A stretch of 64,000 nucleotides of DNA from a virus, in IMG/VR virus record IMGVR_UViG_3300033142_001194, positions 1-64,000 of that record; one strand, written 5' to 3'. Shown piece after piece: positions 1-64,000 of the stretch. How positions within the stretch are numbered: the first letter of the stretch is position 1; each line of letters begins with the position of its first letter. The notes under the pieces are model-generated. The model saw only the letters and a program-made list of their open reading frames with translations. It was not told the DNA's origin and ran no database searches. The position numbers and the translations under genes were made by a program.

Positions 1-87
1 GTGCATATCAGATAGGGATAAAAGGTTAAGGCACTGCCACAAAAAGACGTGGCATCGCCTTAACTTTCACCCTATCTGCTAAAGCAC
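1..87 (-). other. Large imperfect stem-loop at window edge (possible intron 5' part)
   Basis: Nested inverted repeats are visible: CAGATAGGG (9-17) with CCCTATCTG (70-78), GTTAAGGC (25-32) with GCCTTAAC (57-64), TGCCAC (35-40) with GTGGCA (49-54), and outer GTGC (1-4) with GCAC (84-87). The element begins inside the reading frame of a gene whose start is at 173 and ends that frame. This is what a group I intron's P1/P2 region inserted in a gene would look like, but the catalytic core would lie outside the window, so the class is inferred only. Confidence 0.45.
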
Positions 88-173
88 GAAAAGAAGAAAA
101 CCCTATTTATTTGACTATCTAAATACCCTTCTGATAAATCTCTTACTGTTACTTCATTTAAAGTAATTTTCAT
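72..173 (-). pseudogene. 5' fragment of a DUF262-like gene, interrupted
   Basis: An ATG at 173 with a good ribosome site (GAGG upstream) opens 33 codons beginning MKITLNEVTVRDLSEGYLDS. From memory of the family, this start resembles phage DUF262 (ParB/Srx-like nuclease-associated) proteins, which continue into a conserved GGKLDIRPPYQRE stretch. Here the frame instead runs into a large stem-loop and stops at 72, and no continuation is visible in the other two frames. The gene lies 1 base downstream of the EcoRI-type methyltransferase stop, so the two are translationally coupled. It is either split by an intron or truncated; the rest would be beyond position 1. Confidence 0.45.
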
Positions 174-174
174 T

Positions 175-1116
175 TTATTTCCTCTTAATAAATAATCTTT
201 TGTATTTTTCTATTCCGTTAATTAAACCATTATAGGTAGTCCCTTCAACATGTAATCCTTTAACTTTTCCATATGAATAGGTACACCCTAATAATTCAAA
301 TTGATCTGGATCATGCTTATCAAGAAAGGTAATAGGTACACCCATTACACCATTAAAATCTGTAGGTATATCTTTTACTTTGCTTACTTCAATAGCATCA
401 TAATTATCATATTTAGGGTAATCACTTTCATTACCTTTATAAGTTTTATATCCCATATGTAATGCATGTCTTTTCTTATGATCTAGGTTTGTAAACCAAC
501 AATGGTTACCATGAGTGCTAAACCATTTACCATCTATCTTTTTCTTTTTACCCTCATAAATTTCAGGTACTTCATAAGTTCTAGGGTTTACAGTACCTAA
601 CCATAATTTCTTTTCTTTTATTAGTGGAAAAATCTCTTTATAGGTAATAGCGTTGGTATTACCTATAATAAGAAACTTCTTATCGTATTCCACCAGTTGA
701 GCTATATATTCTCTAAACAAACTAAAAGGTGGATTAGTAACAATAATATCTGCTTCCTTTAATATATTAATACACTCTTGGTTTCTAAAGTCTCCATTAC
801 CTTCCAAAGGTGTTTGAACAGTATCATCAATATCAATCCTACCATCACCGTTTGTATCACCTGTAATCTCAATTTTATATGATGATTCTGTTTTACTAAA
901 CTGTGTTGCTACTAATTTCTTTAAACCAAGTATTTCAAATTGATTTGCAAAGTATTCCCAAAATGCACTCTTTCTATGGTCATTACAATTTAGGTAAACT
1001 ACTTTATCTTTAAAATGGGATGTATAGTGCATCATCTCTTTTTCTACATCTGATAGTTGGGTATAGAATTCATCATTCTTTTCTCTCTTTGCCTTATTCT
1101 GATTAGCATTACTCAT
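175..1116 (-). CDS. Adenine-specific DNA methyltransferase, EcoRI-methylase family
   Basis: This 313-residue protein carries the amino-methyltransferase catalytic motif NPPF in IIVTNPPFSLFREY (about residues 125-138), followed by a conserved FLIIGNTNAITY segment typical of the EcoRI-type modification methylases found in phages. It would transfer a methyl group from S-adenosylmethionine to adenine N6 in DNA. A site AGGAAATAAC precedes the ATG. It sits directly upstream of a DUF262-like gene, a pairing I recall from other phage accessory loci. No restriction nuclease is visible, so protection of phage DNA from host restriction is the simplest role; this is inference. Confidence 0.8.
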   Translation of the reverse strand: MSNANQNKAKREKNDEFYTQLSDVEKEMMHYTSHFKDKVVYLNCNDHRKSAFWEYFANQFEILGLKKLVATQFSKTESSYKIEITGDTNGDGRIDIDDTVQTPLEGNGDFRNQECINILKEADIIVTNPPFSLFREYIAQLVEYDKKFLIIGNTNAITYKEIFPLIKEKKLWLGTVNPRTYEVPEIYEGKKKKIDGKWFSTHGNHCWFTNLDHKKRHALHMGYKTYKGNESDYPKYDNYDAIEVSKVKDIPTDFNGVMGVPITFLDKHDPDQFELLGCTYSYGKVKGLHVEGTTYNGLINGIEKYKRLFIKRK

Positions 1117-1136
1117 GTTATTTCCTATATTTTAGA

Positions 1137-1163
1137 TAAAAAAATACCCTAATTAAAGGGTAT
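1137..1163 (-). terminator. Rho-independent terminator (minus strand)
   Basis: The inverted repeat ATACCCT (1144-1150) and AGGGTAT (1157-1163) has a 6-base loop and is followed on the minus strand by seven T (plus-strand A run 1137-1143). It lies between the 113-codon gene and the methyltransferase gene, so transcription from the hairpin promoter at 1605 may end here in part. Confidence 0.75.
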
Positions 1164-1225
1164 ATTTGTTTGGATTAAATCCATAATTACTGACTATCTT
1201 ATTAAATTTTACTAGCTGTTGGTTA

Positions 1226-1567
1226 TCAATCTAGTTCTTCAAGTATTCCACGTACCTGTGTACCATCTTCAAGTGTGACGAGTACATTACCAAAAGAAGG
1301 GATAATAGGACAGTAATAGCGACATGTTTTATAACCATTGTCTGAATGTTGTTTAACACTACAAACTATTGGATTGGTCTTTCTTGTCATTATACCTACT
1401 TGAGAAGCAATACTTTTTTCAGGAGAATATCCTGCAGCTCTTACAGGATTGTAATCTTGAGAACTAAACATTTTTTCTGCTAGATAATGGAGTTCTTTAC
1501 TGTTGATTGGTTTATCTTTTGAAGCATATTTTTCTAATACAGCTACAATAATTGTTTCTAGTTTCAT
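1226..1567 (-). CDS. Hypothetical early protein, 113 aa
   Basis: I do not recognise the family. The N-terminal half looks helical (IIVAVLEKYASKD... ELHYLAEKMF) and resembles a small winged-helix-type region; the C-terminal part contains three Cys (CSVKQ, CRYYC) that could bind a metal. It is the first gene downstream of the candidate vRNAP promoter hairpin at 1605-1619, about 38 bases from loop to start codon, and it is followed by a short non-coding stretch and a terminator, so it may be a single-gene transcript. Confidence 0.6.
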   Translation of the reverse strand: MKLETIIVAVLEKYASKDKPINSKELHYLAEKMFSSQDYNPVRAAGYSPEKSIASQVGIMTRKTNPIVCSVKQHSDNGYKTCRYYCPIIPSFGNVLVTLEDGTQVRGILEELD

Positions 1568-1604
1568 TTTGGTTTCCTAAAGTAGTTAATTAAAAGCCGT
1601 AAGA

Positions 1605-1619
1605 AGACACGAAGTGTCT
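1605..1619 (-). promoter_or_regulatory. Candidate N4-type vRNAP promoter hairpin
   Basis: AGACAC / loop GAA / GTGTCT forms a 6-bp stem with a 3-base purine-centred loop on the plus strand, which is the template for leftward transcription. The adjacent sequence GCCGTAAGA is shared with the copies at 5112 and, with changes, 5166. N4 vRNAP promoters have a 5-7 bp stem, a 3-base loop with a purine in the middle and a start about 11 bases away, so transcription would start near 1601 and read into the 113-codon gene. Confidence 0.6.
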
Positions 1620-1646
1620 ATAAGGAATCAAAATACCTACGTAGAG

Positions 1647-1718
1647 CCTCTCTAAGGGACGATAATAATATTAACAACAAATCATGAATAGATTTACTGT
1701 ATACGTCCCTTAGATAGG
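1647..1718. repeat. Long inverted repeat (15 bp, one mismatch)
   Basis: Arms CCTCTCTAAGGGACG (1647-1661) and CGTCCCTTAGATAGG (1704-1718) pair over 14 of 15 positions with a loop of about 42 bases. It lies just downstream of the stop at 1730 of a leftward gene and upstream of the promoter hairpin at 1605. There is no T run, so it may be an RNA processing or stabilising structure rather than a terminator. Confidence 0.5.
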
Positions 1719-1729
1719 CTTAGATTGGC

Positions 1730-2086
1730 TTAAAGCATAAGGCTGATGTAGCTACTACCATCTTCTTGAACAATTGCGATAATACCGTAATTGTATTGAT
1801 AAAATGTTTCTTTTGTTTCTGGATTGTATACTTTAATAAGCGGTTCTAAATTACTTGAATCTGGATAATTATAGATACCCTCCTTAGTGATTGTACCGCC
1901 TATAAACTCAGACATAGGAGAATCATAAGCACTGCTTAGAACGTCTTTAAAGGGGATAGAATCATCTTCTTCTGTGATAACCCAATAAAGAGGTAAACCA
2001 CATACTTTATTTACTTCTTTTATTGTTTCCTGTGAAGGTGAATATTCATGCTTTATTGGTAAGTACATTAACTGTTTCTTATTCAC
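1730..2086 (-). CDS. Hypothetical early protein, 118 aa (GTG start)
   Basis: The reading frame opens with GTG at 2086, spaced 5-6 bases from a strong site AGGAGAAG, which favours this start over the internal Met codon at residue 7. The upstream gene's stop overlaps the start region by 8 bases, indicating translational coupling. No domain is recognised; the protein is acidic and has several aromatic residues near the C-terminus (YNYGIIAIVQED). Confidence 0.6.
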   Translation of the reverse strand: MNKKQLMYLPIKHEYSPSQETIKEVNKVCGLPLYWVITEEDDSIPFKDVLSSAYDSPMSEFIGGTITKEGIYNYPDSSNLEPLIKVYNPETKETFYQYNYGIIAIVQEDGSSYISLML

Positions 2087-2450
2087 TATCTTCTCCTGTA
2101 AATATTTCTACTGTAGCAATACAATAAAATGTTTTACATTTTGCACTGTATTTAAGTGCATCTATTTCTGTTTTAAAAACAGGACCAAGAAGAGGACCAT
2201 TAATACCATCAAAGATACTAATCCATCCTGCACTATTGTCTTGACCAACCATTAATAAATCAAGATCATCTTCTGTACCGGTATAAAGATGCCCCTCAGA
2301 TGTATACTGACATGTTATATAAGAATCTATAATAGCTATTACAGGGAATTTAACATTTTCTTTAAATTTAATTACTTCTGCTACCAATCTACCATTTCTA
2401 GTTACTACTGGTTTACCTGCCAATGCTTCTTCTAAATTAAACGGTTTCAA
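2079..2450 (-). CDS. Conserved phage hypothetical protein, 123 aa (TTG start)
   Basis: The start codon is TTG, preceded by GGGAGAAATATA. The N-terminus MKPFNLEEALAGKPVVTRNG resembles a widespread phage protein family that opens with a Phe-(x)-(x)-Glu-x-Ala-x-x-Gly-x-Pro-Val-x-x-Arg-(D/N)-Gly pattern; its function is not known to me. It overlaps the next gene by 8 bases in an operon-like run of small genes. Confidence 0.65.
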   Translation of the reverse strand: MKPFNLEEALAGKPVVTRNGRLVAEVIKFKENVKFPVIAIIDSYITCQYTSEGHLYTGTEDDLDLLMVGQDNSAGWISIFDGINGPLLGPVFKTEIDALKYSAKCKTFYCIATVEIFTGEDSE

Positions 2451-2488
2451 TATATTTCTCCCAATAACTTTAACTATTTTTATATAAA

Positions 2489-2590
2489 TTAATTACTGTC
2501 AATTAACATACAAATTGCGCCAAGTACAAAATAGCTTAACGGTAAGTTAAACCAAAATCCTACTATTGCTAAGAATATTACTGTAATCAT
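2489..2590 (-). CDS. Small membrane protein, 33 aa
   Basis: The ATG at 2590 overlaps the stop of the preceding gene as ATGA, and the 33-residue product is one hydrophobic segment (ITVIFLAIVGFWFNLPLSYF...) ending in a polar IDSN tail. The overlap and the composition support a real gene. The role is unknown; small single-pass peptides are common in phage early regions. Confidence 0.5.
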   Translation of the reverse strand: MITVIFLAIVGFWFNLPLSYFVLGAICMLIDSN

Positions 2591-2820
2591 TTCAACACCT
2601 CATTATTCATCCAAGTATCTATTGTTTTTCTTAATGCAATATTTTCTCTCTTTAATGTGTCTACCTCGTTAACTAGGTAAGATAATAAAAGTGAAGCAGC
2701 AACATCTTCTTTTACTATACTGGTTAAAACAAGAGCATAATTGTCTGGTAGTATATTGATTGCTTTCTTTACATCTAAGAGAGTTTTTTCTGTGAACTCT
2801 TTTATTTCTGCAGTATTCAT
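2587..2820 (-). CDS. Hypothetical protein, 77 aa, paralogue of the gene at 3953
   Basis: The chosen ATG at 2820 has the site AGGAGAAAG and overlaps the upstream stop as ATGA; an in-frame ATG at 2844 lacks a site. The protein is mostly helical and ends VDTLKRENIALRKTIDTWMN plus NEVLK. The 79-residue product at 3953-4192 ends in a similar way (LEQKVEQQRIALNAFIDNEVTK is interrupted here for length) with the same NEV(L/T)K tail, suggesting a duplication within this small-gene cluster. A short coiled coil is likely. Function unknown. Confidence 0.6.
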   Translation of the reverse strand: MNTAEIKEFTEKTLLDVKKAINILPDNYALVLTSIVKEDVAASLLLSYLVNEVDTLKRENIALRKTIDTWMNNEVLK

Positions 2821-3212
2821 TTGCTTTCTCCTGCTGGTTGCCAAGTTTTACAAAAATCAGTTGAAATTTCATACTCTTCTAAAAGAAAGTCATAATGTAA
2901 GAAGCCAATGTCAGTCTTAACACCCTTCCTATTTAATGCAATAACGTTAAACACGCTATCTGGTTCCTTATTTCTAAGCCATATAACATCCTTTGGGAAG
3001 GTATCCATTGTAAAAGGGATATACTCTTTTTTAGGTATTTTAACTGCATAGTTCCAAACCATTATAGATTCACCACTACCCCCTACAACAACGGTTTTTC
3101 CTGATTTTGTGGTATATAAATACTTGTAATTACCGAAATACTTACGAGTAAGACAATTCTCTTCTGATATATCGCTTACTAAAATATTCTCTAAATGTTC
3201 AAATTTACTCAT
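2817..3212 (-). CDS. Hypothetical protein, 131 aa
   Basis: Two Met codons are available. The second (3212) is placed 6 bases after GGGGA, whereas the first (3218) touches that site, so 3212 is preferred. The sequence contains a YTTKSGKTVVVGGSGESIMVW stretch split by glycine turns and a C-terminal FCKTWQPAG; no family is recognised. It is coupled to its neighbours by an ATGA overlap downstream and 4-10 bases upstream. Confidence 0.6.
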   Translation of the reverse strand: MSKFEHLENILVSDISEENCLTRKYFGNYKYLYTTKSGKTVVVGGSGESIMVWNYAVKIPKKEYIPFTMDTFPKDVIWLRNKEPDSVFNVIALNRKGVKTDIGFLHYDFLLEEYEISTDFCKTWQPAGESK

Positions 3213-3222
3213 TTTCATTCCC

Positions 3223-3495
3223 CTATAGGAATTGCTCTAACTCAGTTTTGAGTCTTTCATAATTAAATTCTGCTGAAGGTATTGGTATATATAGATCAGC
3301 TTTACTAGATGCCCCAAGATATGTAAGTGTATATCGCATATCAATTGGATTATATTCAGTAAATATTATCTGTTTCATAACAGGGGAATAGTGGTTGCTA
3401 TAAATAATAGCTTCTATCCCTCCCCCATGATGTGGTTTACCAAACCAAACAGCTATATAAGTACCTTCTGTTGGTATTTCTTTTTGTGATTGCAT
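3223..3495 (-). CDS. Hypothetical protein, 90 aa
   Basis: The ATG at 3495 lies 2 bases after the upstream stop (TAG at 3498), with only a weak ribosome site, so translation probably depends on coupling. The product has a GKPHHGGGIEAI segment and is otherwise beta-rich by eye. Not recognised. Confidence 0.55.
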   Translation of the reverse strand: MQSQKEIPTEGTYIAVWFGKPHHGGGIEAIIYSNHYSPVMKQIIFTEYNPIDMRYTLTYLGASSKADLYIPIPSAEFNYERLKTELEQFL

Positions 3496-3497
3496 TT

Positions 3498-3956
3498 CTA
3501 AAGTAATGGTCTAGCTTGTTCTATTAAGTCTCTATTATTTTCAAGAAAAGCATGTCCTATTTCAGAACTCTTAAAACATAAAAATCTTGGGTGGTTTGCA
3601 GCGAATGAGCACTCCAATTTATAACCTACATAATATATACAAAATATATTAGCATTAAGAATCCAATCAGGATCCCAATCCTCACCGTTAACATCTTTCA
3701 TTAATTGAGATAATTGGCTCATAGCTAGACAAGCTTCTGCTTGTTTATTAGTAGCCCATAAATTCTTATTAAAAACAACAGCACTATAGGAAACCCCAAA
3801 TATACATTGGGAATTCTCTGAAATATACCAACCTGAAATATCCTCTAAGTTTTCCCAATTAGTTTTGATATTTCTTTTAAATACGATATTTTCAAACGTA
3901 CTTAATTCTCTATCAATTTCATACCCCTTTGGTACTGATACTGTTAGCTCTTTCAT
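3498..3956 (-). CDS. Hypothetical protein, 152 aa
   Basis: The start overlaps the preceding stop as ATGA. The sequence contains a tryptophan-rich N-terminal third (NWENLEDISGWYISENSQ) and a hydrophobic IFCIYYVGYKLECSF region; the layout resembles phage proteins of unknown function that report on field or ligand values, but I cannot name a family. Member of the co-directional small-gene cluster 2079-4946. Confidence 0.55.
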   Translation of the reverse strand: MKELTVSVPKGYEIDRELSTFENIVFKRNIKTNWENLEDISGWYISENSQCIFGVSYSAVVFNKNLWATNKQAEACLAMSQLSQLMKDVNGEDWDPDWILNANIFCIYYVGYKLECSFAANHPRFLCFKSSEIGHAFLENNRDLIEQARPLL

Positions 3957-4192
3957 TTTGTTACCTCATTATCTATAAATGCATTAAGTGCAATACGTTG
4001 TTGTTCTACTTTCTGTTCTAATCTAAGAATCTTTCCTAAAACAATACCTAAATTAATTACCGTATCTTTAGATTCTTCTGGGGTATCCATTTTACAGATA
4101 GCACGATTCAGTACGTGTTTAGTAACTTCATCACCTTTTTCAGCTAGTTCAATTAAGGCAGTTACTTCTTTTTTTAAAATATCTTCTTTCAT
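3953..4192 (-). CDS. Hypothetical helical protein, 79 aa
   Basis: Begins MKEDILKKEVTALIELAEKG after a CCAAGGAAAACC leader that recurs almost unchanged before the genes at 4211 and 4404. The C-terminal third is a probable coiled coil (RLEQKVEQQRIALNAFI). It looks like a paralogue of the 77-residue protein at 2587-2820. Function unknown. Confidence 0.6.
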   Translation of the reverse strand: MKEDILKKEVTALIELAEKGDEVTKHVLNRAICKMDTPEESKDTVINLGIVLGKILRLEQKVEQQRIALNAFIDNEVTK

Positions 4193-4210
4193 CGGTTTTC
4201 CTTGGTTTAA

Positions 4211-4381
4211 TTAATTATCAGGGTTTGATTTCATATACCGTTTAACAGCCTTATGATTACGAGTAGGCATAATATCTTTTGGGTTTGATTTAGGAATTAC
4301 AAAAGATAATCCCGATTTAATAATTACTGGTTCCTCTCCTATAGATTTATAATATTCTGCTACTCTTTCTTCATGTGTCAT
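4211..4381 (-). CDS. Small basic protein, 56 aa
   Basis: An ATG at 4381 with the recurrent AAGGAAAACC leader opens a 56-codon frame (MTHEERVAEYYKSIGEEPV...). The C-terminal half is basic (PTRNHKAVKRYMKSNPDN) and may touch nucleic acid. The leader shared with both neighbours is the main evidence that the frame is translated. Not recognised. Confidence 0.55.
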   Translation of the reverse strand: MTHEERVAEYYKSIGEEPVIIKSGLSFVIPKSNPKDIMPTRNHKAVKRYMKSNPDN

Positions 4382-4403
4382 TGGTTTTCCTTGGTTTATG
4401 TTT

Positions 4404-4946
4404 TTACTTTTTAGCGGTTTTATATGCCATAACAGCTTCTTGGAATATAGACATTACTTTATTACCTGAACTTTCAGGAATAAATTCCCAATTATTGGTA
4501 CAACCAAATCCAGCACAATTAGTTTCTTTATTTAGTATTAACTCTTTTGCTTCATACTTTCTTGCTAAAAAGTATTTTATATTTACTTCCAAATTATGAA
4601 TATCATCTCTCATAGTGTTAAAGGTATTAATCATTTCTCTTTCTTTAATGGTTCTTTTTTCTAATAATCTTATACCTCTATTTTCTAGTGTTTCACCTAC
4701 AAGTATCTGAGTTGTAAAATCTAACATATACGATCTAATAACATTATTAATTTCTATCTTAAATAATTCCTTTTTTAGTACCATATCTAATACAGCTATA
4801 TCTTCATATGCACCGTAAAACATGTCTTTAAGTTTAGTATCATAAAGTACATATTCCGGAGATCTTTCCTCTTCCCCATAACAGGTAGAAGACAATAAAA
4901 TAAAAGTTAAAATAGATGTTATAAATTTCTTGTTAAATGTTTTCAT
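4404..4946 (-). CDS. Secreted/periplasmic hypothetical protein, 180 aa
   Basis: The start at 4946 (MKTFNKKFITSILTFILL) is chosen over an upstream in-frame Met at 5018 because it carries the AAGGAAAACC ribosome leader and gives a clear signal peptide with a likely cleavage after SSTCYG. The mature part is charged and helical, with three Cys in C-(x)4-C-type arrangement (NCAGFGC). It is the first gene after the three-hairpin promoter cluster at 5112-5252. It might act in the periplasm early in infection, for example against superinfection; that is inference. Confidence 0.65.
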   Translation of the reverse strand: MKTFNKKFITSILTFILLSSTCYGEEERSPEYVLYDTKLKDMFYGAYEDIAVLDMVLKKELFKIEINNVIRSYMLDFTTQILVGETLENRGIRLLEKRTIKEREMINTFNTMRDDIHNLEVNIKYFLARKYEAKELILNKETNCAGFGCTNNWEFIPESSGNKVMSIFQEAVMAYKTAKK

Positions 4947-5027
4947 TGGTTTTCCTTGGTTTATATGAATTATGACTATCTTATTACCTGTTAGGTAATT
5001 GTTAGGTAAAAACAACACGTTTTGAAA

Positions 5028-5044
5028 AGTTGGTTGTTAGGTTT
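5028..5044. repeat. Repeat AGTTGGTTGTTAGGTTT, copy 1
   Basis: This 17-base sequence recurs at 9122-9138 in the divergent region next to the late genes. Two shorter TGTTAGGTAA copies lie just to its left (4989-5008). It sits upstream of the secreted-protein gene and could be a protein-binding site; no function can be read from the sequence. Confidence 0.5.
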
Positions 5045-5111
5045 GATACATTTTAGTAGTTCTACAAAAACAGTTAAAACATGTCCATAATATGTTTTAA
5101 AAGCCGTAAGA

Positions 5112-5126
5112 GGACACAGAGTGTCC
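5112..5126 (-). promoter_or_regulatory. Candidate vRNAP promoter hairpin (1 of 3)
   Basis: GGACAC / AGA / GTGTCC gives a perfect 6-bp stem with a 3-base purine loop on the plus strand, flanked by AAAAGCCGTAAGA as at 1605. The stem changes on both sides relative to the 1605 copy (A-T to G-C at the outer pair), so pairing is conserved while sequence is not. Leftward start expected about 11 bases from the loop centre. Confidence 0.6.
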
Positions 5127-5165
5127 ACAAGTATATTAATAGATTTATACTTAAAAGCTGTAGGA

Positions 5166-5180
5166 AGACGTAAAGTGTCT
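5166..5180 (-). promoter_or_regulatory. Candidate vRNAP promoter hairpin (2 of 3)
   Basis: AGACGT / AAA / GTGTCT pairs with two G-T wobbles next to the loop, so this is the weakest copy. The flank AAAAGCTGTAGGA aligns base for base with the 1605 and 5112 flanks. It belongs to the tandem cluster upstream of the secreted-protein gene at 4404-4946. Confidence 0.5.
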
Positions 5181-5237
5181 ATTGATATATAAGTAACCCC
5201 TATTAATACAATAAGGGTTACCTATAATCCTACGAGA

Positions 5238-5252
5238 AGACACGAAGTGTCT
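5238..5252 (-). promoter_or_regulatory. Candidate vRNAP promoter hairpin (3 of 3)
   Basis: AGACAC / GAA / GTGTCT is identical to the 1605 hairpin, with the flank CCTACGAGA. It starts 14 bases left of the stop codon of the RNA polymerase gene, so together the three hairpins form a promoter cluster in the 319-base gap between that gene and the next leftward gene. Confidence 0.6.
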
Positions 5253-5265
5253 ATTGGTTTACAAG

Positions 5266-7170
5266 TTAAGATAAGAAGTATTTTGCTTCTTTAATAGACT
5301 TATCAAGATCAGGAGATAGCTTATCTAAAGTAACATCACTATTAGTTAGACTACTTAATAGTGTTGAAAGTGAATCTTCTTTAGCAAGATCCATAAGAAT
5401 ACTTCTATACGTTTCACGTAAAATAGGCATATTATTAGGATGACAGTGAAACGAATCATGGATAGTAAGCACATCAAAGTTACATCTACGAATAACTTCT
5501 CTTGCAATATACCCATCAATACTTTGTGTAAAGTTAGCTAGTATAGGTACACTATATTTAGATGGTTTAATTTCTTCACACACATAAGTAAATGAATAAG
5601 GGAATTCATCACCCTTAATACCTTTATAAGTAACAGCTTCTTTAACAGGAACATATGAGGTATGTCCATCAGGTAATACATGTACATGTTGTGTTGTATT
5701 ACTATCCCAACAACTCCTTACAGCATCCATATAAGGTCTAACAGCAGGAGCTAAGTTATCCATTGCTTTATAGAATGCTTCTAACTCCTCTGTATCCTCA
5801 CCAAACAATCGTATAGGAGAAGCCTTTGATCCATATGAAAATGGCATTGCAGCTTTCTTAATCTGTTTCTTTGTATATACATGTGATGAACTAAGAATTC
5901 TATTAATTTCAACTGTTAAATTGTTATAGAAGTCTTGTCTTTTACCACTATCAACTAAATTACATTGAATAGCTGTTTGCTTACACCCTGTTAATACTGT
6001 AATAATTTGTAAAAATGATGCCGTACTATCCAATGCAACTAAGTGTCCTGATGGTTTACCATTCTGGTAATCCCAAAATGCTCTAACTGCTTTAAGATAC
6101 ATGTATGGATGTTCTGCTTCATAAACTAACTCCTCTAAATTATCAATATTGGTTTCTACAAATAACATTCTATCTGTAAATAATTCTTTATCTAATCCCA
6201 TATGGTTTGCAATATCAATACATAACCATGTATACCCTTCTTTAGATATAACTTCTTTATCATACAAAGAGATAACAGACTTTTTATAATCTGTTGACTG
6301 TATATTTACATGGTATCCAAGGGAATATATTCTACCTCTACTGCAATATTTCCAATTGAAATAGAAAGGTCTACCTACTAAACCATTAACAATAGTTTGT
6401 GTAATAGACTTCTGTTTTAAGAAGTTATCTTTAGCAACTGCTAAATTCTTAACAGATATACTTTTACCCTCTTCCTCAGCTTTACCTTCAAAGTCAGGCA
6501 TTGGTTCATCATAAGCAATAGATTCTTCATCAATTGCTAATTTAATAGCACTTTGTTTATTAATAATATCTAAAGATATTTCCTCTTCATGATGTGCACC
6601 ATTAAGAAGTAATGATCCATTACCATTAATATAACCAGATTGGTTATTAGTCTTAACAGTCAATGGTTTAGTTATCATTGGAGGTAAATACATTGTCTCT
6701 TCTATAAACTTATACGTAGTCTTATTAAGATCAACATTAGACTCAACAATACATGTCCATATACCTTGTATATCTTGCATTGGTTTATTGATTGTATACA
6801 TCCCTGTATTAGCACATATACCTACTAATTCAGTAGCTGTATTTAAACCATCTCTGGTATTTTCATAACCTAACCAAGGCAACAATACACCTACAATTGC
6901 TTGTATAGATTGTGATGGTTTACTGCATACTGCTACAAGTACCCTTTCTACGACTTCTAAGGGGTGTACATGGGCAATCCAATCTATTCTCTTACGTTTA
7001 CCCTCATAATAGTTATCGTTGCTTAGATAGGCTATTACAAGCTCTTCTAAGGGTAGTATATGTTCTTCTAATTCAAGAAGATCATGCATTACTTTATTTG
7101 ATATATTCTTCTTAGAATATTTAGATTCTGATATTTCTTGTTCTAATATATTGGCTTCTTGTTCAAACAT
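5266..7170 (-). CDS. Single-subunit DNA-dependent RNA polymerase (N4 RNAPII-like, single chain)
   Basis: This 634-residue protein has the full set of T7/N4-type polymerase motifs: a TxxGR-like YCSRGRIYSLGY (about 275), motif A VALDSTASF with catalytic Asp (about 379), motif B KKQIKKAAMPFSYGS (about 440) and motif C LTIHDSFH with the second catalytic Asp (about 573). It would transcribe middle genes from phage promoters. In N4 the middle enzyme is made of two gene products (gp15 and gp16); here one frame covers all motifs. It is shorter than T7 RNAP (883 residues), as expected for this lineage because the N-terminal domain is reduced. The start at 7170 follows GGAAGTGAG. Upstream lies a 127-codon gene, as in N4-like phages. 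Confidence 0.92.
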   Translation of the reverse strand: MFEQEANILEQEISESKYSKKNISNKVMHDLLELEEHILPLEELVIAYLSNDNYYEGKRKRIDWIAHVHPLEVVERVLVAVCSKPSQSIQAIVGVLLPWLGYENTRDGLNTATELVGICANTGMYTINKPMQDIQGIWTCIVESNVDLNKTTYKFIEETMYLPPMITKPLTVKTNNQSGYINGNGSLLLNGAHHEEEISLDIINKQSAIKLAIDEESIAYDEPMPDFEGKAEEEGKSISVKNLAVAKDNFLKQKSITQTIVNGLVGRPFYFNWKYCSRGRIYSLGYHVNIQSTDYKKSVISLYDKEVISKEGYTWLCIDIANHMGLDKELFTDRMLFVETNIDNLEELVYEAEHPYMYLKAVRAFWDYQNGKPSGHLVALDSTASFLQIITVLTGCKQTAIQCNLVDSGKRQDFYNNLTVEINRILSSSHVYTKKQIKKAAMPFSYGSKASPIRLFGEDTEELEAFYKAMDNLAPAVRPYMDAVRSCWDSNTTQHVHVLPDGHTSYVPVKEAVTYKGIKGDEFPYSFTYVCEEIKPSKYSVPILANFTQSIDGYIAREVIRRCNFDVLTIHDSFHCHPNNMPILRETYRSILMDLAKEDSLSTLLSSLTNSDVTLDKLSPDLDKSIKEAKYFLS

Positions 7171-7240
7171 GACTATCTCACTTCCGATTAGTTACTAAAA
7201 AAATAGAACCATTAGCTTATGCCAATGGTTCTGATATTAC

Positions 7241-7624
7241 TTACATTCCAAACATATTCTTAAAGTCATCTTTTGACTTTGCTTCAGATGAATATACAGA
7301 TAGTTCAACGTCATTAAGACTAGCTCCATTGAAGTCAGTCTTTCCGTTATAAAATCCTATAGTTCTATTATTAGCTGCTGCTAACCGGTAGTGTCCATTA
7401 TCTTGTTGAATAAAGAGACACTTCTCTAAAACTTCTTCAGGAACAGCTACCAAAGTATCTATAAAGTTTTGAGCAATCTTACTTGCTTCATTCTGATCCT
7501 TACACACTGCAGTAAGGTTCAAGATTCCAACATTATTACCTTCAAAGTCTTTCATACCGATTGCAGGACGGATGTCGTATACAACTTTATTAGTTGCTGT
7601 TTTCTTTACGTTTAATGAAGCCAT
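7241..7624 (-). CDS. Conserved early protein upstream of RNA polymerase, 127 aa
   Basis: Begins MASLNVKKTATNKVVYDIRP after a GGAGAAATATC site. Its size and place directly before the RNA polymerase gene match a conserved early gene of N4-like phages (gp14 position), but I infer this from synteny alone. The beta-rich pattern and the acidic, Phe-ending tail (KSKDDFKNMFGM) are reminiscent of small single-strand-binding or cofactor proteins. Transcription may begin just before it at the leader hairpin 7643-7663. Confidence 0.65.
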   Translation of the reverse strand: MASLNVKKTATNKVVYDIRPAIGMKDFEGNNVGILNLTAVCKDQNEASKIAQNFIDTLVAVPEEVLEKCLFIQQDNGHYRLAAANNRTIGFYNGKTDFNGASLNDVELSVYSSEAKSKDDFKNMFGM

Positions 7625-7642
7625 GATATTTCTCCGATAAGG

Positions 7643-7663
7643 TAAGTTACGAAATGTAACTTA
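7643..7663 (-). promoter_or_regulatory. Early leader hairpin with GAAAT loop
   Basis: TAAGTTAC and GTAACTTA form an 8-bp stem around GAAAT (plus strand; AUUUC in the leftward RNA). It lies 19 bases upstream of the start codon at 7624. The same loop and closing pairs recur at 8047-8069 with a different stem. If the G-T pair closes, the loop is AAA, which would make it another vRNAP-type hairpin. Confidence 0.5.
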
Positions 7664-7670
7664 TTAATTC

Positions 7671-7690
7671 GTGTTGTTAAAGGGTTGAAA
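7671..7690 (-). repeat. Early upstream element, copy A
   Basis: GTGTTGTTAAAGGGTTGAAA matches the five-copy element found before each small early gene. It lies 47 bases upstream of the start at 7624 and is a diverged copy. Confidence 0.5.
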
Positions 7691-7760
7691 GAAATAGAAC
7701 ACACAAGATAGTAGATAGAACGAAAGTATCCGTTAAGAGATGTAGGTGAAGGTGTAGGTG

Positions 7761-7788
7761 AAAAAAGAGATACCTCGTTAGAGGTATC
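7761..7788 (-). terminator. Rho-independent terminator (minus strand)
   Basis: GATACCTC (7769-7776) and GAGGTATC (7781-7788) form an 8-bp stem with a GTTA loop; the minus strand continues TCTTTTTT. It follows the 37-codon gene and separates it from the 127-codon gene. The core ATACCTC/GAGGTAT is the same as in the terminator at 63901. Confidence 0.8.
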
Positions 7789-7792
7789 TTGT

Positions 7793-7906
7793 TTAATACA
7801 TAGCAAGTACTTTACGTATTGCTACAAGCCTGTCTGTTGCAATATACATATGGTCTTTGGTATAGACCATATATGCCTTTAGAAATCTTATATATTTAAT
7901 GGTCAT
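7793..7906 (-). CDS. Small early protein, 37 aa
   Basis: The ATG at 7906 has the site CGGAGAAAG, and the frame reads MTIKYIRFLKAYMVYTKD... with a basic, helical character. It is framed by its own upstream element (7951), leader hairpin (7929) and terminator (7761), like the other early genes. Not recognised. Confidence 0.6.
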   Translation of the reverse strand: MTIKYIRFLKAYMVYTKDHMYIATDRLVAIRKVLAMY

Positions 7907-7928
7907 AACTTTCTCCGAGAAGGTAGTT

Positions 7929-7950
7929 ACCCTACACAAATGTATAGGGT
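7929..7950 (-). promoter_or_regulatory. Early leader hairpin, copy B
   Basis: ACCCT and AGGGT arms, with inner ACA/TGT pairs and a CAAA-type loop, form a bulged hairpin 23 bases upstream of the start at 7906. The loop region ACAAATGT resembles the ACGAAATGT loops of the copies at 7643 and 8047. Confidence 0.4.
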
Positions 7951-7969
7951 TTGTTTGTTAAAGGAATAA
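7951..7969 (-). repeat. Early upstream element, copy B
   Basis: TTGTTTGTTAAAGGAATAA is a diverged copy of the repeated early element, 45 bases upstream of the start at 7906. Confidence 0.4.
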
Positions 7970-8026
7970 TACAAGTTCTAGTAGTATTACTGTAAATGAA
8001 ACATATGATGGGATATAAGTAGTCAT
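7958..8026 (-). CDS. Possible 22-aa membrane peptide
   Basis: An ATG at 8026 after TTAGAGAAATACA opens a 22-codon frame, MTTYIPSYVSFTVILLELVL plus two residues, which is one hydrophobic segment. Its leader hairpin and upstream element are as in the other early genes, which is the chief reason to list it. It is short enough to be chance. Confidence 0.35.
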   Translation of the reverse strand: MTTYIPSYVSFTVILLELVLFL

Positions 8027-8046
8027 TGTATTTCTCTAATGTTATT

Positions 8047-8069
8047 ACATACCACGAAATGTAGTATGT
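8047..8069 (-). promoter_or_regulatory. Early leader hairpin, copy C
   Basis: ACATACCAC and GTAGTATGT pair over 9 positions (one wobble) around GAAAT. The loop and closing pairs equal those of the hairpin at 7643 while the outer stem is unrelated, which points to selection for the structure. It lies 21 bases upstream of the start at 8026. Confidence 0.5.
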
Positions 8070-8075
8070 TTTGAT

Positions 8076-8097
8076 CTGTTGTTAAAGGGTTTTGACT
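8076..8097 (-). repeat. Early upstream element, copy C
   Basis: One of three identical 22-base copies (the others at 8405 and 8775). The leftward strand reads CAAAACCCTTTAACAACA in its core. It begins at the stop codon of the gene at 8096. Confidence 0.65.
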
Positions 8098-8374
8098 ATG
8101 CTCTTCTACTTTCTTTAAGAGCATAGAAGTCTGTAAGAGCTTCTTTGTTATTTTCATAAGACTTAACAGCTAAGATAGTTGAAGCTATACCTAATGTAGG
8201 TATTACTTTATTTGTATCTGAAATAGTTAAGTAAGGTAGAACTACCTTTTGAAGTTTAGAAGGTAGTGTATCAATACCTCCTAAGCTATCTATAAGTGAG
8301 GTAAGTACTAACTGTTGACGATAGTACATGTCATCTATTGAATGGATTGCTTGTTTGATTGTTAAAGGTTTCAT
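8096..8374 (-). CDS. Small early protein, 92 aa
   Basis: Starts MKPLTIKQAIHSIDDMYY after ACGGAGATCC and ends TDFYALKESRRA. The first six and last twelve residues match the neighbouring 78-residue protein at 8505 (MKTLTIK... KDFYALKAARRA), so the two share conserved termini around divergent middles. Two such genes at the head of the early block are typical of host-takeover proteins, but no function can be read. Confidence 0.65.
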   Translation of the reverse strand: MKPLTIKQAIHSIDDMYYRQQLVLTSLIDSLGGIDTLPSKLQKVVLPYLTISDTNKVIPTLGIASTILAVKSYENNKEALTDFYALKESRRA

Positions 8375-8404
8375 ATGGATCTCCGTAAGGATTAGGGTTA
8401 ATTT

Positions 8405-8426
8405 CTGTTGTTAAAGGGTTTTGACT
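8405..8426 (-). repeat. Early upstream element, copy D
   Basis: Identical 22-base copy, 31 bases upstream of the start at 8374. No leader hairpin is seen between this copy and the gene. Confidence 0.65.
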
Positions 8427-8480
8427 TTATGTTGTGTGCTATCTTATTAGGTGGTAGGTGATGTGTAGGTGATGTTGGAA

Positions 8481-8502
8481 CTAACAGCATCCTTGCTGTT
8501 AG
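8481..8502 (-). terminator. Possible weak terminator hairpin
   Basis: CTAACAGC (8481-8488) and GCTGTTAG (8495-8502) form an 8-bp stem immediately after the stop of the leftward gene at 8505. The following minus-strand sequence is TTCCAAC, so the U run is poor and read-through or RNA-end protection is likely. Confidence 0.45.
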
Positions 8503-8504
8503 GG

Positions 8505-8741
8505 TTATGCACGTCTTGCTGCTTTAAGGGCGTAGAAGTCTTTTAGAGCTTTATTATCTATCATTGAAGCTACTGATGATGTAATAGCCATTAACGTAGC
8601 ATCTGCTGTATCCAATGCGTTATCAGCAGTATCAAATGTACCGCTAATAGTTGTTACACTACGTTCTGATGTTGTAGCTATAATGGTAGCTACAGATGAA
8701 AATGTTGTACTGATAGAGTCTTTGATTGTTAAAGTTTTCAT
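8505..8741 (-). CDS. Small early protein, 78 aa, first gene of the early block
   Basis: Starts MKTLTIKDSISTTFSSVATI after TAGGAGAAATACC and is very rich in Ser, Thr and Ala, with the C-terminal KDFYALKAARRA shared with the next gene. The middle (TFDTADNALDTADATLMAI) holds a short internal repeat. It is the first leftward gene next to the divergent region, the position of the earliest N4 genes. Not recognised. Confidence 0.6.
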   Translation of the reverse strand: MKTLTIKDSISTTFSSVATIIATTSERSVTTISGTFDTADNALDTADATLMAITSSVASMIDNKALKDFYALKAARRA

Positions 8742-8774
8742 GGTATTTCTCCTAGAGTTTTGAACTGAATTGTT

Positions 8775-8796
8775 CTGTTGTTAAAGGGTTTTGACT
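8775..8796 (-). repeat. Early upstream element, copy E
   Basis: Identical 22-base copy, 34 bases upstream of the first early gene start at 8741. It is the outermost of five copies. Confidence 0.65.
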
Positions 8797-8840
8797 TTGA
8801 TTGTTTATAGGGGGGGATAGTCCCTATTCTTTATGGTCAT

Positions 8841-8877
8841 TCAGTAAACACTGGATATGTACTATTTTTTTTTTTTT
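8841..8877. repeat. Tandem AT repeat with poly-T, unit 1
   Basis: TCAGTAAACACTGGATATGT followed by ACTA and about fourteen T. The second unit at 8911-8949 differs at only four positions before the T tract. Spacing between the units is about 70 bases. Confidence 0.65.
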
Positions 8878-8910
8878 CTTATATAATTTAAAATTATTTT
8901 TTTTTTTTTT

Positions 8911-8949
8911 TCAGTAATCACTAGATTTGTACTAATTTTTTTTTTTTTT
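8911..8949. repeat. Tandem AT repeat with poly-T, unit 2
   Basis: TCAGTAATCACTAGATTTGT followed by ACTAA and a T tract. With unit 1 this gives two phased T tracts in a row, preceded by another T15 tract at about 8897-8910. Confidence 0.65.
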
Positions 8950-9079
8950 ATAAAATAATTTTATAATTTTTTAATGGAACATAACTATCTTATATTTCAC
9001 TAATGTCTTTTATTATTCTAATAATCTTAATTACCTTTAAATAAATTACTATAAGCAGCAAAATATTTTTAGATAAAAT

Positions 9080-9136
9080 ACCTAACTACTAACTACCTTT
9101 ATATAACAAAAAATTTAAAATAGTTGGTTGTTAGGT
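9080..9136. repeat. Inverted repeat beside late genes
   Basis: ACCTAACTACTAACTA (9080-9095) and TAGTTGGTTGTTAGGT (9121-9136) are complementary at 14 of 16 positions with a 25-base spacer. The right arm also equals the 5028 repeat. It lies about 60 bases upstream of the first late gene and may be an operator or a replication/packaging site. Confidence 0.55.
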
Positions 9137-9194
9137 TTATGGTTTATTATAGGTGGTTATTACAAGAAATTTAGACAGGTTAAAAGGAGAGAGA

Positions 9195-9875
9195 ATGAAA
9201 GAAATAACATTTGATATGTTAGCTTTGGCTTTACCTAAAGGTAAGAGAAATTTACTTACAGAAGAATTGGTAGAAGAGATTAATAGTAATTTAACTAACC
9301 CGTTACTTGAGGAACACTTAAGAGATAATATTCTTGGTTTTATGAATGTACTTCAGGAGGGTAAGTATAAGTTACAGGAATACTTTAATGCAGTAAGGTA
9401 CTGTACATATAGGTTATCTGGTAATGCACAGAACCAAAGTTATGTTAAAACCTTTCCAGATAGGTATCAGAGGTATGTTAGTAAGGATACTCCGCAGAAG
9501 GATATATCAGGGATAATTAGTGTTTATAATAAGAGTAAGTTAGTTACTGCTATTATGGCTCAGAGTATGATTCCTATTCATATTTCTAATCAAGATTTAC
9601 ATCAACAAGCTATTCTTAAATTAGCTGATTTAATGATGAATGCTAAGAGTGAGAAAGTTCAAAGTGATAGTGCTGGTAAGTTAGTTGATGTTCTTAAGGC
9701 TCCTGATGTAGCTAAGATAGAATTGGATATTGGTGTTAGTACTGATGGGGCTATTAGTGATTTAATGGCTGCAGTAGGTTCACTGGCTAAGATACAACAA
9801 GAAAGAATTATTGATGGGACTGTTACTGTTAAAGAAGTAGCATGTAGTCCTATAGAATCAAAACGGTTGGTATAA
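9195..9875 (+). CDS. N4 gp69-like protein, candidate small terminase
   Basis: The start at 9195 is chosen because AAAGGAGAGAGA precedes it; an in-frame Met at 9153 has no site. The 226-residue product is helical, with a region QSYVKTFPDRYQRYVSKD followed by an N-x-S segment (VYNKSKLVTAIMAQSMI) and an alpha-helical C-terminal half, as in small terminase-like proteins. In N4 the gene next to terminase (gp69) occupies this end of the late block. Here three lysis genes lie between it and terminase. The packaging role is inferred. Confidence 0.55.
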   Translation: MKEITFDMLALALPKGKRNLLTEELVEEINSNLTNPLLEEHLRDNILGFMNVLQEGKYKLQEYFNAVRYCTYRLSGNAQNQSYVKTFPDRYQRYVSKDTPQKDISGIISVYNKSKLVTAIMAQSMIPIHISNQDLHQQAILKLADLMMNAKSEKVQSDSAGKLVDVLKAPDVAKIELDIGVSTDGAISDLMAAVGSLAKIQQERIIDGTVTVKEVACSPIESKRLV

Positions 9876-9879
9876 ATAT

Positions 9880-10407
9880 ATGAAAGTGGTAGTAGTAGTA
9901 GGGCATAGTGTTGACAATCAAGGAGCTTACAACAGACATACAGGTATGACAGAGTATATGTTTAACTCTTCGTTAGCTGAACAACTTAAGGATACTTCTT
10001 TAGTTGATATGGTTATTGTTAATAGGAATACGTATAAATCATTGCCTGCCGATATTAATGTACTTAAGCCTGATTTAGTTGTATCTCTACATTCTAATGC
10101 TTTTAATCATAAAGCTTCTGGTTCAGAGACTTTGTATTACCATTCTTCTAAGGTAGGTATGGAATGTGCAAAGATTATGCAGAAAAATATTGTAGAAGCT
10201 TTACACTTACAAGATAGGGGTATTAAAGCTGTATATAAATCAGGTAGAGGGGGATGGTTATTACGAATGACTAATGCACCTTGTATAATTGTTGAACCAT
10301 TTTTTATTGATAATGATAGTGATCTTGCTGTAGCAGAAAAAAATAAGGTATTACTTGTAAGTAATATAAATAAAGCAATAAAGGAAATACAAAATGTTTT
10401 GGTTTAA
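9880..10407 (+). CDS. N-acetylmuramoyl-L-alanine amidase (Amidase_3 type endolysin)
   Basis: This 175-residue enzyme would cut the bond between muramic acid and the peptide stem of peptidoglycan. Zinc-site residues of the Amidase_3 fold are visible: His in VVGHSVDNQGA (residue 8), Glu in MTEYMFN (about 25), His in SLHSNAFNH (about 70) and the catalytic Glu in IIVEPFFID (about 140). The protein has no signal peptide, so it needs the adjacent holin to reach the wall. It starts 4 bases after the upstream stop and overlaps the holin gene by 14 bases. Confidence 0.88.
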   Translation: MKVVVVVGHSVDNQGAYNRHTGMTEYMFNSSLAEQLKDTSLVDMVIVNRNTYKSLPADINVLKPDLVVSLHSNAFNHKASGSETLYYHSSKVGMECAKIMQKNIVEALHLQDRGIKAVYKSGRGGWLLRMTNAPCIIVEPFFIDNDSDLAVAEKNKVLLVSNINKAIKEIQNVLV

Positions 10408-10801
10408 TACACATAAAGCAGTAGATGATCTACTGGATAAAGATAACGGATTACTTACTCAAGTAGGTAATTGGATAGGTAATATGAACTTAACACCTGA
10501 AGAGATAATGGAGGAAAATACTAAAACAGTTTCAAGTGTACAGAAGTTTGTTGTTGATACTCTCAGTGAAACAACTGAAAGGTCTAGGGCAAGAAGGTCT
10601 ATTGCTAAAAGTTGGATACAGTTACAGGTTGTTGTTATTTTATTGGCTTGTGTTGCAGCTCCTATAGATATTGTACTGGCTACTTTTTATTATGATCTTG
10701 CTACTTCTTCTTTAATGTTAAGCGTTACAACCGCTATAACAATATTCTTTTTTGGTTCATATGGTTTAGCAAGATACCAAGAAAAGAAAAATGAGGGATA
10801 G
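10394..10801 (+). CDS. Holin-like membrane protein, 135 aa
   Basis: An amphipathic N-terminal part is followed by a basic stretch (RSRARRSIAKSW) and two hydrophobic segments (about 75-95 and 103-124) with a charged tail ARYQEKKNEG. This matches 3TM-type holins of phages and gene transfer agents. The overlap with the endolysin gene on one side and with a second small membrane protein on the other supports a lysis cassette. Confidence 0.75.
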   Translation: MFWFNTHKAVDDLLDKDNGLLTQVGNWIGNMNLTPEEIMEENTKTVSSVQKFVVDTLSETTERSRARRSIAKSWIQLQVVVILLACVAAPIDIVLATFYYDLATSSLMLSVTTAITIFFFGSYGLARYQEKKNEG

Positions 10802-11147
10802 AAGAGTGAGTCCTGAGAGGTGTACATCAATTGAAAAGTCTATAACCTTATTGGATAATAAATTAGATGGATACATAGAGGAATTTAAAAAACATGAAGA
10901 AGCTGAAAGAGAGTTAAGGATAGAAACTTTATCTGCAGGAGCAATGAATACTGAAGCTATTAATAACTTAGCTAAATCACAAGATGAATTGGCTAAGAAT
11001 ACTAAAGGTTTAGTAGATGCTTGGGCTTCTGTTAATGCATTAGTAACTATTATGACTAAAGTAGCTAAACTAATTAAGTGGTTTGGGGGTATTGCTACCG
11101 GCATCATGGGAATTATTATTTTATATAAAGTACTTGTAGATGTTTAA
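10791..11147 (+). CDS. Lysis-cassette membrane protein (XhlA/spanin-like), 118 aa
   Basis: The protein has a charged coiled-coil region (about 15-75, EKSITLLDNKLDGYIEEFKK) and one C-terminal transmembrane segment (KWFGGIATGIMGIIILYKVL). Such a layout is seen in XhlA-type haemolysin/holin partners; a spanin is less likely because the membrane anchor is at the wrong end. Its start overlaps the holin gene by 11 bases. Confidence 0.6.
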   Translation: MRDRRVSPERCTSIEKSITLLDNKLDGYIEEFKKHEEAERELRIETLSAGAMNTEAINNLAKSQDELAKNTKGLVDAWASVNALVTIMTKVAKLIKWFGGIATGIMGIIILYKVLVDV

Positions 11148-11179
11148 TATAGTCACTGGTTTTTTTTTTTTCTACTGGA

Positions 11180-11194
11180 CGACACGAAGTGTCG
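11180..11194 (-). promoter_or_regulatory. vRNAP-type hairpin facing the lysis genes
   Basis: CGACAC / GAA / GTGTCG is a perfect 6-bp stem with the same loop as the early hairpins, lying in the 70-base gap between the lysis cassette and terminase and next to a T tract (about 11160-11171). Read as an N4-type promoter it would direct leftward, antisense transcription across the lysis genes. It is not a terminator because no T run follows on either strand. Confidence 0.5.
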
Positions 11195-11217
11195 GTAATA
11201 GACACTTGGAGATGTAA

Positions 11218-12807
11218 ATGGCATTAGGTGAAAAGAAGACAGTACAGGATTATCTTAATACAGTAGACTATTCTGCAGATAGTGATTATGTTCCTTCAGA
11301 CTTTGCTTTAAAGTTTATTAATTTTATTAAGTTAGTTAATGGTTCAGAGGGTGAAACAAATACTTCACCTGTTATACATTATCAAATGTTAGATTTACTT
11401 GCCAGTAAGGAACAAAGAATTGCTAATTTATGTTCTAGGGGAATTGGTAAGACTACTTTGTTTGCTGAGTATCTTATACTATATGTAGCTGTATTTGAGA
11501 AGATAGATAACTTTGGTGATGTTACTGGAATGATTTACTTAAGTGATTCTATTGATAATGGTGTTAAATCATTAAGAAAGAATATAGAGGAAAGGTATAA
11601 TAGATCAGAATTTTTACAAACGTATTTGGCTCAAGCTAAGTTTACGGATGTATACATGGAGTTTACTAATAAAGCAGGACATAGATTAGGTGTTAAGAGT
11701 TTTGGTTCATTGTCAGGTATTCGAGGTACTAAGATATTTGGACATAGACCTACGTTAGCTATTATGGATGACTTGGTTTCAGATAAGGATGCTGTATCAC
11801 CTACTGTTATGACAAGTATTAAACATACTGTTTATAGAGGTGTATTCCCTGCATTAGATCCAAACAAGAGAAAGATTATATTTTCAGGTACTCCTTTTTC
11901 ACAGTCAGATATTCTTTATGAAGCTGTAGAGAGTGGAGCATGGAATGTTAATGTGTATCCTATATGTGAGAAGTTTCCTTGTACTAGGGAAGAGTTTAAA
12001 GGTGCATGGGAAGATAGATTTAGTTATGATTTTGTTAAAGATCAGTATGAAGCCCTTAAAGCTTTAGGACAATTAGCTTCTTTTAATCAAGAGTATCAGC
12101 TATCTATTATGTCAGAAGAAGATAGGTTGGTAAGTGATTCAGATATAATGTGGTATAAAAGGTCTTCTGTTATTAGTAATAAAGGTAAGTTTAATTTTTA
12201 TATTACTACTGACTTTGCTACTTCAGAAAAGACTTCAGCAGATTATTCAGTTATATCTGTTTGGGCTTATAATAATAATGGTGATTGGTATTGGGTTGAT
12301 GGTGTGTGTAAGAGACAGTTAATGGATAAGAACATTAATGACTTATTTAGATTGGCTCAAATGTATAATCCACAGCAAGTAGGTATTGAGGTATCAGGAC
12401 AACAGGGAGGATTCATTCCTTGGATTCAAGATCAGATGATGAATAGGAATATTTATTTTACTTTGGCTTCTGATAGGAATAGTAGTTTACCGGGGATACG
12501 TCCTACAACAAATAAGCTTGTTAGGTTTAATACAATGGTTCCCTTGTTTAAAGCACATAAGATGTTCTTCCCTGAAGAGATGAAGGAAGATTTCATTATT
12601 ACTGAGCTTATGGAAGAATTAAGATTGGTTAGTATGAAGGGAATGAAATCAAAGCACGATGATATTTTAGATACAATATCTATGTTAGCTTTACTTAGTA
12701 CTTGGAAACCATCAGAAGAAGCAACCCCTACTTATAATAGTGAAAGAGATATGTGGGAATTAGATGTGGAAGATAGTAATGATTACTTGGATTCCTATGT
12801 TGTTTAA
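11218..12807 (+). CDS. terL: Terminase large subunit (N4 gp68-like)
   Basis: This 529-residue packaging motor has an N-terminal ATPase with a deviant Walker A, CSRGIGKTTLFAEY (about 78), and Walker B LAIMDDLVSD (about 180), and a C-terminal RNase H-like nuclease with acidic residues in TTDFATSEKTSADYSVI (about 325), GIEVSGQQGG (about 393) and KHDDILDTISML (about 478). It pumps DNA into the procapsid through the portal and cuts concatemers. The order terminase, gp67-like, appendage genes matches N4 read backwards. The ATG follows TTGGAGATGTAA. Confidence 0.93.
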   Translation: MALGEKKTVQDYLNTVDYSADSDYVPSDFALKFINFIKLVNGSEGETNTSPVIHYQMLDLLASKEQRIANLCSRGIGKTTLFAEYLILYVAVFEKIDNFGDVTGMIYLSDSIDNGVKSLRKNIEERYNRSEFLQTYLAQAKFTDVYMEFTNKAGHRLGVKSFGSLSGIRGTKIFGHRPTLAIMDDLVSDKDAVSPTVMTSIKHTVYRGVFPALDPNKRKIIFSGTPFSQSDILYEAVESGAWNVNVYPICEKFPCTREEFKGAWEDRFSYDFVKDQYEALKALGQLASFNQEYQLSIMSEEDRLVSDSDIMWYKRSSVISNKGKFNFYITTDFATSEKTSADYSVISVWAYNNNGDWYWVDGVCKRQLMDKNINDLFRLAQMYNPQQVGIEVSGQQGGFIPWIQDQMMNRNIYFTLASDRNSSLPGIRPTTNKLVRFNTMVPLFKAHKMFFPEEMKEDFIITELMEELRLVSMKGMKSKHDDILDTISMLALLSTWKPSEEATPTYNSERDMWELDVEDSNDYLDSYVV

Positions 12808-12824
12808 ATTAAGAGATAATTTAT

Positions 12825-13559
12825 ATGTTATTACAAGAGATATTTGACCAGCTTACTGTAGGTGAGTTATCACAATTACATATTGGTGGTATAGATTCTG
12901 TAGGTATAAGAGAATGTGATTATGCTAAGGTTGTACCTAATGTTAATTTAGGTTTATTGGAGTTGTATAAGAGGTTTGATCTTAAACGAGATGAACTTAC
13001 TATTCAGCAGTATGATGGTATTAATGATTATGTTTTAACCCCTAAGTTTGCTGAGTCTAATGTTGATTCAGTAGAGCCTATTAAATATATTAAGGATCTT
13101 AATAAACCATTCATGGATAACATTCTTATTATTGAATCAATACTTGGTTCTGATGGTAAGGAGATAGCGTTAAATGATACTACTCAGGATAAGGAAGAAT
13201 ATGATGAAATTAAGACAAGTATTTCTTATTATACTCCTGTGTTTAATACCTTACGTATCCCTAATCCTGTTAACGATGTTATTACCTTAGTTAGGTATAG
13301 AGCAAGACCTGATACTATTTCAACTATTGGTTTAAAGCCTATGGATTATGAGGTAGAACTTTCTTATACTTTATTAGAACCATTGTTATATTTTATAGCT
13401 TCAAGAATGTTAACAAGTCTTAATGCAGAAGGATCACTTGCTACAGGTACTAATTATATGCAGAAATATGAATTAGCTTGTAAGAGAATAGAGCAGTTTA
13501 ATTTAGTTAATGTTTCTAATACTTCTAATGATAAGTTAGAGTTTAGAGGTTTTGTATAG
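12825..13559 (+). CDS. Head-to-tail adaptor, N4 gp67-like
   Basis: The 244-residue product follows terminase directly, as gp67 does in N4, and its character fits a virion adaptor: a helical N-terminal half, a beta-rich centre (LRIPNPVNDVITLVRYRARP) and a long C-terminal helix. The C-terminal part ANY...YELACKRIEQFN resembles phage adaptor proteins that bind the portal. The call rests on position and length more than on motifs. Confidence 0.65.
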   Translation: MLLQEIFDQLTVGELSQLHIGGIDSVGIRECDYAKVVPNVNLGLLELYKRFDLKRDELTIQQYDGINDYVLTPKFAESNVDSVEPIKYIKDLNKPFMDNILIIESILGSDGKEIALNDTTQDKEEYDEIKTSISYYTPVFNTLRIPNPVNDVITLVRYRARPDTISTIGLKPMDYEVELSYTLLEPLLYFIASRMLTSLNAEGSLATGTNYMQKYELACKRIEQFNLVNVSNTSNDKLEFRGFV

Positions 13560-13593
13560 TACTCTTTACCCACTTAAACTATGGAATAATTAT

Positions 13594-14718
13594 ATGCCAG
13601 CAATAGAATTCCCATCTAATCCTTTAAGGTTAGATATTCATACAACTTCAGATGGTACACTTTGGACTTGTGAAAATTCAACTACTTCAGGAGATACTTT
13701 TACTTCTTGGAAACCTACATTATTGGTGGATGCTAAAGATGTAGTTAATGTTCCTTCTGGGGATATTACATCAACTAATCAGCAAGATGTTAATAACGAG
13801 TTACAGAATAATTTAGCTACTAGTAGAAATAGTAGAAACTATTTTATTAATGGTGGGTTTGATGTGTGGCAAAGAGGGGAGTCGTTTACTAGTCACACTC
13901 AGGCGTTGACGGTAGATAGGTTTTTAACACAGTGTACATCTATTGAAAAAGTAAATTCAGCTACAGGTAGCAAGTTAAGAATTATAGCAAATGGTTCAAT
14001 TGCTTATAACTCAATTAGACAGCGTATTGAGAATGGGTATAGGTTAGCAGGAAAGACTGTCACATTATCGTTGGACATAGAGACTGTGATACCCTCACAA
14101 AGTAGTATGACAATCACGCATAAGTTTGCAAGCGGTGCATATAATAATGAAAGCGTTAACCTGAATACCACAGGTAGATTCACTCACACGTTTACTGTTC
14201 CAACCGATTCGGTTCTCGGTGATTATTATGAAGTGTCTATACAGTTTTCCACCTCTTTAAGCTCTGGACATGAGCATGTTATAGGTAATGTACAGCTTGA
14301 AGAAGGCTCATACGCTACACCATTTGAAATATTACATTACTCTGAAATCATTGCAATGTGTCAACGGTATACCGTTAAGATAGATGCAGGTTCATACGAG
14401 CTGAATATGTACCGTCCAGTTGCAACTGGAATAGCTGAATCAAGTTCACTGGTTACATTTTCTATCCCATTAACCACTCCAATTAGAGCAGCAAAAAGTG
14501 TTACATTTACGGGAACTGGTTGGTCTGTAGCAGGCTTCTTAAATACGAGTATTACCGCAGAATTAGACGGTATTGCTAATCATAGAGCGTCAACAAACGC
14601 TCTATTAATAGCTGCAAGTACAACAGGCTTAACAGCAGGTGATACTGTATTCATTAAGGTATTAGGTATAAATAGTGGTGGTGCAAAAGGCTACATCTTT
14701 ATTGATGCAGAATTATAA
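13594..14718 (+). CDS. Tail fibre / receptor-binding-like protein, 374 aa
   Basis: An N-terminal module (DIHTTSDGTLWTCENSTTSG) is followed by a carbohydrate-binding-like domain with the hallmark order NYFINGGFDVWQRG (about 85), LTVDRFL, QRIENGYRLAGKTVTLSLDI (about 150), GNVQLEEGSYATPFE and EIIAMCQRYTV (about 255), seen in many phage fibre and tailspike tips. The chosen ATG at 13594 is preferred over an upstream TTG at 13552. From about 13870 onward the DNA is visibly less AT-rich and uses codons (GCG, CTG, ACG) rare in neighbours, which suggests recent exchange of the receptor-binding tip. Confidence 0.7.
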   Translation: MPAIEFPSNPLRLDIHTTSDGTLWTCENSTTSGDTFTSWKPTLLVDAKDVVNVPSGDITSTNQQDVNNELQNNLATSRNSRNYFINGGFDVWQRGESFTSHTQALTVDRFLTQCTSIEKVNSATGSKLRIIANGSIAYNSIRQRIENGYRLAGKTVTLSLDIETVIPSQSSMTITHKFASGAYNNESVNLNTTGRFTHTFTVPTDSVLGDYYEVSIQFSTSLSSGHEHVIGNVQLEEGSYATPFEILHYSEIIAMCQRYTVKIDAGSYELNMYRPVATGIAESSSLVTFSIPLTTPIRAAKSVTFTGTGWSVAGFLNTSITAELDGIANHRASTNALLIAASTTGLTAGDTVFIKVLGINSGGAKGYIFIDAEL

Positions 14719-14742
14719 TTAATAATTTAAAGTGGAATTACA

Positions 14743-14925
14743 ATGTATAAAGAACCCGATAACTCTAGTAATGAGTTTGTGTTAGCAGGTATGCTTATTT
14801 GTTTGGTATTGGTATTTACTAGCTTACTAGGTTGTGCAAGTAATCAGACCTATATCTCTGGTCACGAAGGTAGATCAGGACAGAAAGCAGAAGTTGATAG
14901 TCGTATAGGTACAGTGGAGAAATAA
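14743..14925 (+). CDS. Small lipoprotein, 60 aa
   Basis: A hydrophobic segment ends in the lipobox LLGC (Cys about 31), followed by a short mature part. This suggests lipid attachment and export to the outer membrane. An outer-membrane spanin (Rz1-like) is possible but the mature part is short and not proline-rich. It sits between fibre-type genes rather than in the lysis cassette. Confidence 0.6.
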   Translation: MYKEPDNSSNEFVLAGMLICLVLVFTSLLGCASNQTYISGHEGRSGQKAEVDSRIGTVEK

Positions 14926-14949
14926 CCTTTATAAATGTTAGGAGGTATT

Positions 14950-15297
14950 ATGGCAGATTATCAAAAATATCAAGCAGTACACGATCCAAACAGTGAACTT
15001 GATTATGGTAGAGTTTGGGGAATAAATGATGAAGGTGAGTTAGGGTGGTTACTTGAAAATGAAAATATTGCTACGTCTACTTGGGAAATAGCATCAGATA
15101 GGGAGAAGATTCCTACATTGGTTATGTCCCCTCAAGGAAGTGGTATTTCTTTAAATAGACAAGCTACTTCTATATTTCTTGAAGGAGGTACTTCAGGTGT
15201 TACATATAAATTAACTAATGAAATAACTACTGTTAATTTAGATTCTTCTAATAGAATTGAAAGGAGAACAGGATTAATATTCTGTTGTAATAAATAA
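14950..15297 (+). CDS. Hypothetical virion-associated protein, 115 aa
   Basis: The start at 14950 follows a near-perfect TTAGGAGGTATT site; the in-frame Met at 14935 lies upstream of that site. The sequence is beta-rich (GVTYKLTNEITTVNLDSSN) and ends in a basic/Cys tail. It resembles the short proteins that give rise to capsid-decorating or tail parts, but no family is recognised. Its stop overlaps the next start as TAATG. Confidence 0.55.
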   Translation: MADYQKYQAVHDPNSELDYGRVWGINDEGELGWLLENENIATSTWEIASDREKIPTLVMSPQGSGISLNRQATSIFLEGGTSGVTYKLTNEITTVNLDSSNRIERRTGLIFCCNK

Positions 15298-15761
15298 TGG
15301 CTGATGATGTTTTCTTTGGGATTACTGGGGATGAATCATTATCATACATTGGTTACTACCCTACTCAGTATGAGACATCTATGTATGATTCTATACATAA
15401 GGTGTTACATTCAAAAATACTTACTGCTTTAGCATTACCTATTGAAGATGTTAAGCATTTATTATTATCGGAAGAGCTATTAAGTATTGCTATTGGTTTT
15501 GGTAATACAAGTAATTCTACCCATAACTTATTATCAGGTGAGATTTTAGGTTATATTATACCTGTTGCTGAAACACCTAATAGTGTGCATAAAGTTAAAG
15601 CAGATACTATTTATATGTTTTATACGGGTATACTTGATAACCCAATACATAGGGTAGTAACAGAGAAAGATATACAAGCTCCGGTATTACCTAATTGTAA
15701 TACATACGTATGGACACCTAGAGATAATAGAGTGTTACATTCACCCCGATTAACTTGTTAA
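15297..15761 (+). CDS. Tail-region protein with short repeats, 154 aa
   Basis: A repeated unit of roughly 30 residues can be seen by its conserved (S/T/I)-x-H core: DSIHKVLHSK, NSTHNLLSGE, NSVHKVKADT and NPIHRVVTEK. Repeats of this kind are typical of fibre or decoration proteins. No enzyme motif is seen. It is coupled to the upstream gene by a 1-base overlap. Confidence 0.55.
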   Translation: MADDVFFGITGDESLSYIGYYPTQYETSMYDSIHKVLHSKILTALALPIEDVKHLLLSEELLSIAIGFGNTSNSTHNLLSGEILGYIIPVAETPNSVHKVKADTIYMFYTGILDNPIHRVVTEKDIQAPVLPNCNTYVWTPRDNRVLHSPRLTC

Positions 15762-15776
15762 ATATAGGATACAAAC

Positions 15777-16289
15777 ATGGCTTTAATATTACCTTCAGCA
15801 CCTGCAAACTTTTATGACCCTTCTTTGACTACATTAAAGAATGCTATTGATGCTGTAAATGGAACAACTAAAGGGCAAATTGCCTTAATAACTGCTGTAC
15901 CTGCTGATATTGAAGCAGCATGGTTAGAACTTGGTGTAGCAGGAAATACTACAGGATCAGTTAATAGAGGATCACTTGTAGTAGGACATAAACCTTGTAG
16001 TGGTATTGTAGGACCTGTATTAGGACCTGAAGAAGCTCCTGGAGAGAATGGTTATAAACTTCAGTTTGATGCGAATGAGCTTACCCCTATTTATGTTGAT
16101 GGTTCAGGTACTTCTACTGTGGTTGTTATTGGTGCTGCACTGATTGAAGGTGTTGATACATATGCTGCAGGAACAGATAACCATGTTAAATATATTTTTA
16201 AAGTTAACCCTCTTACAGTAACTGATGGATCATATATTAGTTTACCTGCAGTTGAGTTGATTATTAATTACAGTGAAGTTCTTGTTTAG
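15777..16289 (+). CDS. Hypothetical structural protein, 170 aa
   Basis: The N-terminus LPSAPANFYDPSLTTLKNAI suggests a short helical start, followed by Gly/Val-rich beta structure. It lies directly upstream of the 1078-residue fibre-like gene and may form part of the same appendage. Not recognised beyond that. Confidence 0.5.
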   Translation: MALILPSAPANFYDPSLTTLKNAIDAVNGTTKGQIALITAVPADIEAAWLELGVAGNTTGSVNRGSLVVGHKPCSGIVGPVLGPEEAPGENGYKLQFDANELTPIYVDGSGTSTVVVIGAALIEGVDTYAAGTDNHVKYIFKVNPLTVTDGSYISLPAVELIINYSEVLV

Positions 16290-16297
16290 AGGTTACT

Positions 16298-19200
16298 ATG
16301 TCATTAAATAAAGATAGGGTAAAAGTAACAGGAACTGGCGGAGCTATTAATACTGCTTTTACTTTAAGTAATCCTGTTCTTAGTTTTACATCATTCCCTG
16401 ATGGGGATGTACGTTACTGTGTTTTGTCTTCTACTGGGGTATGGCAAGTAGCACTTGGAACAGTTGCAGGATCTACATTATCAAGAGGTTCAGTAGAATC
16501 AAATAGTGAGGGGACACAAGATCAGTTAGATTTTTCTGGTTTAACAATTCAGATTGCACAGGTTACTTCTGCAGAATACTTAAATGTTATTACAGATAAA
16601 CTTGAAACCATTGAAGAAGGAGCTACAGGAGATTTATCGAGTGCAGAAATTAAAACACTTTATGAAGATAATGCTAATACTAATGAATACTCAGATGGTG
16701 ATAAGGAAAAACTGGAAGGTATAGCTTATGAAGCTACGATAGATCAACAGGCAATTGATGTACCGTATTTTCCTACAGCACCTGATACTTCTGATAATGT
16801 TCAAGCTGCAATAGATAGTGTAAATATTGCTATTAGTGGGCATATTCAAGCTGCTACTACTATCACGTATGATCCAACAGAAGACCCTGTAGGGGACTCT
16901 ACAGACGTTCAGCTTACACTTGTGGATCATGGTAAAGGTATCGAGCAGAGGGTATCCTCTAACTCGGGTATTTTAACTGGTGGCAGATTATCTGCTGGTA
17001 TTGGTTCAACTGTTTTTGAAGTATCTGCAGGAACAGGGATATTTACTGACAGCCATACTAACCCATTAAACACTTCTATTATAGAACAGTCTTGGGATAC
17101 ATTTTCAGGGCATAGTATTGAACCTGAAGCTAGTAGCCTTAGTGTAGTTAATCTAAGTATATTTATATATTCCAGTGGTGGTAATGCAAGTATTGTTAAG
17201 GTAGCAGGAGTACCCTCACTTAGCATGTTTAGAGATCACATTTTTTTAGGTAATGTAAAGATATTAGACGGTGCTATTGTATCTGCTTCTGCAGCTCCTG
17301 CTGTAGCTAAACAAACGGGTACTGATGTATCGGATATTCTAAGAACTGTTTCCACTTTAACAGGTGGTGAACTACTTTCTGTGGAAGGTTCCTTAAGTGT
17401 TTGGATGCGTGGAGGAACCTTATTCTTCCCCGGTGTTAATTGGTTTGGTAATTCTTCCAACCCTAATTTGGTTTCTTTTTCTGCTTCTAGTCCTGATAAC
17501 TCTCCTGCACCAAGAAATCCTATAATATTTTCTTCAATAGATAGGGTAGGTAATTTAATATTTAATAATTCTTTAAGTATTATTCCAGAATCTTATGATA
17601 ATGCAGGAGTTATCACTACTTTACCTAATTCCAAAGCTGTAATTCATAGAATGCATATTCTTGGATGTGGTGAAGGTCAACGTAAGTATGTTTTACAGTA
17701 TGGTCAAAATATTTATGATAGTGCTGAAGAAGCTAAAAATAACCTATTAACCGATGCTATAGTAGAACCTGCTGAAATTGATAGTATGTCTTTTTTAGGG
17801 TATGTATGTATAACAAAAGGTGTAACTTCATTTGATGATGGTACTAAAGCTTGGATAGTATCAGGTGAAGGAGGGCAGGTTACTTCAAGTGCTGTACAAA
17901 CTGGAAACCATGCTTCACTTACTAACTTAACTATTCCAGACCAACACCCTATAGAAGCTATTGGTGATGGTACTGTTGAAGGTCAATTGGTAGCTCAGCT
18001 AGCAAGTAAGACTGAATACAAGGGTGATGCAGTTACAGATGGTTTCTATGATGTAAATTCAATGGTTACTTCTGGAAGTTATTTATCTCAAGTTATTAAT
18101 CCCTTAGGAACCTCAGAACCTCCTGTACCTACATTTATTGGTGATGCGTATAAGGTTTGGGATGGTATTGAAGATTTGGTAGGTGATCCAATATTACCCC
18201 CTGCTTTCACTCAAGTAGCTGGTGGAACTAATGTTATTAGATCCGGTAATTTATATAGAACAGTAACAAGTGCTTTTATACAACAATTACTTGTTATTGC
18301 TCCTGAAGAACCTTCAGCAGATACAAATTTTAAAGCTGTATTAATTGTTGATCCTTATGGTGCTACACCTAAATCAGAAGTATTTCCAAATATTGTTTTA
18401 TCTACTTCTGAATGGACTATTATTAAATCAGGTAATACCTTTGTACCTGCAGGAACAGAATTCTTATTTTATATAGAATCTCATTCAACTGCAGGAAGTG
18501 TATTAACAACATCTGATTATACATATCTTAAAACAGGTAACGGTAATCCAAGTACAGGACAACTTATACGAGATAATGGTGGAACAGTACTTAAGATTTC
18601 TAAGGTAGATAGATTAGGTACGGATAGAAGTGGATTATTAGCTAGTTTAGATATTAATGATACGATACGTGTAACAGTAGATGGTGATGTAAGTGCTTGG
18701 GAACTATTTAATATTCAAGGAGTAGGTACTGATTCAGGTGCTTGGTATGAATTCCCAATTATCATTTCAAATGTTGGTACTGGTAATATTCCTGATAATT
18801 CAGATGTTATTACAAATATTGATAACTATACTGATGGTGATACTAAATATTTAGAAGATGCTAATTATATTACAGGTACTAATGCTGAAGGGCTTATATC
18901 CGGTTACCTTAACATAGGTGGTGTTGACCAAGCTGTAACTCCAAATGCTTATGGTGTAGATGTTAAGATACAAAAATCTAACATGTCTTCAGATTGGAAG
19001 ATACTTGCATCAAGTGCTGCTGGTTCTACTGATACTGGTGGAGGAACTACTTTAATTTCTTGGGGAAATATTCTAGGAACTTTATCAAACCAAAATGACT
19101 TACAAATAGCTTTAAATAATAAAGCTAATGGTCCTATTTTAGGTGGTGCTGTTGATGTTAATACCTCTGTTCCTGTAGGTGCATTGTTTACCGATACTAC

Positions 19201-19534
19201 TTATTCTGTTGGAAATGGTGGATTAACAGAGGTTAATTTTACTTCTGCTAAAGATGGTATTGTTACTGCTGCTAGTGCTCACTTGGATGGTGCTAAGTTT
19301 TATGAAGAACATATACCTCCTATTAATAATGTTGGTAGTGATAATAATAAGGTATTGGTTGCTGGTTCAGTAGTTGGTTCTGCATCTTGGAAAACTTCTC
19401 CTGTATCAACTGTAGTATCTATAACACCTCCTACTTCACCTTATGAAGGTCAGAACTGGTTAAACTCTAATATAGGTTCATTGTATACTTGGTATTCTTT
19501 TGGTTCAGGACAGTGGATATTATCTAATGATTAA
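16298..19534 (+). CDS. Large tail appendage / fibre protein, 1078 aa
   Basis: The N-terminus (VTGTGGAINTAFTLSNPVLS... CVLSSTGVWQVALGTVAGST) looks like a virion-attachment domain, followed by EYSDGDKEKLEGIAYEAT, a helical collar motif common in tail fibres. The rest is beta-rich with low Cys content and repeated short Ser/Gly/Asp-rich blocks, and the C-terminal end has a PTSPYEGQNWLNSN-type tip domain. The place in the late order corresponds to N4 gp65/gp66 (tail sheath/appendage). Confidence 0.7.
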   Translation: MSLNKDRVKVTGTGGAINTAFTLSNPVLSFTSFPDGDVRYCVLSSTGVWQVALGTVAGSTLSRGSVESNSEGTQDQLDFSGLTIQIAQVTSAEYLNVITDKLETIEEGATGDLSSAEIKTLYEDNANTNEYSDGDKEKLEGIAYEATIDQQAIDVPYFPTAPDTSDNVQAAIDSVNIAISGHIQAATTITYDPTEDPVGDSTDVQLTLVDHGKGIEQRVSSNSGILTGGRLSAGIGSTVFEVSAGTGIFTDSHTNPLNTSIIEQSWDTFSGHSIEPEASSLSVVNLSIFIYSSGGNASIVKVAGVPSLSMFRDHIFLGNVKILDGAIVSASAAPAVAKQTGTDVSDILRTVSTLTGGELLSVEGSLSVWMRGGTLFFPGVNWFGNSSNPNLVSFSASSPDNSPAPRNPIIFSSIDRVGNLIFNNSLSIIPESYDNAGVITTLPNSKAVIHRMHILGCGEGQRKYVLQYGQNIYDSAEEAKNNLLTDAIVEPAEIDSMSFLGYVCITKGVTSFDDGTKAWIVSGEGGQVTSSAVQTGNHASLTNLTIPDQHPIEAIGDGTVEGQLVAQLASKTEYKGDAVTDGFYDVNSMVTSGSYLSQVINPLGTSEPPVPTFIGDAYKVWDGIEDLVGDPILPPAFTQVAGGTNVIRSGNLYRTVTSAFIQQLLVIAPEEPSADTNFKAVLIVDPYGATPKSEVFPNIVLSTSEWTIIKSGNTFVPAGTEFLFYIESHSTAGSVLTTSDYTYLKTGNGNPSTGQLIRDNGGTVLKISKVDRLGTDRSGLLASLDINDTIRVTVDGDVSAWELFNIQGVGTDSGAWYEFPIIISNVGTGNIPDNSDVITNIDNYTDGDTKYLEDANYITGTNAEGLISGYLNIGGVDQAVTPNAYGVDVKIQKSNMSSDWKILASSAAGSTDTGGGTTLISWGNILGTLSNQNDLQIALNNKANGPILGGAVDVNTSVPVGALFTDTTYSVGNGGLTEVNFTSAKDGIVTAASAHLDGAKFYEEHIPPINNVGSDNNKVLVAGSVVGSASWKTSPVSTVVSITPPTSPYEGQNWLNSNIGSLYTWYSFGSGQWILSND

Positions 19535-19545
19535 CAGGAATAGAA

Positions 19546-21699
19546 ATGGAAGATGATGTAGGTAAACTTATAACTCCTGAAGATAGATCAATAGAGACTG
19601 ATTGGGTTAATCCTCCTTCAGTTTCTGATCTTAAACAGGACTATACAGATGCTCAATCAGATCAAGACGAGCATACTTCTGATGTAGATACTTGGTTAGA
19701 TAATCTTAATGTAACTGGTAGTGCTGCAATTGAAAAAGTAAAAGGAAGAAGTAACATTGTTCCTAAGCTTATTCGTAAACAAGCTGAATGGAGATATGCA
19801 GCATTATCAGAACCATTCTTATCAACAGATGATCTGTTTAATACAGCACCTGTTACGTATGAAGATAAACAAGCAGCAGTTCAAAATGGATTGGTTTTAA
19901 ATTCTCAGTTTAATAATAAAATAAAGAAGATAGATTTTATTGACGAGTACGTTAGAACTGCTGTAGATGAAGGTACTTCTATTGTAAGAGTAGGTTGGAA
20001 GTATGAGGATGAAATAGTAGAGGTAGAGGTAAATGATTTTACCTTTATACCCTCTAATGACCCTGAGTATGCACAGACAATACAACGTATGCTTAAGATG
20101 GCTCAGGAAGCCCCTGACAAGCTTTTAGAGCTACCTGAAGAGATGCAACAAGCATTACAAATGTCTATGCAAGCTCAACGTCCTATGGTTCCTAAGAAGA
20201 TAGGTACTCATACAGAAGAACATACAAAGATTAAGGCTAATCACCCTACGGTTGAAATATGTGAATATGACAATATTACTATTGATCCATCATGTAATGG
20301 GGATATAGATAAAGCTAGGTTTGTTATATATTCTTTTGAAACAAGTTTATCTGAATTAGAAGAAGATGGTAGATACTCAAATTTAGAAAGTATCAATGTA
20401 TCTTCTGCAAGTGTATTAGCTGCTTCAGATCATATTTCTGATGAAGATACTGCTTTTAGATTTAAAGATAAACCAAGACAAAGAATTGTTGCATATGAGT
20501 ATTGGGGGTATTGGGATATAGATGATACCGGTATTGTTAAACCTATTGCTGCTACATGGGTAGGTGATGTAATGATTAGGTTAGAGGATAATCCTTTTCC
20601 TGATAAATTATTACCTTTTATATCTGTACAATATTTACCTGTTAGAAGATCACTTTATGGTGAACCGGATGGAGCACTGTTAGAGGACAATCAGAAGATT
20701 GTAGGAGCTATTACTCGTGGAATGATAGACATTATGGGTAGAAGTGCTAACGGTCAACAGGGGACTCGTAAGGACGCTTTAGACGTAACTAATTTACGTA
20801 AGTTTGAAGCAGGTAAGGATTATAAATTTAATCCAGATATCGATCCAAGACAAGCATTTCATATGCATACATATCCTGAGATACCTCAAAGTGCTCAGTA
20901 TATGATTAATATGCAGAATCTTGAAGCAGAATCTTTAACAGGTGTTAAAGCTTTTAATCAAGGTATTACAGGAGCTGGTTTAGGTGATACTGCTGCTTCT
21001 GTTAGAGGTGCTTTAGATGCTGCTTCTAAACGTGAGTTAGGTATCTTAAGAAGACTTGCTGAAGGGGTTAGACAGATAGGTAAGAAGATTACTGCTATGA
21101 ATGCTGTATTCTTATCTGAAGAAGAAGTAGTACGTATTACTAATGAAGAATTTGTAACAGTTAGAAGGGATGACTTAGCAGGTGATATTGATATTACTTT
21201 AAGTATCTCAACTGCTGAAGCAGATGAACATAAAGCACAAGAGTTAGCTTTTATGCTACAGACATTAGGTAATTCAGTTGATCCTCAAATGACTTATATG
21301 TTGATGGGTGAGATTGCTACTTTGCGTAAGATGCCTTTATTAGCTAAACAGCTTAAGGAATACAAACCTGAACCAAATCCATTAGAACAGGAAAAAGCAC
21401 AGTTAGAGATAGAACTACTTAAAGCACAAATAGCTAAAGAGTATTCTATTGTAGAAGAGAATAAAGCAGAAGCACAATTGGATTATGCTAAAGCAGGATC
21501 TGAAGGTGTTAAAGCACAGAACACTAAATCTGATACTGATCTTAAAAACTTAGACTTCTTAGAACAACAAGAAGGTGTAACCCATGCAAGAGATGTAGAT
21601 AGAATTACTTCTCAAGCAGAAGCACAAGGTGAGATGAAAGTAACAGATAATGTGTCTAAAGCTATACTAGGTAAACGTAGAGCTAATACATCTATATAA
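19546..21699 (+). CDS. Portal protein (N4 gp59-like)
   Basis: The 717-residue protein has the size and position of the N4 portal. Recognisable stretches are IRKQAEWRYAALSEPFLS (about 75), a wing region with RPMVPKKIGTHTEEH, the clip/stem region RGALDAASKRELGILRRLAEG (about 480) and a long charged helix at the C-terminus (EKAQLEIELLKAQIAKEY). It would form the dodecameric ring through which DNA enters and to which the tail is attached. Confidence 0.82.
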   Translation: MEDDVGKLITPEDRSIETDWVNPPSVSDLKQDYTDAQSDQDEHTSDVDTWLDNLNVTGSAAIEKVKGRSNIVPKLIRKQAEWRYAALSEPFLSTDDLFNTAPVTYEDKQAAVQNGLVLNSQFNNKIKKIDFIDEYVRTAVDEGTSIVRVGWKYEDEIVEVEVNDFTFIPSNDPEYAQTIQRMLKMAQEAPDKLLELPEEMQQALQMSMQAQRPMVPKKIGTHTEEHTKIKANHPTVEICEYDNITIDPSCNGDIDKARFVIYSFETSLSELEEDGRYSNLESINVSSASVLAASDHISDEDTAFRFKDKPRQRIVAYEYWGYWDIDDTGIVKPIAATWVGDVMIRLEDNPFPDKLLPFISVQYLPVRRSLYGEPDGALLEDNQKIVGAITRGMIDIMGRSANGQQGTRKDALDVTNLRKFEAGKDYKFNPDIDPRQAFHMHTYPEIPQSAQYMINMQNLEAESLTGVKAFNQGITGAGLGDTAASVRGALDAASKRELGILRRLAEGVRQIGKKITAMNAVFLSEEEVVRITNEEFVTVRRDDLAGDIDITLSISTAEADEHKAQELAFMLQTLGNSVDPQMTYMLMGEIATLRKMPLLAKQLKEYKPEPNPLEQEKAQLEIELLKAQIAKEYSIVEENKAEAQLDYAKAGSEGVKAQNTKSDTDLKNLDFLEQQEGVTHARDVDRITSQAEAQGEMKVTDNVSKAILGKRRANTSI

Positions 21700-21799
21700 A
21701 GTGTATTAGTCAAATACGATATAGTATAGTAAAGTATCCCCTGCTTAAGTAATACTGCTTAAGCAGTAATTAAATGTAATCTCTAAGAGGACAATACAT

Positions 21800-22138
21800 A
21801 TGAGCAATGATGAACAGATTAAAGAAGTAGAATTATCTATTGATATGGCTAAAGAAGCTATCAATAAAAAGAAAGACTTTGATAAACTTTTACTTTTACC
21901 TGAATTCAACTCAATTATAGAAGATGGATATTTTAAAGTTAAGGCAAGTGAATTAGTATTGTTATTGGCTTCACCGGGTATGCAAGCAGATACACATCAA
22001 AAAGAGTTATTAAAACAGATTAATGCTATTGGTTCATTGAGACAATATTTTCATTCTATTGTAGCTCAAGGTATGCAAGCTGAAAGTGCTTTAGAAGATT
22101 TTGAAGCTACTCAGACAGAACTACTAGAAGAGGTTTAA
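21800..22138 (+). CDS. Small helical head protein, 112 aa
   Basis: Located between portal and the scaffold-like gene, with a site AAGAGGACAATAC before the ATG. The product is nearly all helical and acidic. In N4 a short gene (gp58 position) lies here. A role in head assembly is inferred from location. Upstream there is a palindromic CTGCTTAAGCAG (21758-21769). Confidence 0.55.
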   Translation: MSNDEQIKEVELSIDMAKEAINKKKDFDKLLLLPEFNSIIEDGYFKVKASELVLLLASPGMQADTHQKELLKQINAIGSLRQYFHSIVAQGMQAESALEDFEATQTELLEEV

Positions 22139-22141
22139 ATC

Positions 22142-23257
22142 ATGGCTGATGAAGTTAATGTTTTAAATATGACCGATGAAGAGCTTGCTTCATTTGTACC
22201 TCCTGAAGAGGAAGTACGTGAAGAAGTATCTGAACCAGTTGAGGAAGTATCTGAACCAATAGAAGAAGTACTTGAAGAGGTTACAGAAGAAGTATCTGAA
22301 CCAGTAGAAACAGAACAGGAAGAAGTATCTGAACCAATAACTGAAGAGGTTAAAGATACTACCTTACCTGATACGTATGAAGGTGGTTTAAAGGCTGATA
22401 CAAGCCCCTCACAGGACGATAATAAAGAAGCTATACCAAAGGAAGCAGAGATAGACTATAAGGCTGCTTACGAGGAGTTTATGGCTCCTTTTAAAGCCAA
22501 TGGTAAAGAGATGACTCTTGATAGCATTAAAGATGCTAAAGCACTTATGAGTATGGGTGCTAATTATAATAAGAAGATGCAAACTATTAAGCCTTCTTTG
22601 AAAATTATTAAGATGTTAGAGAATAATGGTTTACTTGATGAAGGTAAACTAAACTACTTGATTGATTTATCCAAAGGTAATAAAGGAGCAATTGATAGAG
22701 TAGTAAAAGAAAGTGGTATTGATCCATTAGATGTAGGTACAGAAGATTCACCGGAATATACGCCTAATACTTACACTGTAAGTGATAACCAAGTAGAACT
22801 AGATGATGTAATCTTAGATATAAAAGATACCCCAACATTTCAGACTACTATGGATGTTATTAGCAATAAGTGGGATGAAGCCAGTAAAGAAATCTTAGTA
22901 AAGAATCCCCAAGTAATTAAAATCATCAATGACCAAGTAGAATCAGGTATATATGAAAAGATTGCTTATGAAGTAGAAAGGGAGAGAATGTTAGGACGAC
23001 TAACAGGAGTCTCTGACTTAGTTGCTTATAGACAGGTAGGAGATGCAATACAAGCAAGAGGAGGTTTTAATACCCAACCTCAAGCAGTACAACTTCCTAC
23101 TGAAAAGCCTAAAGAAGATCCAAAACTTAATGCACAACGTAGAGCTGCAGGCTCATTACACAGTAAGCCAATGAAAGAAAATAATAAACCTGTTATTGAT
23201 ATTTTAAATATGACAGATGAAGAGTTTTCTAAATTGGATATGACTAAATATATTTAA
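22142..23257 (+). CDS. Scaffold-like protein with acidic repeats, 371 aa
   Basis: Directly upstream of major capsid, the usual place of a scaffold. The first 75 residues are built of repeated acidic units (EEVSEPVEEVSEPIEEV), visible in DNA as GAAGAAGTATCTGAACCA repeats. The rest is helical and charged. The heptad LNMTDEE occurs twice: near the N-terminus (VLNMTDEELASF) and near the C-terminus (ILNMTDEEFSKL), which may be two copies of a docking motif. No enzymatic motif. Confidence 0.6.
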   Translation: MADEVNVLNMTDEELASFVPPEEEVREEVSEPVEEVSEPIEEVLEEVTEEVSEPVETEQEEVSEPITEEVKDTTLPDTYEGGLKADTSPSQDDNKEAIPKEAEIDYKAAYEEFMAPFKANGKEMTLDSIKDAKALMSMGANYNKKMQTIKPSLKIIKMLENNGLLDEGKLNYLIDLSKGNKGAIDRVVKESGIDPLDVGTEDSPEYTPNTYTVSDNQVELDDVILDIKDTPTFQTTMDVISNKWDEASKEILVKNPQVIKIINDQVESGIYEKIAYEVERERMLGRLTGVSDLVAYRQVGDAIQARGGFNTQPQAVQLPTEKPKEDPKLNAQRRAAGSLHSKPMKENNKPVIDILNMTDEEFSKLDMTKYI

Positions 23258-23267
23258 AGGAAATATT

Positions 23268-24710
23268 ATGGGAACGTATAACGATCCAATCGGTGGAACT
23301 CCATCATCAATCGGAGATCAGATTCGTACTGATTACTACAATAAAACAGCACTTAAAGAAATTGCTAAAGAACAATACTTCGGTCAGTTGGCTGATGTAA
23401 CTTCCATGCCTAAAAACATGGGTAAGAAGATTAAAGTAAACCAGTATTTACCTATTCTTGATGATGCGAATATCAATGACCAAGGTATTGATGCAGCAGG
23501 TTTAACTACTACACGTAGTGTTACTATTGTTATTCAAAATCCTGATCTTACTTCTACAGGTAATGGTTATGTATGGTCATATGCTGAAGGTGAAGGTGTA
23601 GATGATGCAGCAGCACTAACAGCAGCTAAGCTATCAGCAAATGATATATTTGTAGAATTAGGCGTATTTAATACTGACTATACTACTACTAAAGCAGCAT
23701 TAGAAGGTTTAACACCTGCTTGGATTATTGATGAAGGTACTGCTGTACCAGCATCAGGTAATCTGTATGGTTCAAGTAAAGATGTTGGTTATATTACTTC
23801 ACGTATGCCAGCACTATCAGAAGATGGTGGTAGAGTTAACCGTGTTGGTATGACACGTATTGTATTAGAAGGTAATCTTGAGAAATATGGTTTATTCTAT
23901 GATTACACTCAAGAGTCTTTAGATTTTGATACTGATTCTGAATTGGATATGCACTGTACCCGTGAGTTACTTAACGCTAGTAATGAAACAGTAGAAGATT
24001 TACTTCAGATTGACTTGTTAAGTTCTGCTGGTGTAATTCGCTACGGAGGTAGTGCAACAACTGTAGAAGAAATCACAGGTGAAACAGGTTCTGAATCTAT
24101 TATTACTTTTGAAGACTTAATGCGTACTGAGATTGATTTAGATCAAAACAGATGCCCTAAGCATACTGCAGTAATTACTGGTTCACGTATGACAGATACG
24201 AAAGTAGTTCCGGGATCACGTATTCTTTATATTGGTTCTGAGCTTATTCCTACTGTTAAACGTATGAAGGATCTGTTTGATGACCAAGCATTCGTAGGTG
24301 TAGAACACTATGCTGATGCAGGTAAAATGTCTTATGGTGATTCTTCTGCTCTTAATGGAGAGATTGGTTCTGTAGGTGGTTTCCGTATTGTAGTAGTACC
24401 TGAAATGATGCATTGGGCTGGTGCAGGTGCATCAGTATCTACTAATGCTGGTTATCGTGAAACAGGTGGTAAATATGATGTATTCCCTATGATGGTTGTA
24501 GGATCTAAATCATTTACAAATATTGGTTTCCAAACTGACGGTAAAACTGTTAAATTTAAAATCAAGCATGTTAAGCCGGGATCAGATATCTCCTATTCAT
24601 TAGAAGATCCATTTGGTCAGAAAGGGTTTAGCTCTGTATTATTCTGGTATGGTTTTATGGTTTTAAGACCTGAAAGAATTGCAGTGTTAAAGACAGTTGC
24701 AGAAGTATAA
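23268..24710 (+). CDS. Major capsid protein (N4 gp56-like)
   Basis: The 480-residue protein follows the scaffold-like gene and precedes a strong terminator, the pattern expected for the most abundant late product. The N-terminal region (IGDQIRTDYYNKTALKEIAKEQYFG, here shortened to its ends) and a C-terminal FKIKHVKPGSDI segment resemble N4-type capsid proteins. HK97-type fold is expected from the family. The coding sequence is distinctly richer in GCA/ACC-type codons, as often seen in highly expressed genes. Confidence 0.82.
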   Translation: MGTYNDPIGGTPSSIGDQIRTDYYNKTALKEIAKEQYFGQLADVTSMPKNMGKKIKVNQYLPILDDANINDQGIDAAGLTTTRSVTIVIQNPDLTSTGNGYVWSYAEGEGVDDAAALTAAKLSANDIFVELGVFNTDYTTTKAALEGLTPAWIIDEGTAVPASGNLYGSSKDVGYITSRMPALSEDGGRVNRVGMTRIVLEGNLEKYGLFYDYTQESLDFDTDSELDMHCTRELLNASNETVEDLLQIDLLSSAGVIRYGGSATTVEEITGETGSESIITFEDLMRTEIDLDQNRCPKHTAVITGSRMTDTKVVPGSRILYIGSELIPTVKRMKDLFDDQAFVGVEHYADAGKMSYGDSSALNGEIGSVGGFRIVVVPEMMHWAGAGASVSTNAGYRETGGKYDVFPMMVVGSKSFTNIGFQTDGKTVKFKIKHVKPGSDISYSLEDPFGQKGFSSVLFWYGFMVLRPERIAVLKTVAEV

Positions 24711-24730
24711 AATATACTAAGTAACCATTT

Positions 24731-24772
24731 AATCCTCTTACAGCCCTTAAAAGTTGTAAGGGGATTTTCTAT
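24731..24772 (+). terminator. Rho-independent terminator after capsid gene
   Basis: AATCCTCTTACA (24731-24742) and TGTAAGGGGATT (24755-24766) form a 12-bp stem (one T-G pair), followed by TTCTATT. It probably sets the capsid message apart from the downstream internal-protein genes. Confidence 0.75.
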
Positions 24773-24813
24773 TAAAAACAAAGAGTATCACCTCTAATAA
24801 GATAGGTATAAAT

Positions 24814-25449
24814 ATGACCGAAGTAGATAGTAATTTAGAAGTTCAAGAAATGTCAGCTAAGGAATTACAAGCTGCAGAATTAAAATCTTTAAAAGCTAAA
24901 GCAGATTTAATGGGATTAACTTATCATCCTTCAATTGGTTTAGGTAAATTGAAAAAGAAAGTAACAGACAAGTTAGAGGGTAATGTCCCTGAGAAGCCAC
25001 CTGAGAGCCTCGTAGAGGACTTTCCTGTATCAAGTGATACGTTTGCTTCACCTGATACGTATACACGTAAGAGAGAGACTGTAGCTGCTCGTAAATCAAG
25101 ACTACGTAAGAAAGCTTCAAGGTTAGTACGGTTTAGATTAACCTGTATGAATCCTGCTAAGAAAGGGTATCCTAGTGAAGTATTTACAGTAAGTAATTCT
25201 ATTGTAGGAACATTTAGAAGAGCTATTCCTTATCATGCACCATCTTGGCATTGTGAAAGAATGATGTTAGATATGCTTAAGAATAAAGAATACTTAGATT
25301 TCTATGAAGTAAAAGGTAGTAAAGGAAGAATGGTAAAGAAAAGTAGAATGGTAAAAGAATTTGCTATTGAGGAATTACCACCTTTAAACCAAAAAGAAAT
25401 TAATGAGATTAAAGAAAGACAAGCTTCACAGAATAGTTTAGAAGATTAA
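24814..25449 (+). CDS. Virion-associated protein, N4 gp55 position, 211 aa
   Basis: A short helix-extended-helix-like N-terminus (AELKSLKAKADLMGLTYHPSIGLGKLKKKV, here joined only loosely) is followed by a basic middle (RKRETVAARKSRLRKKASRL) and a domain with a CERMMLDML core. The basic, DNA-contacting character and position after the capsid gene fit a head-internal protein. Name by synteny only. Confidence 0.55.
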   Translation: MTEVDSNLEVQEMSAKELQAAELKSLKAKADLMGLTYHPSIGLGKLKKKVTDKLEGNVPEKPPESLVEDFPVSSDTFASPDTYTRKRETVAARKSRLRKKASRLVRFRLTCMNPAKKGYPSEVFTVSNSIVGTFRRAIPYHAPSWHCERMMLDMLKNKEYLDFYEVKGSKGRMVKKSRMVKEFAIEELPPLNQKEINEIKERQASQNSLED

Positions 25450-25468
25450 TCCAATAGGACTTTAGAAT

Positions 25469-26719
25469 ATGACAGCTATTACAACAGATGATTTAACAAC
25501 AATATCTCTTGAAGGAGATGGTGTTTTTGACGCTATTATGGAAACTAACCGAGTAAGGTTAGAACGTGAATATGATAGTGGACGTATTATTGCTACAGAT
25601 TATTCTAAGGTCTACTTAGGAGCTATGGAAGCTTCTATGAGCCAAGCAGTATCATTCTTGCTTGGAAGACAGATGGCTTCAGCACAAGCAGATTTGACTA
25701 TTAAACAGGGAGAGTTGTTAGATGCGGAAATTATTAATGAAGGAAAGAAAGGTTTATTAATTGACCAACAGATTCTTAAACTGCAAGCAGATATTGAGCT
25801 TACAGAGAAGCAAGTTATCAAGATGGATTCAGAAATTGAATTACTTGATAAACAGGTAATTAAATTAGATTCAGATACTGCTTTAGTAGAGAAGCAAATT
25901 ATTAAGATGGATTCTGAAATAGCTTTAGCAGAACAACAAGTACTAAATATGGTAGAGGAAGTTAAGCTAACTTCTAAACAGGTAGATAAATTATCTTCTG
26001 ATATTTTATTAACTGATAAACAAATTATTAAGATGGATTCTGAGATAGACCTAGCAGAACAACAAGTTCTTAATATGATTGAAGAGGTTGATTTAACTAA
26101 GCAACAAGTTATTAAGCTTATAGCAGATACTGCAGTAGTAGAAGTTCAAGACGATAAGATTGTTGCAGAGACTGCATTGTTATTACAACAAGCAGATAAA
26201 CTTGCAGAAGATATTTTAATAGCTAAAGAAGAGCTTAAGATTGCTAAGGAAAAGCTTAAATCAGTAACAGCAGAAGTTGCATTACTTGAAGCCAAGACAG
26301 ATACTGAAGTAGCTAATGTAAGTGATACTATTAATGGTGTTTTAGTTAAGGGTGTTATTTCTACAAACACTAAGAGAACACTTGCAGAAGTAGCAGTATT
26401 GGATCAAGACAAAGTATTGGTTCAGAAGAAACAGATAACAGAAACCAATGTTGGTAACAATATACTTAAAGAAGGGGTTATCCTTGATATTAAGAAGTTG
26501 CAAGAGAAAGCTGAAATCTTAAATAAAGCAATGGTAGGTCATGCATCAAATCTTGCACAAGCAGTAAGAGAAAATGGAGCAACTAGGGCTTCTACTATTG
26601 ACCCTACCACAGAAGTATACGATGTTGATTTATCCTATTATAACTCCGTATATTTGTTAGCTGAAGATATAGAAGATTTGGCTAAACAAGTTAAGACAAC
26701 TAACTACACTGTCACATAA
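25469..26719 (+). CDS. Coiled-coil virion protein with 14-residue repeats, 416 aa
   Basis: Between about residues 95 and 270 the protein is an array of heptad-pair units such as EKQIIKMDSEIALAEQQV and DKQVIKLDSDTALV, with Ile/Val/Leu at a and d positions and alternating Lys and Glu/Asp. This predicts a long parallel coiled coil. The N-terminal 70 residues (GVFDAIMETNRVRLEREYDSG) and last 90 are non-repetitive. The place fits N4 gp54, an ejected or internal virion protein. Confidence 0.7.
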   Translation: MTAITTDDLTTISLEGDGVFDAIMETNRVRLEREYDSGRIIATDYSKVYLGAMEASMSQAVSFLLGRQMASAQADLTIKQGELLDAEIINEGKKGLLIDQQILKLQADIELTEKQVIKMDSEIELLDKQVIKLDSDTALVEKQIIKMDSEIALAEQQVLNMVEEVKLTSKQVDKLSSDILLTDKQIIKMDSEIDLAEQQVLNMIEEVDLTKQQVIKLIADTAVVEVQDDKIVAETALLLQQADKLAEDILIAKEELKIAKEKLKSVTAEVALLEAKTDTEVANVSDTINGVLVKGVISTNTKRTLAEVAVLDQDKVLVQKKQITETNVGNNILKEGVILDIKKLQEKAEILNKAMVGHASNLAQAVRENGATRASTIDPTTEVYDVDLSYYNSVYLLAEDIEDLAKQVKTTNYTVT

Positions 26720-29229
26720 TGACTAATCAAGAGTTACCTTCATATGCTATAGAAGATAACCGTTTATACGTTGCTAAGGTGACTCTTGAGCCAATTAGTA
26801 ACCCAATAAGTTATCCTGAAATCATTGGTTCAAATATAGAAGCTAATACAGGAGGATTAACTTCTTTAACTCAGAATGTATCTAAACAACATGCATTATA
26901 TTTTAGTTCACTTGCTTCAGGTGAATACAGTTATGTTGGTGAAGCTACAGTAGATACTTCTACTTTTATATCCTATACAGATTTTACATTTAACAGTACA
27001 ACAGCATTAAAATTCCTATTAGAAAATGCCAGGAAAGTTTATACGGATGCAATGGAAGATGTTCTTGAGGTAGATACAGGAGGTCCTCATAGGGATATAG
27101 AAGACATAGAAAATGATTTATATTGGGCTAGAGAAGATGAAGAAGATAAGAAGGATTTAAAGAATTCTACATATGCTCAGTGGGAAGCTAATAAGAATTA
27201 CTTTAATAGTTTAAAGCAGGAATTGGAAAACTATAAAATTGCTACTAATGCTCATGCAGCACAAGCAGGATCTTATGAAAATCAGGCTCGGTCTTACTTT
27301 TATGTTTTAGAGTTTAACGTTAAATATCATAATGAACATAGTACAACTGGTTTAGGCGTTAAGATGGTTGTACCTACGCTAGGTACAAACTACATTGAAC
27401 TATTTGAATATTTCTTAATAGCAGATTATGCTAATTTACGTTGGGGTATTTCTGAGTCAGATCAGATACGCATAAACAACGGTATACTAGCGCATAGTAC
27501 TTACTTAGTACAAGCATACGATTCACCAAATTTTGATGTTTCAATATCTGGATTTAAAAAATTAGAACAGCATTGGTATCTTGCAAACCAGAGTGTAGGA
27601 AATTATAAATTTAAACAGTACTCAAATTTTGTAAGGGATATGCACAATGTAGCTGTATATTTAAACAGAATGTACAGTTCAAAAGCAAATGCTAAAGATG
27701 CAGAAAAAAACGTAGTAATTCTTAACGGTCAAATCTATTATTACAGATATAATGTCTTAGATCCCTCATATGATGCATATAATGCTGCATTAGCTGCTTA
27801 CCGTGCTGCACAAGATATCGTTACTGCTTTGGAAGCTGAATTAGCAAGAGCAGAAGACAGTGAAGAACAATATACAGTACACGATGAAATAGAGAGAATC
27901 AGAGATGGTTTAAGAATAACTTTAATATCTATAAGTTTTTCAGAATCTATACCAGCACATATAATGTATGCTTCTTCTTTCAAAGAGAAAGAATGTATAG
28001 AATTTACTTCAGGTAATATAACAAAAAGAAAAGACTTTAATGGATCAGGAGGTACTTATAATTATGGAGGGTATCAAGCTCCAGGAAAAGTAGCTCAAGT
28101 ATCTGATAAATTATTAGGGTGTTTTGTTAGTAAATCAAGTGTTGCAATACGTAAGGCAAATGGAAATACTTCTTCACCTTATTTGAATTACACTGGTTTT
28201 ATTATTACCTATAAGATTACAGGTGATAGTGATAATACAGAATATGTTTTTGCAGGTGATATTAATGGTACATCAGTTACCACGTTTAATAGAGCCAAAA
28301 CAAACATAGGTGGTTCGTGTTTACAAAGTATTCCTTTAAAGGATAAGAATGGTTTTACAATGTATAAAGCAGATGCTGTTGCTATGTCAGCTATACTAAA
28401 AGCCAATTACTTTGGACTAGAACAACACACATATGCTTTACACCGTTTAAAGGATGCTTCAGGGTTTAATTTAGGCAGTGCAAATGCTATAGCATTAAGT
28501 TTATCTACAAACATCTTAAGTGGAACTATTTCAGTAAATGAGTATCTTGTTTCATTGTTTTTAAATATACATAATGCGTACGGTCTTAGTTATAGGGGTA
28601 ATTCCTCTACAACACAAAATAGGTATAGGCTAGAATTTAAAGAAAGGGATTCCAGTATTGTTATGCTTCTTAGTGGTATTACTACTACATCCTATTCAGG
28701 TAAGTTGGCTAGCTCTGATATTACTGCTACTACTAAAGGGGATGACTCACTTATAGATGATACAGGTGTAATAATTCTTAAGTACCCTTCAAGTAAAAAC
28801 GAAATAACTGAATTAAAGATATTTGGTTTAGAGTTTCAATATATCTCAACTGAAATATCTCATAGAATTGTTACATCACAAGATCCCTATTCAGAAAATA
28901 ATTCTCTTAATATTCCCTTGGTTTATAAAGAACTACTTAATTTAGGTATGCTAAATAGTAATCCGTTGATTAGTAGAACAATGGGATATCAAAGTATAGT
29001 AGATTCTGAAGATACTAAGATTACTTGGGAAAGTGCATTACCTAGACTACCCCAAGCTTCTACTGTTTTCAGTAAACAGGGGGAAAGAATATTTTATGGG
29101 TTATCAGGTGTAAACTTTGCTATGAATATAGCTTCTCCACAAGTAAACAATACTTCCGATATAATGACTGATGTATCTGATATGGCAGGTTTAACTTCTT
29201 TAGTTGAACCAATTAAAACTATTTTTTAA
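26719..29229 (+). CDS. Large virion protein, 836 aa (N4 gp53/gp52 position)
   Basis: Starts 1 base before the upstream stop (ATAATGA). The sequence has an initial beta-rich region, a charged helical section (about 110-175 and 345-405) and a Ser/Thr/Asn-rich second half. It has no signal or enzyme motif I can name. The position among the internal virion genes between capsid and vRNAP supports a tail-tube or ejected protein. The C-terminal part ends NIASPQVNNTSDIMTDVSDM. Confidence 0.55.
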   Translation: MTNQELPSYAIEDNRLYVAKVTLEPISNPISYPEIIGSNIEANTGGLTSLTQNVSKQHALYFSSLASGEYSYVGEATVDTSTFISYTDFTFNSTTALKFLLENARKVYTDAMEDVLEVDTGGPHRDIEDIENDLYWAREDEEDKKDLKNSTYAQWEANKNYFNSLKQELENYKIATNAHAAQAGSYENQARSYFYVLEFNVKYHNEHSTTGLGVKMVVPTLGTNYIELFEYFLIADYANLRWGISESDQIRINNGILAHSTYLVQAYDSPNFDVSISGFKKLEQHWYLANQSVGNYKFKQYSNFVRDMHNVAVYLNRMYSSKANAKDAEKNVVILNGQIYYYRYNVLDPSYDAYNAALAAYRAAQDIVTALEAELARAEDSEEQYTVHDEIERIRDGLRITLISISFSESIPAHIMYASSFKEKECIEFTSGNITKRKDFNGSGGTYNYGGYQAPGKVAQVSDKLLGCFVSKSSVAIRKANGNTSSPYLNYTGFIITYKITGDSDNTEYVFAGDINGTSVTTFNRAKTNIGGSCLQSIPLKDKNGFTMYKADAVAMSAILKANYFGLEQHTYALHRLKDASGFNLGSANAIALSLSTNILSGTISVNEYLVSLFLNIHNAYGLSYRGNSSTTQNRYRLEFKERDSSIVMLLSGITTTSYSGKLASSDITATTKGDDSLIDDTGVIILKYPSSKNEITELKIFGLEFQYISTEISHRIVTSQDPYSENNSLNIPLVYKELLNLGMLNSNPLISRTMGYQSIVDSEDTKITWESALPRLPQASTVFSKQGERIFYGLSGVNFAMNIASPQVNNTSDIMTDVSDMAGLTSLVEPIKTIF

Positions 29230-29242
29230 ACGGGAATTACCT

Positions 29243-30115
29243 ATGGCTGAATTAACTTTAAACCAAGAATACCAAAGACAACAAGCGGAGATGAACCAAG
29301 AACTTCAAAGACAGAGAATGTTAGATGAAGAAGAAGCTGCCATGAATAAGTGGGCATTGGATTATGGTAATTCTCAATTAGGTACAGGAGAGTTTACTAA
29401 TGAAGATAAACAAGCAAGAGCAGGTAGAGCTTATGCTAATTCTATTAACCCTGAAACAGGTGTATTAGATAGAGCAATGTACGATAAAGCTATTGCTAGT
29501 GATGTAGCTGCAGGATATACAACACCTGAATATGGTCAAGGTCTTCTTGGTTTAGGAAATTATGGTAAATCACAATCTCCGGGATATGGATCAGGAGCAG
29601 GAACACATGATAAACGTACAGCAGCAGATGATGCAGCATTTGTAAATTCTCAGATTAAACCAGATTTCTTTGATCCAAATAATACTATGGGTGCTATTAA
29701 GAATTTTCTAGGTGGTCAAGATGACCAAGAAGTTGCAAGAGGTTCATATGCAAATATGAAAGCAAGATTAAAAGATTCAGGAGCTTCTACAGATGTTTTA
29801 GATACTATCTTTAGTATTGCTTCAGGTGATAAAGAAGAACCTGATTCACAATTATTTTCATCCTTTGTAGATGAATTAGCTAACTTATCACAGGCTAAGA
29901 ATATACCAGTAGAACAGGCATTATCAACTTTACAACAGGCTTATAAGAATCCTAATACAGGGTTATTTGATTTAAGTCAGACAGGTTCTTTTGGAAGAGG
30001 TAATAACCAACAACAGGCTAAACCATATAGTAGTCAAGGTAATGAAGATATGATTGGAAGTCTACAACAGACATTTGGAAATAACAGTGTTCCAAATAGG
30101 TTTAATGTAAGATAA
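29243..30115 (+). CDS. Internal virion protein, 290 aa (N4 gp51/gp52 position)
   Basis: The start at 29243 (MAELTLNQEYQRQQAEMN) follows GGGAATTACCT; an in-frame Met at 29204 lies within the upstream gene and lacks a site. The first 45 residues are a Gln-rich helix, then Gly/Asn/Gln-rich low-complexity segments follow. This composition is common in proteins ejected with the DNA. It overlaps nothing downstream; a terminator-like hairpin separates it from the vRNAP gene. Confidence 0.55.
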   Translation: MAELTLNQEYQRQQAEMNQELQRQRMLDEEEAAMNKWALDYGNSQLGTGEFTNEDKQARAGRAYANSINPETGVLDRAMYDKAIASDVAAGYTTPEYGQGLLGLGNYGKSQSPGYGSGAGTHDKRTAADDAAFVNSQIKPDFFDPNNTMGAIKNFLGGQDDQEVARGSYANMKARLKDSGASTDVLDTIFSIASGDKEEPDSQLFSSFVDELANLSQAKNIPVEQALSTLQQAYKNPNTGLFDLSQTGSFGRGNNQQQAKPYSSQGNEDMIGSLQQTFGNNSVPNRFNVR

Positions 30116-30143
30116 GTTTAAGGTACTTAGTAATCTTTACTTA

Positions 30144-30182
30144 ATACCCCTTCTATCTTTGGTAGTTGGGGTATACTTTTAT
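30144..30182 (+). terminator. Terminator-like hairpin before vRNAP gene
   Basis: ATACCCC (30144-30150) and GGGGTAT (30168-30174) form a 7-bp stem with a 17-base loop followed by ACTTTTATAT. The U run is short, so termination is probably partial, which could lower vRNAP expression relative to the upstream structural genes. Confidence 0.5.
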
Positions 30183-30205
30183 ATACCACTTATAAAGGAT
30201 TTAAT

Positions 30206-33200
30206 ATGTCTACCACTCAAACAAATAAAAAAGTAGATGTTGCTAAAGCATCTACAGATAAAGCAGAAGAACTAAATTACACACAACCTTCAAGAGATAT
30301 TAGTTTAGGATCAGTTCCTAACTTTAAACCAAGTAAACCAATAACAGATAGAAATACTTTTGATTACTATTCTTCAGCTAATGCAGGTCAAAGATTAAGA
30401 GATGCAGCAAATCTTAAACAGAATACTTTACCTGATAGAAATGTAGGTGAAGTGGTTCAGGATATTGCAGGATCATTAGGTAAGTTTGGTGTACAAGCAG
30501 GACAGTCTTTATACGGTTTAACAGATGCAGTATCACTTGGAAACATTGATAAAGGTTTAGATTCTATTGGTTTAAAACCAGACTTTAACAGAACAACAGA
30601 ATTTATTACTGGTTTACAGTCAGATCAAACACAAGCAGCAATAGCTAATAAAGCTAAAGCAGCACAGGATTGGAATAGCCTTGAGAGCCAACGTAAGGCT
30701 GCTGACGAGGCGAAAGGGTTACCTTCCTTTATGGTTGGTGCTAATGAAGAACTTAGAACCGCCGGTAACGTCTTAGAGGGCTTGTGGGACAATCCTTTAG
30801 CCTTACAAGACTCCCTTGTTAGTTCTGCACCACACTTATTAGGTGCAAGAGGAGCAGCAAATGCATTAGCAAAAGGAGTAGCTAAAGCACAAGCAAAGAA
30901 AGGAGCAAGTAAAGCTGCTATTAAGAAAGCTGAAGCTGCTGCAAGAGCTAAAGGAGCTGTCTTATATACTGCAGCTACTGAAGGTGGAAGTGCTCAAGTA
31001 GATGCTAAGAATAATGTATTATCAGCTTCTTTTAAAGAGTTAAGAGAAAACAATGATAGATTTAAATCACTTGAAAAAGAAATGTCTCCAGAAGATGCAA
31101 GAAGAAAACTTGCAGGAGAAACAGGTGCAATAGCTTTATTAGCAACAGGATTATTAGCAGGTGGAGCAAGTAAGCTTACAGGTGCTGGTGATACTATTGG
31201 TAACTATGGTAATAGAGAAGCAGCTAAGACACTAACACAAGCCATTAACAAAGCTGTAATCCAACCTATGAAGAGTGAAGGTATAGAAGAAGCCTTACAA
31301 GGTATTACAGGAGGATTGGTTCAGAATGTTGCAGAGAAACTAACAACAAATAAAGATAAAGCTTTAGGAGAAGGTATAACAGAACAAGCAGTTGAAGGAG
31401 CAGTATTAGGTGCATTATCAGCAGGAGCAATGCCAGTAGCAGCAGTAACAGTACCAGTAGCTAAAGGAGTAGCTAAAGGAGCAGTAGCAACAGCTAAAGC
31501 AGTTCCTAAAGTTATTAAAGCTGGTTCAAATGTTGTAAAAGATGTTGCTACTAAAGCAGAAGATAGAGCCCTATTAAACCCATCAATAGCAGATATTGAT
31601 ATTCCTACTTCTGATGCTAATGAAGCAACTCAATTGGATTATATTAATAAAGTAAAAGATAAGAATATTCCATTGGTTGAAGCACATGTAGATATTTCAA
31701 ACCAATTAAAAGAACTAACACCTGAAGAATTAACAAGTGATAAAGGTAAAGGGTTAATAGAAAGAGAACAGGTATATGCAAAACAGATAGCAGATAACAA
31801 TATTGTTGTAGATAAACTTACTAAAGGATTTGAAACAGGGCAAAATGAATTTACAACTGCTGTAAAAGAAGTTACAGGTAAAGAAAAAGGAATACTTAAG
31901 ACAGCAAATGATTCAGCTATTAAAGCAGCAAAGGTAATACGTAAAGCAACTAAAGTAGCAAATACTAAAGCTACTGGAATAGCTAAATCATTATCTAAAG
32001 AGAAAGCATTGGCTAAAGCAGCTAATACAGAGAATGTAGAAGATGTTGAAACACCTCATGAAAAGATTGTGGTTATGGCTAATAAACATAATACATTACC
32101 TAAAGAAGCAACACCTGAACAGGTACAAGAAAGAAGTGACCAGTTTGAAGAATTAATAGGTCAATTGGATTCTGAATTTAATGTAGCTAATACTTCTTTC
32201 GTGGATAACATTAATAAGTTAGAAACCTATAATAAAAAAGAAACACTTACTGCAGAAGAAGATGCAGATGCTAAAGCAATAGCTAAAGGACTTACAAAAG
32301 AAAAAGAAAATGTTGATGCATTAGAAACACAGCTTAATGAAGCATATCAAATAGTACTTAATTCAGAGAATGCTCAAGAACAGGTAGGTATAGGCTTGAG
32401 TAAGGAAAGCTTTAAAGAGTTAATAGATTCTACTTCTAACGCATCGTCAGATACCCTTCAGGTCGGTTTAAAGAAGATATTTGGATCATTACCCCAAGAA
32501 GCAAGTAAAGAAGATTTAGAGAGTATTGAGAAAATAACCAATAACCCTAATATTGATGCAGTATCTAAAACAAAGTTATTAAACTATGTTGAAACACAGC
32601 AAGCAAAATCAGCTTCAGGAGTATCCAAAGAAGTCTTAAAAGGAGGAGGATTTAATACTAAAGGTGTAAAACTAAAAGGATTAAATGAGTACCAAAAGGA
32701 TATTGATGATGCTACACGTTTAGGGTCTTCTACAGTAGCAGAAAATGTATTAAGTGATTTACAAAGGTTTAACGATCTTCATGCAAGTAAACTTAAAATA
32801 TTAGATGCAGTTATTAAAGATCCAACAGATAAACAAGCTAAAGCAGTATTATTAAAGAATTACCCAAGTTCTACTAAATGGAAGTCTATTGAAGCAGTAA
32901 GAGGTTTTGTAGCTAAGGAAGTTAATGCTATTGAGAAAGGTCTTAAAGAATCTAGTTATATTGCACAACAGAAGTTCAGTAAAGAAGAAGTACCAAGTTC
33001 TTATAGTATTGAAGAAGTAACTAAACCAATAAAAGCTAAACCAATAAACCAAGAAGTTAAACCAACTGAAATAGTTAAAGAAGTTAAAGCTAAAGAAGTT
33101 AAAGCTAAACCAACTGAAGTAACTGAAGAAGTAAAAGTTAAGACTACTCGGAAAATATTAAGAGAGGTTATGACAGATAATAATATTGACTTTGCTTTAT

Positions 33201-36200
33201 CAGATAAAGCCAATAAAAATATTAAGAAAGCTATTTCAGCAGAAGAAGATTTATGGGTTAAAGAAGTAAAAGATAATCAGAAAGAGTTTGGTGAATCAGA
33301 CCAACAAATGTTACAGGAAGAGTTAACTAATAAAGCTAAGTTATTTTATAAGGGTATTCAAGATGGGTTACTTAATACAGTAGATGGATCTATAGAAGCT
33401 ACAGAAGAGAATGCTGTATACGCTACTGGATTTGATATTGGGTATAAGCAGTATGTTGAGGTACTTGTAAATAAGCAATTTCTTACTGGTAAGATACAAG
33501 ATAATAAAGTATCTGAATGGTTTACACCTAAGAAGATAGTAGACAATAGTTCTTTACTACAAACAACACCTAATTTCTTTAATGGTTTAAATTCTTATGT
33601 ATTAGAAAATAATATAGCTAAAGATGAAGAAAATGTATTAAAGAAAATAGAAAAGTTTGATAGTAAATTTTCTAAAGTATTTAAAGATAAAGCATTCCAA
33701 CCGTATAACACTGTACCTGTTTCAGATAAATATACGGATAAATTTAAAGATTCTGAAACATTTATAGAAGGTTATCTTTCAGAAGATTTAATGCAGTATT
33801 TCATGACTGAGGAAGGTAATTTTGATGATAACTTTTTATCTACACTTTCTACAGAAGCAATGATGTGGTTAGCTACAGGATATGAAAAGTTATTAATAAA
33901 TAATGATGATGCTATTAATAGTATTTTAGGTCAAGCACAAGGATCTAAATTACCTGCAAATGCCTTTAGTGTTTTAGGTACTTCAGGTATTCCAAGAACA
34001 CAGTTAATTCATTCAATAGGGCAATCTGCTTTTAAAGCTCTTAATCTTAAATCTAAAGAAGTTGATGCTACTATAGAAGAGAAGATGATAACTGCGATAG
34101 GAACACATATGTATCATACCCTTAACTTTATGGGTTATTTTAAAGATACTGTTATATCTAAAGAGGATTTTGATAGCCTAAAAGGTGAAAAAGGAAGTCT
34201 TGATTTTGAAGGTACTGTAGCTAACTTTGTAGCTCCTGTATCTATTGGTTCAGTAGAGAATGGTGATTTTGAAGTTGATACTAATATTTCCGATCAAATA
34301 CAAAGTTGGAAGAGAGATCCTGAATCACCTAAAGATCCATTCGTAGTTCAAACACTTACTGATTCTTTTGGTTCAACATCTAAAGAAGTTTACCCATTAT
34401 TAGAAGTACCTAAAACTGTAGCAACTAAAGTTGTTAAATCTATTCAAAATATTCCTACTAACATTAGAGAATATTTAGATAAGAAACAAGAAGAAGAAAA
34501 TTATTTTAAGAAGGATCAATATGAAGCTTACCTTACTCTTAATACAGATGAAAAGAGAGTAATTGGCGGGTATAACTTTAATACAGATGGTTTACATGAA
34601 TTAAACAAAGCAGCAGTAATAAGTAAAAATAATACTATTGATAGGACTATAAGAGCTATAGAAGAATTTGCTTCTCAAGTAGAAGCTAAAAATGGTGATT
34701 TATTTAATACACCTTTCTTCTATGAACAAGAAATTTGGAAGAATTTCAGAAATGGTACTTCAGGTAATATGATTAACTCTCAAGCCAATAAACTTGTAAG
34801 ACATTTAACAGGTTTAGGTAATGCAGTTAATACTACTATTGATCCAAGAGATTCTGCTTCACAAGCACATAAGGATGCACTACTTAGATTTAAAGCTTCT
34901 GTTCTTACTGGTTTTGGTGGTAAACCTGAAAACAGTTCTGATTCAGATATACATAAGGATTTTGATGATATTGCTAAAGGCTTATCTACAGTTAATCAAG
35001 ATATTCTTATGGCTTCAGATAGTATTAGAAATAAAGCTTCAGATGGTATTACACAAGCAATAGAAAGTATTAATGAAGAGTCTGAATATGCTTTCGATGC
35101 TCTTGTCGCTTATGCTAATTACACACCTGATAAACCATTTAATACATCTCTATTTAACGAGGTAGATGGTATTACCAATGGAGTTACAATAGGACTTATA
35201 CAATTAGCTGCTGCAGAGAATTGGGAGGGTGTAGAAGACCTTATGAAGGCTTCTGGACTATATGAAACAGATATGCCTAATGGTTATGCAGATTTCCTTA
35301 CTACAGGTGGTCAAGATAATTACAAGCAAACAGCTAAAGTAATGTTAGCTAATTATGCTGAAATAAAGAACTCTTATAAAGATGATGGAACCAATAGATA
35401 TATTAAATCAAATGCATTGGATTCTTTTATAGGTCAGTTAGAGAAAGATGGAGAAATTTCTTCTATAGCAAGAACACTTGTTAAATTTCCTTTAATGATT
35501 GCTTCTTATGGTGGATCACTTGATAGGATTATAAAGAACTTCTCAAGCAGTATGTTAGATAACGTGTATTCTCAAATTGAGGATGCAGTTGCTAATGAAA
35601 GCCAAAGTGATTTAGATTCTATAGCAAGTAACCTTAACTTAATTGTAGGAGGAAATTATTCTATTGATTTAGATACTGCTTTATCTTTTGATATTTCACA
35701 GAAAGATAAAGACGTATTCCTTTCAAGTATGGAAAACACTATTGGTAAAGCTTTAAGGGATACTATTGAAAGTAAGTTTGAAGTATTCTTTGCTAAAAGA
35801 GATGAAGTTAATACAGCACTAAATTTAGTATTCCAAGTAACTGAGAGTAGATATAAAGCAGAAGTAGAAAAACAAGAAACTGAAGCTGGTCATCCAATAT
35901 CTAATAAAGCTAAAGAAGCTATTTTAATTGGTATGTCAGATATGCTTCCATCCTTTGCAAATTACAATTCAGATGTGGGTGATACTACTACCAATATGTT
36001 ACCTATGGATACTACCAGTAGTTCAGCTTTTAAGGATACTCATAGACAACAGGTAAAGAGTAAAGCTTCATTGAATGGTAAACATTCAAGTGTTGCCTAT
36101 GGCAATGAAATGACTTTAGAGAAACCGGGACTTACTACTACTATTGGGGGTATTCATGGTTTAGATAGTGCAATGATGATGAATGTACTTTCAGAGTATG

Positions 36201-39200
36201 TCGGTTTAAATGTTCATGATGCTGTTGGTTTTAATCTGTTTGACGTGGATTCTGGTACTGTTAAGTTTAATGATGGTTTCTTTAATATTGTCTCTGACTA
36301 TAGTATTAGGGAAGAAGTACTTAAAACACTTACAAGGGTAAAAGGTAATCTTACCCCTAAAGAATTGGATGCTTTAGATAAGACATTACAGTTAGTTGAA
36401 TACAGTACTAAGTATGACTACGGAGAAGGTATTGTTAATATCTATGAGGATGAAGAGGGTAAAACTCAGGTAGAGAAAAAGTATAATTCTTTTAACGAAT
36501 ACTTTGATGACTTTAAAGTAGTAACTAAAGAAGATACAGATAAAAAGAAAGAGTGGATGGGTAAGATTAAAACAGTTATCCAATACAATATGGGAGGTAC
36601 AAATAAAGGACAATATAAGCCAAACAAGGAAACTATACCTACTTCAGTAGAAGCAGGAGAAGAGTTAGGTAAGTCTATGGTTGAAGCCAATATAAAAGGG
36701 ATTAAACCAACCACACCTTTAGCACATAGAGGGTTATACATTCAAGAAGCATACAATGATATGCAAGTCTTAATGGACAAGAAACTTACTCATAAACAGT
36801 TTACTGAGTTAATGAATAAACAGTTAGGGACTGAGTTTAAACAGTCTACTGTTATGGGTATGGCTAAGAATACTAGAAAAACATATACACCTGATACAGA
36901 AGAAAATATAGATTCTGTATTGGTTTATGACAGGGATACTAATATTTTTAATGTTATAGAATCCACATTACAGAATGCACCTGAACAGGTGTTTGGTTCT
37001 TTACCTAATACCTTTAAAGAAGATACATTTAATGAATCCATTTCAGAAATTATTTCTGCAGAAGATACCTATAGAATATTTTCTGATCTTGAAACAAGTG
37101 GTGGATTAAATAGTGTACAAGATTCTAATACCCATAAGGAACAGTTAAAGAATATTATTTCAAGTATTGTGAACAAAGCCGTTAACCCATTAATACCTTT
37201 ACAGTATAAATATAGGGAAGAAGGTACAGAAACAAGAGGACTATATACAGATAACACTATATTACTTAATAGAGGATCTTCTACGCTCACTGACGGTACA
37301 CAAGATTCAGCTCAATCAGTTTATGTACATGAGTTATTACACGCTGTTTTAAACGTTTCTCTTGATGATCCTGCTAATAGAAGGGAAAGAAGACAGATAC
37401 AGAAATTATATGAAGAAGTAAGAAGTAAGATGACTCCTACTGATTTACTTACTGTTCCAGTATCTATAGCTTCTGACTCTCAAATAGCTGCTGCTGAATT
37501 ACGTTATGACCATATGTTTAATAACTTAAATGGTAATGGTTTACATGAGTTTATATCTATTGGATCTACAAATGAGGTTATGGTTAATTTCCTTAAGAAT
37601 ATGGATAGAGAATCCAATAAAGAATTACCATTAACTATTTGGGGAAGGTTTTCAGAGATTGTTAGTAAATTTATAAATTCCCTATTTAAAAGAGTATCTG
37701 GTTTAAAAGACTTAACTGCTGATAAAGAGTTATTAAATTTAGCAGAACAATTAGCAGGAGCAAACAGTAGGAAAGCAGAAACATTATTCAGGGGAAATAC
37801 TAAGTTTGAATCTACTGAAGTGGTATTAACAGAAGCTCTTAAGGATTATGTATTAAGCTCAATTATTGAGTATTCAGATAAGTTAGGTAATACAGCTTTT
37901 AACAACAGACCTATGCAAACACTTAAGAATTTAAGTGATTCAATATTAGCAATAAGTCTTGTTATGTGGCAAGACGAAGTTGTTCCTTGGTTAGAAGCAT
38001 TTGAACAGGCAGCATATAAAGCAGGTATTACAGAGAAAGCAATGGTATCAAGATTGATCCATGAATTAGTAGGTGAAACTGTTGATACAGCTAAGTGGAA
38101 TGATCTATTGGCTCAATCCAATAAAGACATTGACCAATTAAGAGCTAAAATTAGTACCGCAACAGGAGCAGTGTTATTAAGTAAATTTAAAACAGATTTA
38201 GATCATACTCAGAAAGTAGCCATAAGTAAGTCTTTAGTTAAGACAGATTTACATTCAATAATGGATAAGTATTCTGTTTCAGAACTACAGGAATTATATT
38301 CTACTGATAGTGGTTTATTGGCTTCTGAAATTAAAACTAAAACCAAGGAAATATCTGATAAATATAACAGTAAAGTTTCTAACTACTTTAATCTTCATTC
38401 TGAAGGTTTAGGACGCTTAATGGCTACAGGTGAACCAGGTGTATATAACGCTATGGAGAATGCTTACCGTATTGCTAATATGCACTCACTTAAGGATATA
38501 TATGATTCTAAGCTATCAGAAGAAGAAGTACTTGAAGCAGAAGGGTTAATTGATACGCTTGCTACTTTATACGCTATCAATTATACAGATCAAAAACATA
38601 AGACTATTTTTGCTTCTCTATTGGATTCGGAAATAGATGGTACTGTATTTACAATGTACCATCATAAACATGTAGTAAGTAAAGCTCTTGAAGAAAACTT
38701 TGATGGTCAGAAAGCTTTAATGATTAAAGGGTATTCTTCTGAATTAACAAACCCTAATATATCTTTTGTTGTGGGTACTTTAGAAATGGAATCTGAATTA
38801 GCTAAAGATGGGTATGTTAGAAGTAGTGTACCTTTAGAAAAAGATAAGACTGATCCAAATAAACAACAATTGTTTATGTATACCTCAAGAGATTCTGGTG
38901 CAAATACTTGGATGAAGATGATTGTATCTTTTACAAATAAATCTGCTAAAGGTGCAAACTTAATTAAGGTAAGAGCACAGGGAGATTCTGTTGATTCATA
39001 TAATGAGGGGTTAAAGGATGGTCAAAGGATGTTTGAAGATAATAGGAAAGAGATGCTTAAACAGCTTACAGGAGGGGTCAAAATTGACGCTGACGCAACG
39101 ATAGCTATTCCTACCTACAACAACGAAGGAGATATTGTTAACTACCGTTACAGAGCATCTGAGAGCTTTAAAGATGGTCTATTAGAAAAGGATAACTCTT

Positions 39201-40471
39201 TTGAGAATGTACTTGGTTCAATGTCAGGATCTATAAGTGATAAATCAAATACTGATGTGATAAATGCTAAAGTAGTTTCAACAGCAAAACAGGATTATGA
39301 TGAAAGGGATGAAGGTATTAAAGCTCAATTATTTGGATCTAAATCATTGTTTGTTGAGATAGGTATTAATTCTACTGATCCAGAATATGTTGAATTATAT
39401 ATGATGATGCCACAAGCAATGAGGGATGAAATTAAAAAGGTTTGGGGTACTGATGGAATGTATATCAGAAAGAATATGGTGTTAGATATTTTTGGTTTTA
39501 GAAAACTATCTATTACACAGATAGAAAAAATAAATAAACCTTGGCTTAGGAAGGTAGAGAATATTTGGCAGGAGGTAATGAAGAATGTTAAAGATGCTAT
39601 TGTTATTAAAACAGGTACAGTATTTGTTGATAACGTATTATCAAATACATCACAGTTAGCTATTGAAGGTCTTAACCCAAGTGAAATAGCAAGATACCAA
39701 GTAGAAGGTTATGATTCCCTTATTGAGTATTTGCAACAGGATAATGAGTTAATAAAATTACAGATTAATTCAGATACTGTTGATCCAACAAAGAAGGATA
39801 CTAAAGTTAATAGTAGGATTAAAGAACTTGAAGCCAATCTTATTGCTAACCCAGTTCATGAGTTAATAGAAGACGGTCAGTTCCAAACTATTATGGAGGA
39901 TATAGATTTAAGTGAAAAACAGTTTACTTATAGAAGTTCTTTAGAAGCTTTATTAAGTCCTTATGAAGAATCTATAAATCCTGATGTTCTTAATACGGTT
40001 AAGAAAGTAAGTAATCAAGTCTTTATGACACATGAAACTAAGATTTATGAACTGTTAAAAGATATGACCCAGTATTCTGATTTTGTAGCAAGATATGCAT
40101 TACATAAGCATAATATGAAAAAAGGAGAAATGACTAATAGAGAGTCATTAAGATATATACGTGAAACGTTTGTAAATTATGATACTGCTACAGCACCACT
40201 ATTACAGTATGCTAATGACATGGGTTTAATGGCTTTCACTAAATTCTTCTTAAGAACACAGAAGATTATATTAAGAAACTTTATTAGAGCACCATTAAGG
40301 TTAGGAGGACTATTTGCTATTGAGGGTATTACAGATATGGATATTTCTACAATATCTGATACTGGTTTAAGTCCTACAGCTAGAATGTATAATCCTTTTG
40401 GTTTAGCTGCAGATGCTTCAGGATTTCATTTAGTAGAATTTGCAAATAATTTCACACCTGACTATAACTAA
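30206..40471 (+). CDS. Giant virion RNA polymerase (N4 gp50-like vRNAP), 3421 aa
   Basis: The polymerase core is in the middle of the chain. Motif A is EVDGITNGVTIGLIQL with Asp 1654; motif B is ARTLVKFPLMIASYGG with Arg 1756, Lys 1760 and Tyr 1768; motif C is LNVHDAVGFNLFDVD with Asp 2005; a TxxGR-like segment is near 1510. In N4 (my recollection) the matching residues are about 1556, 1663, 1667, 1675 and 1948 of about 3500, so order and spacing agree. The enzyme would be carried in the virion, injected and start early transcription. The N-terminal 500 residues include NPLALQDSLVSSAPH and Ala/Lys-rich helices; a zincin-like motif HELLH is at 2375-2379 with a later LHEF...NEV segment. The C-terminus (KFFLRTQKIILRNFIRAPLR) is basic and amphipathic. 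AAAGGATTTAAT precedes the ATG. Confidence 0.9.
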   Translation: MSTTQTNKKVDVAKASTDKAEELNYTQPSRDISLGSVPNFKPSKPITDRNTFDYYSSANAGQRLRDAANLKQNTLPDRNVGEVVQDIAGSLGKFGVQAGQSLYGLTDAVSLGNIDKGLDSIGLKPDFNRTTEFITGLQSDQTQAAIANKAKAAQDWNSLESQRKAADEAKGLPSFMVGANEELRTAGNVLEGLWDNPLALQDSLVSSAPHLLGARGAANALAKGVAKAQAKKGASKAAIKKAEAAARAKGAVLYTAATEGGSAQVDAKNNVLSASFKELRENNDRFKSLEKEMSPEDARRKLAGETGAIALLATGLLAGGASKLTGAGDTIGNYGNREAAKTLTQAINKAVIQPMKSEGIEEALQGITGGLVQNVAEKLTTNKDKALGEGITEQAVEGAVLGALSAGAMPVAAVTVPVAKGVAKGAVATAKAVPKVIKAGSNVVKDVATKAEDRALLNPSIADIDIPTSDANEATQLDYINKVKDKNIPLVEAHVDISNQLKELTPEELTSDKGKGLIEREQVYAKQIADNNIVVDKLTKGFETGQNEFTTAVKEVTGKEKGILKTANDSAIKAAKVIRKATKVANTKATGIAKSLSKEKALAKAANTENVEDVETPHEKIVVMANKHNTLPKEATPEQVQERSDQFEELIGQLDSEFNVANTSFVDNINKLETYNKKETLTAEEDADAKAIAKGLTKEKENVDALETQLNEAYQIVLNSENAQEQVGIGLSKESFKELIDSTSNASSDTLQVGLKKIFGSLPQEASKEDLESIEKITNNPNIDAVSKTKLLNYVETQQAKSASGVSKEVLKGGGFNTKGVKLKGLNEYQKDIDDATRLGSSTVAENVLSDLQRFNDLHASKLKILDAVIKDPTDKQAKAVLLKNYPSSTKWKSIEAVRGFVAKEVNAIEKGLKESSYIAQQKFSKEEVPSSYSIEEVTKPIKAKPINQEVKPTEIVKEVKAKEVKAKPTEVTEEVKVKTTRKILREVMTDNNIDFALSDKANKNIKKAISAEEDLWVKEVKDNQKEFGESDQQMLQEELTNKAKLFYKGIQDGLLNTVDGSIEATEENAVYATGFDIGYKQYVEVLVNKQFLTGKIQDNKVSEWFTPKKIVDNSSLLQTTPNFFNGLNSYVLENNIAKDEENVLKKIEKFDSKFSKVFKDKAFQPYNTVPVSDKYTDKFKDSETFIEGYLSEDLMQYFMTEEGNFDDNFLSTLSTEAMMWLATGYEKLLINNDDAINSILGQAQGSKLPANAFSVLGTSGIPRTQLIHSIGQSAFKALNLKSKEVDATIEEKMITAIGTHMYHTLNFMGYFKDTVISKEDFDSLKGEKGSLDFEGTVANFVAPVSIGSVENGDFEVDTNISDQIQSWKRDPESPKDPFVVQTLTDSFGSTSKEVYPLLEVPKTVATKVVKSIQNIPTNIREYLDKKQEEENYFKKDQYEAYLTLNTDEKRVIGGYNFNTDGLHELNKAAVISKNNTIDRTIRAIEEFASQVEAKNGDLFNTPFFYEQEIWKNFRNGTSGNMINSQANKLVRHLTGLGNAVNTTIDPRDSASQAHKDALLRFKASVLTGFGGKPENSSDSDIHKDFDDIAKGLSTVNQDILMASDSIRNKASDGITQAIESINEESEYAFDALVAYANYTPDKPFNTSLFNEVDGITNGVTIGLIQLAAAENWEGVEDLMKASGLYETDMPNGYADFLTTGGQDNYKQTAKVMLANYAEIKNSYKDDGTNRYIKSNALDSFIGQLEKDGEISSIARTLVKFPLMIASYGGSLDRIIKNFSSSMLDNVYSQIEDAVANESQSDLDSIASNLNLIVGGNYSIDLDTALSFDISQKDKDVFLSSMENTIGKALRDTIESKFEVFFAKRDEVNTALNLVFQVTESRYKAEVEKQETEAGHPISNKAKEAILIGMSDMLPSFANYNSDVGDTTTNMLPMDTTSSSAFKDTHRQQVKSKASLNGKHSSVAYGNEMTLEKPGLTTTIGGIHGLDSAMMMNVLSEYVGLNVHDAVGFNLFDVDSGTVKFNDGFFNIVSDYSIREEVLKTLTRVKGNLTPKELDALDKTLQLVEYSTKYDYGEGIVNIYEDEEGKTQVEKKYNSFNEYFDDFKVVTKEDTDKKKEWMGKIKTVIQYNMGGTNKGQYKPNKETIPTSVEAGEELGKSMVEANIKGIKPTTPLAHRGLYIQEAYNDMQVLMDKKLTHKQFTELMNKQLGTEFKQSTVMGMAKNTRKTYTPDTEENIDSVLVYDRDTNIFNVIESTLQNAPEQVFGSLPNTFKEDTFNESISEIISAEDTYRIFSDLETSGGLNSVQDSNTHKEQLKNIISSIVNKAVNPLIPLQYKYREEGTETRGLYTDNTILLNRGSSTLTDGTQDSAQSVYVHELLHAVLNVSLDDPANRRERRQIQKLYEEVRSKMTPTDLLTVPVSIASDSQIAAAELRYDHMFNNLNGNGLHEFISIGSTNEVMVNFLKNMDRESNKELPLTIWGRFSEIVSKFINSLFKRVSGLKDLTADKELLNLAEQLAGANSRKAETLFRGNTKFESTEVVLTEALKDYVLSSIIEYSDKLGNTAFNNRPMQTLKNLSDSILAISLVMWQDEVVPWLEAFEQAAYKAGITEKAMVSRLIHELVGETVDTAKWNDLLAQSNKDIDQLRAKISTATGAVLLSKFKTDLDHTQKVAISKSLVKTDLHSIMDKYSVSELQELYSTDSGLLASEIKTKTKEISDKYNSKVSNYFNLHSEGLGRLMATGEPGVYNAMENAYRIANMHSLKDIYDSKLSEEEVLEAEGLIDTLATLYAINYTDQKHKTIFASLLDSEIDGTVFTMYHHKHVVSKALEENFDGQKALMIKGYSSELTNPNISFVVGTLEMESELAKDGYVRSSVPLEKDKTDPNKQQLFMYTSRDSGANTWMKMIVSFTNKSAKGANLIKVRAQGDSVDSYNEGLKDGQRMFEDNRKEMLKQLTGGVKIDADATIAIPTYNNEGDIVNYRYRASESFKDGLLEKDNSFENVLGSMSGSISDKSNTDVINAKVVSTAKQDYDERDEGIKAQLFGSKSLFVEIGINSTDPEYVELYMMMPQAMRDEIKKVWGTDGMYIRKNMVLDIFGFRKLSITQIEKINKPWLRKVENIWQEVMKNVKDAIVIKTGTVFVDNVLSNTSQLAIEGLNPSEIARYQVEGYDSLIEYLQQDNELIKLQINSDTVDPTKKDTKVNSRIKELEANLIANPVHELIEDGQFQTIMEDIDLSEKQFTYRSSLEALLSPYEESINPDVLNTVKKVSNQVFMTHETKIYELLKDMTQYSDFVARYALHKHNMKKGEMTNRESLRYIRETFVNYDTATAPLLQYANDMGLMAFTKFFLRTQKIILRNFIRAPLRLGGLFAIEGITDMDISTISDTGLSPTARMYNPFGLAADASGFHLVEFANNFTPDYN

Positions 40472-40477
40472 AATTAA

Positions 40478-40512
40478 GGGAACCAATAGTTTTCTACTGG
40501 TTCCCTATTTTT
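40478..40512 (+). terminator. Terminator at the convergence of late and replication blocks
   Basis: GGGAACCA (40478-40485) and TGGTTCCC (40498-40505) form an 8-bp stem followed by TATTTTT on the plus strand. It ends the late transcript directly after the vRNAP gene. On the minus strand the following TTAATTTTAG gives a weaker terminator, so it may work in both directions. Confidence 0.85.
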
Positions 40513-40666
40513 AATCCTCTTTGGATTTATAAAATATAAATGTTATATAACTTATTACTGTTATAGGTACTACAAAAAGTAAGATAGGTAATAGTGTAAG
40601 TATCATTGCTAGTAATACTAATGCTAAACAACTTACTAATATAAATATTTTTATAAACTCAAACAC
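40511..40666 (-). CDS. Small two-segment membrane protein, 51 aa (GTG start)
   Basis: A GTG directly after the stop codon of the upstream gene (no gap) opens 51 codons with two hydrophobic segments (FIKIFILVSCLALVLLAMI and TLLPILLFVVPITVISYITF) and the tail YKSKED. Translational coupling would be needed because the start has no separate ribosome site. It is the last gene of the leftward block. Function unknown. Confidence 0.45.
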   Translation of the reverse strand: MFEFIKIFILVSCLALVLLAMILTLLPILLFVVPITVISYITFIFYKSKED

Positions 40667-40984
40667 TTATTGACCGAATAATGATTCACTTCCAGTAACA
40701 GGTGAATCAACTTCCAATCCTTCTTCATCTACTAAATCTTCATCTACTAGAGAAGTATCAATTACTTCTTCTTTGCTTTTATCAATTGCTACAGCAATAG
40801 TGTCTTCAGCAGATACATGTACTGCTGGTTCAATAGTTAAAATAGCATGTGTTCCAGTAGAACCTCTACCAGCTACCACTGAAATAGTAACTGTACCATC
40901 TAAGATATATCCTTTTGATTTAACAAACTCTAATATAGCTTCTTGAATGGATTCTTCATCAATTTTTATCGTACTTGTAATCAT
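40667..40984 (-). CDS. Conserved hypothetical protein, 105 aa
   Basis: The N-terminal 70 residues (STIKIDEESIQEAILEFVKS... VTISVVAGRGSTG) suggest a small alpha/beta domain, and the C-terminal 35 are acidic with a SLFGQ end, as in SSB-type tails that recruit partner proteins. It overlaps the resolvase gene start by 4 bases (ATGA-type). Position near the end of the replication block matches small N4 genes between SSB and vRNAP. Confidence 0.55.
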   Translation of the reverse strand: MITSTIKIDEESIQEAILEFVKSKGYILDGTVTISVVAGRGSTGTHAILTIEPAVHVSAEDTIAVAIDKSKEEVIDTSLVDEDLVDEEGLEVDSPVTGSESLFGQ

Positions 40985-41364
40985 ATTATTTCCTTAATTA
41001 ATATTTCTACTCTTGGATTATGTTTATCTACTTCTCCGAATCTATAAGTTACTTCAGGCATATAAATATAATTGTCATCTGGTAACTTCTTAAATTCTAC
41101 TAAAGCATCTGAAAAGTATTTATCTGTAATAGAGCAAACATTAGCTACATCACATAACCTTTTAGTCTTTGGATAAAGAATATAGGTTATGCTTATTTTA
41201 TTAAATGGAGGTAACTTCTGTATTTGTTCTTTGAGTAGTTTTTTATATACTTGTTTAGTTGTATTTAACTTTCTAAAATGAGTATTTCTATAGATGTTTA
41301 AATTAATAGCCCAATCTCTTTTACCTACTGGTAATTTTAAAGGACTATTAATTATATAAACCAT
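40981..41364 (-). CDS. RusA-like Holliday junction resolvase, 127 aa
   Basis: The region YPKTKRLCDVANVCSITDKY contains the Asp residues that in RusA enzymes coordinate magnesium, and DALVEFKKLPDDNYIYM corresponds to the second conserved segment with the paired Asp. The length (127) is close to RusA (about 120). The enzyme would cut four-way junctions formed during recombination-dependent replication or before packaging. It lies next to SSB-like and ERF-like genes, which supports the call. Confidence 0.75.
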   Translation of the reverse strand: MVYIINSPLKLPVGKRDWAINLNIYRNTHFRKLNTTKQVYKKLLKEQIQKLPPFNKISITYILYPKTKRLCDVANVCSITDKYFSDALVEFKKLPDDNYIYMPEVTYRFGEVDKHNPRVEILIKEII

Positions 41365-41369
41365 TTTAG

Positions 41370-41546
41370 TTATTCGTCTTGTTGGATTAAGTTATTGTTT
41401 AAAAAGTATATTGATGAATTTAAAACATCTACAGATCCATCTAAATCTTCATAACAGGATAATATACCTGCAAGTCTTGTTAATTCTTGAGTTAATAACA
41501 TTAAGCTAACTACATTAAGCTCTACTGTTTTATCTTTCTTAATCAT
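41370..41546 (-). CDS. Small helical protein, 58 aa
   Basis: An ATG at 41546 after AAAGGAAACATA opens a 58-codon frame (MIKKDKTVELNVVSLMLLTQ...). The product is acidic and helical, ending NNLIQQDE. The good site and tight 5-base spacing to the resolvase start support a real gene. Not recognised. Confidence 0.55.
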   Translation of the reverse strand: MIKKDKTVELNVVSLMLLTQELTRLAGILSCYEDLDGSVDVLNSSIYFLNNNLIQQDE

Positions 41547-41590
41547 TATGTTTCCTTTATATTAATATGCCTATTTAAGGCCTCTTAGAG

Positions 41591-41620
41591 CCTCTCTAAC
41601 GGGTTTAAGCGTTAAAGAGG
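41591..41620 (-). other. Stem-loop after the SSB-like gene
   Basis: CCTCTCTAACG (41591-41601) and CGTTAAAGAGG (41610-41620) pair over 11 positions (one wobble) with an 8-base loop. There is no T run, so it is likely an RNA-stabilising or processing structure. The left arm and its flank AGAGCCTCTCTAA recur at 1644-1655. Confidence 0.5.
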
Positions 41621-41629
41621 AATGTTTGC

Positions 41630-42331
41630 TTAACCGAAAGGACTAGGAGACGTAGTACCACCTTCAGTAGCTACAGTAGGTTCAATCTTCTTAAAGGTAT
41701 TGATAGTTTCAGTACCATATTTCTCAACCCAAGTATTAATGAATGTAGCAGGAGTACCTGCAGTAATTTCTGCTACAGTTAATCCACTTTCTGCTTGGAA
41801 GAATTTATCTACAACATTGTAGTTTTTCTCTTCAGGTTGTAGAACCCACTTACCATCAATGTTCTTACTTTTATTTTTGATAATATGATGTACACCTACC
41901 CAAATATCTTTACCGGATAGATCCATAATAACTTCTTTACTTGTTGGTGCTCTAGCTTTTAAAGTAAAGTCATAAACATCTACAAACTTATTTTCAACAG
42001 TTAATTTATCTGGTGCAAATGGAACACCTGCTGCTAATAAACAAAGAGTATTTGCCATTGCAAAACCTTTACATGGGTATGGATCACCTTTACCATTTCT
42101 TGGTTTAACCATGTGATTCCCGTTAACATCTGTAATATATAATGTTTCTGAGAAAGGACAATCTTTGAATGTAACTACTAATACATTACTACCAAACTGT
42201 GTATCTAAATAAGCTACATCAATTGTTAGTTTATGAAGTCCTGTATCAATTTGAAAACTTCCTGCTTTAGCTGTTGAATCTACTTCAACTTTTAATGGTG
42301 TTTCTACTACTAAAGAATCTAAGATTCCCAT
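41630..42331 (-). CDS. Single-stranded DNA-binding-like protein (N4 gp45 position), 233 aa
   Basis: The protein begins MGILDSLVVETPLKVEVDST and has a beta-rich core (LTIDVAYLDTQFGSNVLVVTF) with a basic/aromatic surface segment, followed by an extended C-terminus that ends in a Phe (SPSPFG). Its place between an ERF-type annealing protein and the resolvase matches the SSB (gp45) of N4, which also activates the late sigma-70 promoters. No OB-fold motif can be proven by eye. Confidence 0.65.
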   Translation of the reverse strand: MGILDSLVVETPLKVEVDSTAKAGSFQIDTGLHKLTIDVAYLDTQFGSNVLVVTFKDCPFSETLYITDVNGNHMVKPRNGKGDPYPCKGFAMANTLCLLAAGVPFAPDKLTVENKFVDVYDFTLKARAPTSKEVIMDLSGKDIWVGVHHIIKNKSKNIDGKWVLQPEEKNYNVVDKFFQAESGLTVAEITAGTPATFINTWVEKYGTETINTFKKIEPTVATEGGTTSPSPFG

Positions 42332-42354
42332 ATTATTTTCCTTTTGTTATTAAA

Positions 42355-42846
42355 TTATTTTGATGATGCGTCAGTGTCTTCTTCTGATGCAATTAAAAGT
42401 AAAGACTGTAGTGAGTAACGTCTACCATACGTACAATTAACTCCAATTACCTGTGCAGGACTAAGGTTATTCATTACCTTAATAGGTAATTCAATAGAAC
42501 TCTTAAACCATTCACCACTGGAATGTAGTAATGTTGTATGTGTTACTACTGAAGGTACACTACCCTTTACTAACTCATGAGACTGAACAATAGCTAATTC
42601 ATTATCTGAAAGAGCTTTTCTAGCAATATCTGTGATACTACCAAGTTCCATGTATTTGTATCCATACCCCTGTTTATCCTTTGAACCATTAGACATTGCA
42701 CCTTGAGCTTTAGCCAGTGCAAATGCTAATCCTCCTATAGTAGGTGAACTAGACTCAGGGAAAGTTCTTGGTTCAGGTACTGCTTTAACTTCTTCTTTTT
42801 TAATTACTAAATTTTCATCTAGTTTTTCTTCATTTACTTCTGCCAT
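42355..42846 (-). CDS. erf: ERF-family single-strand annealing protein, 163 aa
   Basis: The hallmark order of the ERF family is visible: LAFALAKAQGAMSN (about 42), DKQGYGYKYMELGSITDI (about 60), LSDNELAIVQSHEL, TLLHSSGEWFKSSIELP (about 105) and CTYGRRYSLQSLLLIASEEDTD (C-terminus). Such proteins anneal complementary strands in phage recombination. It would work with the SSB-like protein and the PD-(D/E)XK nuclease encoded nearby. Confidence 0.85.
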   Translation of the reverse strand: MAEVNEEKLDENLVIKKEEVKAVPEPRTFPESSSPTIGGLAFALAKAQGAMSNGSKDKQGYGYKYMELGSITDIARKALSDNELAIVQSHELVKGSVPSVVTHTTLLHSSGEWFKSSIELPIKVMNNLSPAQVIGVNCTYGRRYSLQSLLLIASEEDTDASSK

Positions 42847-42881
42847 ATTTTCCTCATTAAATGGGTGAAAGTTAATACACT

Positions 42882-45029
42882 CTAACTCTGTCTATTGGCA
42901 ATTGCCTTTATGACAGTAACTAGAATTGTTTTATTTATTTCGTCCTCCTGTAAGCTATCTGGTAATTTATTATTAAAATCTAAAATGTTTTCTCTAATGG
43001 TTTCAAATTCTAATCCTTGATCCACAAGCAATAATGCATATTTAAGAATAATGTTATTCCTACCTGATTGCTGTGCATTGTTAAGGAAGAATCTTTGTAA
43101 CTTGTCTAAAGAAAACTGATCCAATACCTGTTTAGTATATGCATCTGCTTTAGCTGTTCTTGGTATAAAAGGTAATACGTCTAAAAGCTTTCCTTCATTA
43201 TAAAAGTACTTACCTGAATTACTTAACCACTTACGTGATCTTTGGTTTGTTCCTTCATCAACTGAGAAAGGTAACCAAGAATATACACTTCCAATAAACT
43301 CTTTGAATTCGCTAGAATCTAATTTCAAAATATAGTTCATAGGTAATATTAATCTAAACCTATTTGTATCTTCTGAATGTCTCTTAGTTGTGTATGTTAA
43401 AAACGTATAGTCTTTTAACAATAGGTGGACTGTATTAAGAGATACTTCACCATCTAAATCAAGTACTACAAGATTAAAACCTGTAAGAGCGTTAAGCTCA
43501 TTTCTATGGTTTTCTTTGAACTGATGGTTTGCCCAATGATAACCATTGGCTTGTGTTAGTTTATGTAACTCCTTAAACTTAACTTTCTCAGCTACATATC
43601 TATAAGCTTCATGATCTGAATAACTTATTATGATTTCATCTAAGTTAGTTTCTTTTAAACTATCACCTGATATAAATTCTATACCATCTTCAAACCTACG
43701 CTTAATAGATATATTGTGTTTATACCCATATGCAGTAGCTAAGGTAAGCATATCTCTTCTATTGGTTTCACTACCCTTATAAAATACTAAGTCTTCAAGT
43801 AAATCAGCATGTGTTGATTCTGAGCCATGAGAAGCTAGGTACTTAGCCAATCTTACGTAGTTCTTATCTCTTGTAAGGATTTTACTAAACGCTTCACCAG
43901 ACTCCTCTACGAGCTTCATAGCGCTATGTAGTATGTCTGGGGTAAGTGTAAAATCACCTCTTACAAAAGCATATGCTCCTGCAAGCTTAAGTGTTTTAAA
44001 ATACCTATGAGATATTTCTGCTTTTCTCATTTCCTCATGTTCAGGTAATTGAGATGCTAACTCTTCACAATCCATTCTGTATTGGATTAGTTCTATAGCA
44101 GTTTCTTTAGGTACTGAAATAGCTTGATTAAAATAAGATATATCTGCAAGTGATTCTAAGTGTTTTGCTAAACCATCTAAAGATGCTTTACTGGTATCGT
44201 TTACGAGCTCATTAAACACCTCTTCAGCAGTCATTCCTTTACTGTTTGGTTTATGTGTTGATACACCAAACAAACATCTTCTAGCATATCCTGCATCTAG
44301 TAAGGAATACATTTCATCTTCTGAAGCAGAACCATTAAACAACCTGCTTGGAGTTCCATACATTAATAAGTTACTTGGTACACCTGATCTAAGACCTATA
44401 CCTCTTTTATTATCAGAAGTTACTTTAGTAAGTTTTCCTTTAGTTAACCCTTTATCGTATACCTCAAGGTACATTCCAAATAGTTCTTTGTTACTAACAA
44501 TATTAGAACCAATTTCATCTATGATCCAATTAAGACTACCTGCACCTGCTAATTGAAATTTCTCACGTAATTGTTTAGTTGCTGGTGATGTACCCTCACT
44601 AAAATTAAAAGCAAAGTTACCTTTGGAATCATATTCCTTTTGTAGCTCTTCTAATACTTCATCTGGATCACTTCCTGCAGCAGAAGACCTTGTAATTGCT
44701 AAGTGAGCTAAATGTTTAGTTGAGATTATAGGTAAAGTAAAATCAGTAAACTTATCTTTGAATAAGTGGATAACATTTTCTTCTATAATATTAGAAGAGA
44801 AAGTTTTACCTGTACCTGAGTTAGCTAAATTAAGTGCATAGACATTAACAGGTATTTGACCCCTATCTAAGGTATCTAAATATGTTCTTTGCATACTTGC
44901 TACTTCAGCAAAGTAATAAGCTATCATTACCCTAAAGAATAGTGGTGAATCATTCTGTGTTCTCTTACATAGTATCTGAACCAACTCTTCTGATTCTTTA
45001 AAGTGGGATGTAGTACTTAGATCAACCAT
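42882..45029 (-). CDS. Helicase-primase (N4 gp43-like), 715 aa
   Basis: The N-terminal half has a Walker A GTGKT (residues 72-76) in LANSGTGKTFSSN and a Walker B-like LNWIIDEIGSN (about 170), as in DUF3987-type ATPases. The C-terminal half has features of an archaeo-eukaryotic-type primase: VVLDLDGEVS (about 520) with a D-x-D metal pair, a YTTKRHSEDTNRFRLILPM segment and DEGTNQRSRKWLSN. Both fit a replication primase with ATP-driven translocation. The length is close to N4 gp43, which lies at the same place between the nuclease and SSB genes. Confidence 0.72.
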   Translation of the reverse strand: MVDLSTTSHFKESEELVQILCKRTQNDSPLFFRVMIAYYFAEVASMQRTYLDTLDRGQIPVNVYALNLANSGTGKTFSSNIIEENVIHLFKDKFTDFTLPIISTKHLAHLAITRSSAAGSDPDEVLEELQKEYDSKGNFAFNFSEGTSPATKQLREKFQLAGAGSLNWIIDEIGSNIVSNKELFGMYLEVYDKGLTKGKLTKVTSDNKRGIGLRSGVPSNLLMYGTPSRLFNGSASEDEMYSLLDAGYARRCLFGVSTHKPNSKGMTAEEVFNELVNDTSKASLDGLAKHLESLADISYFNQAISVPKETAIELIQYRMDCEELASQLPEHEEMRKAEISHRYFKTLKLAGAYAFVRGDFTLTPDILHSAMKLVEESGEAFSKILTRDKNYVRLAKYLASHGSESTHADLLEDLVFYKGSETNRRDMLTLATAYGYKHNISIKRRFEDGIEFISGDSLKETNLDEIIISYSDHEAYRYVAEKVKFKELHKLTQANGYHWANHQFKENHRNELNALTGFNLVVLDLDGEVSLNTVHLLLKDYTFLTYTTKRHSEDTNRFRLILPMNYILKLDSSEFKEFIGSVYSWLPFSVDEGTNQRSRKWLSNSGKYFYNEGKLLDVLPFIPRTAKADAYTKQVLDQFSLDKLQRFFLNNAQQSGRNNIILKYALLLVDQGLEFETIRENILDFNNKLPDSLQEDEINKTILVTVIKAIANRQS

Positions 45030-45059
45030 CTTGTATATCCTTCTTTTTCTTTAGGTGCA

Positions 45060-45377
45060 TTAGCTGTCATTATGTTTAATACTCCAAATACGTCTATAAG
45101 CAGAAATACTTTTATTTAAACCAAGTGTTGAATTTAATAGAGATGTTAATTCTAGTTGTGTAAAACCTGCTTTAGTCCCCCTGTTTAACTTATACCTAGC
45201 ATACCCTTCAAGAATTACTGCAATATCTCTATTGGTGAAGGTGTGCATATCATATGGTCTATATTTGTTGCTAATACTGGGTTTAGTATATTTCTTAATA
45301 TTTATAGTTTTTAAAGCCAATACTACTACTGTTAATAACAGTATTGATATTACAAAAAGTAAGTACTCGTTTATCAT
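45060..45377 (-). CDS. Membrane-anchored hypothetical protein, 105 aa
   Basis: One N-terminal hydrophobic segment (YLLFVISILLLTVVVLAL) is followed by a basic soluble part with a helix-turn-helix look (TNRDIAVILEGYARYK... GFTQLELTSLLNST). The ATG shares a base with the stop of the 51-codon gene upstream. Role unknown; a membrane-tethered DNA-binding protein is one possibility. Confidence 0.55.
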   Translation of the reverse strand: MINEYLLFVISILLLTVVVLALKTINIKKYTKPSISNKYRPYDMHTFTNRDIAVILEGYARYKLNRGTKAGFTQLELTSLLNSTLGLNKSISAYRRIWSIKHNDS

Positions 45378-45532
45378 TATTCTTCCTTTTCTTTTATTGC
45401 ATCATAATACTCTCTATCTTTATTTGATTTAGTATCTGATGATTCTGGTTTGTATTCATCCCATAATGCTTCAATAGCATCTGGTAATTTAGGTACGATA
45501 GATCCAAGTATCATCAATAAATATGGATTCAT
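45377..45532 (-). CDS. Small acidic protein, 51 aa
   Basis: The ATG at 45532 follows a strong AAAGGAGACTAA site and the frame is coupled to the next gene by a 1-base overlap. It reads MNPYLLMILGSIVPKLPDAI with a hydrophobic start and an acidic/Lys-rich tail. It is the first gene after the candidate promoter hairpin at 45565. Confidence 0.6.
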   Translation of the reverse strand: MNPYLLMILGSIVPKLPDAIEALWDEYKPESSDTKSNKDREYYDAIKEKEE

Positions 45533-45564
45533 TTAGTCTCCTTTATTGTTTAACAGGGGAATAT

Positions 45565-45577
45565 AAGCCGAAGGCTT
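45565..45577 (-). promoter_or_regulatory. Candidate vRNAP promoter hairpin
   Basis: AAGCC / GAA / GGCTT forms a 5-bp stem with the same GAA loop on the plus strand as the early hairpins. It lies 33 bases upstream of the start at 45532 and would serve the leftward run that includes the helicase-primase, ERF and SSB-like genes. Flanking bases differ from the early copies. Confidence 0.45.
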
Positions 45578-45918
45578 TATAGGTAATATATTGATCTACT
45601 GCTTATATACTTTGAATAGTATATGGATATAATGCTTTATCTTTAAGACACAACAATGCCTATACCCAATTAAGGATATTGGCACTGTTCAGACATAATG
45701 CTTTAGAGCTTTAAGTAATACTTTATAGACTAAGTATTAAACCGGTAGGTCACTTATCCGTATCTTTCCTACACTGTCTTGTGTAGTCTCCTGAGTATAC
45801 GGTCATTAGCAAAGCTAACAACATGCTCTCAGAGCCCCTTGGATCATTTATGGGGATACTGATTAAGTAAATCGTTGATGTACTTCCCGTAAAACCTTAA
45901 TCAGATAGATTTCAGGCA

Positions 45919-45953
45919 TAAAAAAACCTGCAGTCTCGTAAAAGGTGCAGGTT
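45919..45953 (-). terminator. Rho-independent terminator after the nuclease gene
   Basis: AAACCTGCA (45923-45931) and TGCAGGTTT (45945-45953) form a 9-bp stem, and the minus strand runs on as seven T. It is about 105 bases past the stop of the leftward nuclease gene at 46059. Confidence 0.85.
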
Positions 45954-46058
45954 TAGATTGATATAGCAACTTATACGAGAATATGTGGTAATCGTATAAA
46001 CTGCCACATACAATCTATGGGCTTAAGTTTACTTTAATATTTATAAATTGCAACAAGT

Positions 46059-47057
46059 TTAAATTAAACCAGCAGATTGTAATTTAGAATATTGTGAACA
46101 CATTAGTTGTGCTGAACAGTAATTACAAGCTTTAGCCTTTGGTTTTACTTCATTTATTAAACCAATAGAACCATCCTTAAGGAATCTTTCATTGGCTTCA
46201 AAGAAGGTAGTAAAGTTTTTTGTACTCCTAGATGTTTTGTTTGGATCTTTATAATATTTATATACTGTAGGTCCTGTAGCCCATAAATCTTCTTGAGAAC
46301 ATTCAGGTAAATCAGGTTCTGCAATATTGTGAAAAGTTTCTAAATCTTTTAATTTATTGTTTACGTATTCTTCTGTATCTGAATAACTTATTAAAGGTAA
46401 TTTATATTCTAATAATTTGGATTGTGGATACTCAGGTTTTCTGGCTTCTAATGGATTCCAATTGGTAAAGATAAACAAAATAGAGAACGAGTCATTTGTA
46501 ATTTTATCTGGATTTAACCATCTATAAATACTTGCCTGTAGTATATACTTTTTATCATTACACTTACTCGTATATGAATACGTACCAGTGCTTTTATAGT
46601 CCATTACACGACCATTCATACACATATCAAAACAACCTGATACAGTCCAATTACCTACTTTCTTTTCAGTTCTTACTTCTAAGTAAATAGGTAATATTTC
46701 TAAACCATCTTTGTTGTATTGGTTTAACTCTTCTTCTGTTGGGTTAATCCTGATAGATCTAATTACATCCTCTGGATATCCTAAATCCTTAAGACCTTCT
46801 TTACTGTTGTTTAACCAAGCATTTTCAATACTTGTGTGATAGGCAGTACCCATAGCACTTGCAACTTTACTTGATATATCTTCTAAAGCTTCTTTAGATG
46901 TTCCTGATACTCTCCTACTTAAAATAATTTGTCTTACTGACTTCATTAATGTTGTAGTTGAAATATGCATAGGATCATCCACATGGTCATATAAATCTGT
47001 ACTTAACCACAGTGCTAATGCAATAGGTACATTAGTATTATTTGTAAATTTAGTCAT
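46059..47057 (-). CDS. PD-(D/E)XK nuclease (RecB/Cas4-like; N4 gp42 position), 332 aa
   Basis: The nuclease core is seen as GTAYHTSIENAWL (His, motif I), GCFDMCMNGRVMDYKS with the D...DYK catalytic set (about 150-170), and QASIYRWL (motif QxxxY). The C-terminus CNYCSAQLMCSQY holds three closely spaced Cys, as in Fe-S-bearing Cas4/AddB-type enzymes. It likely resects DNA ends during replication or recombination. The start at 47057 is used because the upstream extension is only the shadow of the preceding gene, with which it overlaps by 8 bases. Confidence 0.8.
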   Translation of the reverse strand: MTKFTNNTNVPIALALWLSTDLYDHVDDPMHISTTTLMKSVRQIILSRRVSGTSKEALEDISSKVASAMGTAYHTSIENAWLNNSKEGLKDLGYPEDVIRSIRINPTEEELNQYNKDGLEILPIYLEVRTEKKVGNWTVSGCFDMCMNGRVMDYKSTGTYSYTSKCNDKKYILQASIYRWLNPDKITNDSFSILFIFTNWNPLEARKPEYPQSKLLEYKLPLISYSDTEEYVNNKLKDLETFHNIAEPDLPECSQEDLWATGPTVYKYYKDPNKTSRSTKNFTTFFEANERFLKDGSIGLINEVKPKAKACNYCSAQLMCSQYSKLQSAGLI

Positions 47058-47358
47058 GAAATATTCTGTACTCCTTAATTTTCTTAAGTTCACTTTCTGA
47101 AACATTTACAAATTTACATAAATCACGTATTACTTTATTACGGGCATCTCTTTCTGTTCTTTCAAACATAATCATAAGTTGCAGTATAAGTATTGCAATA
47201 GTTTCTTCAGGGTAATCTTCAAAGGGTTCCCAAATAACTGTTTCAGCATCATAGAAGGCTTTAACACACATCAAATTATCCCAAGCATCTTCTGAATAAG
47301 TTGAAAACATAAAATCCAATGCTTTTATTTGAGGACTTGTTAAAATATTTTTAGCCAA
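47050..47358 (-). CDS. Hypothetical helical protein, 102 aa
   Basis: All-helical, acidic/hydrophobic in pattern (EAIAILILQLMIMFERTERDARNK). It overlaps its neighbours on both sides by 8 bases, consistent with one operon. No motif recognised. Confidence 0.55.
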   Translation of the reverse strand: MAKNILTSPQIKALDFMFSTYSEDAWDNLMCVKAFYDAETVIWEPFEDYPEETIAILILQLMIMFERTERDARNKVIRDLCKFVNVSESELKKIKEYRIFHD

Positions 47359-47590
47359 GTGTATACTCCTCTAATATTTCTAGTATTTCAGGTAACCTTT
47401 CTGGAAACTCTTTACTGATTTCCTCAACCATATTACATAAAGCTACACTTTCATATTTATCATAAAAGTATTTTAAAAGTATTTCCTCCTTCTCCTTTTC
47501 AGTAGCTTTATTAATTAAGTAATCTTTAGCAATATTATAATTAAAATATGCATGTTTTGGAGTATGTACTAAATCATTGTAAATCATCAC
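47351..47590 (-). CDS. Hypothetical helical protein, 79 aa
   Basis: Begins MMIYNDLVHTPKHAYFNYNI and has a highly charged helical second half (ATEKEKEEILLKYFYDKYES). Starts 4 bases inside the end of the ThyX gene (ATGA-type overlap). Not recognised. Confidence 0.55.
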   Translation of the reverse strand: MMIYNDLVHTPKHAYFNYNIAKDYLINKATEKEKEEILLKYFYDKYESVALCNMVEEISKEFPERLPEILEILEEYTLG

Positions 47591-49257
47591 ATCACCACGT
47601 TATCTTTAATTAACTGCCTGTACTGGATATACCCTTTAAAGTTTCCAGACCATAATCTATCCCCTCTATCACAATGTGTAATTCCTAATTCCCAATTATG
47701 AGAAGAATTATCCTGATGTACATGTTCCATAACCTTTGCACAGTGTTCAAAAGCTGATGCATGTACGGGAACACTTGTTACAAGCTTATTGTATAAATCT
47801 AAAGCTTTCTCTAAGCTATCATTTAAGTTTCTATAACTAACTTGAGCACAGCAACTAGCAGATATTTTAAGAGCATCTTCTTCAGAAAAGAATGGTCCAG
47901 TTCCTACATGACCGTATAGTAATGCACCTACTTCATCTCTAAAGTGTTCTACATATGGTGTATGCCAATCCCCTACTTGTAATTCTTCAGGTGTTGAGTC
48001 AGACATTGCTTTCTTCATTGCTCTAGCTAATTCAGCTATTTCAGGTTGTGCATGTTCATGATCTCGTAAGTAGAAGAAGTTATTAAACTCAGTTGAAGTT
48101 ACAATAACTTTTATATGTGAGAATGGTTCTACAATTCTATTAACTAATTGTTTATGTAACCCCTGCATATCTAAATCAGAAGCAGAATGCAGTGCTCTTA
48201 ATCCTGCATAGTTCCAAATGTATTTAACATTATCTAATGCTTCACCTGTTAATTCTTCACCAGCTTGCATACCAGGTTTGTTACTACCCCATTCTGAGGG
48301 TGTTACAGGGTTGTCACTGACCAATTGAAGCATCTTCTTAATAGGTATGGCTCTACTGCTTGCAGCATTGCGTGAGAAGCAATTATGCACAACAATATCG
48401 TTAGCTACAAAATTATGAAAGTCAGAAGAAACAGAAAGGTCATAAACCATTTGGGTACTGTGGAATTCTTTAGCTGTAACACGTACAGGTTTTCCTAAAA
48501 GAGTTTGACTTACCTGCCATCCCTGTTTTTTATGATAATGATTTTTATGGCACGAAGAGCAAGCAGCTACTACATTTTTAATATTGAATGCCTCTTCTGG
48601 GTGGGTGTGTACAGGTAGTATATGGTGCAATTCTAATGGCAAATCTGTTAAGCCGCATACCTTACAATAGTTATCCTGTGCTGCTACTACCTCACCTATA
48701 TGCTGCCTATTCCATGTGGAAGTCCATTTACCATTTATTATTTTATGAGCTAAAGGGTCAGATAATGTTTGTACTCCAAACCCCGCTGTAATTATAAAAT
48801 CCGAAGTTGTGATATCTTTTAACTCTTTCCAACCCATACTCGTAAGTATCAAGTGGTCATCTGTAGCTGTAATAGAGTAATCACCTGCTCTTAAGGTGAA
48901 TGTTTTCTTTTCCCCTACTTCCCAAATATCTGTTACCGTTGTATGGGTTACCTCGTTGGAGTCTTCATTAAGCATACGTAATCGCATCTTGTTTAACCTA
49001 TGCTGCATCGTCCTACCTAAAGAATCCCCATGTTTCCATTTAGTATAGAACTCTTTAATACTCATAGAGTACTTTCTAAAGTTTCCCCTACCTACCTGTA
49101 CACTAGGTAAATCAAAGCAAAGCATAGAATTTCCTGCTAAGCAGCGATGTGTCATAAACTCAGAATGTATCATCCGAGGATACTCAAGTTCTAAAGTTGT
49201 TATCCGATCTCCTTGAATGCTAATACTGTCAGCTATAATCTTTGCTGTTATTGTCAT
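47587..49257 (-). CDS. thyX: Flavin-dependent thymidylate synthase ThyX, interrupted by an intein
   Basis: The extein parts, 38 residues before and 264 after the intein, join to EFMTHR-CFSRNAASSRA, which is the ThyX signature (RHRxxSxNxxSxR-type dUMP-binding motif, here with THR). The rest shows GLQKQ-type helices (GLHKQLVNRIVEPFSHIKVIV), NFFYLRDHEHAQPEI and a C-terminal SHNWELGITHCDRGD. ThyX makes dTMP from dUMP with methylene-tetrahydrofolate and FAD. The active enzyme needs protein splicing. It lies among DNA replication genes and pairs functionally with dUTPase and class II RNR farther upstream. Confidence 0.93.
   Translation of the reverse strand: MTITAKIIADSISIQGDRITTLELEYPRMIHSEFMTHRCLAGNSMLCFDLPSVQVGRGNFRKYSMSIKEFYTKWKHGDSLGRTMQHRLNKMRLRMLNEDSNEVTHTTVTDIWEVGEKKTFTLRAGDYSITATDDHLILTSMGWKELKDITTSDFIITAGFGVQTLSDPLAHKIINGKWTSTWNRQHIGEVVAAQDNYCKVCGLTDLPLELHHILPVHTHPEEAFNIKNVVAACSSCHKNHYHKKQGWQVSQTLLGKPVRVTAKEFHSTQMVYDLSVSSDFHNFVANDIVVHNCFSRNAASSRAIPIKKMLQLVSDNPVTPSEWGSNKPGMQAGEELTGEALDNVKYIWNYAGLRALHSASDLDMQGLHKQLVNRIVEPFSHIKVIVTSTEFNNFFYLRDHEHAQPEIAELARAMKKAMSDSTPEELQVGDWHTPYVEHFRDEVGALLYGHVGTGPFFSEEDALKISASCCAQVSYRNLNDSLEKALDLYNKLVTSVPVHASAFEHCAKVMEHVHQDNSSHNWELGITHCDRGDRLWSGNFKGYIQYRQLIKDNVVM
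48382..49143 (-). mobile_element. HNH-type intein in ThyX (residues 39-292)
   Basis: The insert starts with Cys 39 (CLAGNSMLCF, block A), has a block B-like segment FTLRAGDYSITATDDHLIL (T-x-x-H) and ends with block F/G residues VYDLSV... NFVANDIVVHN, followed by Cys +1 of the extein. Between them lies an HNH endonuclease module (CKVCG... LELHHILPV... CSSCHKNH). Length is 254 residues. All splice residues (Cys 1, block B His, penultimate His, terminal Asn, Cys +1) are present, so it should be active. It interrupts the dUMP-binding motif. Confidence 0.93.
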
Positions 49258-49260
49258 TTA

Positions 49261-49506
49261 TTATCCTTCTGTTGTTTTAATATTTTTAACTTGTGACTCT
49301 TCAAATTCAAGAAGTCTATTTGCAAATACTGCAATTTTCTTTGCTTCACTTACCATAGAATCTTTAGATCCATATCTTGATTGATATGCTTCCATGTGGG
49401 CTAATAATTTGATTCTGACTACATATGGTTCTTCCTCTCTGATCCATCTATCAATTAAATCTGAACCATCTCTTTTAACATAATTCTTATTCTTTACTTC
49501 TGACAT
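49261..49506 (-). CDS. Hypothetical protein, 81 aa
   Basis: Basic/acidic helical protein (IREEEPYVVRIKLLAHMEAY... RLLEFEESQ) three bases upstream of ThyX in the same direction. No motif recognised. Confidence 0.55.
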   Translation of the reverse strand: MSEVKNKNYVKRDGSDLIDRWIREEEPYVVRIKLLAHMEAYQSRYGSKDSMVSEAKKIAVFANRLLEFEESQVKNIKTTEG

Positions 49507-49507
49507 A

Positions 49508-49747
49508 TTATTTTCTTCTCCACTTTAAAATATCGGTAATAATAGTATCTATCTCTGTAAAATCTAATTTCTTAACACACCGTAAAACAACTTTTAAATC
49601 TGTTGAGCAATCCTTTAAGGCATCTGAAATATATTTAATATGTGATCCATTGGATTCATATACTATTCCTGCAGTTATCATTATGCTTTTAAATTCTTGT
49701 AACTCTACGTGTGTTAGTGATCTTAGCCTAACTACTAAATCATTCAT
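49508..49747 (-). CDS. Hypothetical protein, 79 aa
   Basis: Starts MNDLVVRLRSLTHVELQEFK and is helical; its start overlaps the end of the DNA polymerase gene by 8 bases. Not recognised. Confidence 0.55.
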   Translation of the reverse strand: MNDLVVRLRSLTHVELQEFKSIMITAGIVYESNGSHIKYISDALKDCSTDLKVVLRCVKKLDFTEIDTIITDILKWRRK

Positions 49748-52400
49748 TGTATTTTTGCATTCCTTTTAAACATGTATCTTTGATTTCTTTAAAATTACTA
49801 TTATTTTCTAATGTTATTGGTTGTGACCAATGGTTATAAAATATATCTAATTCAGCTCCTAACCTAACTTTATCATGTGCAATTTCCTTAAGGTCTTGCC
49901 ATTCCATACACTCAACTAGGTTTTTATTAACCCATGAAACACATTCAATAGTGTTTAAAATATTTAAGTATATTGCATCATGTATTAACGCTATTGGTTT
50001 AATATCATATTTGTATTTTGAATTCCAAACACGGTTCATAAATTCTACAGCAGCTCTATTATTTAATAGACCGTAGGATTGCCCTAAAGCATTACCTACA
50101 GTACGTCCTTCAGCAGAAGCTTCTTTAGGTACTGATTTACTTCCAAAGAGAGTTTTAGCTAATATAGGTGTACGAATTTTTAAACCAAAAGCTACTACTG
50201 CATACCCATTTTTAGAGCATTCTATTAACTTACTGTGTACCCATTCATCTGATTCCTTATAAAGTTCATGGTACTTAGCATCTATACTTTTAGCTTCTGT
50301 TATAGTAAAACCAGCATTCATAACTGCTTTATATGATCCCCCATAAGTTAATGCAAATGTAGGTAATTTAGATAATTGTCTGTACTCAGGATATTTAGAT
50401 TTAATAGAGTTAATACTTTTTACAGAATTATTAATGTCAGGCATCTTGTCAGACCAATAACTTTTTGCACGTAGTGAGTGACCATCGTACCCATCTACGT
50501 AAACTTTTAGTTTATTAGAATCTTTAGTTGTTAAAGCAGATATTCTATCTTCTAAACTAGCACTATCAGCTCCTACAAATAACTGATTATCTGGTGATAT
50601 AAAACACTTTTTAATAATCTTACTATAAGTAGATGATGAAGGCAGTTGCTGTAAATTAGGATTTGATGATGACATTCTTCCACTTACGGTACCATTCAAA
50701 TTAAATGATCCGTGTAAGTACCATTTACCATCTTCTTTAAGCACACTATTAACTCTGAATGACTTAATAAATGTACCTATAATTTTTTCTACTTTAGAAA
50801 ACTGAATTAATGATTCCAATAATTCTATAGATTCTTTTGGTTTATTATTCGCTTTAGAATAAACCAATAATTTATCAATTGTTTGTGATCCTGTTGCAGG
50901 TAAGTTTGTATCTGTTAAATCTATAACAGGTAAACCAAGTTCTACATATAATAATTCTCCCAGTTGTTTAGGACTACCCGGATTAAATATAGATTCTGGG
51001 TAAGTATCCCAATCTTTATACTTAATTTTTAAAGGTGATTTAGCTTTACCTTTTCTATCCTGATAATCTTTTTCATAAGCTATTTTAGTTAATCTTTTTT
51101 CAACTCTACTTATAATATTAGAAGATTTAATAATATTTAAGTTGGTAGTCTTAATAGCATTTAGTTCTCTATCTGCTATATCAACCTGATCCATGTCAAT
51201 ACACATTCCTGTTAACTCTACTTGGATCAATAGTTTTAAACTTGGTTTCATTAAGTAAGTATATATTTCCATCTGGTTATCAGAAATAACCTTTGGTAAC
51301 ATTTTTTCATATAACCAATAAGTACCTAAACCATCTAATAAACCATATTTAAGTAAATCATCTTTTTTAAGTAATCTAATATTCTTAACATCAATACCGT
51401 AATCACCTAAGTACTCGTGTACATTTGGTTTAAGACCTAATACATTTCCTGCTGTACTATTTGTAGCTAAGAAAGTTAAAACTTTTGTATCTTCAAAATC
51501 TCTTGTAAGCATTTCTAAACCATTAAGCATTCCTTTTGTATCTAATAGGGAATTCATATAAAGTTCATATATTAATACTTTGAAATCATATGTAGCATTA
51601 TGGGCTATAAGCTTACCTTTATAGGTATCAAAAAACCTACGTAGAAGATGTTTAACAGGTTTATTGTCTGTTTTGGTTCCATAGTATGCTGGGATACCTT
51701 TAAGGCACACAGGAGGGTCTAAGGGCTTATAATCCACTAAGAATGATGTACCATTATGACTATCCCAACTAAACTCAATTGAACCAATACCAGCATCCCA
51801 ATGTTGTAAGCTGAATGCTTCTATATCGACTGTGAGGACTGGATAAGCATGAAGGCTATCCAATGTATCAGAAATGTCTTTAAGTGCCTTAGGATAGCTC
51901 TGAGAGTGTATTACACCCACTCCTAAGTCTACGTGTGTATTGTTTAAATGGTTTGTTAATGTCTTTAGAGCCAAATCAATTCTTACTTGGTTTGTATCGT
52001 CATGGAATAAAGATTTATAGTCAGGACATAGTATAACCTTCATATGCTCAAAATCTTTAATAGCAACATCATGAATATATCCATGAGCACTTGTAACTTT
52101 TTTAGCTTTGGTTAGGTATTTAAAATATGCAGGGTTACAACATAAGAGTGTTGTAGTTCCTAATGAATTCAAAGCAGATAATAAAGAATTAAGATATTCT
52201 TTTGATTCTTTAGCAGGGGTTTTACCTACATCATTTGTAAGTAATGTGAAGCCTATTAAGTCATCTTCATTTATATCTAAATGAGTTAAAGGAGATACAT
52301 AATAGGTCTTAATTTCTTGAGGGTTAAAAGAAGAATCTTTAACCAGTATTGCTACATTATATTTGTTATTCTTGTTTTCCTTAAATATTACATGCTTCAT
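49740..52400 (-). CDS. Family A DNA polymerase with 3'-5' exonuclease (N4 gp39-like)
   Basis: An 886-residue replicative polymerase. Exonuclease motifs: ExoI LTVDIEAFSL (about 190), ExoII IAHNATYDFKVL (about 270), ExoIII YGLLDGLGTYWL (about 350). Polymerase motifs: A VGADSASLEDR (about 613), B KLPTFALTYGGSY (about 683) and C IALIHDAIY (about 805). The catalytic Asp residues in A and C are present. The long region before ExoI (residues 1-180) is an extra N-terminal domain of N4-type enzymes. Starts after TAGGAGAATT. Downstream genes overlap in one operon. Confidence 0.93.
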   Translation of the reverse strand: MKHVIFKENKNNKYNVAILVKDSSFNPQEIKTYYVSPLTHLDINEDDLIGFTLLTNDVGKTPAKESKEYLNSLLSALNSLGTTTLLCCNPAYFKYLTKAKKVTSAHGYIHDVAIKDFEHMKVILCPDYKSLFHDDTNQVRIDLALKTLTNHLNNTHVDLGVGVIHSQSYPKALKDISDTLDSLHAYPVLTVDIEAFSLQHWDAGIGSIEFSWDSHNGTSFLVDYKPLDPPVCLKGIPAYYGTKTDNKPVKHLLRRFFDTYKGKLIAHNATYDFKVLIYELYMNSLLDTKGMLNGLEMLTRDFEDTKVLTFLATNSTAGNVLGLKPNVHEYLGDYGIDVKNIRLLKKDDLLKYGLLDGLGTYWLYEKMLPKVISDNQMEIYTYLMKPSLKLLIQVELTGMCIDMDQVDIADRELNAIKTTNLNIIKSSNIISRVEKRLTKIAYEKDYQDRKGKAKSPLKIKYKDWDTYPESIFNPGSPKQLGELLYVELGLPVIDLTDTNLPATGSQTIDKLLVYSKANNKPKESIELLESLIQFSKVEKIIGTFIKSFRVNSVLKEDGKWYLHGSFNLNGTVSGRMSSSNPNLQQLPSSSTYSKIIKKCFISPDNQLFVGADSASLEDRISALTTKDSNKLKVYVDGYDGHSLRAKSYWSDKMPDINNSVKSINSIKSKYPEYRQLSKLPTFALTYGGSYKAVMNAGFTITEAKSIDAKYHELYKESDEWVHSKLIECSKNGYAVVAFGLKIRTPILAKTLFGSKSVPKEASAEGRTVGNALGQSYGLLNNRAAVEFMNRVWNSKYKYDIKPIALIHDAIYLNILNTIECVSWVNKNLVECMEWQDLKEIAHDKVRLGAELDIFYNHWSQPITLENNSNFKEIKDTCLKGMQKYNE

Positions 52401-52802
52401 AATTCTCCTACATTATTCTTGGTTTATATAAAATATTCCAAGAGTATATCTTGTTTATTAAATTGTTTTGTAACTTGGATACTCCTAAAATATTTTATAA
52501 AAGAGATAGTCTTTCCTATCAGTCAACCAAATCAGTAGCGAAATTTACTTACTTGTTATATTCCCCCAATTCAGAATATATAAGTTAAGTAAAGTTAGAG
52601 AAGGTAAGGGGTTTATGAAAACCACTTGACTATGCTTACCTTTGGTTGCAGGAGATTAATAACCCTCTAATCCTGCTTATGGGCTGAATAACCCTTACGG
52701 GAAACTTCTATATGCTACATTTAATCAATATCTGCTAGCGTGAAATTTTTGTACTCCATAAAAGATTCTTTCGTATCTGATGATATACCATTTTCTAATT
52801 TA
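52401..52802 (-). other. Structured 402-base gap with three consecutive stem-loops
   Basis: Three hairpins stand next to each other: TTTACTTACTT (52544) with AAGTTAAGTAAA (52582), enclosing ATATTC/GAATAT; AAGGTAAG (52601) with CTTACCTT (52635), enclosing GGTTT/AAACC; and GCAGGAGATTA (52648) with TAATCCTGC (52668). None is followed by a T run. A short frame in this gap has no start codon near a ribosome site. The sequence may be a structured RNA or a regulator of the DNA polymerase message. Confidence 0.45.
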
Positions 52803-53060
52803 TTATATTTTACTAAATTTGGTTTCTAACTCTGTTTGTATTTCTGTATGAATTTCCACATCATTATCAATATAATAATCTAATAGATTATTACCTGTTT
52901 GTGCTGAAAATTTTACTATAGAGTCTTCCTTTTCATAACAGTCTTCTGGTGGACCATCTAATTTAGCAGGTACTGAAGGTGTATAGGATTCAAATAAAAT
53001 AGGAACTCTGAAACCATGAACCTCTACTGCAATTAATACTGGTAAGCTATATTGTTTCAT
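52803..53060 (-). CDS. Hypothetical protein, 85 aa
   Basis: Beta-rich N-terminus (YSLPVLIAVEVHGFRVPILF) followed by a polar acidic C-terminal half. Spaced 6 bases from the next upstream gene. Not recognised. Confidence 0.5.
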   Translation of the reverse strand: MKQYSLPVLIAVEVHGFRVPILFESYTPSVPAKLDGPPEDCYEKEDSIVKFSAQTGNNLLDYYIDNDVEIHTEIQTELETKFSKI

Positions 53061-53066
53061 TCTGTA

Positions 53067-53312
53067 TTATCCATAGTTATCTCTTAAAGGTATTAAATCT
53101 GAAGTTGAAAATGCTTCAGAATATCTACCACACATTGTTTTCATTATTTTAAAATGTGTTGCTCCATGTTTAACTAATTTATTTCTATGTACACGTTGAA
53201 TCATGTTATATGTACATAGTCTTGCATCTAAAGGCATAACACCGTCTGATCCAAGCATTTCAGTTAATTTACCTGAATTATCCTTAGCATAAAATTGTGC
53301 AAAGTATCTCAT
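53067..53312 (-). CDS. Hypothetical protein, 81 aa
   Basis: Begins MRYFAQFYAKDNSGKLTEML and carries a conserved-looking MPLDARLCTYNMIQR segment; small proteins of this type recur in T4-like and N4-like phages, but I cannot name the family. It starts right after an A/T-rich gap. Confidence 0.5.
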   Translation of the reverse strand: MRYFAQFYAKDNSGKLTEMLGSDGVMPLDARLCTYNMIQRVHRNKLVKHGATHFKIMKTMCGRYSEAFSTSDLIPLRDNYG

Positions 53313-53374
53313 ATTGGTATTTTAATTAGTTAAAAGTAGGGTAGTTTTAATAAGCTTATTCAGGCTTAGTGTAT

Positions 53375-54532
53375 TTATGTATAAACTGTAATTGTTTTTT
53401 CTTTGGCTTCTACAACACGTAATGTATCCACAATATCATAATATTTACACCCTTCATGTGAAAAGTATAGGTACTCAGCTTTATACAATATTCCTCTAAA
53501 TGAGAATACACCGTAACAGCTCTCACTGCCACCTTCACCACCACCCTCTTGTATAATGTGTTTATACTTTAAAGTATTTTCTAGGAAATCTTTACGAGCT
53601 TTCATACAGGTAGCAACTTCTTTTCTATATTCTGAATTTAGGTAATCCCTACCATTTAATTTTGGGTAAGGTATCCCTGAAAGTGTTGGATCGAAATATC
53701 CACTTACCATTTTATAAATTACTTCAGTTAGGTCTGAATACGGAATACCTAAACCATCTAATAATTCTTGAAACGGTTCTAAATTTACTTCTTCTGACAT
53801 GTTAATTTCCTTTAATAAATACTTAAAATAAGTATAGTTTGGTGTATTGAAATGTTTTAAATTTAAAATTATAAAATCATTAGCCCAGTTTTTTGTTAGT
53901 GATACTATTACTTTCTTGAGAGCCATAGCATATGCATTATGCCAAGATTTTGTTAGCCCTGTTATAAGGAATCTTTCACAAGCAATAACTGTTATTTCTT
54001 CCCTAAACATTCTTACTTTGTCTGCGAAGTTTAGTCCGTTAAATTTTGATTTATCTATAAGTACTTCACCTTTAAGGCACTGTATATAGATTGGTTTATT
54101 TGGGTAGGATACTAATTCATGTAAATAGTCGTGATCGTATTTATGTGATACGTAATCATCGAAAAACTCGGCTTTAGTTTTATCTAATGACAAATACTCT
54201 TTACCTCCTTTCTCCTTGACCCAGTGTGCTTTTAATTCTTTATATAGATCGGGCATTAAAATACACCCTTGAGACTCTAACCATAAAATATCTAGCTTAG
54301 TCTTTTGCCAATGCACGTCCCATGATAGGTGACTACACTTCATGGTATAAATAGCATCTGGAACTGCATAAGCTCCTATTACAGGAATCATATCAATAAT
54401 ATTCTTAGGCATAATATGACAGTCTGTTCTACCTGTTGATTGCTCACCTGCTGTTAACCAGTTGTCAATATCCTTAGGGGTTGTTCGAGCTATCCCGAAG
54501 AATGCTAATGCAGTACTTCCTACAATAATCAT
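53375..54532 (-). CDS. Nucleotidyltransferase-like phage protein, 385 aa
   Basis: The start at 54532 (MIIVGSTALAFFGIARTTPK) is preferred over a GTG at 54544, because GTGGAGGTATAT forms its ribosome site. The beginning VGSTALAFFGIART-PKDIDNW has the G-S and D-x-D pattern of nucleotidyltransferase-fold proteins (AbiEii/MNT-like). The remainder is helical with a conserved-looking KYDHDYLHELV segment. A phage family of this kind (DUF7275-like in my memory) is of unknown role. A vRNAP-type hairpin is 60 bases upstream. Confidence 0.6.
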   Translation of the reverse strand: MIIVGSTALAFFGIARTTPKDIDNWLTAGEQSTGRTDCHIMPKNIIDMIPVIGAYAVPDAIYTMKCSHLSWDVHWQKTKLDILWLESQGCILMPDLYKELKAHWVKEKGGKEYLSLDKTKAEFFDDYVSHKYDHDYLHELVSYPNKPIYIQCLKGEVLIDKSKFNGLNFADKVRMFREEITVIACERFLITGLTKSWHNAYAMALKKVIVSLTKNWANDFIILNLKHFNTPNYTYFKYLLKEINMSEEVNLEPFQELLDGLGIPYSDLTEVIYKMVSGYFDPTLSGIPYPKLNGRDYLNSEYRKEVATCMKARKDFLENTLKYKHIIQEGGGEGGSESCYGVFSFRGILYKAEYLYFSHEGCKYYDIVDTLRVVEAKEKTITVYT

Positions 54533-54590
54533 ATATACCTCCACAGCTGTGTTAAAGAAGGTATAACCGTTACCAGTTATACCTACAATA

Positions 54591-54605
54591 CAACGCGAAG
54601 CGTTG
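54591..54605 (-). promoter_or_regulatory. Candidate vRNAP promoter hairpin
   Basis: CAACGC / GAA / GCGTTG is a perfect 6-bp stem with the GAA loop; all six pairs differ in kind from the early GACAC stems apart from the C next to the loop, yet the loop is the same. The flank CCTACAATA aligns with CCTACGAGA at 5229. It lies between the last RNR exon and the nucleotidyltransferase-like gene. Confidence 0.55.
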
Positions 54606-54613
54606 ATGGTTTA

Positions 54614-55201
54614 CTATTTAACTGGACACACTCCAGAACTACATTCTTCACTTGAAATTTCTAAATCAATAATATCTGTATTAGGTAGAATAAACTCTTT
54701 AAGTGATTCTACGTATTTAGTATATCTTTCTTTAGTTACTACTTCTTGTGGTAAGTATGGGTATCCTAAATCCTCAGGAGTTTTTGTTGGATCAGCTTTA
54801 AATATAAAACTAACACCAATATAAATATCCCAATTCTCTAATAACCAGTTAATAATTTCAGGTACTTCAGGAATTTCATAACTGATAGTGTTTGAAACAT
54901 TCTGTTGACACCAATGGATTTGATATAGTTTATATCTATTGAGTTGTTCTATAGCAGTTTCCTGATTAACCTCAATATATGAATCTCCTTGCTTTACCTT
55001 AGTGAAAGGTACGTGTTCCCAGCAAACAGGAAAGGTTACTAGGATACCTTCAGGATCTAAAGGATTAATACGAACAGTATAATTTGCTTCTCTTAAGGCA
55101 GGCAGTAATGGATCATTTTTACCAAAGTTAATGTTGTTAAAAATGTATTTACCTAGTGGAGTATGTACTCCTTCAGGACATCCAAATACCTTACTTAACG
55201 T
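54614..55201 (-). CDS. nrdJ: Class II ribonucleotide reductase, exon 2 (195 codons)
   Basis: The sequence continues the exon-1 product across the predicted junction as KPSG-TLSKVFGCPEGVHTP and includes NFGKNDPLLPALREANY, GVSFIF... EDLGYPYLPQEVV and the C-terminal redox pair in CSSGVCPVK, all typical of monomeric adenosylcobalamin-dependent (RTPR-type) enzymes. A Met at 55243 in intron sequence is in frame but is not the native start. The C-terminal C-x4-C would pass electrons from thioredoxin to the active site. Confidence 0.9.
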   Translation of the reverse strand, partial: TLSKVFGCPEGVHTPLGKYIFNNINFGKNDPLLPALREANYTVRINPLDPEGILVTFPVCWEHVPFTKVKQGDSYIEVNQETAIEQLNRYKLYQIHWCQQNVSNTISYEIPEVPEIINWLLENWDIYIGVSFIFKADPTKTPEDLGYPYLPQEVVTKERYTKYVESLKEFILPNTDIIDLEISSEECSSGVCPVK

Positions 55202-56367
55202 CTCATATGTTACGGTATAACCGTTTCCGCTATACCTCTGCATGTTTCCACACAGGACAGACTATATCATTACCCTTAAAGATTCTAAGGGTACTCCCCA
55301 CTTCGGACATACTATGTCCTACTTCCTCTCGGAATAGTCGTTGAACGTTCTCCATATATGCAATCATAGTTAGGAGCTTCGCTGCTGATTATCTGTTAGT
55401 CCAAGTTGTTTTTCTACTTCTATGTATATTTCCATCATAGAGTCTGAAACTTGGCTCTTGAGACTTTCCAGCAATTCAAGGAGTACATTACATCTCATTA
55501 CTGAGAGTAAGGGCGAAATGTTTATATTATTTTGATGAACGTTACCATGACAAGAGTCACATAAACTTATTAAGTTCTCATTAGAATGTACTCTTACATC
55601 ATTATCGGAAAATAACCAATAACTTATAATATGGTGCACGTTTACAGAAAGTTCTGAGAGGTTATTACAGTATTCACATGTAGGATTAGTTAAGCGTTTA
55701 CCCTTACTTATTCTGTTCCATCCCCGTGTATAATTAATATACCTTTGTGTCCCTGTATAGAAGAAGTTTCGTTCTCCTGTTGCATATAGTGACTTTCTTT
55801 CTGTAGATGTTCTAACTTGGAAGTTACTTAGTACAAGGTTTAGGAAGTCTCCATCTAAGGGGAATACTTCATAACCTGCTGGAAGATAACATTCATTACC
55901 CATTTCCCATAATACTTCATGGGCAGATACTTGATGTGAGTTTGAATTTGCTCTAGGGTGTCCCCACATAGAAATTCTTCCTCTTTTAAGTCCTGCAGAT
56001 GTCTTATTAATTATAGGATTAGTAAGTTTAGATAATAGTGTAGATGTTAGGTAGTTATTAAACCAGTAGGCATTACCATCCCTTTCCCAATGTAGCATCC
56101 ATTTCCTAGAAGCTGCTTTAGAATGGGGGAATTTAAGCTCACGGTTACAGTAGGTAAATAACTTCTTACCTGTTACCTTACTGGTTGTAACTATCCCAAT
56201 GTATGCTAAAGCTTCTTTGTATCCATAACCCTCGTTATCAATAAACATCTGTAAAGCAGTAACACCACCTCTATTTTCTAATAATTCATCAAAATTGTAC
56301 ATAATGTCTAGTTACCCTTTATAAGATTAATAGTGGACACATTACATACTATAAACATTTATATTTC
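55202..56367 (-). mobile_element. Group I intron in the ribonucleotide reductase gene
   Basis: The 1166-base insert is bounded by exon ends ...CCTAGTGGT (last base U) and intron end ...ATATGAG (last base G), as the family demands, and removal restores KPSG-TLS in frame. Core landmarks on the minus strand: GTTCAACGACTATTCCG at about 55331-55350 (P7, 5' strand) and GATATAGTC at 55260-55268 (P7, 3' strand), with CAGCGAAGCTCC just before. The exon TAGTGG can pair with CCACTA at 56331-56336 (P1, internal guide). An HNH gene sits in the insert. Confidence 0.85.
55370..56302 (-). CDS. HNH homing endonuclease inside the intron, 310 aa
   Basis: The C-terminal half has a complete HNH module: CEYCNN (about 212), VNVHHIISYWLF (about 225) and NLISLCDSCHGNVH (about 246). 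The N-terminal half has SAHEVLWEMGNE... GYEVFPLDGDFLNL, which looks like a second, degenerate HNH_3/AP2-linked element with the key His replaced. Intron-borne endonucleases of this kind cut intron-less alleles. It starts about 65 bases into the intron and ends about 170 bases before the 3' splice site. Confidence 0.85.
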   Translation of the reverse strand: MYNFDELLENRGGVTALQMFIDNEGYGYKEALAYIGIVTTSKVTGKKLFTYCNRELKFPHSKAASRKWMLHWERDGNAYWFNNYLTSTLLSKLTNPIINKTSAGLKRGRISMWGHPRANSNSHQVSAHEVLWEMGNECYLPAGYEVFPLDGDFLNLVLSNFQVRTSTERKSLYATGERNFFYTGTQRYINYTRGWNRISKGKRLTNPTCEYCNNLSELSVNVHHIISYWLFSDNDVRVHSNENLISLCDSCHGNVHQNNINISPLLSVMRCNVLLELLESLKSQVSDSMMEIYIEVEKQLGLTDNQQRSS

Positions 56368-57750
56368 ACCACTAGGTTTTACCGTAGTAATATTTTTAGG
56401 TCTTTGTAATCCTAAACTATCTGCCATAGAAAATGCAGATGTAGTAGCTACCCTTTTCATACTATCTAAGTCGTATGCAGATAGATCAGGTCGTTGAGCA
56501 ATACCTGTTAACCCTACACCGCATAAACGTAAGAACTCGTTATTGAGGTGCCATGCTTCTTGCAATACACCATCATTTAAGTTAACCAAGGTTTGCCTGT
56601 AATTGGCTCTAGCTGCTAATCTTATTGCCTCATGTAAATCAGTAGTATTTCCAATGAATTTAGAAACATCTATTTCTACCAGATTACAAAAACTACGATT
56701 ACCTAAGAGTATTTCAGCACATGGATTTACAGTGTTCCACCAAGGTGCTCTAGCAGTAGCTGCTTCACCATTAATAAAACCCGGTTCACTACCAGAAGAA
56801 TCTACCATTAGCTGAAAGATATTTTCCAATTCCTTCTTAGATGGTTTTTTATTAAACACCAAAGAATTATTAGATTGGCTTCTTTGTGGGTTGTTAATCC
56901 AAAATTCACTTTTAGCAGTAGAAAATTCTTGCCACTCAGGTTGTCCATACTCAAATAAGGCAATCTGAGCGCTTCTACGGGACGATAATATAGTACCTAA
57001 CCAATTAATAATATCTAGTATGTCTATACGTGTAAGAAGCTCTCCTGCTCGTCTATTCATGATACATGCAATAGCTTCATAGGCTTTTGCAATAGCAATA
57101 TCTCCTGAGCTGATCCAACCATATCCTTTAAGTCTTTCACCTGCAGGACGTAATTCAGAGAAATCAAAGATTAATTCTTTTGCAGGATGTTTACCTGCTA
57201 ATAGTTTACCTATAGATTTAGCCCAAGCTTTAGCACTATCACCTACTTTAATTACCCAGATACCTGTTTCAGAATCCCAACTTTCTGAGTTATCTTCTGC
57301 ACCTCCTTTACCTGTTCGTTTTGTATGTATTACTGTTACTTTAGGTATTGGCTGTCTGAAGCCATTAAGGGTTCCTACTTTAGGTTTAAACCCTACACCA
57401 CATCCCTGCATAAGAAGCCATAAAACATCTACAACATCATATACTGTTTCAACTACTAACCCACTGCAGTTAAACATACTACTTTCTCTTGTCTTAGATA
57501 AATTAGTACCTCCTAACCAGAGTGTTCTACCACTTGTAGATACTTTTTTATCTACCATTAACTTTTTAAAAGCTTGAAGTTCTTCTAATTCCAATTCTGA
57601 AAGTTTAGACTTCTTAGCTCTTTCCCATAACCATAATTGATGGGTACGTACTCTTTCACAAATATCATTCCAAGACTCAAATACCGTCTCTTCTTTATTT
57701 ACAGGTCTTGCGTACGTTCTTCTTACAACAACTTCTGATCTTGTTTGCAT
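56368..57750 (-). CDS. nrdJ: Class II (adenosylcobalamin-dependent) ribonucleotide reductase, exon 1 (461 codons)
   Basis: The protein reduces ribonucleotides to deoxyribonucleotides. Class II features: MFNCSGLVVE (about 93, active-site Cys) and VNPCAEILLGNRSFCNLVEID (about 335-355, with the thiyl Cys loop), plus SSRRSAQIALF. It ends TTVKPSG at the predicted splice site; two further codons and a stop belong to the intron. Joined to exon 2 it gives 656 residues, close to monomeric RTPR-type enzymes. Host cobalamin uptake would be needed, as for all class II enzymes. Confidence 0.93.
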
Positions 57751-57789
57751 AAAATTCCTATTTTAAAATTAAAAGTAAAGCGGTATACA

Positions 57790-58260
57790 TTAACCTTTAC
57801 CACTTGATCCATCACCCATACCTCTAAAAGTGTTTTGGGTAAATTCTTTTTCTTCACTCCAATTAGCTACTAAACAAGGGATAATAATAATCTGAACCAT
57901 TCTTTCATTAGGTTGGATTACAATTACCTCTTCTGAAGTGTTTTCCCATTTAACGAATACTCCTTCTTGATAGTCTTGGTCAATTAAACCAATTGTATTC
58001 TGTAACTTAAGCCCCTGACTTGATCTTGGTAATAGTAAAGCACATGGATCAAAGATATCACTACGTAATGCTTTAAACATGCTAATACATATACCTGTCT
58101 GAGCCTTTACAGATTGACCGGGAAAGATTTTAAGTGGTTCTTCTGAACATAATCTTAAATCCATACCTGCATCACTTGCATTGGCTCTGTATGGTTCTGG
58201 AAGAGCTATTCCTTTAGTAAATAACTCTTTAGCTAACTCCGTATATTTATACTCAATCAT
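57790..58260 (-). CDS. dut: dUTPase (deoxyuridine triphosphatase)
   Basis: All five motifs of trimeric dUTPases are visible in 156 residues: DAGMDLRL (I, about 28), LLPRSSQG (II, about 75), NTIGLIDQDYQEGV (III, about 87), NERMVQIIII (IV, about 117) and RGMGDGSSGKG (V, C-terminus). It hydrolyses dUTP to dUMP, the substrate of ThyX, and keeps uracil out of DNA. Confidence 0.95.
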   Translation of the reverse strand: MIEYKYTELAKELFTKGIALPEPYRANASDAGMDLRLCSEEPLKIFPGQSVKAQTGICISMFKALRSDIFDPCALLLPRSSQGLKLQNTIGLIDQDYQEGVFVKWENTSEEVIVIQPNERMVQIIIIPCLVANWSEEKEFTQNTFRGMGDGSSGKG

Positions 58261-58483
58261 TAAATTTAGATCTCCTATTTTTCAATGCTTCAACAGTATA
58301 TTGAAATAAGTTTTTTGGTTCACTAGTTTCATGAACAATCATATTTTCTAAAGGTGTATTAATTACTTCTGTTTTAAAATCTTTCTCCTTTCTGTATCCC
58401 TTAGTAGGGTGGTATCTATAATCTTTAAAACCATTAAAACCTTTAACAACTTTGTTGTTAGGTTGTCCCTGTACTCTAGCCAT
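58253..58483 (-). CDS. Small basic protein, 76 aa
   Basis: Begins MARVQGQPNNKVVKGFNGFK and is rich in Lys, Arg and Tyr (KGYRKEKDFKTEV). It overlaps both neighbours by 8 bases. Not recognised; the basic character suggests nucleic-acid contact. Confidence 0.55.
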   Translation of the reverse strand: MARVQGQPNNKVVKGFNGFKDYRYHPTKGYRKEKDFKTEVINTPLENMIVHETSEPKNLFQYTVEALKNRRSKFND

Positions 58484-58841
58484 TTTTATCCCCTGTATTA
58501 ATTAATTCTTTGTAATCACCTGAATGATAGTAATTACCTGCAACAACTTCAAAACCAAACCAAGCTAATAGATTTGTATTATGTGTCTCTTGAACTAATG
58601 GATCATCATCATCAAAATTAGGTAATACGTCTTTAATAGATGTTGTGCCTGATTCTTGCATAATCTCCTGTAATAACTTGTTAATTTCCTCCACGTTGTC
58701 AGTATAAAAAGGTAATGTATCGGTATAGTAGATCATAGGTGCTACCATTCCTGATGCACATCCATGCATTTCTAAAATAGAAAGTGTTGATCTAATATCT
58801 TCTTCTTCTTCTAACCATTCTTTTACAGTATCTAATATCAT
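58476..58841 (-). CDS. Hypothetical acidic protein, 121 aa
   Basis: Asp/Glu-rich product with a helical start (TVKEWLEEEEDIRSTLSILE) and a C-terminal YYHSGDYKELINTGDK. Its start overlaps the stop of the GHKL gene by 1 base. No motif recognised. Confidence 0.5.
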   Translation of the reverse strand: MILDTVKEWLEEEEDIRSTLSILEMHGCASGMVAPMIYYTDTLPFYTDNVEEINKLLQEIMQESGTTSIKDVLPNFDDDDPLVQETHNTNLLAWFGFEVVAGNYYHSGDYKELINTGDKNG

Positions 58842-60382
58842 TATTTACAGTACTCCTGATTTAATATAATGGTTTTATTTATAAATTCCCTTGGGAATAG
58901 GTATTCAGGAATTCTTACTCTAATATCTGCTAAGATTTCTTCAATTGGATCTACTTCTCCTGTACGAGTTCTTAATTTATATTCTTGTAATATTACTCTA
59001 CCGTCTTCATTTAATTTATCCTCCTTAAATACATAATCATATTCATAATCTGATAGGTATAGTAAACAAGTTTTTATATCTTCTAGTGTAACCTGTTTAA
59101 ACGTATTAATATAAATATCATCTTCTGATACTGAAACAGGTGATGAATACTTACAAGATACAAAGTAAACATTAATTTCTAAGTTTTTACTTCCGTTAAG
59201 GTTAATGTCAGTAACTTCGTCTACATTTGAAATATTATAGATACCTAGCTCTTTATTAGATGGTGTTGGTCTACCTCCTAAAGTTGCTACTGAACCTCCA
59301 GATTTCTGTGCTGCTAAGAATGCTTTATAGTTATCCCTACTAACAGTTAAAGTATCTACTTTAAAAGTATTATTAGATGAATAATATACGTCCTTAGGTG
59401 TATCCCTAGTTTTCCAAGCAATTACACGGTTACTATTATTACTGTCTAAAATAATACTGAAATTAGCTTCCAAGGTATAACAAGCATCTGGAGGGCTAAT
59501 ACTAATAGAATTTAACAGTTCTAACGCATCTAACCATTCCAGTAATTTATAACATTTAAGTTTTGTATCTGTAGGTGCTTGATCCAGTAAAACCAATACT
59601 GCTTCTATGGTTTCTTCTACCATCTGTTCTTGAAAATCATCAATTCCAATAATACTGCTTCTATCTGGAAGTCTTGCATCAAAAAGTGTCTGATCCATAT
59701 GAATCCACAAACCTTTTGCAACATTTTTATAACCTTGTTCACATGGATTTGTTTTAAATCCTTGAAAAATTGGTAAGATTGAAGAAGCACTATTTAAGTC
59801 TGAAATATTTTCTAAACTTTCAATATGTAGCATTCCTATAGACGGTAAATCTATGGAGAATTTACTATGTCTTTGGTAGATGCGAGATGAATTTATAAAT
59901 ATTTCTAAGTCTTCATTAAAAAATTCAAATAATGTACTAATTGATTCTAAACTTAAATTAGGTATGTTTAGCTCAATTCTAGTGCCATTAAATTCAGGTA
60001 CTATAATAGTATTACCAATATCATTTCCTTTAAGTAAGTCATCAGTATTAATGACTAACTTTTGATTACCGGAATGAATTGTAACATCTGATTTACTACT
60101 AAATAAAACAGATAAGAATCCTAAACCATATGGTTTTTCAGTTTCTTTAATTTCATCACTCCATCCACTTTCTGATACCGATATTAATGTTTGAAAGTCT
60201 TCAATAATATCTCCATTATTACTTACACATAAATATCCTGTACTTTCGTAATACTCAACATTTACTTCAGTTGCATGTGATCTTTTAGCATTTTGAACCA
60301 TCTCTCTGATAGGTGAATACTTATCTGTAAATGCTAAATGTAAATCACTTAATAACTTCTTTTCGTTAATTTTAATTTTCAT
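58841..60382 (-). CDS. rIIA-like GHKL ATPase, 513 aa
   Basis: The N-terminal 120 residues carry a GHKL ATPase fold: N box PIREMVQNAKRSHATEVNV (Asn about 30), G1-like VSNNGDIIED (about 54) and G2-like EKPYGLGFLSVLFSS (about 82). The layout (ATPase domain, then a long beta-alpha C-terminal part) recalls phage rIIA proteins, which act at the membrane during superinfection exclusion; N4 is known to have rIIA- and rIIB-like genes. Function here is inferred. Confidence 0.7.
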   Translation of the reverse strand: MKIKINEKKLLSDLHLAFTDKYSPIREMVQNAKRSHATEVNVEYYESTGYLCVSNNGDIIEDFQTLISVSESGWSDEIKETEKPYGLGFLSVLFSSKSDVTIHSGNQKLVINTDDLLKGNDIGNTIIVPEFNGTRIELNIPNLSLESISTLFEFFNEDLEIFINSSRIYQRHSKFSIDLPSIGMLHIESLENISDLNSASSILPIFQGFKTNPCEQGYKNVAKGLWIHMDQTLFDARLPDRSSIIGIDDFQEQMVEETIEAVLVLLDQAPTDTKLKCYKLLEWLDALELLNSISISPPDACYTLEANFSIILDSNNSNRVIAWKTRDTPKDVYYSSNNTFKVDTLTVSRDNYKAFLAAQKSGGSVATLGGRPTPSNKELGIYNISNVDEVTDINLNGSKNLEINVYFVSCKYSSPVSVSEDDIYINTFKQVTLEDIKTCLLYLSDYEYDYVFKEDKLNEDGRVILQEYKLRTRTGEVDPIEEILADIRVRIPEYLFPREFINKTIILNQEYCK

Positions 60383-60636
60383 TTTAATTCCTCAATTAGT
60401 ATATCTGCTTGTTTTACTGTTTTTAAAAGGGTTTTTACTAGATTTTTTAATTCTTCATTTTCATCTTCTAATACTTCTAAATCACTTTCTAAATCCATTA
60501 GATATTCCATAGTATCTGAGAAGTTTTTAAATGGTGGTAAGTTTGTTATTAAATATTCAGATACCTTAGTACCCAATGCTTTAGCAGAATCTGATAATTC
60601 AGGATCTGAAAGCATATTTTCTAAATCATAATTCAT
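60379..60636 (-). CDS. Coiled-coil protein, 85 aa
   Basis: The C-terminal half is a clear heptad coiled coil (LMDLESDLEVLEDENEELKN). It overlaps the GHKL gene start by 4 bases (ATGA). Partnership with the GHKL protein is possible given the overlap. Confidence 0.55.
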   Translation of the reverse strand: MNYDLENMLSDPELSDSAKALGTKVSEYLITNLPPFKNFSDTMEYLMDLESDLEVLEDENEELKNLVKTLLKTVKQADILIEELK

Positions 60637-60670
60637 AGTATTTCTCTTTTAGTTGTACCACAGAAATTTG

Positions 60671-61615
60671 TCATCTTATTTCATTCACAAAATGTTTAAC
60701 TATTTGAGGAATTACCTTAGACAAGTCTTTTGGTTTAATACCAGATGCTTCCATTACATCAGATTCCTCTTTAATAATGTCTGAGCATATCCACTTAATT
60801 AACTGACCAATATCTTCTGGCATTGGATCATCAATTTCTAATTCCTTAACTGCTTGCTGTAACCGTCCTTCAGTACAATATTCTAATCCAAATAACTCAA
60901 TACTTTTCATAGCTTCAGCACTTACAGGTAATTTAATCTTACGTGCCTTAGACTTAGTATGCTTAGATCCTTTAGCTTTAAACATAAGCTCAGGTTCATC
61001 TTCGCATGTATAAACAATGCCTTCACCAATACCAGATACACCTAAAGACAGTGCTACAGGGCATTCATTTTCTACTTCAGTTACTTTGGTTATAATTTCA
61101 GGTACGCATTCTGTAGGATTTAGAATATCCACATTTACTATATGTACAATAAATTCATCAGCATCTAATAATAATTTAGGTACTGTTAATAATGGTTTAG
61201 GTACTTTATTACCCTCACCATCTACAATAGAAAATACATAAAAGAATTTATCTAAACCAATAACACCTACACTGCTTTGAATATTTCCACCTGCAAACTC
61301 ACCATAAACATAAGTATCCCTGTCTGGTGAATGTACTGTTGACATTAAAGTATCAATGACAGCGGGGTTCTCCTCTACCCAAGTAGCAAATCCATAGTGA
61401 TCTTTGGGGTTACCATCCCCATCTTTACCTGTACTGATGATACGATTATTAGACTGTAGAATGACCTCCTTAGATTTTGTTAGGATAATACATGTATTTG
61501 TACCATTAACCTTTACACGTCCTGTGAACGTCCGTACAGTACCTTCAAAGGTCATTTTTCGCATAGTATATAAACTATTTTTTAATTGGCCTATTGAGCC
61601 ATATTTTTTGAACAT
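60671..61615 (-). CDS. RNA ligase, Rnl2-like, 314 aa
   Basis: Nucleotidyltransferase motifs are in order: I KVNGTN with Lys 35 as adenylylated residue, III-like YVYGEFAGGN (about 107), IV GEGIVYTCED (about 197) and V MFKAKGSKHTKSK (about 212). A C-terminal helical domain follows. Rnl2-type ligases reseal nicked RNA in duplex contexts and are used by phages to repair host-cleaved tRNA. No polynucleotide kinase gene was found in the window, so its substrate may already carry a 5' phosphate. Confidence 0.82.
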   Translation of the reverse strand: MFKKYGSIGQLKNSLYTMRKMTFEGTVRTFTGRVKVNGTNTCIILTKSKEVILQSNNRIISTGKDGDGNPKDHYGFATWVEENPAVIDTLMSTVHSPDRDTYVYGEFAGGNIQSSVGVIGLDKFFYVFSIVDGEGNKVPKPLLTVPKLLLDADEFIVHIVNVDILNPTECVPEIITKVTEVENECPVALSLGVSGIGEGIVYTCEDEPELMFKAKGSKHTKSKARKIKLPVSAEAMKSIELFGLEYCTEGRLQQAVKELEIDDPMPEDIGQLIKWICSDIIKEESDVMEASGIKPKDLSKVIPQIVKHFVNEIR

Positions 61616-61634
61616 TAGTATTCCTTTAATTTAG

Positions 61635-61699
61635 ATAAGCATAGAATGCATTGAAGTACCTAGCATTATGCTTATTATGTGTTTCCGTATTTAATACGG
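61635..61699 (-). other. Two adjacent stem-loops upstream of the RNA ligase gene
   Basis: ATAAGCATAGAATGC (61635-61649) pairs with GCATTATGCTTAT (61663-61675) apart from a two-base bulge, and CCGTAT/ATACGG (61685-61699) pairs around TTA. The stretch 61616-61849 has no other frame. The first hairpin lies 20 bases upstream of the ligase start and could affect its translation. Confidence 0.4.
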
Positions 61700-61849
61700 T
61701 GTTAAGTATCTAAGTATCATTTCTTTTAAATAGCACCAAAATAACACTATCTTCGGTATTAAAACGTACCTAAGCCATAATCACTTATGTCTTGATACTA
61801 TCGTTGCGTGTATACCCCTTAAAGGCTCTTTAAAAGGTATATAAAGGTA

Positions 61850-62017
61850 TTATTCTTCCTTATCTGTAGGTAGTAGTTTTTTATGTATCATTTGAGTTAA
61901 AATTCCTAATATATCAAAATAAGCCTTATCTGTTATATTAGCTTGTGCTGATACACCAGCCATATAAGTTAAACCAGTTAATATTTCTAAAGCTTCTTCT
62001 TTTGCTAAATTAATCAT
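61850..62017 (-). CDS. Small protein, 55 aa
   Basis: An ATG at 62017 after TAGGAATATAACT opens MINLAKEEALEILTGLTYMA... ending KLLPTDKEE. Helical with an Ala/Gly-rich middle. The clear start and coding-like composition support it; function unknown. Confidence 0.5.
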   Translation of the reverse strand: MINLAKEEALEILTGLTYMAGVSAQANITDKAYFDILGILTQMIHKKLLPTDKEE

Positions 62018-62046
62018 AGTTATATTCCTAATTATAAGTCTTCTTA

Positions 62047-62307
62047 TTAATTTATTGGTGTTCCAAAAATATCTGTTCTAACTGGTCTACCATACTGGTC
62101 TGAACTAATTCCTGAACCATAGGCATCTTGTTCTAATTCTTGGAATGGATCATGTCTTACAGCTTTACCACTGAATGATCTTCCAATTCCCATACCATAT
62201 GCATTTGGTTCCCAATCTGATTCATGTGAATCATAATCATTATTATCTATATTAGGATTTGCTAATAATAAAGATGGTAATAATAGTAGTACTAATAAAA
62301 GTTTCAT
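62047..62307 (-). CDS. Secreted protein with two internal repeats, 86 aa
   Basis: A signal peptide (MKLLLVLLLLPSLLLA) is followed by two similar units, AYGMGIGRSFSGKAVRHDPF and AYGSGISSDQYGRPVRTDIF, with shared A-Y-G-x-G-I, G-(K/R)-x-V-R and D-x-F positions. It is probably periplasmic. Related short repeat proteins occur in phages and proteobacteria in my memory, with no known role. Confidence 0.65.
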   Translation of the reverse strand: MKLLLVLLLLPSLLLANPNIDNNDYDSHESDWEPNAYGMGIGRSFSGKAVRHDPFQELEQDAYGSGISSDQYGRPVRTDIFGTPIN

Positions 62308-62323
62308 AGTTGTTCTCTCGTTG

Positions 62324-62590
62324 TTAATAGGATGGTAATTGCTGTTTGTTTCTCTTTAGCTTTAACTGCTCTGAGAAGGCCTTAGAGACATCATAGTTTT
62401 GATCTGTACCGTCTTGCTTAAGGTATCTGTTAATGAAATAAGAATGGGGTACATGTGCAATATCACATGCTTCTAATCCTGTTTGAATCCAATCAGGATC
62501 ATGACCATATTCTTCTTGAAGTGAAATAGCCATTGACCAAATGTCAGTAGCGTATTCTTTAATCTTTATACTTGATGCATCGTAAATCAT
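62324..62590 (-). CDS. Hypothetical protein, 88 aa
   Basis: Helical with conserved-looking IWSMAISLQEEYGHDPDWI. The frame has a site (AGAGGAATCATG-type) and is 8 bases from the upstream gene. Not recognised. Confidence 0.55.
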   Translation of the reverse strand: MIYDASSIKIKEYATDIWSMAISLQEEYGHDPDWIQTGLEACDIAHVPHSYFINRYLKQDGTDQNYDVSKAFSEQLKLKRNKQQLPSY

Positions 62591-62598
62591 GATTCCTC

Positions 62599-62865
62599 TT
62601 AAGTATACGTATCTACAATATGTAGATATTTTGTATTGTTTTTAATGCACTTAGCTAATTTAGCTGATTGAGCACCTCCTTTACCCCATATAACTGTAAT
62701 GTTAGGATCAATATTTGCATTCTTTACTACTTGCTTGTATTGCCCTGCTACTTTACGTATAAGATATCTTTGAGTCATTTCCTCTATTGTGGTAGTTTTC
62801 TTTAGCTCATTCATTAAGGCTGTTCTTGCTGTTAATAGCTTTAATATCATTTCATTATCTGTCAT
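62599..62865 (-). CDS. Hypothetical protein, 88 aa
   Basis: Starts at 62865 with a strong ACAGGAGGTCTTAAC site inside the end of the methyltransferase gene (4-base overlap), so the two are co-translated. The product is basic and helical (TQRYLIRKVAGQYKQVVKNA). A partner of the methyltransferase is possible but unproven. Confidence 0.55.
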   Translation of the reverse strand: MTDNEMILKLLTARTALMNELKKTTTIEEMTQRYLIRKVAGQYKQVVKNANIDPNITVIWGKGGAQSAKLAKCIKNNTKYLHIVDTYT

Positions 62866-63821
62866 GTTAAGACCTCCTGTAATATTTTATCTATTAATTT
62901 ATACCCATCCCTAAAAGATATTCTTTTACGCATTACCCCATCCTTTCCTGCAAGAAAATTGGTAAGGAACATACTGTTATACTGCTCTCTATAGGCATTT
63001 AATTTAGAATTGAATAGGTTGATAACCTTATATTCTTGTGAAGCTGTTAAAGGTACGTTAAGAACAATTGTGGCTAAGTTTCTATCAGTAATCTTGCCAT
63101 AGTAATGTATACCTTTAGTAAGGCATATTTCACCCCCTTTAGAACCAGTATCAGTAGCCTTAAGAAGTAAGGAAGTATTTGGTTTATCTCCTATTCTTAA
63201 TCTTGATACTTTATATTTAGAAGGGGTGTTTAAATACTCAATCCAATCTTTACCAATATTCCCATTAATAATTTTATACCCTAAGATTTCTGTAGTTATC
63301 CCTTTCTTAAAATAGAAAGTACATACTCTTACATCTGTATCTTCAAATACTTGAGAATCGTATAAAGTTACTTGTGATATTTCCCATCTTGCAAATATAA
63401 ACTCACGAAGTTTAGAATCAGCATCTACGAAGAAGTTACTTGGGATAATTAAAATACCTTCAGGAGCATTACCTTTAATAAATGAAAGGATACTTGCTTT
63501 GTACAGGTCAGTTGTTTTCCAGTATTTGAATGGTGTTTTATCTTTAGCTTTATTATTTAAAAGGTAAGGTGGGTTAGCCAATATAAATTTATTAGAATAA
63601 TCCATATCACCTAATAGAGTATTTTTTGTTCCGTTAGGTGTTAAAGGGTTAATATCAAACCCTTCAATAGAAGAGCAATCTTCATAAGCTGCCCAATTAA
63701 GTAAGTGATTATCACCAGCCATAGGGTCTACAATATCTTTCCCTTTTATTAAAGGAATATATTGTTTAAGTATTTCATCTACTCTTGATGTATAAAATGC
63801 ACCTAATTCTTTCTTATCCAT
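62862..63821 (-). CDS. N6-adenine DNA methyltransferase, 319 aa
   Basis: The start at 63821 (MDKKELGAFYTSRVDEIL) is preferred over an upstream Met at 63845 because AGGAGAACTAAT lies before it. ELGAFYT matches the P-x-x-x-x-FYT entry of adenine methyltransferases, DIVDPMAGDNHLL is motif I (SAM binding, about 38), FDINPL the acidic loop, and FILANPPYLL the catalytic NPPY (about 82). DNA N6-adenine methylation protecting phage DNA is the likely role. It has a conserved TRD-like C-terminal half. Confidence 0.85.
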   Translation of the reverse strand: MDKKELGAFYTSRVDEILKQYIPLIKGKDIVDPMAGDNHLLNWAAYEDCSSIEGFDINPLTPNGTKNTLLGDMDYSNKFILANPPYLLNNKAKDKTPFKYWKTTDLYKASILSFIKGNAPEGILIIPSNFFVDADSKLREFIFARWEISQVTLYDSQVFEDTDVRVCTFYFKKGITTEILGYKIINGNIGKDWIEYLNTPSKYKVSRLRIGDKPNTSLLLKATDTGSKGGEICLTKGIHYYGKITDRNLATIVLNVPLTASQEYKVINLFNSKLNAYREQYNSMFLTNFLAGKDGVMRKRISFRDGYKLIDKILQEVLT

Positions 63822-63900
63822 ATTAGTTCTCCTAATGTTCTGCAATATCTTTTAGTTAATTTAGCAATCTCAGTAGATCCATCAAACCTAAACAACAAGC

Positions 63901-63926
63901 AAAAAAATACCTCAATTAAGAGGTAT
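63901..63926 (-). terminator. Rho-independent terminator (minus strand)
   Basis: ATACCTC (63907-63913) and GAGGTAT (63920-63926) pair around a 6-base loop, followed on the minus strand by seven T. It ends the transcript of the partial gene at the right edge. Confidence 0.8.
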
Positions 63927-63931
63927 CTTAT

Positions 63932-64000
63932 TTAATTTATTTTAGTACTTATACTATAAGGTGCTGCTTTTGCTTTCTGCTTATCTAATAGAAACCTTCT
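63932..64000 (-). CDS. C-terminal end of a gene running off the window
   Basis: Reading leftward from 64000, an open frame of 22 codons (RRFLLDKQKAKAAPYSISTK plus IN) ends at TAA 63932-63934, followed directly by the terminator. The rest lies beyond the window; function cannot be said. Confidence 0.55.
   Translation of the reverse strand, partial: RRFLLDKQKAKAAPYSISTKIN

What the first reader, a model, noticed from the sequence alone, without database searches (positions are those of the whole stretch)
55202..56367. Group I intron splits class II RNR at the KPSG|TLS site
Seen: the reductase frame stops at KPSGEI, an HNH gene follows, and the reductase continues from TLSKVFG. Exon 1 ends in U and the intron ends in G; removal gives KPSG-TLS in frame. 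P7 strands (GACTAT and ATAGTC) and other core-like sequences are present. Known: group I introns with HNH genes are common in phage nucleotide-metabolism genes. The insertion lies in a catalytically important stretch, which is typical of homing targets.
Basis: partly seen in the sequence, partly recalled or inferred. Interest (0 to 1): 0.7.

Follow-up and report, generated by a model that had tools for sequence, protein, structure and literature searches.

The report
Group I intron in phage reductase gene
A virus that infects bacteria carries a self-splicing RNA element with its own DNA-cutting gene inside the gene for its DNA-building-block enzyme; this is a known kind of parasite, but the exact point of insertion is one that at least three different kinds of inserted element occupy in related viruses.

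Summary
On the minus strand, positions 56367-55202 (1166 nt) interrupt a 656-aa adenosylcobalamin-dependent (class II) ribonucleotide reductase between KPSG and TLS. Rfam's group I intron model matches the 3' third at 89.5 bits (E 1.5e-21; cut-off 50). P2-P9.1 can be drawn, with P7.1 and P7.2 as in subgroup IA, and P2, P7.1, P7.2, P8 and P9 covary with related introns. 201 viral reductase loci read through this position; one of them holds an intein there. The HNH frame (310 aa) has an intact HNH motif. It lies in an enlarged P1 loop and runs on through the presumed guide sequence, P2, P3, P4 and P5, stopping in P6. [quoted passage not shown] (ii) L123 has an intein at the same codon boundary; (iii) L010, L015, L016 and L083 have group I introns with a GIY-YIG-like gene 13 nt upstream. 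Verdict: a real, almost certainly self-splicing intron, and a new member of a well-known kind. The extra interest is the crowded KPSG|T hotspot and the overlap of endonuclease gene and ribozyme core. Splicing and homing were not tested.

The parts
56368..57750 (-). exon 1 of class II ribonucleotide reductase (residues 1-461, ends KPSG)
   Evidence: NCBIfam TIGR02505 RTPR 419.9 bits over a cut-off of 340; ORF
55202..56367 (-). group I intron, 1166 nt, G...G, phase 0
   Evidence: exon joining, Rfam RF00028 89.5 bits, uninterrupted homologues
56359..56367 (-). intron nt 1-9 GAA AUA UAA: in-frame stop right behind the 5' splice site
   Evidence: sequence
55370..56302 (-). HNH endonuclease ORF, 310 aa, catalytic HNH motif intact (CxxC..VHHI..ENL..CxxCHxxxH)
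   Evidence: Pfam HNH residues 209-257; PHROG 144
56350..56358 (-). P1 extension, 5' strand (intron nt 10-18)
   Evidence: RNAfold of the flanks; region-level duplex energy beats shuffles, p 0.0015; inverted repeat I2
55518..55526 (-). P1 extension, 3' strand (intron nt 842-850)
55511..55515 (-). presumed internal guide sequence CGCCC (intron nt 853-857); U(-1) faces G854, the conserved U.G wobble
   Evidence: minimum-energy fold; same place before P2 as in L009, L010, L015
55493..55506 (-). P2, UCUCA-GUAA-UGAGA
   Evidence: covaries in L009, L010, L015 with GUAA loop kept
55478..55484 (-). P3 5' strand (partner 55299-55293)
55468..55474 (-). P4 5' strand (partner 55388-55382)
55350..55376 (-). 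P6 (CUCC/GGAG); the HNH stop codon UAA lies directly after the 5' strand
55335..55339 (-). P7 5' strand GACUA (partner 55264-55260)
55305..55334 (-). P7.1 (UUCC-GAGA-GGAA) and P7.2 (GGACAU-AGU-AUGUCC), subgroup IA features
55272..55292 (-). P8
55238..55255 (-). P9 with GAAA tetraloop
55214..55236 (-). P9.1 hairpin; then a tail to the terminal G at 55202
54614..55201 (-). exon 2 of the reductase (residues 462-656, from TLSKVFG to CSSGVCPVK)

Best explanation
[quoted passage not shown] Shown by sequence: core helices, exon continuity, intact HNH motif, in-frame stop at the 5' splice site, empty sites in relatives. Inferred: guanosine attacks after the U of GGU held as U.G in P1, the freed U attacks after the last G, and the exons join to encode KPSG-TLS. 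Also inferred: the HNH protein cuts the intron-less KPSG|TLS allele, and repair copies the intron in. The HNH frame sits in an enlarged P1 loop, held by an extended P1 stem, and runs through the presumed guide sequence, P2, P3, P4 and P5 into P6. Ribosomes reading it should unfold the ribozyme, so splicing and endonuclease synthesis should compete on one transcript (inferred).
For: Rfam RF00028 89.5 bits, E 1.5e-21. Core fold z -3.1, no shuffle of 100 as stable. Junction uninterrupted in homologues at up to 77% identity, including L006, a relative in a 69-kb record. ORF-less group I intron at the same junction in L009, 84.3 bits. Intact HNH. Core close to Twort, SapYZU04, Vibrio D181 and Alteromonas AD45 phage introns; at the last two an annotated homing endonuclease lies near the match.
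Against: No splicing or cleavage data. The HNH protein has no close relative in phages, IMG/VR or GTDB genomes, so its target is unknown. A second exon-complementary stretch (intron nt 32-37, CCACUA, -7.9 kcal/mol) could be a rival guide, although U(-1) would then face U unless one base is bulged; the 5' splice site is the same either way.
Confidence: 0.93

Rival explanations
1. The intron still splices, but the HNH protein no longer drives homing at this site (degenerate, or a maturase or a passenger gene).
For: No relatives with the same HNH at the same site; the ORF-less intron in L009 shows that the site can be held without an endonuclease.
Against: 310-aa frame intact, with all HNH catalytic residues; frames without function decay quickly.
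Confidence: 0.2
2. An in-frame intein or a plain gene disruption instead of an intron.
For: Inteins occur in the same gene family, one at this very boundary (L123).
Against: The frame stops 9 nt into the insert, the insert length is not a multiple of 3, and a strong group I core is present.
Confidence: 0.01
3. The reductase works as two separate polypeptides (genes in pieces) and splicing is lost.
For: Split reductases without splicing are known in phages (cited in PMC2814812 and PMC3653736).
Against: Exon 2 has no start codon of its own at the junction except an ATG inside the intron tail at 55243; P3, P4 and P7 are intact.
Confidence: 0.05

Closest known systems
Staphylococcus phage Twort group I introns (orf142 and nrdE)
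   Same: Closest core by local alignment among the introns compared: 113 of 135 aligned bases identical over the 3' half with Twort orf142. Twort nrdE also has group I introns near conserved residues, one with a functional HNH endonuclease (PMC3653736).
   Different: Different host gene at orf142; nrdE is class Ib, here class II; HNH frame here lies in the P1 loop and overlaps the core.
I-PfoP3I intron of cyanophage Pf-WMP3 (group IA2 with HNH nicking endonuclease, PMC3428280)
   Same: IA-type intron, HNH gene, conserved site of a replication gene, stop codon at or near the intron start.
   Different: Host gene is DNA polymerase; there the ORF's ribosome-binding site is in stem P6b, here the ORF starts in the P1 loop.
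Phage reductase introns and inteins (T4 nrdB, SPbeta bnrdE/F, review PMC3653736)
   Same: Group I introns and inteins recur in phage reductase genes, often with homing endonucleases.
   Different: In that survey of 128 phage genomes with RNR genes, the split class II case that I read is Thermus phage phiYS40, two frames 12 nt apart; no group I intron in a phage nrdJ was seen in the passages read.

Membership tests
Group I intron (Rfam RF00028) | covariance-model score above the curated cut-off | tested here: met
   89.5 bits against 50
Group I intron (Rfam RF00028) | P3-P8 and P4-P6 domains with P7 | tested here: met
Group I intron (Rfam RF00028) | exon 1 ends in U facing G of the guide sequence; intron ends in G | tested here: met
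   U(-1).G854 in the minimum-energy fold, last base G at 55202; a rival guide exists
Group I intron (Rfam RF00028) | GTP-dependent self-splicing | not testable with these tools
   needs RNA
Subgroup IA | P7.1 and P7.2 between P7 5' strand and P3 3' strand | tested here: met
   subgroup assignment from general knowledge, IA1 and IA2 not separated
HNH homing endonuclease | HNH motif with catalytic residues | tested here: met
   Pfam PF01844, PHROG 144
HNH homing endonuclease | cuts the intron-less site and drives intron transfer | not testable with these tools
   only empty sites shown
Class II ribonucleotide reductase (RTPR) | NCBIfam TIGR02505 above cut-off | tested here: met
   exon 1 alone 419.9 bits against 340

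The most novel reading that the evidence does not exclude
[quoted passage not shown] In the HNH intron, the endonuclease frame is also the ribozyme's guide sequence, P2, P3, P4 and P5, so each transcript must either make the endonuclease or splice.
Probability: 0.4. Interest if true: 0.5.

Novelty: new member of a known kind. Interest (0 to 1): 0.4.

Why it matters
Introns and inteins are known to favour conserved sites (PMC2814812). Here RNA-level and protein-level parasites hold the same nucleotide boundary in close viral relatives that also include empty alleles, which makes competition between homing elements for one target testable. The overlap of endonuclease frame and ribozyme core gives a clean case for asking how splicing and endonuclease synthesis are balanced. 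Annotation pipelines that miss the intron would call this reductase truncated.

Tried and rejected
AlphaFold of the HNH protein without an alignment: pLDDT 33, unusable. Autorepressor operator like that of I-TevI (homing-site-like sequence before the HNH start): the match TAGTGG-ACACATTA is no better than shuffles (2842 of 3000 as good), rejected. Common descent of the two same-site introns (window and L009): the window core is closer to Twort, Vibrio D181, SapYZU04 and Alteromonas introns at other sites than to L009, so descent at the site is not shown. A first P1 model with guide at nt 30-37 plus a P10 (nt 25-29 AAUGU) was set aside because U(-1) faces U and exon pairing of that length is common in shuffles (44%). 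HNH search in GTDB genomes found nothing; in IMG/VR only the HNH domain of L005, a HEARO locus. A faint second HNH-like stretch (protein residues 123-169, phrog_1891 E 0.009) stays unproven. No paper holding the term KPSGT is listed, and the Meng 2007 and Derbyshire 1998 papers are not held, so an earlier report of this insertion site cannot be excluded.

Full report
Setting. The window is part of a 68,998-base IMG/VR virus record. The reductase, dUTPase-like, DNA polymerase and thymidylate synthase genes lie on the minus strand.

The observation. Exon 1 (57750-56368) ends KPSG and, read on, stops after EI at intron bases 7-9. Exon 2 (55201-54614) starts TLSKVFG. Taking out 56367-55202 (1166 nt) gives one frame of 656 aa. 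Exon 1 alone scores 419.9 bits with the adenosylcobalamin-dependent ribonucleoside-triphosphate reductase model TIGR02505, over its cut-off. Of the viral loci fetched (some contigs were fetched more than once), 201 read across the junction (156 distinct segments), with K, P, S and G invariant and T at 99%; one of the 201, L123, is an intein case. The nearest fetched reductase is L006 (77% identical over exon 1), in a 69-kb record whose gene is uninterrupted.

What it is. Rfam's group I intron model matches 55533-55238 at 89.5 bits. The helices P2, P3, P4, P5, P6, P7, P7.1, P7.2, P8, P9 and P9.1 can be drawn, and the core folds better than all 100 shuffles (z -3.1). In four related introns P3, P7.1, P7.2, P8 and P9 are kept with changed bases, and P2 in three of them; P2 keeps a GUAA loop and P9 a GNRA loop. 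P7.1 plus P7.2 places it in subgroup IA (general knowledge). By local alignment the 3' half is nearest to Twort orf142, Vibrio D181 and SapYZU04 phage introns among those compared.

P1 and the HNH frame. The frame (56302-55370, intron nt 66-998) has an intact HNH motif. With the exon end, the first intron bases and nt 830-880 folded together, the minimum-energy structure pairs U(-1) with G854 as U.G, flanked by G-C pairs and continued by a nine-pair stem, nt 10-18 with 842-850. This guide sequence sits before P2 just as in L009, L010 and L015. The HNH gene would thus start in the P1 loop, and its last 49 codons would also spell the guide sequence, P2, P3 5' strand, P4, P5 and P6 5' strand. A second exon-complementary stretch at nt 32-37 pairs more strongly with the exon alone but puts U(-1) against U; I rate it as less likely, and it gives the same 5' splice site.

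Who else uses this site. L009 carries a 327-nt ORF-less group I intron at exactly KPSG|TLS (84.3 bits). L123 carries an intein there...VIKPSG | CRPWYA...VKSHN | SLSKIM, with a further intein at NP|C in the same gene. L010, L015, L016 and L083 have group I introns with a reading frame resembling GIY-YIG endonucleases (my reading of the sequence, e.g. YCIVNN...YIG; no profile run) that split the V/I codon before KPSG, 13 nt upstream. MW202615 has an intein elsewhere, at NP|C. The KPSG-T stretch is thus a crowded target. Whether the two same-site introns share descent at the site is not settled.

How it works. Splicing by two transesterifications and homing by the HNH protein follow from established knowledge of group I introns and HNH endonucleases (PMC3984707, PMC2988022). 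Neither was tested. The early stop keeps reductase ribosomes out of the guide and core (inferred; Pf-WMP3's intron starts with UAA, PMC3428280). Translation of the HNH frame must pass P2-P5, so it should compete with folding (inferred). In T4, RNA structure and late promoters separate these events (PMC2988022); here no such element was shown.

Novelty. Group I introns with HNH genes in phage reductases are well known (PMC3653736). That survey lists few split nrdJ genes, and I found no report of an intron at KPSG|T among the open papers held, which is not proof of absence. I file it as a new member of a known kind, with moderate added interest from the hotspot and the overlapping frame.

Noticed in passing
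window 47587-49257 (-): A flavin-dependent thymidylate synthase (ThyX) frame holds an intein with an HNH domain between MTHR and CFSRNAASSRA (TIGR01443 intein C-terminus over its cut-off, TIGR02170 thyX below it). The same phage thus has an HNH intron and an HNH intein in two nucleotide-metabolism genes.
   Followed up: partly
window 54560-54583 and 55214-55236: Two near-identical hairpins (GGTATA...TATACC), one being P9.1 of the intron, the other just downstream of the reductase stop codon; 0.06 such patterns expected in the window.
   Followed up: partly
L123:423-4070: Class II reductase with two inteins, at NP|C and at KPSG|SLS, the latter at the same codon boundary as the window's intron.
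   Followed up: yes
L010, L015, L016, L083: Group I introns 13 nt upstream of the window's site, each with a gene resembling GIY-YIG endonucleases 3' of the core; in L016 the endonuclease-like frame has a stop near its end.
   Followed up: partly
L005:2123-2344: HEARO RNA (RF02033, 114.8 bits) beside an HNH gene in a 103-kb viral contig.
   Followed up: no
G003 222347-222649 (L216): A further group I intron elsewhere in the 306-kb viral record that holds L008 (56.1 bits).
   Followed up: no
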